Below are positions 1 through 41,736 of a stretch of DNA of 41,736 bases, piece by piece (position 1 is the stretch's first letter; each line of letters opens with the position of its first letter). Below the pieces are notes generated by a model. The model ran no database searches. It saw only the letters and a list, made by a program, of their open reading frames with translations, and had not been told where the DNA came from. The position numbers were made by a program, and so were the translations under genes. The DNA lies in NCBI GenBank assembly GCA_913020435.1, contig CAJVZZ010000023.1, forward strand, positions 1-41,736. Reading direction: 5' to 3'. This stretch comes from an uncultured Flavobacteriales bacterium. GTDB lineage: Bacteria > Bacteroidota > Bacteroidia > Flavobacteriales_G > Salibacteraceae.

Positions 1-1080
1 TGGGTAATTGTTCTTCATCCGAACTATTACGATCATGACTTTAAACTAGACCCCATTTTTGATGTTACTTTTAATTGCGTAGACCTGCTGACTTCCTCTA
101 CTCCATTTTCGCAGTTAAGTGTTCAGGTCCATAGCTTTACACCTTCTTTTTTCAAGCCATCTAAGCAAGAAAAATTTTGGGATATTCTTCATGTTTCCAG
201 AGCTCAAACGTCCAAAAACATTCCTGAATTTTTTGAAATTATCAGAAAACTCTACGATCAAGGTAAAATGTACCGCGTTTTATTAATATGCACTATTCCT
301 GATAAGAACTGGCTACGAGGAGATATCGTTTCAAATATCCGAGACTATTACGACGAACTATTCACTGAACCCGAAAAAGATCTTTTTACATTACTCACAA
401 CAAGCTACCGCCAACCTTATCCGTTCGACACAAAAACGATTTCGCATTTTTACAATTCTAGTAAAATACTTTTGAACACTGGAGGTGGAGAGCGGCAAGG
501 AAGAATAAATGCATATGCATGGTGCACTGGAATGCCACTAGTTTCATTAGATAGAATGAAGGATTTGATTCCGCATCACTTGCGCAAAGAACCCGTATTT
601 TATCCAGGTAAAACCTATAATGATTTACCTGAGCAGGTAATAAAAGCAATTGAATACAGCGATACCAAGCACAATCTTGACGATTTTGAAGAAATGTATC
701 ATCACTGTTCAGAAACATTTAATGAGACTACATTAAAGAAAGAATTAGCTAAGTTTTATTCAGTTGACAATACCGTTGCTGATGATTCCTTATTTAACGT
801 TACTAACTTAGACCGTCGTGTTGCTCGTCATTGTGGAGTTGGGGATAACATTACCAGCGTAAATGTCCCGCTTACTGAAGTTCTTGGATTTCTGGAAAAC
901 GCAACAAATGAGCAGCTTGAAAAGCTTATTCTAGCTATTGACCCAGAGCGTGAACTTGAACAAATGAGACATATTAAAAACGGGAAAAATCCTGAGGTTT
1001 CCGGCTTTATCTATGTTTCTAAAAATTTTGTTCGGGCAATCCTAATGCGCATTTATAAAAAATATTTTAAGAGTAAATAA
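1..1080 (+). CDS. Glycosyltransferase, 5' end outside window (partial)
   Basis: The reading frame is open from base 1 to the stop at 1078-1080, so the gene begins upstream of the window; the internal ATG at 268 is not a credible start because the residues before it continue the same fold. About 359 residues are visible. The stretch HVSRAQTSKN (just before residue 70) looks like the start of the second Rossmann half of a GT-B enzyme. A later segment, GGGERQGRINAYAWCTGMP, resembles the nucleotide-sugar binding loop of GT4-type enzymes. The C-terminal ~100 residues are charged and end in a Lys-rich tail. It lies 12 bases before a methyltransferase on the same strand, and both face a nonulosonic acid locus, which fits a role in surface glycan assembly. 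Donor and acceptor cannot be told from the sequence. Confidence 0.7.
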   Translation, partial: WVIVLHPNYYDHDFKLDPIFDVTFNCVDLLTSSTPFSQLSVQVHSFTPSFFKPSKQEKFWDILHVSRAQTSKNIPEFFEIIRKLYDQGKMYRVLLICTIPDKNWLRGDIVSNIRDYYDELFTEPEKDLFTLLTTSYRQPYPFDTKTISHFYNSSKILLNTGGGERQGRINAYAWCTGMPLVSLDRMKDLIPHHLRKEPVFYPGKTYNDLPEQVIKAIEYSDTKHNLDDFEEMYHHCSETFNETTLKKELAKFYSVDNTVADDSLFNVTNLDRRVARHCGVGDNITSVNVPLTEVLGFLENATNEQLEKLILAIDPERELEQMRHIKNGKNPEVSGFIYVSKNFVRAILMRIYKKYFKSK

Positions 1081-1092
1081 TCAAAGTCTATT

Positions 1093-1950
1093 ATGGGATT
1101 ATTAAAAAAATTATCTGCATTTACTGAGAAACTTGGTGTTGAATTAAAGCAAGCCAATAAGGACAAATTGACTCTTTCAACCTACCAAAAACTTTTTCCG
1201 AAAGACTCAATTTCAAACAAGCGATTCTACAACATTGGTGCAGGTGGTTTCCTTCACCCATATTGGACCAATGTTGATTATTATTCGGATTGGTACAAAG
1301 GCTGGGCAAAAAACACAGACAAAGGATTAAACTACAACTTATTTTCTCATGAAGCTCTTCCAGTTGAGGACAATTCTGCGGAGCTGCTCTACACTAGCCA
1401 TACAATTGAGCACATTGACAATGCGTCATCTCAATACTTCTTTAACGAAGCATTTAGAGTGCTGAAATCAGGAGGAATCTTCCGAATAACTTGTCCAGAT
1501 ATTCATTTACAATATCGTGCATATCAGAACAACGACAATGGTTTTTACTACTGGAAAACACGTTTCACCAAGAATGGAGAATCTTACCAGCCTTCTATCG
1601 AACAGCTATTTGTACAACGTTTTGCAACTGCTATAACAGAAATTCCAGAAGAGGGGATTGACCCAAGAATGTCCACAGAGGAAATCAAAGAATTATTTAA
1701 AAAAGAAAAATTAGAAGATGCTTTAGATACCTGTACAAATCGTTGCACCGTAGAGTTTCAAAAGCAACAACCTGGAAATCATATGAACTGGTGGAGTTAT
1801 GGGAAATTGGAGAAAATGCTAAAGGAGGCGGGCTTTAAAACTCTGTATCGTTCTGGTTATGGTCAAAGTGCAACTGCCGTCCTTCGAAATACACACCTTT
1901 TTGACAATACACATCCAAAGATGTCAATGTATATGGAAGCTAGAAAGTAA
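1093..1950 (+). CDS. Class I SAM-dependent methyltransferase
   Basis: A 285-residue protein with the methyltransferase fold of the Methyltransf_11 type. Motif I appears as NIGAGGF near residue 47, the post-II segment as SHTIEHI near residue 102, and the strand-4/5 motif as RVLKSGGIFRITCPD near residue 122. The family transfers a methyl group from S-adenosylmethionine; proteins of this type in glycan loci commonly methylate sugars or lipid-linked intermediates. It starts with ATG 12 bases after the partial glycosyltransferase, so the two are probably co-transcribed. Its stop lies two bases from the stop of the convergent neuA gene, leaving no room for a terminator. The substrate is unknown. 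Confidence 0.75.
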   Translation: MGLLKKLSAFTEKLGVELKQANKDKLTLSTYQKLFPKDSISNKRFYNIGAGGFLHPYWTNVDYYSDWYKGWAKNTDKGLNYNLFSHEALPVEDNSAELLYTSHTIEHIDNASSQYFFNEAFRVLKSGGIFRITCPDIHLQYRAYQNNDNGFYYWKTRFTKNGESYQPSIEQLFVQRFATAITEIPEEGIDPRMSTEEIKELFKKEKLEDALDTCTNRCTVEFQKQQPGNHMNWWSYGKLEKMLKEAGFKTLYRSGYGQSATAVLRNTHLFDNTHPKMSMYMEARK

Positions 1951-1952
1951 TA

Positions 1953-2672
1953 TTATTCTAGAATGCCTTTCAAATCTCCACGTTTCATCAAGAATTCCAA
2001 CCAATCAAAATCGATGGGGTCATCGATATCAAAACAGTGATGATCAACCTTATAGACCATAGTTTTCTCAGCATAAGGAGTCGTTAATCCTTGATCGAAA
2101 AATGACTTTCGATACATATAAAAGGAACCGTTTAACTCATAAACTTCAGGAGCAGTTTGACGTGAAATTACTTTTCCTCCACCGCAGGGAATGTGTCCAA
2201 AATCTCCGTTCATCTCAATCATATTGAAATAAGGATTTTTCTTAGCCTCTGAAACCGAAAAAATATTCAGAGCTTCAGCATTCGAATTCAGTTTATTGAA
2301 ACAATCTACTAATTCGTCAATAGTTCTTAGAGGGGCAACTACGTCTAAATCAATAACAACGTCGTATTCCTTATTCTCTTTTTTTTCTTTCCATTCTTTA
2401 AGTGCCTTTATAGTAAGCACCTTACTCACACTGCTGCCACTCAAATCATCTGGACGTACATATTCTACATCAACCTGACCCAAATGACTGATACAGTTTT
2501 TGATAATGTCGCTATCTGTCGAAACTGCAATATCAGCCCCTAACCTATCTGCAAGTTGAACCGCTTGTTCACTTGAATAAGTAACTAAAGGCTTGCCATT
2601 CAGATTCTTATAATTCTTTCCAGGAAGTCCTTTAGAACCGCCTCTAGCACAAATAGTAATTAGTGTATTCAT
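1953..2672 (-). CDS. neuA: CMP-nonulosonate cytidylyltransferase (NeuA/LegF type)
   Basis: A 239-residue protein of the acylneuraminate cytidylyltransferase family, which activates sialic, legionaminic or pseudaminic acid as the CMP-sugar in the cytoplasm. The nucleotide-binding loop ARGGSKGLPGKN is at residues 9-20. The usual LQPTSPLR stretch is present as DLDVVAPLR, a variant seen in some legionaminate enzymes. Later conserved parts are RQTAPEVYELNGS and FDIDDPIDF. The ATG overlaps the TGA of the upstream ptmE-like gene by four bases (ATGA), so it is the last gene of a coupled set. The exact sugar (Neu5Ac or legionaminate) cannot be fixed from this protein alone; the PtmE-like and LegC-type neighbours favour legionaminate or a relative. 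Confidence 0.88.
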   Translation of the reverse strand: MNTLITICARGGSKGLPGKNYKNLNGKPLVTYSSEQAVQLADRLGADIAVSTDSDIIKNCISHLGQVDVEYVRPDDLSGSSVSKVLTIKALKEWKEKKENKEYDVVIDLDVVAPLRTIDELVDCFNKLNSNAEALNIFSVSEAKKNPYFNMIEMNGDFGHIPCGGGKVISRQTAPEVYELNGSFYMYRKSFFDQGLTTPYAEKTMVYKVDHHCFDIDDPIDFDWLEFLMKRGDLKGILE

Positions 2673-3724
2673 GAAAGCAATTTCAGCTGTTTAATGTCTC
2701 TTTGAGCTTTTTCAAAATCTTCCATTTTACCAATGTCCAGCCAGTACTCCAAATGAGCGTAATGCATCACCTTCTTACCTTCTTTCTGAAGTTTTTCCAT
2801 TAAATCGGTAGAGTTGTAAAACTCACCTTCGGGAATCATTTCCAACAAACTGCGTTTAAGAAAGTATATTCCCCCATTAGAATAATAGGTATAAGTAGGT
2901 TTTTCTTTAAACGACTTTACGACATCATCTTCAGTTTCCAATACAGCATAAGGTATCTTCACCTCATAGGGTATCGAAACTAACCCCATATCAGCGCCAG
3001 AACTGATAAAAGCATGATAAAAATCTTCGTAATCTACATTGGTTATTAAGTCCGAATTCATCAAAAGAATAACATCTCTTTGGATCTCTTTTTCAGCATA
3101 CTTCAAAGAGCCAATTGTACCTAGCGGCACAGGTTCCTCAATATAATCAACCTGATGTCCGTATTCTGTAGTAGCTATATAATCCTTTATTTTTTGACCC
3201 AAATAATTAATCGAAATATGAAACTTTTGAACTCCAAACTTTCTTAGTCTTTCTATGTTCCATTCCATTACTGGTCGAGAACCAATTTTCAATAATGGTT
3301 TTGGCGTTTCTAAGGTTAATGGACGTAATCGACTGCCTAAACCGCCAGCCATAATTGCTACTTCGATTGGTAAAAAACTAAATTGTTCGCGAAGATCGAC
3401 TATTGATTTTAGCGTTCTATCTGCTGAAACTACCGGAATAATCTGAATGGATTTATCTTTTATCTCTCGCATTTTTTGAAGATTTTTTTCATCTTCATAC
3501 ATGAAATAACAATTTCGATTAATTACCTTTTCTAGAGTAGCATCCAACTCAAGATCATTCAGCAATGAACGACGAATATCACCATCGGTGATGGTTCCAA
3601 TGAGTTTATCATTTTCATCAACAGCAAAAAGTGTAACATACTTGGCTAAGCTATCTTGGTTGATTTGCTGCAAAGCTTGCTTAATCGTGCGGTCTGATTT
3701 TATTTTAAAATCTTGAAGATTCAT
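2669..3724 (-). CDS. ptmE: CBS-domain sugar nucleotidyltransferase (PtmE-like)
   Basis: A 351-residue protein with two CBS repeats in the first ~115 residues (for example GTITDGDIRRSLL) followed by an NTP_transferase domain whose signature AGGLGSRLRPLT with TPKPLL begins near residue 126. This arrangement matches PtmE, the glucosamine-1-phosphate guanylyltransferase of the Campylobacter legionaminate pathway, which makes the GDP-sugar precursor. A nine-residue longer reading is possible, but the ATG at 3724 overlaps the neuC stop as ATGA, the same junction used by the neighbouring genes, so I chose it. The CBS repeats may bind adenine nucleotides as a regulatory input. Other GDP- or UDP-sugar pyrophosphorylase activities remain possible. 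Confidence 0.82.
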   Translation of the reverse strand: MNLQDFKIKSDRTIKQALQQINQDSLAKYVTLFAVDENDKLIGTITDGDIRRSLLNDLELDATLEKVINRNCYFMYEDEKNLQKMREIKDKSIQIIPVVSADRTLKSIVDLREQFSFLPIEVAIMAGGLGSRLRPLTLETPKPLLKIGSRPVMEWNIERLRKFGVQKFHISINYLGQKIKDYIATTEYGHQVDYIEEPVPLGTIGSLKYAEKEIQRDVILLMNSDLITNVDYEDFYHAFISSGADMGLVSIPYEVKIPYAVLETEDDVVKSFKEKPTYTYYSNGGIYFLKRSLLEMIPEGEFYNSTDLMEKLQKEGKKVMHYAHLEYWLDIGKMEDFEKAQRDIKQLKLLS

Positions 3725-4821
3725 GCTAAATAATTTGTGATTGCATTCCAAATTTCAGGAACAGCTCCACCCTTCCAATAAATGTTTTCAATTTTCTCTT
3801 CAGGCAGTTTTTCAATGCGTTCTATTTCTTTCAATATTAGCGATTTTTCAACCGATAATGTTGTGACATTATTGCTCACCACTCTCCCCTTTTGACGGTT
3901 TCCTAGATTAATAACCCGTTTATTGAACGACGCTGCCTCAATAACTCCACTTGACGTATTTCCAAGCATAAACTCTGAATGCGTTATTGCAGAAAAATAT
4001 CCTTTCAAACCAAAGCTCTCAATCAACCTCACATTCTCGTTTCCTTCAGCAAAACCCTCATAGATTTTTCTAAAAGCCAAACCAGCGATATCTGCATTGG
4101 TTTGAGTAATCACTAATTGATAATTCTCAATGGATTTGAACGTTTTAATAAGTTCAGAAAGTTGACTTCTCCCAGCATCTTCTAACATAGTTTCAGGATG
4201 AAACGTAATTAAAATACTGGGAATTGAAAAATCTACCTTGAACCGTTCCAACATTTCCGATTTAGTAAAGGGCTGGAAAATTGATAAACTATCTAATGCT
4301 AAAGCACCAACCGTATGCACGTTTTTCAGAGATCCTCTTAACTGAGCAATCCTTTGGGAATATACTTCTGCGGAAGTAAAATGTAAATCACAAAATTGGG
4401 TCAATGAATGCCGGAACATATTGTCAAATGCGCCTGTTGTTTCTTCTCCACCATGAATATGCGCAAACTTCTGATGAAAAAACGCGCCAGCAGAAACAGC
4501 AGCAAACATCTCATAACGATCGCCCAAACATAGAACAAGATCAAATTTATTATCTGACCAAAACGATGAAAATGTTTCAGCCGTTTTAGCATAATTCAGA
4601 GCTACACCTTCACTGCTATCTTCAGCTTTAAAAGTGTCTAACTTATGAATATTACCGTTAAATGTTTTTTCAATTTCAGTTACTGAATTCCCAAAAGCAA
4701 TCGATGTATGCGCTCCAAAAGCGATTACTTCTAATTGGCAAGACTGTTTTTCTATAAACTGAATCAGCGGCTGATAAATGCCATAGTCTGCACGAGAGCT
4801 TGTGAGTAATCCTAATTTCAT
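3721..4821 (-). CDS. neuC: NDP-N-acetylglucosamine 2-epimerase, hydrolysing (NeuC/LegG)
   Basis: A 366-residue member of the hydrolysing UDP-GlcNAc 2-epimerase family. It starts with the typical TSSRADYGIYQPLI segment (residues 7-20). HGGEETTGAFDNMFRHS lies near residue 125 and the nucleotide-binding GNTSSGVIEA stretch is near residue 290. NeuC makes ManNAc from UDP-GlcNAc; the related LegG makes 2,4-diacetamido-2,4,6-trideoxymannose. The sequence alone does not separate these, but the adjacent LegC-type aminotransferase favours the LegG reaction. Both ends overlap neighbours by ATGA (4818-4821 and 3721-3724), indicating translational coupling. Confidence 0.88.
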   Translation of the reverse strand: MKLGLLTSSRADYGIYQPLIQFIEKQSCQLEVIAFGAHTSIAFGNSVTEIEKTFNGNIHKLDTFKAEDSSEGVALNYAKTAETFSSFWSDNKFDLVLCLGDRYEMFAAVSAGAFFHQKFAHIHGGEETTGAFDNMFRHSLTQFCDLHFTSAEVYSQRIAQLRGSLKNVHTVGALALDSLSIFQPFTKSEMLERFKVDFSIPSILITFHPETMLEDAGRSQLSELIKTFKSIENYQLVITQTNADIAGLAFRKIYEGFAEGNENVRLIESFGLKGYFSAITHSEFMLGNTSSGVIEAASFNKRVINLGNRQKGRVVSNNVTTLSVEKSLILKEIERIEKLPEEKIENIYWKGGAVPEIWNAITNYLA

Positions 4822-5840
4822 TTGAAATCGGAATATTCAAGTTTGTGACCTGATGGTAAATCTTTGAAAATCACCTTTCCTACAATATTTCTAAACCCCA
4901 TAGGGCTTATTCCATCTCCAGGACGCAGCATGGAAAAGTGAGATTCTTTTAGCTTTTCACCAGCTTTAAGTGCTTGATTTATATGAATTGATTTTCTAGC
5001 AATGGCAATGTTCTTTTTCTCTGATTCTGTTGGAATCTTTTTATCGGAACCTAAGCCTTCCTCTATATTTCTTATTGCAGAAACCATTTGTTTTAATTCA
5101 TCTGGCTCAAGCGATGCTGGATGATCTGGGCCAGGTAAAGTGCGATCTAGTGTAAAGTGTTTTTCAATTACTACAGCGCCTAATGCAACTGCCGCAATAG
5201 GTATTTCAATTCCAAGTGTATGATCTGAATAACCAATCTGAACTCCTAATGAGGCGATATCTTTCATTGCTCTTAAATTAACGTCCGAAAATGGTGTTGG
5301 GTATTCAGTATTGCAATGCAAAACTTTGATTTCAGATTTTTTATAACCGAAATTCAAAAATACTTGCAAGGCAGCTCCGACTTCCATTAGATTACACATT
5401 CCGGTAGAAAGTACAATTGGTTTTTTACTAGAAGCAAACTTTTCTAAGAGCGGCAAATTTGTAATCTCTCCCGAAGCAATTTTCCAAAAATCTAAATCGA
5501 AATCATTCAGCAAATCAAAACTATCTACATCAAATGGAGTGGATAAAAAACCTATTCTTTTGCTTTTTGAATAATCAGCAAGTTCCTCGAATTGAGCTTT
5601 ACTAAATTCTAACTTTTTGAGCATTCCGAACTGACCTTCATCTTCGCTCAAATTCAGATTATTCTTTTGATATTCTGCCATTTTAGCTGCAGAAGATGTT
5701 AGCTTTTCCGTCTTAAACGTCTGAAATTTAACGTAATCAGCATTTGCACCAGCGGCAGCATCAACTAACTTTTTAGCGAGTTCAAAATCACCGTTGTGAT
5801 TGACTCCTGCTTCAGCTATGATTATCGTCTTTGGTCGCAC
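4818..5840 (-). CDS. neuB: Nonulosonate synthase (NeuB/LegI)
   Basis: A 340-residue protein with the NeuB TIM barrel followed by a C-terminal antifreeze-like SAF domain. Conserved barrel parts are AEAGVNHNGD (residues 9-18), VKFQTFK, STGMCN, HCNTEYP and GYSDHTLG, with EKHFTLDRTLPGPDH near residue 230. The SAF domain occupies roughly the last 60 residues. The enzyme condenses a hexosamine with phosphoenolpyruvate to make sialic, legionaminic or pseudaminic acid. The start codon is GTG at 5840, nine bases after the aminotransferase stop, and the stop overlaps the neuC start. The length is normal for the family. Confidence 0.92.
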   Translation of the reverse strand: MRPKTIIIAEAGVNHNGDFELAKKLVDAAAGANADYVKFQTFKTEKLTSSAAKMAEYQKNNLNLSEDEGQFGMLKKLEFSKAQFEELADYSKSKRIGFLSTPFDVDSFDLLNDFDLDFWKIASGEITNLPLLEKFASSKKPIVLSTGMCNLMEVGAALQVFLNFGYKKSEIKVLHCNTEYPTPFSDVNLRAMKDIASLGVQIGYSDHTLGIEIPIAAVALGAVVIEKHFTLDRTLPGPDHPASLEPDELKQMVSAIRNIEEGLGSDKKIPTESEKKNIAIARKSIHINQALKAGEKLKESHFSMLRPGDGISPMGFRNIVGKVIFKDLPSGHKLEYSDFK

Positions 5841-5849
5841 AATATAAAT

Positions 5850-7007
5850 TTAAAGCTTTGGACTACTTGTTATGTTCACTATTCTATCTGCTAACCAAAT
5901 CGAGTTGGTAAGATCAGTAGTTTGACATTCTTTAAACATTGGTAATTCATTCATCAATGTCCATGCAGGCCGTGTCATTATGCCATTACTATTAGTTGCT
6001 TCAAGAAATTCGTCGCGTTCTGCTCTATCAGAAAGTAGAATGGTATTTAACCAATAATTGGTTTTGTTAGGTGCTTGCTCCGTCTTGAATTCAATAGATT
6101 TATCACTAAAGAACTCAATATATCTGCTGGTTAGTTCTCTTTTTGAAGCCAATAAAGTAGGTAGTTTTTCCAATTGCGCCTTCAATAAACTTGCATTGAG
6201 GTTTGGCATTCTATAATTATAGCCCATTTCATCATGAACGTATTCCCACTTATGCGGCACTTTTGCTGTAGTAGTTAAATACTTCGCTTTTTTGGCCAAC
6301 TCTTCGTCGTTGGTTAGTATTGCACCACCACCACCTGCAGTGATTACTTTGTTACCATTAAAGCTCAACACTCCAAGTAAACCAAAAGTCCCTAAGTGCT
6401 TTCCATCAACAAAAGAACCTACTGCTTCAGCAGAGTCCTCGACCAAAGGAATGTTCCATTCATCACACACCGCTTTAATTTCGATTATAGACGCTGCAAA
6501 ACCATAAGTGTGCATAGGTGTAACAGCACTTATTCTTTTGCCAGAGGTTTTATTAAAACATTGCCCATTTTTCAATTCAGCATTAATTTCTAAAAAATCG
6601 CGCAAACTTTTAGGACAAAGCCCCATGTTTTCTTTGTCAACATCAACAAAAACAGGAATGGCTCCGTTATACAAAATAGCGTTTGTAGTTGCAACAAAAG
6701 TCATGGCTTGTGTAATAACTTCAGTATCCTTTTCAACGCCAGCTAACCTCAACGCTACTTGTTGAGCAGCAGTTCCATTTACAACCGCAACAGCATATTT
6801 TGCTCCAGTGTACTCAACAAGCATTTTCTCGACCTCATCGATTTGTTTTCCTACGCTAGAAACAAACGTACTTTCAATGCATTCTTTTAGATACTGTTGC
6901 TCGACATGATCGAAAACTGGAATATGAAGGGGATAAAAATCCTCTTTACCGTAAAAATCTTCTAAAATGGATTTTAATCCATTAACTATTTCTAAACTTA
7001 TCATCAT
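5850..7007 (-). CDS. legC: LegC-family PLP aminotransferase
   Basis: A 385-residue sugar aminotransferase of the DegT/DnrJ/EryC1 fold. The PLP-binding lysine is predicted at K220 in SFNGNK, followed by a glycine run (AGGGGA); the ring-contacting aspartate is D191 in VEDSAEA. The ~30-residue N-terminal lead before HIPVFDHVEQQYL is typical of the LegC subgroup, which aminates C4 of a 4-keto-6-deoxy nucleotide sugar on the way to legionaminate. The first ATG (7007) overlaps the upstream SDR gene by 26 bases; ATG at 7004 is an equally possible start. Confidence 0.85.
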   Translation of the reverse strand: MMISLEIVNGLKSILEDFYGKEDFYPLHIPVFDHVEQQYLKECIESTFVSSVGKQIDEVEKMLVEYTGAKYAVAVVNGTAAQQVALRLAGVEKDTEVITQAMTFVATTNAILYNGAIPVFVDVDKENMGLCPKSLRDFLEINAELKNGQCFNKTSGKRISAVTPMHTYGFAASIIEIKAVCDEWNIPLVEDSAEAVGSFVDGKHLGTFGLLGVLSFNGNKVITAGGGGAILTNDEELAKKAKYLTTTAKVPHKWEYVHDEMGYNYRMPNLNASLLKAQLEKLPTLLASKRELTSRYIEFFSDKSIEFKTEQAPNKTNYWLNTILLSDRAERDEFLEATNSNGIMTRPAWTLMNELPMFKECQTTDLTNSIWLADRIVNITSSPKL

Positions 7008-7956
7008 CAGGATTTAAGATAACGCCATCTTTAATGACTTTATATAAATGTACAATCCCCTCAGGGACCGTGTAGGTTATATCAAAATCAAGAACCCTTT
7101 TTATTTTATCAAAATTGACTCTATAATCTCTTGGGTCTTCGTTCTTCTGAACGTATTTAATTTCACAACCTTCAATCACCTTTGAAATTTCTTCCACAAG
7201 CATTTTCTTGGTGTAATTCTCTTTTGTATTTCCTACGTTAAAGACCTCAAAAGCAACCTTATCATCGTCTGCTTTAATCACTTCAACAACCGCTCTCGCA
7301 AGATCTAAAACATGACAGTATGGCCGCCAAAATTGCTCTCCAAAAATCACTAATTCTCTGCCTAAAGCAAGTTCTTTGGTAAATTCATTTACCGTAAGGT
7401 CAAAACGCATTCTAGGCGACAAACCGTAAACCGTTGAAAACCTTAAACAAGTAGGATTTGTAGTTGAAGAGCCCTTATGCCCCAATAAAAATTGCTCGTA
7501 GGCAACTTTAGTCTCTGCATAAAGTGATACAGGGGACAATTCAGATTCTTCGTTTAAAAAGAGTTCTGGATCACTCATCTTTCCATAATTACTGCAGGTA
7601 GACGAGAATACTAGTTTTTTTACTCCATTAGCATTAGCCTTTTCAAACAAGTATTTACTTGCATCAAGATTTACTGCCTTTGTCAACTCAGGGTCTATTG
7701 CACAAGCAGGATCACCAACAATTGCAGCTAAATGAGCTACATGCTGCACTCCTTCAAGTGCCTGATCAACAGTGTTTTTTTCTCTTATATCTCCAGTGAC
7801 TAATTCAAAATTAGGATCGTTCATCAATTCAATAATTGATTCACCCCCAAACATTAAACTATCTAATGTTCTGACTGCATATCCTTCTTTAAGAAGTAAT
7901 CTACAGACTATAGAACCTATATACCCAGCACCTCCAGTGACTAAAACCTTCTCCAT
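6982..7956 (-). CDS. NAD-dependent epimerase/dehydratase (extended SDR)
   Basis: A 324-residue extended short-chain dehydrogenase. The NAD-binding loop TGGAGYIGS is at residues 7-15, and the catalytic pair is Y146 and K150 in YAETK. The third site reads SSTCSNYG (119-124) and lacks the Asp-Glu pair that nucleotide-sugar 4,6-dehydratases carry after the Thr, so an epimerase or reductase role fits better than LegB dehydratase. It sits at the head of the nonulosonic acid genes and overlaps legC by 26 bases. The sugar nucleotide it acts on is unknown; it could belong to a second sugar of the same polymer. Confidence 0.78.
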   Translation of the reverse strand: MEKVLVTGGAGYIGSIVCRLLLKEGYAVRTLDSLMFGGESIIELMNDPNFELVTGDIREKNTVDQALEGVQHVAHLAAIVGDPACAIDPELTKAVNLDASKYLFEKANANGVKKLVFSSTCSNYGKMSDPELFLNEESELSPVSLYAETKVAYEQFLLGHKGSSTTNPTCLRFSTVYGLSPRMRFDLTVNEFTKELALGRELVIFGEQFWRPYCHVLDLARAVVEVIKADDDKVAFEVFNVGNTKENYTKKMLVEEISKVIEGCEIKYVQKNEDPRDYRVNFDKIKRVLDFDITYTVPEGIVHLYKVIKDGVILNPDDDKFRNS

Positions 7957-7967
7957 ATTAAGCTATA

Positions 7968-7986
7968 ATTATTGCGTAACAATAAT
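7968..7986. repeat. Short perfect inverted repeat upstream of the SDR gene
   Basis: ATTATTG and CAATAAT form a 7-base perfect inverted repeat around CGTAA. It lies 12 bases upstream of the SDR start and inside the 74-base gap that splits the long minus-strand run. It could be an operator or a weak hairpin; there is no T-tract after it and no TAnnTTTG box in this gap. The short AT-rich arms could also arise by chance. Confidence 0.3.
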
Positions 7987-8030
7987 AGCATTTGTTTACC
8001 TTGAAAGGACTAGAAAAATATTAACGAATG

Positions 8031-8831
8031 TTACTTATCAGACTTACGAAAAGGGCTAATATTCAAAAACTTATTCATCATGTTATCATTAATAAAATAG
8101 TCTTGATAAACATAGTTAGTCAAGGCATATCTCTCTCCTTTAATAAGCGGTTTACCTCTATGTATTCCTGAAGTATCAACCAACAAACAAGTTCCTTTTT
8201 TTGCTTGAAACTGAACCTTAGAATATTTCCCATTTTCTAAGATTTTATTGGCTTCTTCATCTGAAACTCGGTTTTGATCAAGCGCAACTCCATATTGATT
8301 GAATTCAAATAAAGTCCGTTTCCATTGAGTACCTTCTATATATTCAAAGGGACCATTGTTCCCATCAACATCACTCAAATAAACAATACTTTTAAACTGA
8401 TGAATCATATTCGTATCGCGGTGCCAGCCACCACCTGAACCTTTATTATTCCCAATGCCTTTAATTCGACCTGCCAATGTTGTTAACACTGTTGTATTTG
8501 CTTTTAAGTAGCGATTAGATAGATTGTGAAAACGTTTGTCTTCATTGAACTCTTTTATCTTTTCATCGAGTTTCTCTGAGAAGTAAATTCTACTATCTGC
8601 ACCTTCTTCATCATTCCAAATAGTAGTTGAGTTTTCTTCAATCAATTTGTCAATCCTAGCACATAAGTCATCGCATTGATCAGCAGAATAATAATTCTCC
8701 CAAACGTAGTATCCCTTTATTCTAATGCTGTCAATAATTTCTTCCTTTGCTTCAGCAATTGCTTCAAAGTTCTTTTTATGCAAAAGCTCTTGAACGCGCG
8801 CTTTATAGTATTCTATTACTGCTTTCATCAT
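8031..8831 (-). CDS. Phytanoyl-CoA dioxygenase (PhyH) family protein
   Basis: A 266-residue protein with the iron and 2-oxoglutarate site of the PhyH family: H137 and D139 in WHRDTN, H224 in SGIHRG and a candidate 2-oxoglutarate-binding arginine at R234. The family hydroxylates small molecules, lipids or natural-product intermediates. The ATG at 8831 overlaps the stop of the GT4 gene as ATGA, so it is tightly coupled to glycan genes. No PhyH step exists in the known legionaminate or sialate pathways, so it may oxidise a sugar, a lipid or a side group of the glycan. The substrate cannot be inferred. Confidence 0.8.
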   Translation of the reverse strand: MMKAVIEYYKARVQELLHKKNFEAIAEAKEEIIDSIRIKGYYVWENYYSADQCDDLCARIDKLIEENSTTIWNDEEGADSRIYFSEKLDEKIKEFNEDKRFHNLSNRYLKANTTVLTTLAGRIKGIGNNKGSGGGWHRDTNMIHQFKSIVYLSDVDGNNGPFEYIEGTQWKRTLFEFNQYGVALDQNRVSDEEANKILENGKYSKVQFQAKKGTCLLVDTSGIHRGKPLIKGERYALTNYVYQDYFINDNMMNKFLNISPFRKSDK

Positions 8832-10147
8832 GAAATATTATCTAACAAATTTACCAACCTTTTGGTCAGACATTCGCGATTAAACTTTTCAAATTCATGA
8901 TTTTGATTAGGATTAGTATTCTGGGTGGAATTAAAGGATTCTAATATGGTTTTTTTGATGGCTCCTACATTTCCAGCTTGATATTCGAAATTCCATCCAA
9001 CTTCGATTTGCTCCAATATCTCGGCAACATCTCCATCTTCATGACCAAATGCAATTACCGGTTTATTCATTGCCAAATACTCAAACAATTTTCCAGGAAT
9101 ATTGCCCTTACCAATCTCACTTTCAAAGGTTAAAAGTAGTAATAACGAAGATTTTGAATACCATTTTAGCACGTCTTCATGAGAAATGTACGGATGCACA
9201 TGTAAACAAGGTTTTAGATGTTCAAGTTGATTTAATTCATCCAAAACTCTAGCATCAATAGTTCCTCCAAGGTGCAATTCAAGTCTTGCACCAAAGGAAT
9301 TGTTTTCAGCACATAGGTCATTTAATGCACGCCAAAAATCTTTAGGATTCCTCATGTGATTAAGCAAGCCAAAATGACTAACAATGAACTTATCAATTGT
9401 AATACTTTCTAGCTTAACATCTTCTGCATCGTAGCCATTCGTAATTACCTCTACTCTACTAGCGCCCAATTCACTAAACATTTTGCCCCAGTTATTACTT
9501 ACTGTTAAGCACACATTTGATTTCGTTAATACCTGCTTTTCAAGATGCTCATATTTCTTCCTTGAGCTCTTTGAAATATTATAATCATCTAGCAAGTCTA
9601 ATTTTGACCAAGGATCTCTAAAATCGGCAATCCATGGAATATTCATATGCTTCTTTACTCCCAAGGCAATTAAATGCATGCTATGTGGTGGTCCCGTCGA
9701 GATTATTACATCTACAGGGTTTTCTTTTAGATAGGTTCTCAGAAATGAAACAGATTTATTAACCCAAAATATTTTAGGATCAGGAATAAATACGTTTCCC
9801 CTTACCCAAGAAGACACTTTAGACAAAATGCCTCCTTGTTTCTTATCTAAAATACCATTGTTCAGATTCTTATCAGCTTTTCCCCCTCTTAGTTTTTGAT
9901 AAAAACCATAAGGTTCCCAAATTGATGTTTTAATAACCTCTACCTCGGAAGGAATATCTTTCAAAAGAGAATCATCATGCACTTGATAGCTAGGATTCTC
10001 AGGGGTGTAAATTACTGGCTGCCAACCATTTTCGGGTAAATATTTAGAAAATTTAAGCCAACGCTGCACTCCACTTCCCGCGCTTGGAGGCCAATAATAG
10101 GAAATGATTAAAACTCGTTTCAAGTTAATCCTCTTCAATAGCTTCAT
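8828..10147 (-). CDS. GT4-like glycosyltransferase
   Basis: A 439-residue GT-B glycosyltransferase. The N-terminal acceptor domain starts with RVLIISYYWPPSAGSGVQRW, typical of this Bacteroidota subgroup. The donor domain contains VITNGYD, HPYISHEDVLKWYSKSSLLLL, and the nucleotide-sugar motif IPGKLFEYLAMNKPVIAFG near residues 355-373. The ATG at 10147 overlaps the YfhO-type gene by 23 bases; a TTG at 10123, three residues before the first strand, is an alternative start that would remove the overlap. It probably adds one sugar to a cytoplasmic lipid-linked intermediate. Confidence 0.85.
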   Translation of the reverse strand: MKLLKRINLKRVLIISYYWPPSAGSGVQRWLKFSKYLPENGWQPVIYTPENPSYQVHDDSLLKDIPSEVEVIKTSIWEPYGFYQKLRGGKADKNLNNGILDKKQGGILSKVSSWVRGNVFIPDPKIFWVNKSVSFLRTYLKENPVDVIISTGPPHSMHLIALGVKKHMNIPWIADFRDPWSKLDLLDDYNISKSSRKKYEHLEKQVLTKSNVCLTVSNNWGKMFSELGASRVEVITNGYDAEDVKLESITIDKFIVSHFGLLNHMRNPKDFWRALNDLCAENNSFGARLELHLGGTIDARVLDELNQLEHLKPCLHVHPYISHEDVLKWYSKSSLLLLLTFESEIGKGNIPGKLFEYLAMNKPVIAFGHEDGDVAEILEQIEVGWNFEYQAGNVGAIKKTILESFNSTQNTNPNQNHEFEKFNRECLTKRLVNLLDNIS

Positions 10148-12743
10148 TTCTTAATTGCATAAATAAGAATACAAATGCGCCAATCAATAATAATGCACTG
10201 GATACATAACCTATATTTGAGGTAATCTTGTAAGCTTTAGGCTCAAACTTCAAAACAATTTCTTTGGAATTAGCAGGGACATTAAGTCCTCGAAGCAAAT
10301 AATTAACCTTAGCAATCGGTTGTATTTCACCATCGATATATGCATTCCAACCGTCCTCATAATAGACTTCAGAAAAAACAGCAAAACCGTCTTGGATTAG
10401 GTTACAACTATAAACTAGTTCGTTTGCTTTATATAAGGTTTGAGTAATAGTTCCTTGACCTCCAGCCTTTATTCCTCCAATTTTTTCTACTGCACTAGTC
10501 TGCATGACAGCTTGTTTATACAAATCCATTTGAGCTAAAGCAGTAATCTCTTCATCTGCTGAATTCACTGTTTTTACTTCTTCTACAAACCACGCATTTC
10601 CATATGCATGCGGATTCTCAATTGCTGGTGCCTCAGGGTTGTATATAACGTATTTCGTATTGAGCATATTCAAGTATTTTCTTTTTGAAAACACCTGAAG
10701 AATATCAGCTCCTCCATTTTTCAAAGAAGCACCGATTGACCCAATCTCTTGGTTTAAATAGAAATCGATGAAATCTTGATACTTACCCAATTTTACCGCA
10801 GAATAACCACCAATACTCTTATGGAAAAACGAAGTTCTTGATTCATTAAAAGGATTATTTAGTTGGAAAACTCTGAAATTTGAATTTTGGTTGTATGTCT
10901 GGTATTTCTCATTTGTAATGAGGTAATTTTTAAATGATCTTTCCTCTTTACTTAGACCAGTACCAGCTTTTTGAGCCGCTTGAGCAACAAGTACATTTAG
11001 CTCTGGATTCTTTGCCATTTCATTATTGAGAATCGATTCGTCGGATGCATTTGGAAGATGCGCTAGAAAATAGGGTCTTTTCTTTTCCCAACGAACGTAC
11101 TTACCTCTAACTTTTTCGTTATTTACATAACGTTTATCGACCGTCCATAAGTCGACAACCGTTATTATTCCAATAGCTAATGCCAGTAAAATAATACTCT
11201 GTCTTTTTATAAAAATAAATGCTAATACACCCGATAGAAGAATTATAAAAATTGAACGAAAGGCATCTGCTGCAACTAAGCCAGTTCTGTAATCCAAGAT
11301 ACTATCCATCATTTTAACCACTTGACCAGAATTATTTCCACGATCAATTTGCTCAAATTGTGTCAATTCTTTAGGGCTGTAAAAATCAAAAAAGGAATCT
11401 GGCATAATAGCAAACGCCAATGTGATCAAAATTAGTCCGCCACTGACTGCCATCAATTTCTTTTTAAGCTTATTGTCCTTAAGCAACTCTGGCTTTTTCA
11501 TGAATTTATCTAGTACTAATACAGCGCTCAAAGGCACCAACATTTCTACAACTAATAAAGCCATTGACGGTGTTCTAAACTTACTATACATTGGAAGATA
11601 ATCCAACAATAATTCCGTAAACCACATTGTATTTCTTCCCCAAGAAATAAGCATAAATAATACCGTAGAAATAATTACCGGCCACTTGAACACGCCCTCT
11701 AAAACAAAGAACCCAAGTATAAAAAGTAATAACATAAATGCCCCTACATAAACAGGACCAGAGGTAAAAGGCTGGTCTCCCCAGTATGAGTTTATTTGTC
11801 TTCCACGCTCATACTCAGCAGCTCCAGAAGCTCCACCTTTAATATCCGGGATAATTAAGGACCATGTTTCACCTATTCCATAACTCCATTGAGTAAGGTA
11901 ATCGATGTCCAGCCCGCTAGTTTGATTTTTATTTTCAGTGCCTTGAGGATTAATTGTCAATTCACTTTTACCACGCATGGTTTCACTGGAATACTTGTAC
12001 GTATTGTACAACATAGCTGCATTGCACAATAGGGCTATTATACCAGCCACGACCAACACAGCAGTTTGCTTTAAAAACGCAGGAATTTGTTTTTCTTTAA
12101 TCGATTGAAACAAATAATAAGCACCAAAAACCAAGAGCATTAGCGCAAAATAATAAGTTACTTGAACGTGATTACTTAGAATTTCGAATGACATGAAAAC
12201 AGCGAATAATAGTCCACCTTGCATCAATTTTCCACGATAAACTTGAATAAAACCCGCTAAAGCAGCAGGCAAATATGCAATTGCATGCAATTTAGAATTG
12301 TGCCCTGCTTCTATAAGAATAGGAAAGTAGGAAGAAAACGCAAATGCAAAAGCTCCAACCATAGAAAGCCATGGATCAATTTTTAAAGTCAGGAGTAAGA
12401 TATAAAAACCTAAACAACAGAGAAATAAAAGCAGGTGAGGCCCTGAGTAGAATAGGCTCAGTATAAATCGATCTACAAAATGAAATAAGTTACTATCGTA
12501 CCTTGTAGCTATCTGATAGGCCGGCATTCCTGCAAACATTGCATCACTCCAGAGTGCTTCTTCTTCATAAACAGCCCTATGATCTTGAATAGATTTAGCC
12601 ATGCCCTTAAAGGAAGATATATCACCTTGAACTAAGGACAGTCCCTCCAAAACAGGACTAAAATAAATTAGTGGTAAAAGGTAAAAAAGCACAAATGCCA
12701 CCGCATGCGGGATAGCCTTTTTAAAGTCCAGATTCTTCAGCAT
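10125..12743 (-). CDS. YfhO-type multi-spanning membrane protein
   Basis: An 872-residue integral membrane protein with about a dozen hydrophobic helices in the first ~550 residues, a large soluble part, and a last helix near the C-terminus (SSALLLIGAFVFLFMQL). The pattern and the segment EDGWNAYIDGE near residue 810 match the YfhO family, which has a GT-C-like membrane fold. In Gram-positive bacteria YfhO proteins glycosylate cell-wall polymers; in Bacteroidota the role is not established. An outward-facing lipid-linked sugar transferase is an inference. It ends inside the GT4 gene and has a TAnnTTTG box 22 bases upstream. Confidence 0.8.
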   Translation of the reverse strand: MLKNLDFKKAIPHAVAFVLFYLLPLIYFSPVLEGLSLVQGDISSFKGMAKSIQDHRAVYEEEALWSDAMFAGMPAYQIATRYDSNLFHFVDRFILSLFYSGPHLLLFLCCLGFYILLLTLKIDPWLSMVGAFAFAFSSYFPILIEAGHNSKLHAIAYLPAALAGFIQVYRGKLMQGGLLFAVFMSFEILSNHVQVTYYFALMLLVFGAYYLFQSIKEKQIPAFLKQTAVLVVAGIIALLCNAAMLYNTYKYSSETMRGKSELTINPQGTENKNQTSGLDIDYLTQWSYGIGETWSLIIPDIKGGASGAAEYERGRQINSYWGDQPFTSGPVYVGAFMLLLFILGFFVLEGVFKWPVIISTVLFMLISWGRNTMWFTELLLDYLPMYSKFRTPSMALLVVEMLVPLSAVLVLDKFMKKPELLKDNKLKKKLMAVSGGLILITLAFAIMPDSFFDFYSPKELTQFEQIDRGNNSGQVVKMMDSILDYRTGLVAADAFRSIFIILLSGVLAFIFIKRQSIILLALAIGIITVVDLWTVDKRYVNNEKVRGKYVRWEKKRPYFLAHLPNASDESILNNEMAKNPELNVLVAQAAQKAGTGLSKEERSFKNYLITNEKYQTYNQNSNFRVFQLNNPFNESRTSFFHKSIGGYSAVKLGKYQDFIDFYLNQEIGSIGASLKNGGADILQVFSKRKYLNMLNTKYVIYNPEAPAIENPHAYGNAWFVEEVKTVNSADEEITALAQMDLYKQAVMQTSAVEKIGGIKAGGQGTITQTLYKANELVYSCNLIQDGFAVFSEVYYEDGWNAYIDGEIQPIAKVNYLLRGLNVPANSKEIVLKFEPKAYKITSNIGYVSSALLLIGAFVFLFMQLRNEAIEED

Positions 12744-12764
12744 AATATTAAATTCTTAGGTTCA

Positions 12765-12772
12765 CAAATTTA
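12765..12772 (-). promoter_or_regulatory. Putative -7 box (TAAATTTG) for the YfhO-type gene
   Basis: On the minus strand the sequence reads TAAATTTG, a full match to TAnnTTTG, and would place the transcript start about 15 bases before the ATG at 12743. No TTTG -33 element is seen at the usual distance, so it is a candidate only. Confidence 0.4.
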
Positions 12773-12802
12773 GCTATTCAAAACTTTTGATTATTCCTTA
12801 TT

Positions 12803-14575
12803 TCATTTCAATAAATCAAGTTGATTATCTATTTCCTCCCAGGTTCTTCTGGCTACATTTCCATCTACTTTGAAAAAATTCTTCGAGATAAATCCACTAA
12901 AATTTTCCACCATTTCCAAAGAATGACTCTCTAATCTTGCAATTTGAAATTGGAGTTCTTCAGAATTAAAACATTCCTGAGCAATTCCTTCAGCCGAGTA
13001 TCCTGCAATATCTTGTTGTAAAGGATCTATCGTAAGTAGTGGATTATTAAAAAATACAGTTTCTGCTCCAACAGTAGAAAACGCCGTTATTGTAGCCTTT
13101 GATTTTGCCAAAAGATCATATAAATCGGCATTCTCTTCAACCGAACAATTTGGTAATTCTTGGAATTTATGAAATAAATTTTTTCCAATTTGTTTAGGAT
13201 GTGGTTTCAAAACAAACTGCTCATTCGGTGAGTTTTTTATTGCCTCAAAAGCAATTTCATCAACTTGCCTCAGTAAACTTTTATTAGGTATGGGTTGAGA
13301 AGCATAGAGAATAAATTGTTTGTGGTCCGTATGTCTATCTTTTATTTTTTTAAGAACATCAGTACGCAACTGGCCAACTGTTCTCATTCGTTCTGCAGGC
13401 AATTCAAATTTTTCAATGATAGCCGCTTTCCATTTCTCCCCCCACACAAACTGCAACTGAGGATAGGAAGAAAATTTATGATCTTTACTATTGCTTAAAT
13501 AAGCTGCAGAGTGATCAACTATTGCTCCATGTTGATTCCCAACGCTAAGCAATCCCTTGGTTTCCCCTGCCTGCCAGAACGCTCTTGCAAAAGGATTATT
13601 CTCATCACGAGAAATTGCAACTTTATTCGATTTAGAAAAAACAGCTTGGTAGCAATAAAATCGGAATAAATGAAATCGGAAATAATTCCAATTACTTTTT
13701 ATTTCACTAAAAATAAATGCATCACCTCCTTCTATTTTCCATTGCTCTAGTTGGTTAAGTAACTTACCCGAACAAGAAATAGTTTTTCTTATTGGTGAAA
13801 TTGCGAGCATACCTTTCAATAGAATTGCTTCACTCCAAACTGCATTCTTTGCCTTAAATTGAGTCTCAAGTGAACTACTTGAAATTTGTTTTGGTAATTG
13901 AAAATCTAGAATTATTGCACTTTCATCAGTTTTACTGCTCTCTAAAAAACTCAGAACAGGATTAAAGTATCCTTTTGATTCACCATCAATCGAAAGTAAC
14001 TGTACCATAGATCGATCATACAAAAACACATATTTCGCTTTTGACAATATCGACAACTTTGTCCAATTGAATAAAGCATTTTTCAAAAACTGAACTCCCA
14101 ATAAAATCAGATCACCAGCACCGCTTTTTTTACTACTTGAATTTACAGAAGCTCTTTGAAAAGAAATCTCATTCGAATTTAACTCAGAATTGGAGACTGA
14201 ACTATCTGAAATCACTAAAAGTGATTTTTGATTTTCAGCTGGAACTAACCTGATTTTGGTTTTGAGTAATTCCGAATCTATCATTGAATGGTAAACCCGA
14301 AATTTAGAAAAATGCCAAAGGGTATGATTTTCATCGAAAACTAACCTTTCCGATAATGATTTACCTTGATATTTATGATGGGCCTCCTTTAAAACTTTAG
14401 AAGATACCTTATCATAAACTGCTTTTTGTTTGTCTTTTGAAAAATCAAGAACTGTGGAAGGGAATTCAGAAAAAGACTTTAAAGAGAAAACGGTTCCTTG
14501 AAAATTGAGCAATTTATCACTAGTTGGCTTTTTGGGCGCGTCTAATACAAGAATATTATGATAGTTACTAAACAC
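12803..14575 (-). CDS. Large GT-B-like protein with KPHPK motif; possible nonulosonate transferase
   Basis: A 590-residue protein without signal peptide or clear membrane helix. The C-terminal half resembles CDP-glycerol glycerophosphotransferases and the HP-motif glycosyltransferases that use CMP-sugars: GNQHGAIVDHSA at 346-357, LYASQPIP at 423-430, KPHPK at 457-461, and a Ser/Thr-Glu loop FSTVGAETVFFNNP at 499-512. The first ~250 residues are low in recognisable motifs and contain a Ser-rich segment (121-153). It lies 59 bases upstream of the YfhO-type gene and 37 bases after the DUF4834 gene. Given the CMP-sugar genes downstream, it is the best local candidate for the transferase that uses the product. 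That is inference; glycerol-phosphate or Kdo transfer are alternatives. Confidence 0.55.
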   Translation of the reverse strand: MFSNYHNILVLDAPKKPTSDKLLNFQGTVFSLKSFSEFPSTVLDFSKDKQKAVYDKVSSKVLKEAHHKYQGKSLSERLVFDENHTLWHFSKFRVYHSMIDSELLKTKIRLVPAENQKSLLVISDSSVSNSELNSNEISFQRASVNSSSKKSGAGDLILLGVQFLKNALFNWTKLSILSKAKYVFLYDRSMVQLLSIDGESKGYFNPVLSFLESSKTDESAIILDFQLPKQISSSSLETQFKAKNAVWSEAILLKGMLAISPIRKTISCSGKLLNQLEQWKIEGGDAFIFSEIKSNWNYFRFHLFRFYCYQAVFSKSNKVAISRDENNPFARAFWQAGETKGLLSVGNQHGAIVDHSAAYLSNSKDHKFSSYPQLQFVWGEKWKAAIIEKFELPAERMRTVGQLRTDVLKKIKDRHTDHKQFILYASQPIPNKSLLRQVDEIAFEAIKNSPNEQFVLKPHPKQIGKNLFHKFQELPNCSVEENADLYDLLAKSKATITAFSTVGAETVFFNNPLLTIDPLQQDIAGYSAEGIAQECFNSEELQFQIARLESHSLEMVENFSGFISKNFFKVDGNVARRTWEEIDNQLDLLK

Positions 14576-14612
14576 GACTCTTTTCCAGAATAAAGTTACG
14601 TTTTAGAAGCAG

Positions 14613-14900
14613 TTAATCCACCTCTTCAAAATCTACATATTCACCACCTTTAGGTTCGATATTATCTTTATCCTTTTTAGGTGGAGGCTTCACAAACACA
14701 TCTCCATTTTTTTGAAACCCAGGATCACCTTGCTGGTTTGCCTGATTTTTCATTTGATCTTCCATTTTACTCTGAACCCTTTTAAAAAAGCGTTTTACCG
14801 CCCAAGGGAGAATAACTTTCATAATTATTCTAACCCCAAAATAAATTAGGCCAATAATTAAAAGTGTTCTGATTAATCCCACAAATTCTGCTGTTTCCAC
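14613..14900 (-). CDS. DUF4834 family membrane protein
   Basis: A 95-residue protein with one N-terminal helix (about residues 8-30), a basic juxtamembrane stretch, a Gln- and Asn-rich linker and the C-terminal signature EYVDFEEVD. This composition fits DUF4834, a small Bacteroidota-specific family of unknown function. The start is GTG at 14900, whose G is also the last base of the carB TAG stop (TAGTG), so translation is probably coupled to carB. Confidence 0.75.
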   Translation of the reverse strand: METAEFVGLIRTLLIIGLIYFGVRIIMKVILPWAVKRFFKRVQSKMEDQMKNQANQQGDPGFQKNGDVFVKPPPKKDKDNIEPKGGEYVDFEEVD

Positions 14901-17719
14901 TATCGGCTAAGGTAAAGATTACGTTCAGAAAAAATCTTACGGAAATAAGTATCTTTTAAGTCAGGAATAAAGTGAATCGCCTCTCCAGTTGATTTCATTT
15001 CAGGCCCTAATTCCTTGCTCACCTCTGGGAATTTATCAAAACTAAACACTGGAATTTTAATTGCATATCCTTCTTTGTGAGGTTTGAAATTAAAATCCTT
15101 CACCTTTTTATCACCTAGCATGACCTTAGTTGCATAATTAACATAAGACTCACGATATGCTTTAGCGATAAAAGGAACCGTTCTACTTGCTCTAGGATTC
15201 GCTTCAATTACATAAACGATTTCATCCTTAATCGCGAATTGAATATTAATTAGTCCAACCGTATTCAATTCAACAGCAAGTGTATTCGTTATCTCTTCAA
15301 TTTGAGAAATCACAAAGTCACCCAAATTGTAAGGAGGCAAAATTGCAAATGAATCACCAGAATGAATTCCTGCTGGTTCTATATGCTGCATTATTCCGAG
15401 AATGTGGACATCTTTTCCGTCACAAATTGCATCAGCTTCAGCTTCAATTGCACCTTCTAAAAAGTGATCTAACAATATTTGATTATTTGGCAATTCACGC
15501 AAAATATCAACTACATGATGCTCTAAATCCTCATCGTTAATAACGATTTTCATTTTTTGACCGCCTAAAACGTAACTTGGCCTAACCAATAGCGGGTAAC
15601 CAAGATCTGCCGCCAATTCCAAGGCTTGTTCTGCAGACTCTACAATACCAAATTTAGGATAAGGAATATTCTTCTCTGCTAAAAGATTAGAAAACCTTCC
15701 TCTATCCTCTGCTAAATCAAGAGCATCGGAAGATGTTCCCATAATTTTAATTCCATATCGAGTGAGCTTCTCAGCCAATTTCAATGCCGTTTGGCCTCCC
15801 AGTTGAACGATAACGCCTTCTGGCTTTTCATGCAAAATGATATCGTAAATATGCTCCCAGAATACAGGCTCAAAATAAAGCTTATCAGCAGTATCAAAAT
15901 CAGTAGAAACTGTCTCTGGATTACAATTAATCATTACAGTTTCGTAACCCGCTTCTTTCGCTGCAATAATGCCGTGAACACAACTGTAATCAAATTCAAT
16001 TCCTTGCCCAATTCGGTTTGGACCAGAACCTAATACCACAATTTTTTTCTTCTCTGTAACTATCGATTCATTTTCTTGTTCGAAAGTCGAATAGTAAAAT
16101 GGAGTTTTTGCTGGAAATTCGGCAGCACAGGTATCAACCAATTTATAAACTCTATTAATTCCAGCGTCTGAACGTTTGGTGAAAACTTCACTCTCCAAGC
16201 ATTTAACTAAATAAGCAATTTGTCTATCAGCATATCCTTTTTGCTTCGCATCGTATAAAAGTTCATTAGGTAACGAACCAATGCTGTATTTCTCAATCTC
16301 ATTTTCGAGCATAATCAATTCTTCGATTTGCTTCAAAAACCAGAAATCTATTTTAGTTCTATCATGGATGGTTTTAAATGGAATGCCAATTTTAATAGCA
16401 TCATAAATATGAAATAAACGGTTCCAACTAGGATGCTTTAGTGAATGCAAGATTTCGTCTTGATTGGTAATCCCTTTTCCATCAGCACCTAAACCATTTC
16501 GTCCAATTTCAAGAGATTGACAAGCTTTTTGAAGTGCCTCTTGAAAGCTTCTACCAATTCCCATTACCTCACCTACTGACTTCATTTGAAGTCCTAGATC
16601 TCTATCTGCTCCTTTAAATTTATCGAAGTTCCAACGCGGAATTTTCACAATTACATAATCCAATGTCGGCTCAAAATAAGCTGACGTTGACTTAGTAATT
16701 TGGTTCTCCAATTCATCTAAATGATAACCAATTGCAAGCTTAGCTGCAATCTTAGCAATTGGATAACCCGTTGCTTTAGAAGCCAAAGCTGAAGATCTAG
16801 AAACTCTGGGGTTAATCTCAATAGCGATAATGTCTTCGTTTTCATCAGGGCTTACTGAAAATTGAACGTTACATCCTCCAGCAAAATCACCAATGGCACG
16901 CATCATTTTAATGGCCATATCTCGCATTTTCTGATATGTTTTATCAGAAAGTGTAAGCGCTGGCGCGACCGTTATACTATCACCTGTATGAATGCCCATT
17001 GGATCGAAATTCTCAATAGAACAAATAATAATTACATTATCATTTTTATCACGAAGCAACTCTAATTCAAATTCCTTCCAGCCCAATAAGGCTTTATCAA
17101 TCATCACCTCATGAATAGGCGATTTGTGCAATCCGATGTCTAACAGGTTTTCATATTTGTCTGAATCCCACACGAAAGATGCTCCTGACCCTCCCAATGT
17201 AAAAGAAGGTCTAATGCATAGAGGGAAACCAAAATCTTGTGCTATCTCCTTTCCTTCAAGAAGAGACTTAGCGATTTTTTGAGGTGCCATGGGAATTCCA
17301 ATCTCTTGCATTAGCACTCTAAATTTCTGTCGGTCTTCGGTAATGTTTATTGCATCGATGTCAACTCCAACGATATTCACATTAGATTCTTCCCAAATCC
17401 CCATTTCATCACACTCAATAGCCAAATTCAAAGCCGTCTGACCTCCCATAGTTGGCAACACAGCATCAATATCTGGATGTTCTTTAAGTATGAATTCTAT
17501 ACTTCCTGGATCCAATGAGCGTAAATAGACATTATCGGCAGTTACCGGATCTGTCATAATAGTTGCGGGATTCGAATTGATTAAAGTAACAGTGATACCT
17601 TCTTCTCGCAAAGATCGAGAGGCTTGTGAACCAGCATAATCAAATTCGCATGCTTGACCAATAACTATTGGACCGCTTCCGATAATCAAAATATGTTTAA
17701 TGCTATTATCTCTGGGCAT
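14900..17719 (-). CDS. carB: Carbamoyl-phosphate synthase large subunit
   Basis: A 939-residue CarB. It makes carbamoyl phosphate from bicarbonate, two ATP and ammonia channelled from CarA, feeding pyrimidine and arginine synthesis. The first synthetase half begins with IIGSGPIVIGQACEFDYAG (residues 12-30) and the second with VLGSGPNRIGQGIEFDYSC near residue 560; each half has an ATP-grasp domain with the ExNPR metal site (EINPRVSRS and EANPRASRT). The E. coli enzyme has ~1073 residues; here the protein ends at SERNLYLSR, so most of the C-terminal allosteric MGS-like domain (UMP, IMP and ornithine sensing) is missing. Similar short forms occur in other Bacteroidota. carA is not in the window. 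Confidence 0.95.
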   Translation of the reverse strand: MPRDNSIKHILIIGSGPIVIGQACEFDYAGSQASRSLREEGITVTLINSNPATIMTDPVTADNVYLRSLDPGSIEFILKEHPDIDAVLPTMGGQTALNLAIECDEMGIWEESNVNIVGVDIDAINITEDRQKFRVLMQEIGIPMAPQKIAKSLLEGKEIAQDFGFPLCIRPSFTLGGSGASFVWDSDKYENLLDIGLHKSPIHEVMIDKALLGWKEFELELLRDKNDNVIIICSIENFDPMGIHTGDSITVAPALTLSDKTYQKMRDMAIKMMRAIGDFAGGCNVQFSVSPDENEDIIAIEINPRVSRSSALASKATGYPIAKIAAKLAIGYHLDELENQITKSTSAYFEPTLDYVIVKIPRWNFDKFKGADRDLGLQMKSVGEVMGIGRSFQEALQKACQSLEIGRNGLGADGKGITNQDEILHSLKHPSWNRLFHIYDAIKIGIPFKTIHDRTKIDFWFLKQIEELIMLENEIEKYSIGSLPNELLYDAKQKGYADRQIAYLVKCLESEVFTKRSDAGINRVYKLVDTCAAEFPAKTPFYYSTFEQENESIVTEKKKIVVLGSGPNRIGQGIEFDYSCVHGIIAAKEAGYETVMINCNPETVSTDFDTADKLYFEPVFWEHIYDIILHEKPEGVIVQLGGQTALKLAEKLTRYGIKIMGTSSDALDLAEDRGRFSNLLAEKNIPYPKFGIVESAEQALELAADLGYPLLVRPSYVLGGQKMKIVINDEDLEHHVVDILRELPNNQILLDHFLEGAIEAEADAICDGKDVHILGIMQHIEPAGIHSGDSFAILPPYNLGDFVISQIEEITNTLAVELNTVGLINIQFAIKDEIVYVIEANPRASRTVPFIAKAYRESYVNYATKVMLGDKKVKDFNFKPHKEGYAIKIPVFSFDKFPEVSKELGPEMKSTGEAIHFIPDLKDTYFRKIFSERNLYLSR

Positions 17720-17909
17720 AATATAAATCTTGAAAAATTAATGAAGAATTGAAGTGAGAAAGGCGGGAAAAAAGCATTTGACAGACCGATTTGGGCTTAA
17801 AGGAAAATGCATATTTAAGAGTTTCTAAAATGACCTTAATTTTAGGCTGCAAATTTAAAGCAAAGCTTTCGTTTTGCACTTGACAGCTTCCCATTAGTTT
17901 TGAACGGTT
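17720..17909. promoter_or_regulatory. Divergent control region between carB and the hydrolase gene
   Basis: This 190-base gap holds a minus-strand TAAATTTG box (17857-17850) that would give carB a leader of about 120 bases, much longer than other leaders in the window. A perfect 7-base inverted repeat, CTAAAAT (17825-17831) and ATTTTAG (17839-17845), sits at the expected transcript start and could be an operator. A small open frame on the minus strand (17894 to 17706) contains the box itself and overlaps carB, so I do not consider it a gene. Confidence 0.4.
17873..17902 (+). promoter_or_regulatory. Bacteroidota-type promoter for the alpha/beta hydrolase
   Basis: TTTG at 17873-17876 and TAGTTTTG at 17895-17902 are 18 bases apart and match the TTTG / TAnnTTTG pattern. 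The expected transcript start falls at about 17908-17910, on the GTG start codon itself, so the mRNA may be leaderless. Confidence 0.6.
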
Positions 17910-18719
17910 GTGAATAACTTGAGAATTTTTGAATATAAAACCTTAAAACTGTCCTATTTAGTGAAGGGGACAGGTTCTACAGGACTAATTTGCTTTCATG
18001 GATATGGTCGTAAAGCAGACGATTTCATGCCTCTTAACCTACCTTCTGGAGTAAAAATCATCAGTATTAATTTACCCTTTCATTCCGAATCACAATTCGA
18101 AGAAAAAAATCCAGAAAAAACGCTTTGGAAAGAAGATTTGATTCATTGTGTTTCTAAAATAATTGAAGACGAGAAAGTTGAATCAATATTTCTTGTTGGA
18201 TTTAGTCTTGGCGCTAAAGCTGTTCTCACCCTTTTGGAAACTACTAAATTCAGTATTCAAGGAGCTGCATTATTTGCACCCGACGGCTTTAAGAGTAATC
18301 CTTGGTATTGGTTTGCGAGTCAAACAAAATTTGGTGAGTTTCTAAATAGATCTAGTATCAGACAGCCGTGGGTATTTAATACATTTATTACAATCAGTAA
18401 AATAGGTGGTTTTGCTTCAGTGCGACAGCTAAATTTCGCCAAACAACAAATGGATTCCGCAGAGAAACGCGAATTGGTTTTTAATATATGGAGAGCCCAT
18501 CGAAAATTAAATGTTAACCTAAATAAAATAAAATCTAGAATTCATAGGGAGGATATTCTTGTACGAATCATTCTTGGACGGTTCGACAAAATAATACCTT
18601 CCATTCCTATACACAAATGGGTAGAATCATCGAATGAGTCATTATTAATTGAAGAGAAATGTGGTCATCAAATTCCAATAGGGATAATAGAAAAACACGT
18701 TCTAGAGCTTATTCAATAA
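17910..18719 (+). CDS. Alpha/beta hydrolase
   Basis: A 269-residue alpha/beta hydrolase. The HGYG oxyanion segment is at residues 30-33, the nucleophile S99 lies in GFSLG, and D226 (GRFDKIIP) and H253 (CGHQIP) complete the triad. It has no signal peptide, so it is cytoplasmic. The GTG at 17910 is the first start in frame after the promoter; a TTG two codons later is an alternative. Its 3' end overlaps the convergent transporter gene by 11 bases. The substrate (ester, thioester or other) cannot be deduced. Confidence 0.8.
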   Translation: MNNLRIFEYKTLKLSYLVKGTGSTGLICFHGYGRKADDFMPLNLPSGVKIISINLPFHSESQFEEKNPEKTLWKEDLIHCVSKIIEDEKVESIFLVGFSLGAKAVLTLLETTKFSIQGAALFAPDGFKSNPWYWFASQTKFGEFLNRSSIRQPWVFNTFITISKIGGFASVRQLNFAKQQMDSAEKRELVFNIWRAHRKLNVNLNKIKSRIHREDILVRIILGRFDKIIPSIPIHKWVESSNESLLIEEKCGHQIPIGIIEKHVLELIQ

Positions 18720-20022
18720 CTGTAGTTGGTTTTGACCAGTCGTGTTTTGGAACGAAAAACAATAGAATTAAACCCACTACAAAGAACGCTGCTAAAGCGA
18801 ATATCGAATTTCTTAGTGATCCCGTCATAGCCTCAATAAGCCCGTAAGACAGAGTGCCTATGACTATTCCTATTTTTTCTAAAACATCATAAAAACTGAA
18901 ATACGATGCATGATCTTCAGTTTCGGGAAGCATTTTAGAATAAGTACTTCTTGACAATGCTTGGATACCACCCATTACAAATCCGACAATGCCAGCGGTG
19001 ACATAAAAATCTACAGGTGTTTCAATGAAATAGGCCCATATGCATACTAAAACCCACATAAAAACGGCGACTTTTAATACTCTTATATTTCCAAATTTCT
19101 TAGACATTCTACTGAACAAGCCTGCACCAATTATCGCTATAAATTGAATGAGTAGTACTGAGATAATTAATCCTGTTTTACCAGCGTCATCGCTTCCCCA
19201 ATCTACCTCTTTCGCGGCAAACAAAACAGCCATTAAAAGAACCGTCTGAACTCCCATACTGTACACAAAAAATGCACCTAAATAACTCTTAATCAACCTA
19301 ATGTGTTTAAGCTCATTCCACACTTTTTTCAGCTCTTGAATACCTTTCCATAAATTAGGTTTATCGTGTTTATATTCATTAGTATAGGTTGGTAATTTCA
19401 GTAATGAATATTGCGCAAACCCAATCCACCAAACCATAACCATAATGAAAGAATATCGAGCATTCATTCCCACAACCATGATTAAAATTAGAATAATAAT
19501 CAAGAGAAGGGCACTACCAACATAACCTAGAGAAAAGCCTCTTGCACTTAATTTATCGTGATCTTGTGGTTCTGCGATTTCAGGCAGATAAGCATTATAG
19601 AACACTAAACTTCCCCAGAAACCAATACTTGCTGTAAAAACTGGAATCATGCTTAATTCCAAATATTCCATATCAAAAAAGTACAATGCCCCACAGGATA
19701 TTGCTCCTAAATAACAGAAAATTTTCAAAAAGAATTTTTTGTTACCCCAAAAATCGGCTAGTCCAGATAGTAATGGAGATAAAAAGGACACCACCAAAAA
19801 TGATGCTGAGATAACATAGGAGTAAAGTTCAGTATTAGAAAATAAATAGCCGAAAAACTCAACTTTATCTGTAATTACAACTCCAGCTTCAGTCTTTTGA
19901 GTGGTAATAGCCTCATAAAAAGTTGGAAATATTGCTGTTGTAACAACTAACGGATAAACTGAATTTGCCCAATCGTAAAACGCCCAAGCCCATTGTAATT
20001 TTTTATCGTTTTTTTCTCTCAA
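18709..20022 (-). CDS. MFS transporter of the UMF1/Atg22 type
   Basis: A 437-residue membrane protein with about twelve helices. The N-terminus carries the UMF1 signature AWAFYDWANSVYPLVV, and the second half has the GGIQALSRSTYSKMLPE loop (near residue 356) that marks this family, related to the yeast vacuolar amino acid exporter Atg22. The start is TTG at 20022, inside the upstream OmpA-domain gene (20-base overlap); no ATG occurs before the first helix. The substrate in bacteria is unknown; amino acid or small-molecule efflux is an inference from Atg22. Confidence 0.85.
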   Translation of the reverse strand: MREKNDKKLQWAWAFYDWANSVYPLVVTTAIFPTFYEAITTQKTEAGVVITDKVEFFGYLFSNTELYSYVISASFLVVSFLSPLLSGLADFWGNKKFFLKIFCYLGAISCGALYFFDMEYLELSMIPVFTASIGFWGSLVFYNAYLPEIAEPQDHDKLSARGFSLGYVGSALLLIIILILIMVVGMNARYSFIMVMVWWIGFAQYSLLKLPTYTNEYKHDKPNLWKGIQELKKVWNELKHIRLIKSYLGAFFVYSMGVQTVLLMAVLFAAKEVDWGSDDAGKTGLIISVLLIQFIAIIGAGLFSRMSKKFGNIRVLKVAVFMWVLVCIWAYFIETPVDFYVTAGIVGFVMGGIQALSRSTYSKMLPETEDHASYFSFYDVLEKIGIVIGTLSYGLIEAMTGSLRNSIFALAAFFVVGLILLFFVPKHDWSKPTTVIE

Positions 20023-21070
20023 AACCTTTAATAATTATTTGAACGCTTCGATTTAGTTGTTTTCCCTTATCGGTTGAATTATCTGCGAATGGCCTCAGTT
20101 CTCCTTTATTCTCAATCTGTAAATTATTCGAGTTTAAAACATTGCCCAAGATAGTTAAAATGTAATCGGAACGTTTTACCGATAAAGAATAATTATAATC
20201 AGTGCTTGCATTAGAATCTGCACTCGCAGTAATATTTAATTCAAAAACAGCTATACTTCTTAATTTGATTTTCCATTTCACCAATCTTTCAAATTCATTT
20301 TTATTCAATTCAAACTTATCGTTATCAAAGTAAAAAGTATTTATCCGTTCAATTGTATCTAAGCTGGGCTGTTCAGCAACATAATTTTTTTGTCGCAGTA
20401 CATTTTCACAAGTCTGTTCTGAATCAATCTGAATAATAGAGACGTCATCTACCAAATAATAAGAATTCCAGCCTAAACCTCTATTACTACTAAACTCATT
20501 AATACTTTTAACGTGTCTATCAGGTTCTACAAAGTTTCCAATAGTTATAAAACGTTCATTTCCAGAAGCAACAAATTCAGCATTCACTTGTAACCAACCT
20601 AATTCTGGAACAATAGGTTCCGAATATTTAGATAAAATTTGGGGTAATTTAAAAATTGGGGCCCACATATCAATGTATTGCTTTTTTTCTGAAATTAACA
20701 TCCCAATTTGGTCAATGTACATGTAGGAATCTGCAGCTCGAATATGAAAAGTGCCACAATACTTAACACCTTCCTTTAGCGTATCATTTAACTCTACACC
20801 TATATATTCTACGGCATCAGTGTATCCTCCAAAAAGAATTAACCCTGCAAATCCGCGGCCCGAATTTGGATCCCCGTTAGTGAACTTACAATCTGTCCTA
20901 AAGTATTCTGGAGTTCCAGTATTCCCAGCATACCATTTTTTAGTTTTATTTAGTTGACGCAGGCCTGTTGGACAATCATAAAAAAGCTCAAAACCGGGAT
21001 TTGGAACCAGGTTTTGAGCTAAAATATCTATTGGCAAAAGCCAAATTATACAGATAATTATTTTGTGCAA
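20003..21070 (-). CDS. Secreted OmpA-domain protein (paralogue 1)
   Basis: A 355-residue exported protein. A short signal peptide ends near ILAQ (residue 19). The N-terminal ~210 residues start with NLVPNPGFE, typical of a jelly-roll, carbohydrate-binding-like module common in Bacteroidota surface proteins. The C-terminal ~120 residues form an OmpA-like peptidoglycan-binding domain (TFYFDNDKFELN, YSLSVKRSDYI, NRSVQI). It starts with TTG immediately after the TAA of the next paralogue (TAATTG) and runs into the transporter gene, so the three are one unit. It probably bridges the outer membrane or surface to peptidoglycan. Confidence 0.75.
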   Translation of the reverse strand: MHKIIICIIWLLPIDILAQNLVPNPGFELFYDCPTGLRQLNKTKKWYAGNTGTPEYFRTDCKFTNGDPNSGRGFAGLILFGGYTDAVEYIGVELNDTLKEGVKYCGTFHIRAADSYMYIDQIGMLISEKKQYIDMWAPIFKLPQILSKYSEPIVPELGWLQVNAEFVASGNERFITIGNFVEPDRHVKSINEFSSNRGLGWNSYYLVDDVSIIQIDSEQTCENVLRQKNYVAEQPSLDTIERINTFYFDNDKFELNKNEFERLVKWKIKLRSIAVFELNITASADSNASTDYNYSLSVKRSDYILTILGNVLNSNNLQIENKGELRPFADNSTDKGKQLNRSVQIIIKGFERKKR

Positions 21071-22204
21071 TTACTTTACAATAAATTCCACTCTTCGATT
21101 TTCTGCATTGGCTTGAGCGTTCATCCCATCAACTTTAGGATTATTGTAAGCATCACCTCGATGATTAATTCTGTTTGCATCAATTGCTTTTTCAGTAACC
21201 AAATAAGTATAAACTGCTTTTGCTCTCTCGGCACCGACTTCCTCTAACTCTATTTGAGCAACATGACCTACTAACTCAATATTCATATTCGGATTATTAG
21301 TTAAAATTCGTGCTACATCATCAGCAGTAGCTTTATCCTGAGATCCAAGTATTGCAAGATTCTTTTTGAAGTGAATAACCATATGGACTATTTTTTCTTC
21401 AGGAGTTCCTTCAATATCAGTACTTACATTTTTCGTATAAACTACATCCAATTCAGGACCAGTTTCAGGAGTAACTTGACAATCACAAGGAATCTCTAAA
21501 TGACCTAACGCAATAACTGAAACTGCATCCACAAAATAATACCCATCTCTTGTTTGTGGAATTTTAAACTCACGTGGTCTTCTCATTTTTTTAGATTTCA
21601 CTCCGGCTTGAGGAGCGAAATTTCCTATGGTCACATAGCGCTCAGTTCCATCAGCAGTAAAAGGTTGACAAACCTGAACCCAGTCAAACATCTCCTCAAC
21701 AATTAAGTTACCGCTATGAGTTAACTGTGGAGATATATCGTAAGCTTCAATATCCTTAGCCTTAATGGCTTTTGACCCCAAAAACATCCCGATATTATCA
21801 ACTGCATATTTTGAGATGTCACTTAACTGAACATGCATTTTCAAGCAGTATCTTTTTCCTTCTACTAATTTCTTAGGAAGTTTGGTTTGCAGGTATGTAC
21901 GAGGACTAGCCTCTCTTTCTGAGTAAGCCATAAAACCAGCATAATGCTCACCTTCTTTAGTTTCACATCTACCTCTAACATTTAAAGGGACAGAAACTGT
22001 TTGTTTCTTAGCGCCAACTTCATATAAATCAGCCTCTGGTGTTCCTTCAGGGGAATACCATCCTAACGCCAACGTAAGTTGACCAGGAGCTTTAATCTTC
22101 TTGTCGACATTATCAAAATTTGGATTTGGAATTTTATTTACCTGCGCTGTTGCAGAAACTCCTAGGATTAACGCTACTGCTACTGCTACAATTGAATTTT
22201 TCAT
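21071..22204 (-). CDS. Secreted OmpA-domain protein (paralogue 2)
   Basis: A 377-residue protein with a clear signal peptide (residues 1-20, ending SATAQ). The N-terminal module starts KIPNPNFD and shares a layout with the next gene, including the segments DNIGMFL and ERYVTIGNFAP. The C-terminal OmpA-like domain contains NIELVGHVAQ, the usual AERAKAVYTYL and AENRRVEFIVK. Compared with its neighbour it has the more standard OmpA domain. It starts four bases after hemE, so it may be co-transcribed with it. A structural or adhesive envelope role is likely but not proven. Confidence 0.8.
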   Translation of the reverse strand: MKNSIVAVAVALILGVSATAQVNKIPNPNFDNVDKKIKAPGQLTLALGWYSPEGTPEADLYEVGAKKQTVSVPLNVRGRCETKEGEHYAGFMAYSEREASPRTYLQTKLPKKLVEGKRYCLKMHVQLSDISKYAVDNIGMFLGSKAIKAKDIEAYDISPQLTHSGNLIVEEMFDWVQVCQPFTADGTERYVTIGNFAPQAGVKSKKMRRPREFKIPQTRDGYYFVDAVSVIALGHLEIPCDCQVTPETGPELDVVYTKNVSTDIEGTPEEKIVHMVIHFKKNLAILGSQDKATADDVARILTNNPNMNIELVGHVAQIELEEVGAERAKAVYTYLVTEKAIDANRINHRGDAYNNPKVDGMNAQANAENRRVEFIVK

Positions 22205-22208
22205 AGTT

Positions 22209-23237
22209 CTAAAATTTATATTCTTTAATAGTATTAATAAATAGCTTCACTTTTTCTGGCTTAGTATCGGGATAAACTCCGTGTCCTAAATTGGCAATAT
22301 GTTTTTGACCACCAAACTTATTCAACATCAATATCGTTTCCTTAACCAAATCCTTATCTGAAGCATATAATAAACAAGGATCTAAATTTCCTTGCAATGT
22401 TTTTTCAGTCCCAATCAATCTTCTTGCCATTTCTGGAGAGGTATGCCAATCAAGCCCAATAGTGTTGCAATTTAACTTTCCTATTTCTTCCAATGCAAAC
22501 CAAGCCCCTTTTGCAAATACTGTAATGGGAACTTCATTAATCGCATCACATATTATGCGAAGGTACTTTAATCCAAATTCTAGATATTGTTCTTTCGGTA
22601 AAATCCCCGCCCAGCTGTCAAATAGTTGAACAATATCCACCCCAGCTTCGATTTGAGATTTTAAATAAGCAATTGTACTGTCTGTTATTTTTCCCAACAA
22701 GTCATGAGCTGCAGCTGGTTCTTGATACAAGAACTTTCGTGCTTCCGAGAAGGTTTTTGATCCTTTTCCTTCAATCATATAAGAAAAAATAGTCCAAGGT
22801 GCACCAGCAAAACCAATCAACGGAACTCTTCCATTCAATTCTTTTTTGGTTATGCTAATGGCATCAGTAACATACTTCAAATCTGAATATGGATCTGCAG
22901 TTTTCAGTTTCTTAATATCGGAAACACTCTTAATGGTATCGTCGAATATCGGGCCAACTCCCTTTTCCATTCTGTAAGGCAAACCCATTGCATCGGGTAT
23001 TACCAAAATATCAGAAAAAATTATTGCTGCATCAACACCAAGTAAATCGACAGGTTGAATAGTAACCTCAGCAGCCAATTCTGGCGTTTCTACTAATTCT
23101 TTGAATCCTGAAAGGGACGCACGAACCTTGCGATATTCAGGTAAGATTCTACCCGCTTGACGCATCAGCCAAACTGGCGTGCGGTCAACGTTTTCGCCAT
23201 TTGCCGCGCGTAATATTAAATCATTCTTGTAATTCAC
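22209..23237 (-). CDS. hemE: Uroporphyrinogen decarboxylase
   Basis: A 342-residue HemE, which removes four carboxyl groups from uroporphyrinogen III to give coproporphyrinogen III in haem synthesis. The signature [18 protein letters not shown] carries the substrate-binding arginines, [12 protein letters not shown] the active-site aspartate, and GFAGAPWTI and [10 protein letters not shown] are conserved. I chose the GTG at 23237 ([11 protein letters not shown]) because it matches the usual N-terminus; an in-frame TTG at 23264 would add nine non-conserved residues. It is followed after four bases by the OmpA-domain genes. Confidence 0.93.
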
Positions 23238-23330
23238 TGTGCAATAGTAATACACCAAATTCAAGAAACCTAAGAAAGAATCTGTAAGTGTTGAGGAAGG
23301 CCCAACTTTATGTTGGATACTATATAAAAA

Positions 23331-23456
23331 CTACGCTTGAGGCGCAGTCTTTACAGGCTGCTGACTGTATGCAGGGCATCTTTCATGGCTTTTACATGAA
23401 GAAAAAACCAAACTTAAAATCATTAATGAACCTGCAAGAATTGCTATCTTTTTCAT
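23331..23456 (-). CDS. Small lipoprotein, 41 residues
   Basis: ATG at 23456 opens a 41-codon frame with a basic start (MKKIAIL), a hydrophobic core and a lipobox VFSSC with the lipidated cysteine at residue 21. The mature part is only 21 residues (CKSHERCPAYSQQ followed by a Pro- and Ala-containing tail). Tiny lipoproteins with a Cys-Pro-Ala-Tyr motif of this kind are frequent in Bacteroidota. A TACATTTG box lies 20 bases upstream on the same strand. An opposing open frame on the plus strand covers the same bases but has no family features, and I reject it. Confidence 0.7.
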   Translation of the reverse strand: MKKIAILAGSLMILSLVFSSCKSHERCPAYSQQPVKTAPQA

Positions 23457-23475
23457 ATCATTACATCTATAAACG

Positions 23476-23483
23476 CAAATGTA
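23476..23483 (-). promoter_or_regulatory. Putative -7 box (TACATTTG) for the small lipoprotein
   Basis: The minus strand reads TACATTTG, matching TAnnTTTG, and would give a leader of about 13 bases before the ATG at 23456. No clear TTTG -33 element is seen at 18-21 bases. Confidence 0.45.
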
Positions 23484-23543
23484 GCTATATTGAAAACTAC
23501 TTTATCAATATTCAAAAATAAAAATACTAACATTCTAGTATTA

Positions 23544-24851
23544 ATGAAATTAACAATATCTCAGTCCACCTTTTTATCTCTACTATTCTTCTGCATTCTT
23601 TTCAGTTGCAAGAAAATGGAGGAAGAAAAAAAAGCCATTCCCCAAGTACATTGGATGTCTCCATTAAAAGCCAAGGAATGCAGCAAAGGAGAGAATATTG
23701 AAGTTGAAGCTTTATTCAAATTTACTAGCAATATTCAGTCAATTACTGTCAGTCTAACTTCTCCCGAGTCCAATCTAAACCTTGAATTACACACTGTTCA
23801 GGTTAATAATCGTGCCACTACAATACAGTTTGTATTTGTAATTGACTCTAATATTTCAGAAAAGCAACTACAATTAAACGCCAAAATTATTAGTGATGCT
23901 GGCACAAATAACTTTAAAAGAACTTTAAACATTTCTCAAAATTCAATAGCGAATTCAATCGAGTTAGTGAAAATTCTGAAAAATGAATACGGTAAATTCA
24001 TTATTCAAAAATTAACTACAAATTTATCTCCAGCTGGCAGTCCAAGGACATTTGATTATGAATTTCAATCTTGTGTTTCAATAAATCAAAACCTTTATAT
24101 CTCAACTAAGCAAACAGGTGGTCTGATAAGGGTGAACCCCAACCTTGAACCTGCTATTTTATTACAAAATAGATTTCGTGCAGATCCATTTATACGTTCT
24201 ATGGCTGTTTATGAATCTGGCACTTATGTCACGATATCGAGTCCCAGTAATCAACTAATTGGGTATAATAATCTCGATAGGGAAATCGTACGTACTGATC
24301 TTCAAATGGACATCTCAGAAGAAATCCTTCCTATAGGCAACATTATTTATAGTATTGAAAGACCTACCAATGGAGGCTCGTTCATCATAGCCAATTACAA
24401 TCAAAGAACCGGTGGGTATATCTCAAGTCAAAATGTCACTCGATTAACAGCGGAGGCTCATTTATTTGATTTTGGAAACAAAAAACAGGTATACTTCCTT
24501 CACAACGTTGCTGGTAATGTCCAAATTGAACGTTTCTCTCAAAATGAGAATAACATATCAATTATTGACAAAATGGAAGGAGTCTGCTTAAACCAAAAAC
24601 CACTTAAAGTTTCAGATTCTGAGGTAGTTATTGCAATGAGAAATCAATTGTATTTATTTACCAAAGACCACATTAAAAACGAGATCTTCACCTCAAACGA
24701 GGTAATTAGTGCTGTTAGATTGAACACTGCAAAAAACAGATTAGCCTTATTAACTAATGCATCAATAACTATACTGAACTATCCATCGTTTCGGGAAGTT
24801 TCCAAAACAAATAATATTACGAATGTGGTTGATATTCAATTCATAGACTAA
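23544..24851 (+). CDS. Putative lipoprotein, possible Ig-like plus beta-propeller
   Basis: A 435-residue protein of unknown function. I chose the ATG at 23544 because it directly precedes a lipoprotein signal (MKLTISQ, hydrophobic core, lipobox ILFSC, cysteine at residue 22); the frame extends 18 codons further but those residues are not signal-like. After a Lys- and Glu-rich linker comes a ~100-residue beta-rich part that may be an Ig-like domain. The remaining ~280 residues show repeated strand patterns such as NLYISTKQTGGLIRV and NQLYLFTK, suggestive of a beta-propeller. Its stop abuts the accA stop with no base between them. Confidence 0.65.
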   Translation: MKLTISQSTFLSLLFFCILFSCKKMEEEKKAIPQVHWMSPLKAKECSKGENIEVEALFKFTSNIQSITVSLTSPESNLNLELHTVQVNNRATTIQFVFVIDSNISEKQLQLNAKIISDAGTNNFKRTLNISQNSIANSIELVKILKNEYGKFIIQKLTTNLSPAGSPRTFDYEFQSCVSINQNLYISTKQTGGLIRVNPNLEPAILLQNRFRADPFIRSMAVYESGTYVTISSPSNQLIGYNNLDREIVRTDLQMDISEEILPIGNIIYSIERPTNGGSFIIANYNQRTGGYISSQNVTRLTAEAHLFDFGNKKQVYFLHNVAGNVQIERFSQNENNISIIDKMEGVCLNQKPLKVSDSEVVIAMRNQLYLFTKDHIKNEIFTSNEVISAVRLNTAKNRLALLTNASITILNYPSFREVSKTNNITNVVDIQFID

Positions 24852-25808
24852 CTAGTCCTGAACAAACCCCATGTTACTAAATTTCTCAATTCGTGAACTA
24901 ACACGTTCATCAGCATCTAATTTCGAAAGTTCCGCAATATTTTTCTTGATTGCCTTTCTGACAAAAGAAAATGCTTTTTCTTTATCAGAATGAGCGCCTC
25001 CACTTGGTTCTGGAATAATGCCATCAATTAATCCATTACCCAACATATTCTCAGCTGTAAGCTTTAATGAATCTGCTGCAGTTTCTTTATGATCCCAGTT
25101 TCGCCACAATATTGCCGAGCAGTTCTCGGGGGAAATAACAGAGTACCATGCATTTTCAAGCATCAGAACTTTATCTCCTACTCCTATTCCTAGCGCACCA
25201 CCAGAGGCTCCTTCGCCGATAATTATACAAATTACAGGGACCGTTAACTGAGCCATTTCAATCAAATTTCTCGCAATTGCTTCTCCTTGACCTCTTTCCT
25301 CAGCCTCTAAACCTGGATATGCTCCTGGTGTGTCAATTAATGTGACAATCGGTTTATTAAATTTCTCAGCCAATTTCATTAAGCGCAATGCTTTTCTGTA
25401 CCCTTCTGGATTTGGCATTCCAAAATTTCGGTATTGACGCATTTTGGTGTTTTTACCTTTTTGCTGTCCAATAAACATAACTGACTGGCCTTCAAACATT
25501 CCAAAACCACCTACCATGGCCTTATCATCTTTCACATTCCTATCACCGTGTAATTCGATAAAAGTATCATCAGTCAAAGATTCGATATAAGCGAGTGTGT
25601 ATGGCCTTTCAGGATGTCTAGAGGTTTGTACACGCTGCCAAGGAGTTAAATCCTTGTAAATTTCTTTTCGCGTTTTTTCAAGCTTAGCCTCCAGATCAGC
25701 AATAGTATCTTTTACATCAACTTTTCCTTTTGCCTCAGTTTGTTGCGCTTTTTCAAGCTGTTCAAATAAATCGGCTATTGGTTCTTCAAAATCAAGAAAT
25801 ACAGGCAT
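24852..25808 (-). CDS. accA: Acetyl-CoA carboxylase carboxyltransferase subunit alpha
   Basis: A 318-residue AccA of normal length. It begins with a Glu- and Lys-rich helical region, followed by [16 protein letters not shown] and ELHGDR, then the crotonase-fold core with [19 protein letters not shown] and [16 protein letters not shown], which forms the oxyanion region. With AccD it transfers CO2 from carboxybiotin to acetyl-CoA, making malonyl-CoA for fatty acid synthesis. It has its own promoter (25827-25856) and is divergent from ispE. Confidence 0.95.
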
Positions 25809-25826
25809 AATTCATTATTTATGCGG

Positions 25827-25856
25827 CAAAATTAGCATAATACCAGTAAGAGCAAA
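25827..25856 (-). promoter_or_regulatory. Bacteroidota-type promoter for accA
   Basis: On the minus strand TTTG (25856-25853) and TAATTTTG (25834-25827) are separated by 18 bases, a full match to TTTG / TAnnTTTG. The implied leader is about 12 bases before the ATG at 25808. Confidence 0.6.
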
Positions 25857-25865
25857 GATTCTAAT

Positions 25866-25873
25866 TATGTTTG
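25866..25873 (+). promoter_or_regulatory. Putative -7 box (TATGTTTG) for ispE
   Basis: TATGTTTG ends six bases before the ATG at 25880, so the transcript would start at or next to the start codon (leaderless). The in-frame TTG at 25871 lies inside this box and is therefore an unlikely start, which supports the ATG. No -33 match is seen. Confidence 0.45.
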
Positions 25874-25879
25874 TCAGCC

Positions 25880-26689
25880 ATGATTAGTTTCCCAAATTGT
25901 AAAATTAATATTGGCCTTAATATTTTTAAGAAAAGAGATGATGGGTTTCATGAAATTCAAAGTATCTTTTATCCTGTGCCTATAAGGGACGCGCTAGAAA
26001 TAAGTAATTCAAAAGAAACCACCATTTCAATTTATGGTGCTGAAATACCGGGAGACCCAACCTCTAATTTGATCTATAAAGCATGGGAGCTTATGGCTGA
26101 AGAACATCACATTGGTCCAATTACAATATCGCTCCTAAAAAAAATTCCTTCTGGTGGTGGCTTAGGTGGAGGTTCAGCTGATGGATCTTTTATGCTTAAC
26201 CTATTAAATGGTTTCTTTCATCTTGGGTTATCAATGGAAAAATTAGAAGGTTATGCGGCTAAATTGGGAAGTGATTGCCCCTTCTTCATAAATAATAAGC
26301 CTGCAATAGTAACAGGGAGAGGTGAATACTTGCGCACCCTAAATTTAGATTTATCTGGATATCATTTACTCCTTGTAAATCCAAAAATTCATATTTCAAC
26401 AAAAGACGCATTTCAAAGTATAACACCAAGAAGCAAGTTCGAGTTAGACATAAACGCAATTGAAAATCTAAACTTCAATTACTGGAAGAATTACTTAACC
26501 AATGACTTTGAGGAGCCCATGCTTCGCAAATACCCACAAATTGAATTTATAGAACGTCAAATAAAAGATTTGGGCGCGTTATATACCTCTCTTTCAGGAA
26601 CAGGAAGTACCTATTATGGAATTTTCAGGGACGCGCCAAATACAGAAAATCTATTTCCCAATTGCGATGTTTGGAAGGTGAAACTTTGA
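25880..26689 (+). CDS. ispE: 4-diphosphocytidyl-2-C-methyl-D-erythritol kinase
   Basis: A 269-residue GHMP kinase of the MEP isoprenoid pathway. The start SFPNCKINIGLNI (residues 3-15) holds the catalytic lysine region, the ATP-binding glycine loop is IPSGGGLGGGSAD near residue 92, and the third motif SLSGTGSTYYG lies near the C-terminus. It phosphorylates CDP-methylerythritol at the 2-hydroxyl. An upstream TTG would add three residues but falls in the putative promoter, so I use the ATG. It converges on the LptF/G-type gene with a single base between the stops. Confidence 0.92.
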   Translation: MISFPNCKINIGLNIFKKRDDGFHEIQSIFYPVPIRDALEISNSKETTISIYGAEIPGDPTSNLIYKAWELMAEEHHIGPITISLLKKIPSGGGLGGGSADGSFMLNLLNGFFHLGLSMEKLEGYAAKLGSDCPFFINNKPAIVTGRGEYLRTLNLDLSGYHLLLVNPKIHISTKDAFQSITPRSKFELDINAIENLNFNYWKNYLTNDFEEPMLRKYPQIEFIERQIKDLGALYTSLSGTGSTYYGIFRDAPNTENLFPNCDVWKVKL

Positions 26690-26690
26690 G

Positions 26691-27770
26691 TTACTTGGGT
26701 GCGCTTCTGTAAATATAAATTGACATTATTCCGTAAAGAATATTAGGAATCCAACAAGCGTAAAAAGGAGAAAGTCCGGCATTAGTCGCATAGACAGAGG
26801 CTACCTTTATTGCAAAAATATAAGTTACAGCAATTAATAACCCTAAGGCTAAATGAGCGCCTATTCCCCCCCTAACCTTTCTACTGCTCATACAAACACC
26901 AATAAACACCATTATAAATGTAGCAAATGGCACTGAAGTCCGCTGATGCTTTTCAATCAAATGGTAAGTAATGTTTTCTGAGCCACTCAAGGTTTCTCTT
27001 TCAATATATTCATCTAACTCTGGCGTACTCATCATTTGGGTAGTATACTCTAGTCTTTCCTCAAATTCAGATGGGTGTAAATCTAGAATAGTATCCAAGG
27101 ACTTTCCTCTTTCCATTCGCTCTTTATCTCCATTTATATATCGTTTTATATAATTATGAGCTACCCATACCTCTTTAGTACTATCCCATTGAGCATAATC
27201 TGAACTGATTTTAAAAATCATTTCACGCCCCTTATAATGTTCTAGAGTGAATTTATAACCTATATCGCTTTGAACATTATACTTTTCAAAATAGACGAAG
27301 TCATTATCCCCAATTTGCTTATGAATGTTGTTATCGTAGTTTCTAAAGGTCATTTTGAAGTAATCTTCTTCAAACTTTATCCTGACTTTATTAGCATTTG
27401 GAATTAAATAATGATTGAGCATCAATGACATAGAAGCCAAAATAATAGAACATATCAGATACGGAAAGAGTAATCTTTTAAAGGAAACTCCACTGCTTAA
27501 GATCGCCACTATTTCCGTTTGGCTAGCCATTTTAGAGGTAAAGAAAATTACGGTGATAAATATGAGAAGGGGACTAAACATATTACCATAAAACAAAACA
27601 AAATTGAAGTAATAATCGAAAATTAAGCCTAGAAAAGGCGCCCCTCGTTCAGTGAAATCATCCATTTTCTCACTGTAGTCAAAAATGCATGCAATCAGCA
27701 TAATGATGCCTAGAATGAAGAAGAACGTGCTTAGAAACTTCTTGATTATATAAAGATCAATAATCTTCAC
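26691..27770 (-). CDS. LptF/LptG family permease
   Basis: A 359-residue YjgP/YjgQ family protein. It has three N-terminal helices (about residues 13-33, 55-77 and 99-121), a ~150-residue periplasmic beta-jellyroll region, and three C-terminal helices from about residue 275 onward. LptF and LptG form the membrane part of the LptB2FG transporter that moves lipopolysaccharide from the inner membrane to the LptC/A bridge. Which of the two this is cannot be settled here. It starts four bases after tgt, a common Bacteroidota arrangement. Confidence 0.88.
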   Translation of the reverse strand: MKIIDLYIIKKFLSTFFFILGIIMLIACIFDYSEKMDDFTERGAPFLGLIFDYYFNFVLFYGNMFSPLLIFITVIFFTSKMASQTEIVAILSSGVSFKRLLFPYLICSIILASMSLMLNHYLIPNANKVRIKFEEDYFKMTFRNYDNNIHKQIGDNDFVYFEKYNVQSDIGYKFTLEHYKGREMIFKISSDYAQWDSTKEVWVAHNYIKRYINGDKERMERGKSLDTILDLHPSEFEERLEYTTQMMSTPELDEYIERETLSGSENITYHLIEKHQRTSVPFATFIMVFIGVCMSSRKVRGGIGAHLALGLLIAVTYIFAIKVASVYATNAGLSPFYACWIPNILYGIMSIYIYRSAPK

Positions 27771-27774
27771 GTCT

Positions 27775-28905
27775 TTATAGTTTTCTAGAGATTTTAGGTA
27801 ACATCATGTTTTTCCAGTCGGTAAATGTTCCGGCTTCAATTTGACTTCTTGCTTCTCCTACTAACCATAAATAGAAACCTAAATTATGAATTGATGAAAT
27901 TTGCGCTCCCAACATTTCTCTTGATGTGACTAAATGTCGCAGATAAGCTTTCGAATAAACCGTATCGACATAAGTATTCCCAGCAACATCTATAGGAGAA
28001 AAATCACGCTCCCACTTTTTGTTTTTGATATTTATGATTCCTTCAGCAGTAAATAACTGTCCATTCCGAGCATTACGTGTCGGCAAAACACAATCAAACA
28101 TATCCACACCTAATGCGATACACTCCAATAAATTAGCTGGCGTTCCAACTCCCATTAAATACCTTGGCTTTTCTTTTGGAAGAATATCACAAACCAGTTC
28201 TGTCATTGCATACAATTCCTCATGTGGCTCTCCTACTGACAGACCACCTATTGCATTGCCAAAAGCATTTTTACTGGCAATATACTCTGCTGACTGTTTT
28301 CTTAAATCATTATAAACGCTTCCCTGTACAATGGGAAATAAAGCTTGATTATGTCCATATTTTGGTTCAGTTGAATTCATTTGATTTATACATCTATCTA
28401 GCCAACGATGCGTCATATGCATTGAGTTTTTTGCATAATCATAATCACAGGGATAAGGAGTACATTCATCAAATGCCATAATAATATCAGCACCAATTGA
28501 GCGCTGAATATCGACTGCTCGTTCCGGAGAAAAGACGTGTTTTGATCCATCAATGTGCGATGCAAATTTCACACCTTCTTCTGTAATCTTCCGAGTGCCT
28601 GACAATGAATAAACTTGGTAACCACCACTATCCGTTAAGATTGGTCTGTCCCAGCCTATAAACTTATGCAAACCTCCAGCTTCCTCTAGAATTTCAGTTC
28701 CTGGTCGAAGAAACAAATGATAGGTATTTCCTAAAATTATCTGAGCCGAAATTTCGTCAGTTAATTCTCTGTGATGCACTGCTTTTACAGAACCAGCGGT
28801 TCCGACAGGCATGAAAATTGGCGTTTTTATCGTTCCGTGATCGGTTTCTAAGACACCTGTACGGGCCTTTGATTGAGTATCGGTAGCACTTAACTTGAAT
28901 TCCAT
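27775..28905 (-). CDS. tgt: tRNA-guanine transglycosylase (zinc cysteines replaced)
   Basis: A 376-residue Tgt, which exchanges guanine-34 for preQ1 in tRNAs for Asp, Asn, His and Tyr. The active-site loop ILTDSGGYQVYSL (residues 89-101), FDECTPYPCDYDY, the GGLSVGEPHEE loop and the second aspartate in DCVLPTRNARNG are all present. The zinc motif CxCxxC of the E. coli type is replaced: the aligned segment reads VAGNTYVDTVYSKAYLRH, with Gly, Thr and Asp at the cysteine positions, although the IHN histidine downstream remains. I recall similar replacements in other Bacteroidota, so the enzyme is probably active. It has a TATCTTTG box just upstream. Confidence 0.93.
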   Translation of the reverse strand: MEFKLSATDTQSKARTGVLETDHGTIKTPIFMPVGTAGSVKAVHHRELTDEISAQIILGNTYHLFLRPGTEILEEAGGLHKFIGWDRPILTDSGGYQVYSLSGTRKITEEGVKFASHIDGSKHVFSPERAVDIQRSIGADIIMAFDECTPYPCDYDYAKNSMHMTHRWLDRCINQMNSTEPKYGHNQALFPIVQGSVYNDLRKQSAEYIASKNAFGNAIGGLSVGEPHEELYAMTELVCDILPKEKPRYLMGVGTPANLLECIALGVDMFDCVLPTRNARNGQLFTAEGIINIKNKKWERDFSPIDVAGNTYVDTVYSKAYLRHLVTSREMLGAQISSIHNLGFYLWLVGEARSQIEAGTFTDWKNMMLPKISRKL

Positions 28906-28921
28906 ATAGCTATAAAGTGCA

Positions 28922-28929
28922 CAAAGATA
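28922..28929 (-). promoter_or_regulatory. Putative -7 box (TATCTTTG) for tgt
   Basis: The minus strand reads TATCTTTG, matching TAnnTTTG, about 16 bases before the tgt ATG, giving a leader near 10 bases. No -33 TTTG is found at the expected distance. Confidence 0.45.
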
Positions 28930-28968
28930 GACGAGACAAGCTTGTTTAAAAGTTAATCCAGTTTTTCT

Positions 28969-30120
28969 ATGTTAAGCATTCATTTTGGAAACCTTTGTGG
29001 AATGGAGCAAATCATCGCCTCGCCACTTTTTTTGCCACTTATTGGGATTTTCGTTTTGAAAATTTCTATGCTACTATTGGTTAACCTCAAAATGAGCTTA
29101 ATGCAAAAGCTACAACCAAAATTCAACAAACCAATTTCAATTGTTATTTGTGCAAGAAATGAATCCGCTAACTTAATGGAGTTCCTTCCACTCATAATGA
29201 TTCAAGATTACCCTGACTTTGAGGTTGTTATTGTAAATGATCGCTCATTGGATGACACTGCTGATATTTTAAGAGCATTTGAAAAAAAGCATTCTAATCT
29301 AAAAGTAACGGTAATCCAAGAAAACGATAAATTCAATTTCAATAAAAAATTCGCGCTTACCATTGGAATAAAAGCTACTTCATATGACCATATTCTTTTT
29401 ACCGATGCAGATTGCAAACCGATTTCAAATCAATGGCTAACGAATATGGTCGCACCCTTTCAAGAAGACAAGTCGATTGTGGTTGGTTATGGAGGCTACT
29501 TATCAGGAACAGGGATTGTAAATAAAATGATACGAGCCGAAACTCATCTGATTGCCCAACACTATTTTGGTCTAGGTAAACTAGGCTTACCTTACATGGC
29601 GGTCGGTAGAAATATGGCCTACAATAAAAATTTATTCTTTGAAGGTAAAGGTTTTTCAAATCACCAGCATATAAATAGTGGTGATGATGATTTGTTTATG
29701 AATGAAAATGCAAATCAAACAAATACGGCATTCGTATTTGATAGTAATTCTTACACTCAATCTATTCCTAAAAAAACTTGGGCAGAATATTTAGAACAAA
29801 AGAGAAGACATCTGACTACTGGAGGCCGCTACAAAATCACAACTCAATTATTATTGTCTTTGATTACACTAGTCAATTTGACTTTTTATCTATTTGCTGG
29901 ATTTTGTTTATTTATTAGTCCCGTCAATCTCGCTGCCCTGATAGCATTAATATTAGTATTCGTTACAAGTATGGCTATATCATACAAAGGATTAAAAACC
30001 TCAAATTCGTTAGACCTTCTTCCTTGGATTTTTATCTGCGATATCTTTATAATATTGTTTTATCCTTTTGCATTGTGCTATAATTATTTGCAAAGTGGCA
30101 GTTTATGGAAAAACTACTAA
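28969..30120 (+). CDS. Family 2 glycosyltransferase, membrane-bound
   Basis: A 383-residue GT2 protein. A helix near the N-terminus (about residues 19-39) is followed by the GT-A domain: ISIVICARNES (56-66), VVIVNDRSLDDT (86-97), the DxD motif TDADC (145-149) and the acceptor-side EQKRRHLTTGGRY loop, in the place of QxxRW. Two or three helices end the protein. This layout fits enzymes that make lipid-linked or glycolipid products at the inner membrane. The ATG at 28969 is the first start; ATG at 29002 is a good alternative nearer the helix. It overlaps the sigma factor gene by 16 bases. Confidence 0.8.
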   Translation: MLSIHFGNLCGMEQIIASPLFLPLIGIFVLKISMLLLVNLKMSLMQKLQPKFNKPISIVICARNESANLMEFLPLIMIQDYPDFEVVIVNDRSLDDTADILRAFEKKHSNLKVTVIQENDKFNFNKKFALTIGIKATSYDHILFTDADCKPISNQWLTNMVAPFQEDKSIVVGYGGYLSGTGIVNKMIRAETHLIAQHYFGLGKLGLPYMAVGRNMAYNKNLFFEGKGFSNHQHINSGDDDLFMNENANQTNTAFVFDSNSYTQSIPKKTWAEYLEQKRRHLTTGGRYKITTQLLLSLITLVNLTFYLFAGFCLFISPVNLAALIALILVFVTSMAISYKGLKTSNSLDLLPWIFICDIFIILFYPFALCYNYLQSGSLWKNY

Positions 30121-30716
30121 ACAATAACCTTTCAGATAAGGCAAAATATGATTACACCTTGGTTTGCAGAGCCTTGGATAGTAATGATGAAAAAGCCTAT
30201 GCTGAAATAATGGCCCGATACCGAGAACCCATTTATTACATGCTGCTCAAAATGATAAGAAGCGAAGTTGATGCTGAAGACCTCACAATTGAAGCATTTG
30301 GAAAAGCATTTAAAAAGCTCGAGCAATATGAACCAACTTACGCATTTAGCACTTGGCTTTATAAAATTGCAACTAACAACTGTATTGATTTTATTCGAAA
30401 GAAAAAAATGAAAACTCTTTCTCTTGACGCCAATCAAGAAGGTGAAGAAAACAGCAGGAATTACGAACCTATTTCATACACGTTGACTCCAGAGGAAGAA
30501 ATTATACAGAATCAGAAAATAATATTAATGCATAAAGTGGTTGATCAACTAAAACCGCGTTATAAGGCTCTAATTGAACTTCGTTATTTCAAAGAGTATT
30601 CGTATCAAGAAATTGCCACAGAAATGAAGCTGCCCCTTGGCACCGTAAAGGCTCAGCTATTTAGAGCAAAGGAATTGCTTCATGAAATATTAAAAGACCG
30701 CAGAAACAGTATTTAA
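30105..30716 (+). CDS. RNA polymerase sigma factor, ECF-like
   Basis: A 203-residue sigma-70 family protein. Region 2 covers roughly residues 20-100, including DAEDLTIEAFGKAFKKL and the promoter-melting stretch FSTWLYKIATNNCIDFIRKKKM; region 4 covers 140-195, with the helix-turn-helix YSYQEIATEMKLPLGTVKAQLFRAKE. There is no region 1.1 or 3, as in ECF factors. It starts inside the GT2 gene (16-base overlap) and is followed by rsmG after three bases. No anti-sigma gene is adjacent, so control may be transcriptional or by a distant partner. Confidence 0.88.
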   Translation: MEKLLNNNLSDKAKYDYTLVCRALDSNDEKAYAEIMARYREPIYYMLLKMIRSEVDAEDLTIEAFGKAFKKLEQYEPTYAFSTWLYKIATNNCIDFIRKKKMKTLSLDANQEGEENSRNYEPISYTLTPEEEIIQNQKIILMHKVVDQLKPRYKALIELRYFKEYSYQEIATEMKLPLGTVKAQLFRAKELLHEILKDRRNSI

Positions 30717-30719
30717 ACT

Positions 30720-31328
30720 ATGTCAATTCAAATTCTAGAAAAGTATTTCTCTAACCTGACGGATTTACAAAAAGACCAACTTGGTCAACTACAGGGATTA
30801 TATTCCGAGTGGAATGAAAAAATCAATGTCATTTCCAGAAGGGATATTGATGAATTAATGGAGCGTCATATCCTCCATAGCCTTAGTATTTCTCTTTTCT
30901 ATGATTTGGACAAGGGACTGGATGTTCTAGATATAGGAACGGGAGGTGGTTTTCCCGGAATCCCACTTGCTATTATAAATCCTACTTCAAATTTTGTTTT
31001 GATTGATAGTATTGGTAAAAAAATTAAAGTTGTCAATGGGGTATGTAACTCTTTAGGTCTTAAAAATTGTGTTGGATTGCATGAGAATGCAAAGCATCAC
31101 AAATCAATATATGACATTGCCTTAAGCAGAGCGGTTACAGCATTTGATCCGTTTCTAGAGTATACAACACCGTTATTAAAAAATAATGGCAAAATCCTTT
31201 GTTTGAAAGGAGGTGACTTAAGTCAAGAACTTAAAAACGTACAAAAAAGCATCAAGCTGTTTTCTATTTCCGATAAAATTGAAGGTGAATTTTTTGAGAC
31301 TAAAAAATTGGTTCAGTATTCAAAATAA
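30720..31328 (+). CDS. rsmG: 16S rRNA (guanine-527-N7)-methyltransferase
   Basis: A 202-residue RsmG (GidB). The SAM-binding motif LDIGTGGGFPGIPLA is at residues 70-84, preceded by the typical WNEKINVISR and ERHILHSL segments; SRAVTAF and LCLKGG follow. It methylates G527 of 16S rRNA, and loss of the family protein elsewhere gives low-level streptomycin resistance. It starts three bases after the sigma factor gene and is the last gene before the rpmH promoter. Confidence 0.93.
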   Translation: MSIQILEKYFSNLTDLQKDQLGQLQGLYSEWNEKINVISRRDIDELMERHILHSLSISLFYDLDKGLDVLDIGTGGGFPGIPLAIINPTSNFVLIDSIGKKIKVVNGVCNSLGLKNCVGLHENAKHHKSIYDIALSRAVTAFDPFLEYTTPLLKNNGKILCLKGGDLSQELKNVQKSIKLFSISDKIEGEFFETKKLVQYSK

Positions 31329-31399
31329 ATTGTGCTAAAAACACCATGAATTGCTCACTGTATGATCCTTTTAGCGAAAAAAAAAATATTTGGATAAAC

Positions 31400-31432
31400 T
31401 TTGATAGTTAATCTAAAATAGTTCTACTTTTG
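31400..31432 (+). promoter_or_regulatory. Bacteroidota-type promoter for rpmH
   Basis: TTTG at 31400-31403 and TACTTTTG at 31425-31432 are separated by 21 bases, matching the TTTG / TAnnTTTG pattern. The implied start near 31439 gives a leader of about 27 bases. An A-rich tract lies just upstream of the -33 element. Confidence 0.6.
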
Positions 31433-31465
31433 CGGCTCGTTTTGCGATACAAATAATACATTATA

Positions 31466-31621
31466 ATGAAAAGAACGTTTCAACCGTCGAATAAGAAAAG
31501 AATAAACAAACACGGCTTTAGAGAAAGAATGGCTTCTAAGGGTGGACGTAAAGTATTAGCCAGTCGTAGAGCTAAAGGACGTACGAGACTTACTGTTTCT
31601 GACGAGATACCTAAGAAATAA
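31466..31621 (+). CDS. rpmH: 50S ribosomal protein L34
   Basis: A 51-residue, strongly basic protein beginning [18 protein letters not shown], followed by the conserved [19 protein letters not shown] segment, which identifies L34 of the large ribosomal subunit. It has its own promoter upstream and a strong hairpin terminator 29 bases downstream, so it is probably a single-gene transcript. The usual partners rnpA and dnaA are not next to it. Confidence 0.97.
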
Positions 31622-31650
31622 ATTTGGGGTTTCCCACTTATTATATTAGA

Positions 31651-31676
31651 AAGGGCGGTTTATCCGCCCTTTTTTT
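31651..31676 (+). terminator. Rho-independent terminator after rpmH
   Basis: AAGGGCGG (31651-31658) and CCGCCCTT (31664-31671) form an 8-base perfect stem with a TTTAT loop; the run of T that begins in the stem continues to 31676. It is the best terminator on the plus strand of the window. Confidence 0.92.
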
Positions 31677-31714
31677 ATGTCTTAGAACTTAACTTTACGT
31701 TTTAATTTATCGAT

Positions 31715-32923
31715 ATGACTTATGATTTTTGTGTAGTTGGTGGAGGTATTGTTGGATTGGCTACTGCCTACAAGCTTCAGTGTAAATTCCCCAATCAAAA
31801 TATTCTAGTACTGGAAAAAGAGAATCGATTTGCTCCACACCAAAGTGGTAATAACTCTGGAGTAATTCATTCAGGAATCTATTATAAACCGGGTTCTTAC
31901 AAAGCAAAAAACTGTGTTGACGGTAGACGTGAATTAGTCTCTTTTGCTAAAGAGCATAACATTGCTTATGACATCTGCGGTAAAATCATAGTTGCCACAG
32001 ATGAAAGTGAATATCCATTTTTGGATCAGATTCATCAAAATGGCATTCAAAATGGAGTTGAAGATATCGAAGAGATTGGTCCTGATAGAATTAAGGAAAT
32101 TGAACCTCATTGTGAAGGAATAAGAGGACTGCGTGTCGGATGTACTGGAATTATCGATTATGTGGGAACTACTGATAAATTAGCGGAATTACTTGTGGGC
32201 TTAAATCCTAATTCCAAAGCATTAACTAGCCATGAGGTACTTTCAATAAGTAAAAAAGAAGGAATAAGCATCGTAGGTACAAACAATGGTGATTTTAGAG
32301 CAAAGCGCATGATTTTTTGCGCAGGACTGCAAGCTGACCGAATGGCCAAAAAAGATGGTATAAATATCAAAGAAAAAGTTGTTGGTTTCCGAGGCGATTA
32401 TTACGAATTAACAGCAAAAGGAAAACACAAGGTTAAACACCTAATTTACCCTGTTCCAAACCCAGATTTCCCATTTCTAGGAGTACACTTTACAAGAATG
32501 ACTGATGGTGAAATAGAGTGTGGACCAAATGCCGTTTTTACATTTAAAAGAGAAGGTTACGGAAAAACGGATTTCAATTTAAAAGATACTATCGATGCCT
32601 TAACCTATGGTGGCACATGGAAGCTATTCTTCAAAAACATCTCTTTCGGAATTAATGAATATCGCCGAGCGTTCAGCAAAAAGCTATTCTTAAAAACACT
32701 TCAGCGCTTAATTCCATCTCTTACAATGGAGGATATTAAACCAGGAAGAGCTGGAGTAAGAGCAATGCTGTTGTCAACAAATGGTGATACTAAAGATGAT
32801 TTTAGAATTGAATATAAAGACAACAGTATTCATGTTTTAAATGCTCCAAGTCCTGCTGCAACAGCTTGCTTAGCAATCGGGAACGAAGTAGTTAATATGG
32901 CTATAAAGCACTTTAAACTATAG
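31715..32923 (+). CDS. lhgO: L-2-hydroxyglutarate oxidase
   Basis: A 402-residue FAD-dependent oxidoreductase of the LhgO type. The dinucleotide-binding loop VVGGGIVGLATAY is at residues 7-19, with NNSGVIHSGIYY (residues 46-57) and YPVPNPDFPFLGVHFTR further on; the last part contains GRAGVRAML and the FAD-binding SPAATACLAIG. The enzyme oxidises L-2-hydroxyglutarate to 2-oxoglutarate and passes electrons to the quinone pool, mainly as metabolite repair. It starts 38 bases after the rpmH terminator. Confidence 0.9.
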   Translation: MTYDFCVVGGGIVGLATAYKLQCKFPNQNILVLEKENRFAPHQSGNNSGVIHSGIYYKPGSYKAKNCVDGRRELVSFAKEHNIAYDICGKIIVATDESEYPFLDQIHQNGIQNGVEDIEEIGPDRIKEIEPHCEGIRGLRVGCTGIIDYVGTTDKLAELLVGLNPNSKALTSHEVLSISKKEGISIVGTNNGDFRAKRMIFCAGLQADRMAKKDGINIKEKVVGFRGDYYELTAKGKHKVKHLIYPVPNPDFPFLGVHFTRMTDGEIECGPNAVFTFKREGYGKTDFNLKDTIDALTYGGTWKLFFKNISFGINEYRRAFSKKLFLKTLQRLIPSLTMEDIKPGRAGVRAMLLSTNGDTKDDFRIEYKDNSIHVLNAPSPAATACLAIGNEVVNMAIKHFKL

Positions 32924-32943
32924 TTCGACTAGACACCCACGAT

Positions 32944-33834
32944 TTAATGTTTAATTGGTGGATTTTTGATGAGATAATGAGCCCTACTGTTTGGATTAAT
33001 CATTGTTGAATCTCTAGGTCCGTACTTTAGCAAATGATGCATAAGCTTCATTTGACATTCAGTCATTCCTTTTCCCCCATCATTAGATTCCATAAAATTA
33101 TTACAGCCTACTAATGGACATGGTTCATGACCCTCACAACTCGTGCAAGGACCGAGCCGATGCTCATAATGACCCAATCCTAAACCATGGCCAACTTCAT
33201 GGGCTATATGAGCTCCTATGCCCCAAATATCAAATTCTTTAGTATAAACCTGATACATGCCTTCAAAATACAAGACGTTATTCTGAAACCCAAAACCATC
33301 TTTACAGCTCCTTGTCATACAAATATTTCGACCGCCATAAGCTCGAGGTTTAATACCTGAAAGCAATATATGAACACAGTGTTTTTTTTCGAAGTCGGTA
33401 AGTGATTCATTTTCTAAAACAAATTCTCGATAAAGGTCTTTATGGTCGTACTTCCCATAAACCTGTGCCTTGGCTCCATTGTTAGAATTCCAGAACTTGA
33501 TATCAATAATCCGAAACCGAATTTTAGAATCCTTTATATGCTTTCCAATTAACGGAATAGGCTTTTCAACATTACTTAGAAATTGATTAGCTCCACGAAT
33601 TTCACCTCGAAGCCAATCTATATCAGGAGCTGTGTCTTGAAAATTCCCATTCCCAAGCGAATCATTAAACACATGAAAAATAAAGTTCAGTGATTTTATT
33701 TCCTCTTTTTCTAATTCAATCTCTAAGAAAGAGTTCGGAATGTTTTGAGTAGGCTCAAATGATTGCTGGATAAGTGAACAACCTAGAATAATAGATACGA
33801 GCAGAATCAGAAATACAAATAGCTTAAAATTCAT
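32944..33834 (-). CDS. Metzincin zinc-protease-like lipoprotein
   Basis: A 296-residue lipoprotein with lipobox IILGC (cysteine 19). The zinc site HEVGHGLGLGH is at residues 212-222 and a Met-turn-like NNFMES at 245-250, the hallmarks of metzincin peptidases and closest in style to the M43 (ulilysin/pappalysin) group. Between the two lies a cysteine-rich insert (C230, C233, C239, C244), and more cysteines (C153, C172, C177) occur before the site, suggesting disulphide bonding outside the cytoplasm. It is probably a surface or periplasmic protease; the substrate is unknown. Confidence 0.72.
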   Translation of the reverse strand: MNFKLFVFLILLVSIILGCSLIQQSFEPTQNIPNSFLEIELEKEEIKSLNFIFHVFNDSLGNGNFQDTAPDIDWLRGEIRGANQFLSNVEKPIPLIGKHIKDSKIRFRIIDIKFWNSNNGAKAQVYGKYDHKDLYREFVLENESLTDFEKKHCVHILLSGIKPRAYGGRNICMTRSCKDGFGFQNNVLYFEGMYQVYTKEFDIWGIGAHIAHEVGHGLGLGHYEHRLGPCTSCEGHEPCPLVGCNNFMESNDGGKGMTECQMKLMHHLLKYGPRDSTMINPNSRAHYLIKNPPIKH

Positions 33835-33871
33835 CGGTTAAAAATAACCAGATTGTGCAACAATAGAAGTG

Positions 33872-34414
33872 TTATTCTACTAACCTATACTTGGACTTAA
33901 TCTCCTCCCAATTCCAAATAAAATGTTCTACAATATCATCTAGTCTTTTCAGGAAAAGTGGGTTTGGTGAGTTCATATTTCGAAAATAAGAATCTTGATA
34001 CTGATTCAATTCGTATTTAAAAAACACCGCCTTACTCATTGCATAATGAATATTCTTAGAAGGCATATTTATACAATTCATATAGCTCTGATAAGATACT
34101 ACCAACTGTTTCAACTTTTCCTTATCAATATTTAAGGCTGTTGAAAGCTTATTAAATACACTTTCCACCAATCTAACATCTTGGTAATTATTGAAAAGCT
34201 TTGGCACGTATAATAAGTTGCCCGCAATTATTATAAGAAGAAATTTATCGGCAGAATTAGCAGAAATAGTTGGAGCTAATTCAAGTTCTGGGTCTTCATT
34301 AATTAACAGTGCAACTTCTGGAAAGCCAATATCTACTAATTGCAAAATTCCAGCAGTGAAGTTTTCTGCTAGTTTTTCTTCAGAAATTTTTCTCTTAGTT
34401 AAAAATGATATCAC
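33872..34414 (-). CDS. Hypothetical protein
   Basis: A 180-residue, mainly helical, soluble-looking protein that I do not recognise. A longer frame begins with TTG at 34441, but a TAGCTTTG promoter-like box overlaps that codon, so I chose the GTG at 34414, giving the start MISFLTKRKISEEKLAENF. The sequence has no membrane helix or signal peptide; the C-terminal half contains aromatic-rich helices (KAVFFKYELNQYQDSYF). It precedes the protease gene by 37 bases on the same strand and may share its transcript. Confidence 0.6.
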   Translation of the reverse strand: MISFLTKRKISEEKLAENFTAGILQLVDIGFPEVALLINEDPELELAPTISANSADKFLLIIIAGNLLYVPKLFNNYQDVRLVESVFNKLSTALNIDKEKLKQLVVSYQSYMNCINMPSKNIHYAMSKAVFFKYELNQYQDSYFRNMNSPNPLFLKRLDDIVEHFIWNWEEIKSKYRLVE

Positions 34415-34438
34415 TATACTCCGTTTGTATGATTTTAA

Positions 34439-34446
34439 CAAAGCTA
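34439..34446 (-). promoter_or_regulatory. Putative -7 box (TAGCTTTG) for the hypothetical gene
   Basis: The minus strand reads TAGCTTTG, matching TAnnTTTG, with an implied transcript start near 34432 and a leader of about 18 bases to the GTG at 34414. No -33 TTTG is seen. Confidence 0.4.
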
Positions 34447-34486
34447 AATCTTCTCGCAGGGAGCTTTTTTGAATCCCGATTTTCAG

Positions 34487-34529
34487 TTTTCAACAAAGTT
34501 ATTAACGATGTTTCGGTATTGTTAATAAC
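34487..34529. repeat. Inverted repeat with DnaA-box-like sequences
   Basis: GTTATTAAC (34498-34506) and GTTAATAAC (34521-34529) are perfect 9-base inverted arms around 14 bases. Within and beside them are TTTTCAACA (34487-34495), TTATTAACG (34499-34507) and, reversed, TTATTAACA (34528-34520). Each is close to the DnaA box TTATCCACA. AT-rich sequence follows. It lies in a 181-base gap between comB and the hypothetical gene. It could be a DnaA-binding site, an operator or a structured leader. Confidence 0.45.
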
Positions 34530-34622
34530 CCAAATATCATATAAAACACTAAAAATCAGCATACTGTATTTTAACTTCCACTTAACAGACAGGGGTCTTC
34601 ATCAATTTAATAAGATGCAACC

Positions 34623-35339
34623 TTATTGAATTAACCGAACCAAACGGTCGTTTTCCAAGACAGGAATCACGTTCGTATAATCCCTTTGAAGACAAAACTC
34701 AATGTCTTTTTCAAGGTCTAACCTACCCAATCTCCTTCGGTGAGAAGAGGTTTTTAAAAAGTTATTTAGATCGCCTTTTGATGATTCAAACAATAAATTA
34801 GCAGCTGTGGCTGAATCTGATAAATCAAATGAATTCTTATCGACTAACAGATTATTAACCACTGCACCAGCGAATAAAGAATCTTCCATATTGTAGCGTC
34901 CTTTCCAACCTGCACAAAGTAGCAAAACATCTCTATTCTCTTTAACCAAATAGCTACAAATGGCTGAGATATTTAAAAAGGAACCTATAATTACTTGATG
35001 TGCATCTTTAGAAACTTCAATAGCTCTAGTTCCATTTGTGGTAGTTATGACTGTAGTTTCACCCTTCAACTTTTCATTCATATAATGAAAAGGCGAATTA
35101 CCCAATTGAAATCCTTCTACTACCTCACCCTTACGCTCTGCCGCAACAATAAAACCTTGCTTCTTATAATCTAACGCTTGCTCAATATGCTCAACTGGAA
35201 TCATTGATTTAATTCCACATTCGAATGCTGTGCACATTGCAGATGTTGCTCTAAACACATCAATAACAACAACGATGGCATCATCATTTCTATAAAACTG
35301 ATACAGGTCAGGCGAGTATGCTACTTCTAATGTTGGCAT
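34623..35339 (-). CDS. comB: 2-phosphosulfolactate phosphatase
   Basis: A 238-residue ComB family protein. Conserved parts are VVIDVFRATSAMCTAF near residue 24, AAERKGE, GFQLGNSP, TTTNGTRAI and CAGWKGRYNMEDSLFAG. ComB removes phosphate from 2-phosphosulfolactate, a coenzyme M precursor in methanogens. Bacteroidota do not make coenzyme M by that route, so here sulfolactate or a related phosphate ester may be the substrate, or the activity may differ. It starts three bases after gcvT and is probably co-transcribed. Confidence 0.88.
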   Translation of the reverse strand: MPTLEVAYSPDLYQFYRNDDAIVVVIDVFRATSAMCTAFECGIKSMIPVEHIEQALDYKKQGFIVAAERKGEVVEGFQLGNSPFHYMNEKLKGETTVITTTNGTRAIEVSKDAHQVIIGSFLNISAICSYLVKENRDVLLLCAGWKGRYNMEDSLFAGAVVNNLLVDKNSFDLSDSATAANLLFESSKGDLNNFLKTSSHRRRLGRLDLEKDIEFCLQRDYTNVIPVLENDRLVRLIQ

Positions 35340-35342
35340 TTC

Positions 35343-36428
35343 TTAACCTTTATAAAATGGAAGTTTAACTACTGAAGCTTTCAATGACTTATTTCTAATT
35401 GAAATAAAAATATCATTACCGACTTTATTAGTTGGTACATTGATATATCCAAGTCCTACGGCTTTCTTTAATGATGGAGACATGGTTCCTGAAGTTACCA
35501 CCCCAATCTCATTCCCCTCTGAATCAACTATTGGATAACCATGTCTAGGAATACCCTTATCCACCATCTCAAAAGCAGCTAATCTTCTGGTAATGCCCGT
35601 TTCTTTTTGATTTACTAAATATTCTCTATCTATAAAATCGCCTTTGTTCAGTTTTGTAATCCAACCTAATCCAGCTTCTAGTGGAGAAGTCGTATCGTCA
35701 ATATCGTTTCCATACAGACAAAAGCCCATTTCTAGTCGTAAAGTATCTCTAGCAGCTAATCCTATCGGCAAAATATCATTTGAAGCACCAGCCTTAAAAA
35801 CGCCATCCCAAATTGCATTTGCATTCTCATTTGGAAAATAAATCTCGAACCCACCAGCTCCTGTGTAGCCCGTGGCGGAAATAATCACATTATCAATTCC
35901 AGCAAATGTCCCAATCTTAAACGTGTAATACTCCATCTCAGCAAGATTAACATCAGTAAGACCTTGCAACGATTCAGTTGCCTTAGGCCCTTGTACTGCC
36001 AAAAGTGAAATTGAATCACTTTTATTTTCCATTGTTGCTTTGAAGGTGTTATGAGAAGAAATCCAATCCCAATCCTTATCAATGTTTGATGCATTTACCA
36101 CTAATAAAAACTCTTCACTAGAAATTCTATAAACTAATAAATCATCCACTATTCCACCCTTACCGTTTGGAAGACATGAATATTGAATTTTACCATCAAA
36201 TAATTGAGAAACATCATTGCTCGTGACTTTCTGAACGAGTTGCTCTGCCTCCACTCCTTTTATGTAGAACTCACCCATGTGAGAAACATCAAATACTCCA
36301 ACAGCCGAGCGAACATGAGCATGTTCTTGGTTAACTCCAGTATATTGAACTGGCATATTGTAGCCAGCAAAAGGGACCATTTTGGCGCCTAACTCTATGT
36401 GCTTATCAGTAAGTGCAGTGTTTTTCAT
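35343..36428 (-). CDS. gcvT: Glycine cleavage system T protein (aminomethyltransferase)
   Basis: A 361-residue GcvT, which transfers the methylene group from the aminomethyl-H protein to tetrahydrofolate and releases ammonia. The N-terminus [13 protein letters not shown], then [10 protein letters not shown], the folate-site stretch [15 protein letters not shown] near residue 190 and the C-terminal [21 protein letters not shown] are all typical. The ATG is preceded by a TAACTTTG box. The other glycine cleavage genes are not in the window. Confidence 0.95.
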
Positions 36429-36456
36429 GTAATTTTTTTAACAAAAATGAAGTGAG

Positions 36457-36464
36457 CAAAGTTA
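36457..36464 (-). promoter_or_regulatory. Putative -7 box (TAACTTTG) for gcvT
   Basis: The minus strand reads TAACTTTG, a TAnnTTTG match about 28 bases before the gcvT ATG. No folate- or glycine-riboswitch-sized leader fits in the 96-base gap. Confidence 0.4.
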
Positions 36465-36499
36465 ATCATCTGGCTGTATCGTAGATTCTTCAATTCTTA

Positions 36500-36507
36500 T
36501 AATTTTG
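36500..36507 (+). promoter_or_regulatory. Putative -7 box (TAATTTTG) for the CapD-type gene
   Basis: TAATTTTG matches TAnnTTTG and ends 17 bases before the ATG at 36525, implying a leader near 11 bases. No -33 TTTG is seen at 18-21 bases. Confidence 0.4.
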
Positions 36508-36524
36508 GCTTCTAATACTCAATC

Positions 36525-38399
36525 ATGGTAATATTTAACACTGAAAACACCCCTAGATGGATCATCTTCACGATCGATCTGTTGATTAGTATTTTTTCGC
36601 TATTACTTGCCTACCTACTTCGTTTCAATTTTAATATCCCCTTAGACTATATAGAAACGTTTGTTTACATTTTTCCAATTGTGCTTTCTTTAAGAATTGC
36701 TAGCTTCTTCATATTCAAAACATACTCAGGAATTATTCGCTACACTTCAACCATTGATATGCAGCGCATTTTTGTTATTGTTGCGGGTGTAAGCATACTA
36801 ATAGCTACCATCAATGGCATTTCCTTCTACTTTGTAAATCAATCGTTTCTAATTCCATTTTCTGTTGTAATAATAGAATACCTGTGCACCATGTTTTTAA
36901 TGATTGCTTTTAGAATTACCGTAAAGCTGATTTATTTTGAATTCAAAAACGCCTCAAAGGACACGAAACGAATCGTAATATATGGAGCTGGTGCAGAAGG
37001 AATTGTAACCAAAAGAACCCTAGAACGTGATGAAGATCACAAATACAAAGTAGTTGCGTTTATTGCAGATAAAAGAGCAAAAATTGGGAAAAAAATTGAA
37101 GGTGTCACTATCTATCCTATCGAAAGACTTGAGTACTTAATAGAAAACGAAGAAATTGACGAAATAATTATTGCTGTTAATTATTTAGCCAAAACACGAA
37201 AACAAGAAATTGTTGAGCGTGCTCTTACAAAAAACGTAAAGGTTCTTCATGTTCCCCCAGTAAAGAATTGGATTAATGACGAATTAAGTTCAAACCAAAT
37301 TCAAGAAGTAAAAATTGAAGATTTGTTGGGGCGCGAACCTATTCATCTGGATTCCATAAACATAAAAGGCCAACTGAGTGAAAAAAGAGTTTTGATCACT
37401 GGTGCTGCAGGTTCAATCGGTTCTGAAATAGTAAGGCAGGTTTCGCACTTTTTCCCTTCTAAACTTATTTTGTTAGATCAAGCTGAATCTCCACTCTACG
37501 ATATTGAAAATGAAATAAAAGAACAGTTTGGCGAAAATCTATGTGAAATAGTTGTAGCAGATGTTGCAAATATTTCGAGGATGGAAAACGTTTATAATAT
37601 CTTTCGGCCTGATGTTGTATACCACTGCGCGGCATACAAGCATGTGCCTATTATGGAGGATAATCCTTCAGAGGCCATTCTCACTAATATACTAGGCACC
37701 AAAATCATGGTTGACCTAGCTGACAAGCACAAAGTCGACTCTTTTGTTATGGTGTCAACTGATAAAGCAGTTAACCCTACGAACGTGATGGGAGCTTCTA
37801 AAAGAGTTGCTGAAATTTATGCTCAAAGCAAAAGCAAGATTTCAAAAACAAAATTTATTACAACTCGATTTGGAAATGTATTGGGTAGTAACGGATCTGT
37901 TATTCCACTTTTCAAAAGGCAAATTGCCAATGGGGGTCCTGTCTGCGTTACACACCCGGAAATAACCCGTTATTTCATGACCATTCCCGAAGCTTGCCAA
38001 CTCGTGCTTGAAGCAGGCGCAATGGGAGCAGGTGGTGAGATTTTTATTTTTGATATGGGTTCACCTATAAAAATCATTGACCTAGCCAAAAAGATGATTA
38101 AGCTCTCTGGTTTAAAAGTCGGAAAAGACATCGAAATTAAAATTACAGGGTTACGATCGGGTGAAAAACTTTACGAAGAATTACTAAACAATGCTGAGAA
38201 CACTATTCCAACACACCATCCTGAAATAATGATTGGAAAGGTCAGAGATTACAACATTGAAGATATAGAAGACGACATAAATTCACTAGTGGATTCACCT
38301 AGTAGTAAGGATAATTTCGAACTTGTTGGGAAAATCAAAAAGTTAGTTCCTGAGTTTATTAGTCAAAACTCAATCTATGGGAAGCTGGATAAAAATTAA
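36525..38399 (+). CDS. CapD/WbpM-type nucleotide-sugar 4,6-dehydratase
   Basis: A 624-residue membrane-anchored enzyme. Four helices cover roughly residues 13-31, 42-62, 79-103 and 112-132. A first Rossmann domain follows (VIYGAGAEG near residue 151), then the catalytic SDR domain with TGAAGSIGSEI near residue 293 and MVSTDKAVNPTNVMGASKR near residue 410, where lysine replaces the usual catalytic tyrosine as in the FlaA1/WbpM group. These enzymes convert UDP-GlcNAc to 4-keto-6-deoxy sugars for surface glycans. It lies away from the nonulosonic acid genes but could supply the dehydratase step missing there. Its stop overlaps that of miaE by three bases. Confidence 0.88.
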   Translation: MVIFNTENTPRWIIFTIDLLISIFSLLLAYLLRFNFNIPLDYIETFVYIFPIVLSLRIASFFIFKTYSGIIRYTSTIDMQRIFVIVAGVSILIATINGISFYFVNQSFLIPFSVVIIEYLCTMFLMIAFRITVKLIYFEFKNASKDTKRIVIYGAGAEGIVTKRTLERDEDHKYKVVAFIADKRAKIGKKIEGVTIYPIERLEYLIENEEIDEIIIAVNYLAKTRKQEIVERALTKNVKVLHVPPVKNWINDELSSNQIQEVKIEDLLGREPIHLDSINIKGQLSEKRVLITGAAGSIGSEIVRQVSHFFPSKLILLDQAESPLYDIENEIKEQFGENLCEIVVADVANISRMENVYNIFRPDVVYHCAAYKHVPIMEDNPSEAILTNILGTKIMVDLADKHKVDSFVMVSTDKAVNPTNVMGASKRVAEIYAQSKSKISKTKFITTRFGNVLGSNGSVIPLFKRQIANGGPVCVTHPEITRYFMTIPEACQLVLEAGAMGAGGEIFIFDMGSPIKIIDLAKKMIKLSGLKVGKDIEIKITGLRSGEKLYEELLNNAENTIPTHHPEIMIGKVRDYNIEDIEDDINSLVDSPSSKDNFELVGKIKKLVPEFISQNSIYGKLDKN

Positions 38400-38980
38400 C
38401 CGTGAATATGTTCTGAAGTGCCTAATTTCGAAATAATTTCAGCCTCAAAATCCAAGAATTCAGCCCAAACTTTTTCAACATCAATAACGCCTTTACCGTA
38501 TTTTCTAGCAAACTTTAAAAACAGTGTATAGTGTTCTGCCTCACTTTTCATTAAACCAAAGTAGAATTTCTGCAAGTCTTCATCATTAATATTCTCAGAA
38601 AGGACTTTAAAACGTTCACAGCTTCTAGCTTCAATCATTCCAGCAAATAGTAATCGATAAACTAATGACTTTTTTCTGTCTATTCCTTTTGGAATAAACT
38701 GAAAAAGTTGATTAACATATGCATCCTTTCGCTTCAAGCCTAATTGAAAACCGCGCTCTTTTAATTTCTTAATTACCATTTGGAAATGAGACAACTCCTC
38801 CATGGCTAACTCCGACATTGCCTCGACTAAATCCATATGTTCAGGAAAGTTCACAATCAAGCTAATTGCGGTCGAAGAAGCCTTTTGTTCGCAATAAGCA
38901 TGATCAATTAAAATTTCTTCAATATTCTTTTCCGCAATATTGACCCATCTAGGATCCGTAGGTAATCTTAGTTTCAGCAT
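38396..38980 (-). CDS. miaE: tRNA-(ms2io6A37) hydroxylase
   Basis: A 194-residue non-haem diiron monooxygenase of the MiaE family. It hydroxylates the isopentenyl side chain of ms2i6A at tRNA position 37. Predicted iron ligands are E31 (CEQKASS), E62 and H65 (EELSHFQMV), E117 (EARSCERF), and E147 and H150 (SEAEHYTLF). The length is normal for the family. A TAATTTTG box lies just upstream, and the gene is convergent with the CapD-type gene. Confidence 0.9.
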   Translation of the reverse strand: MLKLRLPTDPRWVNIAEKNIEEILIDHAYCEQKASSTAISLIVNFPEHMDLVEAMSELAMEELSHFQMVIKKLKERGFQLGLKRKDAYVNQLFQFIPKGIDRKKSLVYRLLFAGMIEARSCERFKVLSENINDEDLQKFYFGLMKSEAEHYTLFLKFARKYGKGVIDVEKVWAEFLDFEAEIISKLGTSEHIHG

Positions 38981-38999
38981 AAATTATTTAATAGCGGTG

Positions 39000-39007
39000 C
39001 AAAATTA
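39000..39007 (-). promoter_or_regulatory. Putative -7 box (TAATTTTG) for miaE
   Basis: The minus strand reads TAATTTTG about 19 bases before the miaE ATG, implying a leader near 13 bases. A -33 TTTG is not evident. Confidence 0.4.
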
Positions 39008-39044
39008 GATAACACATTGTAAAGAATGGCTTTATTTGTAGAAC

Positions 39045-39809
39045 GTGGTAAAAATAATTGCACATCGAGGGGCTTCCGCCTATGCACCAGAAAACACATT
39101 AGCATCTTTTCAAAAAGCTATTGAGCAAAATGCCGACATTATTGAGTTAGATGTTCGCCCTACACTAGATCAAAAAGTAATTGTTTTTCATGATGCTAAG
39201 CTGAACCGAACAACTGACAAAAAAGGTTTTGTGCGAATGCATTCCTTCAATGAACTTCAAAAAATAAATGCCGGACGTTGGTTTGGCTTAACGGAATTCA
39301 AAAACGAAACGATTCCGACGTTTGATGAAGTGCTGCAAAAAACAGAAGGAAAATGCGAGTTACTTGTTGAAATAAAAAGCGAAGGAAGAGTAGTTCGAGT
39401 AAATTTTCTCAGAAATTTAATGAATTCAATAATCCAAGCCGATGCTAAAGAACGAGTAATTGTTCAATCCTTCGATACACGAATATTGAACCTCCTTGAT
39501 AAATATTACAGTGGGTTTAGGTATCAAAAACTCATTGTAGTTAAAGTTCCTGGTTTCAAAATCCAACTGGACAAAAGAGTAATGGTCGAGAATATTCTAC
39601 GTAAAAACCATTATGAATCAATTAATGTTGATCACCGTTTTTTGACCAAAAAATTCATCGATAAGATCCATCTAAACCAAAAGCAAGTCTACTGTTGGAC
39701 AGTAAACGATCCAAGCCGAATGAAAAGACTTATTGAATTGGGCGTAGACGGTATTATCACAAACTATCCTGACGTATTGAAATCTGTGATTTCAGATCAC
39801 ATTAAGTAA
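39045..39809 (+). CDS. Glycerophosphodiester phosphodiesterase
   Basis: A 254-residue GDPD-family TIM barrel. Catalytic H7 and R8 (AHRGAS), E16 and N17 (ENTLASF), metal ligands E34 and D36 (ELDVRP) and the second histidine H49 (VFHD) are present; the end shows WTVNDPSRMKRLIELGVDGIITNYPD, typical of the family. It hydrolyses glycerophosphodiesters to glycerol-3-phosphate and an alcohol. There is no signal peptide, so it is likely cytoplasmic. The start is GTG at 39045, the only start codon that keeps the first strand. Confidence 0.88.
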   Translation: MVKIIAHRGASAYAPENTLASFQKAIEQNADIIELDVRPTLDQKVIVFHDAKLNRTTDKKGFVRMHSFNELQKINAGRWFGLTEFKNETIPTFDEVLQKTEGKCELLVEIKSEGRVVRVNFLRNLMNSIIQADAKERVIVQSFDTRILNLLDKYYSGFRYQKLIVVKVPGFKIQLDKRVMVENILRKNHYESINVDHRFLTKKFIDKIHLNQKQVYCWTVNDPSRMKRLIELGVDGIITNYPDVLKSVISDHIK

Positions 39810-39820
39810 GGAAATTAAAA

Positions 39821-39828
39821 TAATTTTG
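39821..39828 (+). promoter_or_regulatory. Putative -7 box (TAATTTTG) for the OmpH-like gene
   Basis: TAATTTTG ends 35 bases before the ATG at 39864, giving a leader of about 29 bases. An in-frame TTG at 39843 is also possible as a start, but it lacks the signal-anchor start that follows the ATG. Confidence 0.4.
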
Positions 39829-39863
39829 CCGACCAATTAATTTTGGAATTTAAAGCTATAGCT

Positions 39864-40478
39864 ATGAAAAATATATTGATTGTTTGGAACGTAATATTAA
39901 CTGGATTAGTGGTGTATTTGTTCACCATGAAAACAGGGACACTAGAATCGGAAGTTATCGCAAATGACACTACTGAGACAAACGCAGAGGCAACTCTTAA
40001 TGTAACTGGAAATGTGTATTACGTAAATACAGACAGTTTATTTAACGGCCTAGCTATGTACAAAGACATGCAAGAGGAGCTAGTAGCAGAACAATTGCGC
40101 TTGAAAAGAAGATATGATAATCAACTTGGAAAGCTAGAAGCTGAATACAATGATTTAAAAGAAAGAGCGCCATATATGACTCAAACCCAAGGCGAAGCTG
40201 CTCAACAAAAATTAATGCTAAAGCAACAAGATTTGGGTAAAATGGAAGAATCTCTTGGAAACCAATTGGCCAAAAAAGAATCTGAAATGGTTAAGAAAAT
40301 CAAGAATTCTCTTAATGTATACTTAGAAGAGATACAAGAAGAGAAAGGATTTCAGTATGTTTTAGGTAAAAGTGAAATTGGTGGAGTTTTACATGCAGAC
40401 AAACAACTGGATTTGACCAATGAGATACTGGAAGGATTAAACAAAAAATACACAGAAACTAAGCAGGTAAAAAAATGA
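39864..40478 (+). CDS. OmpH/Skp-like periplasmic chaperone
   Basis: A 204-residue protein. I chose the ATG at 39864 because it opens an N-terminal hydrophobic segment (about residues 4-22) directly; the upstream TTG would add seven residues. After a Thr- and Glu-rich linker comes VYYVNTDSLF, the usual start of the OmpH domain, then a long Lys- and Glu-rich coiled coil (about 70-150) and a final YVLGKSEIGGVLHAD strand with DLTNEILEGLN. Skp-like proteins hold unfolded outer-membrane proteins in the periplasm. It overlaps the next gene by four bases (ATGA). Confidence 0.85.
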   Translation: MKNILIVWNVILTGLVVYLFTMKTGTLESEVIANDTTETNAEATLNVTGNVYYVNTDSLFNGLAMYKDMQEELVAEQLRLKRRYDNQLGKLEAEYNDLKERAPYMTQTQGEAAQQKLMLKQQDLGKMEESLGNQLAKKESEMVKKIKNSLNVYLEEIQEEKGFQYVLGKSEIGGVLHADKQLDLTNEILEGLNKKYTETKQVKK

Positions 40479-41035
40479 TTATAGCACTCCAAAAAAAGAA
40501 AGAAAATATAGTAGAATATCTTCTTTACATGTTCAATATAGAAGGAATGCTTCGAACTATGAATTTCAATATGGATGAAATTGAATCTGGACTTGTTGCT
40601 CAATACGACGTTGAAGAGGCTAAAAAAGAAGAAATTAGAAATTGGTATTCTGGTATTATCAAAGAAATGCGTTCTTCTGATTTGCTAGAAAAAGGGCATT
40701 TAGAGGATCTACATGAGATCATTACGGAATTGAATTTATTGCACAGTACGCTTTTGACTATTTACCAAGACGAACAGTACATAAAGCTTAACGAGAAAGC
40801 CAGCGAAGCCATTGAAGAATTGATAAATAAATCAGGAAACAAAAATATTGGGCCTATTGAAGCGGCAACTAATGGCCTTTTCGGATTATTGTTACTCCGA
40901 ATGACCAATAAAGAAATTAGCCCAGCAACCGAAGCTGCATTTGCAAATATTTCAGAATTATTGGCGGTACTTGCCCACCGTTATAATGAAATGAAAGCTG
41001 GTACTTTGGGATTGCCTAAGCATCAAAAAAATTAA
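40475..41035 (+). CDS. DUF4924 family protein
   Basis: A 186-residue helical cytoplasmic protein that starts with IIALQKKKENIVEYLLYMFNIE, typical of DUF4924, a Bacteroidota family of unknown function. Further conserved-looking parts are WYSGIIKEM, EKGHLEDL and the C-terminal ISELLAVLAHRYNEMKAG. It begins at the stop of the OmpH-like gene (ATGA overlap), so the two are co-transcribed. Confidence 0.8.
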   Translation: MIIALQKKKENIVEYLLYMFNIEGMLRTMNFNMDEIESGLVAQYDVEEAKKEEIRNWYSGIIKEMRSSDLLEKGHLEDLHEIITELNLLHSTLLTIYQDEQYIKLNEKASEAIEELINKSGNKNIGPIEAATNGLFGLLLLRMTNKEISPATEAAFANISELLAVLAHRYNEMKAGTLGLPKHQKN

Positions 41036-41140
41036 TTAGCTAAATTCTAATAAGTAAACTGAGATAGCATACCATTCTGCTAGCATTTTAAAGTTAACTT
41101 TATATTGATCGATTTTAGTTTTTATAATTGTTTAAGTTGA

Positions 41141-41549
41141 AAGTCAATTTCAACCAAAAAAACGCGTAACTTATATAAAATCAGCTTATTAACTCTTGTT
41201 TTATTTTCCTGTCAAGATAAACAATATGTTAACTATTTTATTACCAATTCAAAGTTCAGTGATTATGCAAATGCCTGCACTTCGGGTGTAATTAGTAAGT
41301 AAATCAACTATTAAAATAGTTTTAACTCAACCACAAGCTGGAATTAATCTGGGCAAAATTTTAAAAGATGAATTTGAAACTATAAAACTTGTCTTTGTAA
41401 TTATTAAGGAAGGTTTATCAGTGTTCTTTGAATAGATGAAAATCATTGACTTAAAAGACTTTTCAAAACAAGAATTATTTGGAGCAAACATAACCAGCTA
41501 TTTTGCTAAAGAAAAAGCTTTCGAATTATGTCTTATTGCAAAACAGTAG
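41141..41549 (+). pseudogene. Decayed lipoprotein gene fragment (possibly alpha-2-macroglobulin-like)
   Basis: This fills most of a 0.6-kb stretch without an intact gene. In one frame (41141-41299) the bases read as a lipoprotein signal, SLLTLVLFSCQDK, followed by ISK-ending sequence and a stop at 41300; no ATG precedes it. The next frame (41292-41432) continues with STIKIVLTQPQAGINLGK, is stopped by TAG at 41433, and then stays open from ATG 41436 to TAG 41547. Joined, the order lipobox, TSGVIS, then IKIVLTQP resembles the N-terminus of Bacteroidota alpha-2-macroglobulin lipoproteins. The match is by eye and short, so the family is tentative; the broken state is clearer. Confidence 0.4.
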
Positions 41550-41614
41550 GGACTTGTGAATATCATTTTTGGAGTTAACAAAATAGAATTTGAAACAAGT
41601 ATATTGTTAGAAAC

Positions 41615-41650
41615 AAAGAAAGGGATCCAATTTCTTGAATCCCTTTCTTT
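41615..41650 (-). terminator. Strong hairpin terminator after tRNA-His
   Basis: AAAGAAAGGGAT (41615-41626) and ATCCCTTTCTTT (41639-41650) form a 12-base perfect stem, extended by three more pairs inside after one mismatch to a TTTC loop. It begins seven bases after the tRNA 3' end on the minus strand and is followed there by TTTGTTTC. Read on the plus strand it also has an A-rich 5' and T-rich 3' arm, so it might work both ways. Confidence 0.85.
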
Positions 41651-41657
41651 AACTATG

Positions 41658-41732
41658 GGTGGAAGATCGGTCTCGAACCGACGACCCTCGGTACCACAAA
41701 CCGATGCTCTAACCAACTGAGCTACAACCACC
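41658..41732 (-). tRNA. tRNA-His (GTG anticodon)
   Basis: The minus strand folds as a tRNA: D-arm GCTCAGTTGGTTAGAGC, anticodon stem TCGGT/ACCGA with loop TTGTGGT (anticodon GTG at 41697-41695), and T-arm with loop TTCGAGA. The extra 5' G (41732) opposite C73, typical of tRNA-His, is present. CCA is not encoded, as is common in Bacteroidota. In the acceptor stem, pairs 5-68 and 6-67 are both T opposite T (GGTGGTTG against CTTCCACC), an odd double mismatch. Confidence 0.93.
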
Positions 41733-41736
41733 ATTT

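Follow-up and report, generated by a model that had tools for sequence, protein, structure and literature searches.

A putative CMP-nonulosonate glycosyltransferase with an HP motif encoded at the head of a sugar biosynthesis run in an uncultured Flavobacteriales bacterium

The genes for the biosynthesis of nonulosonates (NulO), the sialic-acid-like sugars of bacteria, are easily recognised in genomes; the enzymes that attach these sugars are mostly unknown, and very few have been described. In GT38 and GT80 sialyltransferases the HP motif binds CMP-Neu5Ac, and the D/E-D/E-G motif is essential in NmB-polyST (PMC2169525). Tannerella forsythia GtfS (445 aa) and TFUB4_00887 (442 aa) were characterized by knock-out and mass spectrometry as transferases of pseudaminic acid (Pse) and legionaminic acid (Leg), respectively; both have D/E-D/E-G and HP motifs, and without GtfS the terminal Pse residue is missing (PMC6120980, PMC6388019). 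The Tannerella enzymes are said to contain a TagB domain (PMC7439481). SpsB of Bacillus subtilis, encoded in a Leg operon, has DEG and HP motifs, yet it is dispensable for Leg transfer (PMC7439481). An HP motif is also carried by the retaining Kdo transferases, in which the Asp of a QxxxD motif is the nucleophile (PMC10148158).

The window analysed here is one entire contig of 41.7 kb, from an assembly of 50 contigs. As described in an earlier note on this DNA, the target gene heads a run on one strand that ends in CMP-sugar synthesis. The run comprises ten minus-strand genes that overlap or lie no more than about 75 bp apart:

12803–14575, minus strand, target, putative CMP-nonulosonate glycosyltransferase, 590 aa, GTG start
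10125–12743, minus strand, YfhO-like membrane protein, 872 aa
8828–10147, minus strand, GT4-type glycosyltransferase
8031–8831, minus strand, PhyH-type (2-oxoglutarate) dioxygenase
6982–7956, minus strand, SDR-type NAD-dependent epimerase/dehydratase
5850–7007, minus strand, LegC-family aminotransferase (NCBIfam 515 bits, cut-off 420)
4818–5840, minus strand, NeuB/NnaB-type nonulosonate synthase (NCBIfam 449 bits, cut-off 400)
3721–4821, minus strand, NeuC-type hydrolysing 2-epimerase (NCBIfam 319 bits, cut-off 236)
2669–3751, minus strand, CBS-nucleotidyltransferase, PtmE-like
1953–2672, minus strand, CMP-sugar synthetase, PseF-related (NCBIfam 77 bits, under the cut-off of 206)

The plus strand across 12803–14575 is full of stops, and the 590-aa ORF lies on the minus strand. 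Its GTG start is also kept in L002, a 94%-identical relative from a Flavobacteriales UBA6770 MAG. The other genes of the run gave no match to GT38, GT42, GT52 or GT80 (by Pfam; the CMP-sugar synthetase by NCBIfam), in agreement with the earlier claim that no other protein of the locus resembles a sialyltransferase. The further glycosyltransferases of the locus are the GT4 of the run and, at the contig edge, a GT4-like protein. The gene of the latter (window 1–1080) is truncated by the left contig end, with its frame open from base 1; a full-length copy of 402 aa is present at L083:16150–17358.

With LegC, NeuB (NnaB type) and NeuC all scoring above their NCBIfam cut-offs, the run appears to yield a CMP-activated sugar of legionaminic type. 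No LegH-type N-acetyltransferase was recognised in the run (window 1953–7956) and the SDR protein scored poorly, at 89 bits, against the LegB model (cut-off 475); the product of the run may therefore be an unusual derivative.

Homologues of the target were found by whole-genome search in 12 of the 35 genomes of its taxonomic family (in one case as a weak match only), and the 395 genomes of the class yielded about 12 full-length members. A sample of the phylum contributed four members of a distant clade. No family member was detected in viral contigs (scanned with profile A1, built from 13 proteins) or in plasmids (tblastn).

The conserved positions were determined in an alignment of 24 proteins, 20 core members including the target and the four distant ones. 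E325, H349, G350, Y359, G379, G401, Q427, H459, P460, S500, E505 and D522 are invariant in all 24. Identity to the target is mostly 19–25%, so these positions reflect real constraint; the motifs, unvarying across such divergent members, constitute a real signature of the family, and their origin by chance was ruled out. The protein length of 590 aa and the sequential arrangement of GNQHG (346–350), KPHPK (457–461) and the Ser/Thr-Glu loop STVGAE (500–505), as first reported from the sequence, were all confirmed. The features of the signature are:

13601–13603, minus strand, E325 of a GGDDE-type motif (SRDE in the target), invariant in 24/24, candidate base or substrate ligand
13526–13534, minus strand, QHG (348–350), H and G in 24/24, at the place of D/E-D/E-G in GT38/52/80 sialyltransferases
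13358–13375, minus strand, GQLRTD (401–406), shared by the majority of the 20 core members, not conserved in the distant clade
13295–13297, minus strand, Q427, invariant
13193–13207, minus strand, KPHPK (457–461), HP motif, H459 and P460 in 24/24
13061–13078, minus strand, STVGAE (500–505), S500 and E505 in 24/24
13010–13027, minus strand, D517...D522, D522 in 24/24 and D517 in 23/24
12845–12865, minus strand, DGNVARR (571–577), C-terminal DG-x4-R motif, common to the BFO_1060 family

The comparison with CMP-sugar glycosyltransferases that carry an HP motif, from which the motif order had been read, holds for the HP motif and the Ser/Thr loop, but not for D/E-D/E-G, which is replaced by QHG. 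Like the GT38, GT52 and GT80 sialyltransferases, the target has both of the former elements, its CMP-sugar donor being deduced from the neighbourhood, and its relatives show weak matches to such families (PF07388 in 5/13 and PF07922 in 2/13 proteins of profile A1). It differs from them in length and N-terminal part and in giving no significant match. Membership of the target in GT38/52/80 was rejected because D/E-D/E-G is absent.

In its letters, QHG is nearer to the His-Gly of TagF-type enzymes. The target could accordingly be read as a TagF-like transferase of a polyol phosphate from a CDP-polyol onto a glycan: the His-Gly at the D/E-D/E-G place, the HP motif and the Ser/Thr loop resemble those of CDP-glycerol phosphotransferases, and one relative, L008, passes the Pfam cut-off of PF04464 (34.2 bits against 22.1), as well as those of PF05159 and of the polysialyltransferase family PF07388. 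However, the target itself is unmatched by PF04464, no gene for CDP-glycerol or CDP-ribitol synthesis was recognised in the run, which is predicted to make CMP-NulO, and the linkage of the family is with NulO synthesis and with CMP-sugar synthetases. A TagF-like activity is therefore regarded as highly improbable.

No significant Pfam match was obtained for the target, and searches of PDB sequences with the target and with profile A1 retrieved no relative. The best NCBIfam match of the target was NF046086, the BFO_1060 family glycosyltransferase (61.3 bits, E 8.7e-17, below the cut-off of 200), and TIGR04396 was also matched below threshold. All 13 proteins of profile A1 match both models (NF046086 with 3e-23 at best). 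Alignment of A1 with six BFO_1060-type proteins by hhalign (98.3%, P 2.4e-14, 280 columns) placed the HP motif, the S/T-x-x-x-E loop and DG-x4-R in register, which confirms at sequence level that the target family is homologous to the BFO_1060 family over the C-terminal 280 residues. The target thus probably belongs to an unnamed family that is distant kin of BFO_1060.

Both kinds of protein are found in NulO loci of Bacteroidota, but the target has 590 aa, compared with about 440–465 aa in the BFO_1060 family, and QHG where the latter has S/T/A-E-G. Approximately 285 N-terminal residues of the target family are extra or different and have no counterpart in the BFO_1060 profile alignment. NF046086 and Pfam matches are likewise confined to the C-terminal half, which bears out the remark that the N-terminal part of about 250 residues has no recognisable motif. 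A literature search for BFO_1060 retrieved no paper. BFO_1060 in the NCBIfam name is a Tannerella-style tag. From this style of tag, the fitting length and the member of genome G280, located directly downstream of pseI like gtfS, NF046086 is likely to be the family of GtfS and TFUB4_00887.

Among the 13 proteins of profile A1, weak matches to GT-B families were frequent (PF04464 in 9, PF05159 in 9, PF02350 in 10); in the profile search of the class, PF07388 gave one match and PF05159 none. These matches of the relatives support a GT-B fold for the target, and they do not tell the GT-B families apart. An AlphaFold prediction from a two-sequence alignment (target and L002, 94–95% identical) reached a pLDDT of only 31 over the full length and of only 43 over the C-terminal 229 residues.

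PF05159 (Capsule_synth), the family of KpsC and KpsS, also bears on the mechanism. A retaining NulO transferase of the Kdo/Pse type (GT99/GT107/GT118-like), acting through a covalent Asp intermediate, would differ from the reading favoured below in mechanism and not in substrate. The target family resembles KpsC, WbbB and KpsS1 (GT107, GT99 and GT118) in its HP motif (PMC10148158) and in its presumed CMP-sugar donor, and one of these enzymes, KpsS1, transfers Pse with retention (PMC12887879). The PF05159 matches of several members are weak, however, and the target itself has none. Moreover, the QxxxD nucleophile of those enzymes is not conserved at its expected place behind the first strand of the C-terminal domain: Q427 is invariant, but position +4 is N, H, D or another residue in the 24-member alignment, the equivalence with QxxxD being one of sequence and not of structure. 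A retaining mechanism is considered quite unlikely and, because no conserved Asp occupies the nucleophile position of the retaining Kdo transferases, the reaction would more likely be inverting.

Flanking sequences were retrieved for 19 core relatives, giving 20 core loci with the window. NeuB, the NulO synthase, was located within 10 kb of the family gene in 16 of the 20 core genomes and at 17 kb in G141; in G010, G016 and G047 it is on another contig than the family gene, and in G016 a CMP-sugar synthetase adjoins the family gene. The linkage to NulO synthesis extends over several bacterial families. As a control, the 155 best-scoring GT4 (PF13692) genes among the matches listed were inspected in 18 of the core genomes, and a strong NeuB was within 10 kb of only two of them. 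Fisher's test of 16/20 against 2/155 among the matches listed gives about 4e-17, a value that is only indicative because the control was counted by eye and the loci, from related genomes, are not independent.

The homologues are not mostly from genomes that lack a CMP-sugar synthetase, an outcome that would have counted against the initial proposal. A CMP-sugar synthetase was found within 10 kb in 13 of the 20 core loci, directly adjacent in five of them from three bacterial families, and a NeuB gene in all 24 genomes carrying a family member, compared with 262 of the 395 genomes of the class. No NulO gene was present within the fetched flanks of the four genomes of the distant clade, and the association with NulO therefore belongs to the core family. 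BFO_1060-type genes are also located in NulO loci (6/6). Gene linkage alone does not distinguish the NulO transferase of a glycan from other glycosyltransferases acting on that glycan.

The strongest argument for the handling of the NulO by the target comes from a genome of the same genus, G032. Its slot beside carB contains PseB, PseF, PseG and PseI, all above cut-off. Genes for a PseH-like protein, a formyltransferase and a PIG-L protein accompany them, as does a family member that lies in the opposite orientation and shares just 27% identity with the target. The neighbours in the window and in G032 are 67% (PhyH), 63% (GT4), 66% (YfhO) and 95% (CarB) identical. The tree contains long branches and numerous unresolved forks, and just two of its loci are clearly of Pse type. 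In it, a branch with support 98/99 separates the target from the G032 member, so the two are not simply diverged copies. The family gene differs with the donor pathway while the flanking genes stay at 63–67%; therefore, the glycosyltransferase changes with the donor, and the family gene was replaced together with the NulO donor pathway while the GT4 was not.

This exchange also bears on the possibility that the target acts on the same NulO glycan with another donor, for example adding the sugar that precedes or follows the NulO, with the NulO itself moved by the GT4 or by the edge GT4-like protein. The donor is not readable from operon linkage alone, the family genes of G010 and G047 have no NulO genes nearby, and the edge GT4-like gene (window 1–1080; full length in L083) is also strongly different in the exchanged cassette of G032. 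On the other hand, this edge gene occurs in only two family loci, with one further weak match at L068. An HP-type signature is characteristic of enzymes with CMP donors and is not known from GT4 proteins. The GT4 of the run was rejected as the NulO transferase: it stays 63% identical while the NulO switches from Leg type to Pse type and therefore does not follow the donor. B. subtilis SpsB, likened here by description, has a TagB-like domain and shares with the target the Leg operon and the HP motif, but its knock-out keeps Leg (PMC7439481), a warning that such motifs can mislead on function. Overall, a different donor is judged unlikely.

The explanation we favour, as probable, is that the target is a cytoplasmic GT-B-type glycosyltransferase moving the NulO (probably of legionaminic type) from the CMP-NulO of the neighbouring genes onto a lipid-linked or membrane-bound glycan, presumably one of the cell surface. 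Neighbourhood, co-exchange with the NulO pathway and BFO_1060 kinship lend support, well past that of the motifs, to the core of the earlier proposal, a NulO transferase carrying an HP motif; the enzymatic activity is putative. The CMP-activated nonulosonate supplied by the neighbouring genes would be the donor, its CMP moiety held by H459 of the HP motif with S500, T501 and E505. Either E325 or H349 may activate the acceptor hydroxyl. The acceptor, a lipid-linked or membrane-bound glycan, would be recognised by the N-terminal half, which is unlike the BFO_1060 family, and membrane attachment could be provided by a hydrophobic stretch with basic flanks at about residues 156–181.

With about even confidence, we propose an unnamed Bacteroidota family of dedicated CMP-legionaminate/CMP-pseudaminate transferases, with QHG in place of the D/E-D/E-G base, a long N-terminal part of its own, and exchange between genomes within complete sugar cassettes at a fixed chromosomal slot. 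Such a family is not a new kind of chemistry; it is useful for annotation, as a signature that tracks the donor pathway would make NulO transferases assignable in many Bacteroidota. The exchange of Leg and Pse types at one slot offers a ready enzyme pair for studying how donor specificity is set.

Several additional observations were made in the loci. The Pse cassette of G032 contains formyltransferase-like and PIG-L deacetylase genes (L047:6789–8154), which suggests that its Pse is formylated or otherwise modified. Of the members without NulO genes nearby, L051 (G010:C2) and L056 (G047:C71), the former is beside sulfotransferase-like and Wzx genes. YfhO-like, GT4 and/or PhyH genes recur beside members (window 8031–12743; L047, L052, L058, L060, L063, L084 and L089). 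This set, which spans several bacterial families and is frequently accompanied by a Wzx-type flippase, may represent one conserved glycan pathway of Bacteroidota. An unusual fusion beside NulO genes, a LegC-like aminotransferase of approximately 470 aa with an N-terminal CBS domain, is encoded at L049:14238–15659, and fusions of similar length occur in L050, L052, L057 and L063. Finally, the Wzx-like flippase gene of G033 (L083:12378–13797) is in two overlapping frames of 402 and 114 aa, owing to a frameshift or an assembly error.
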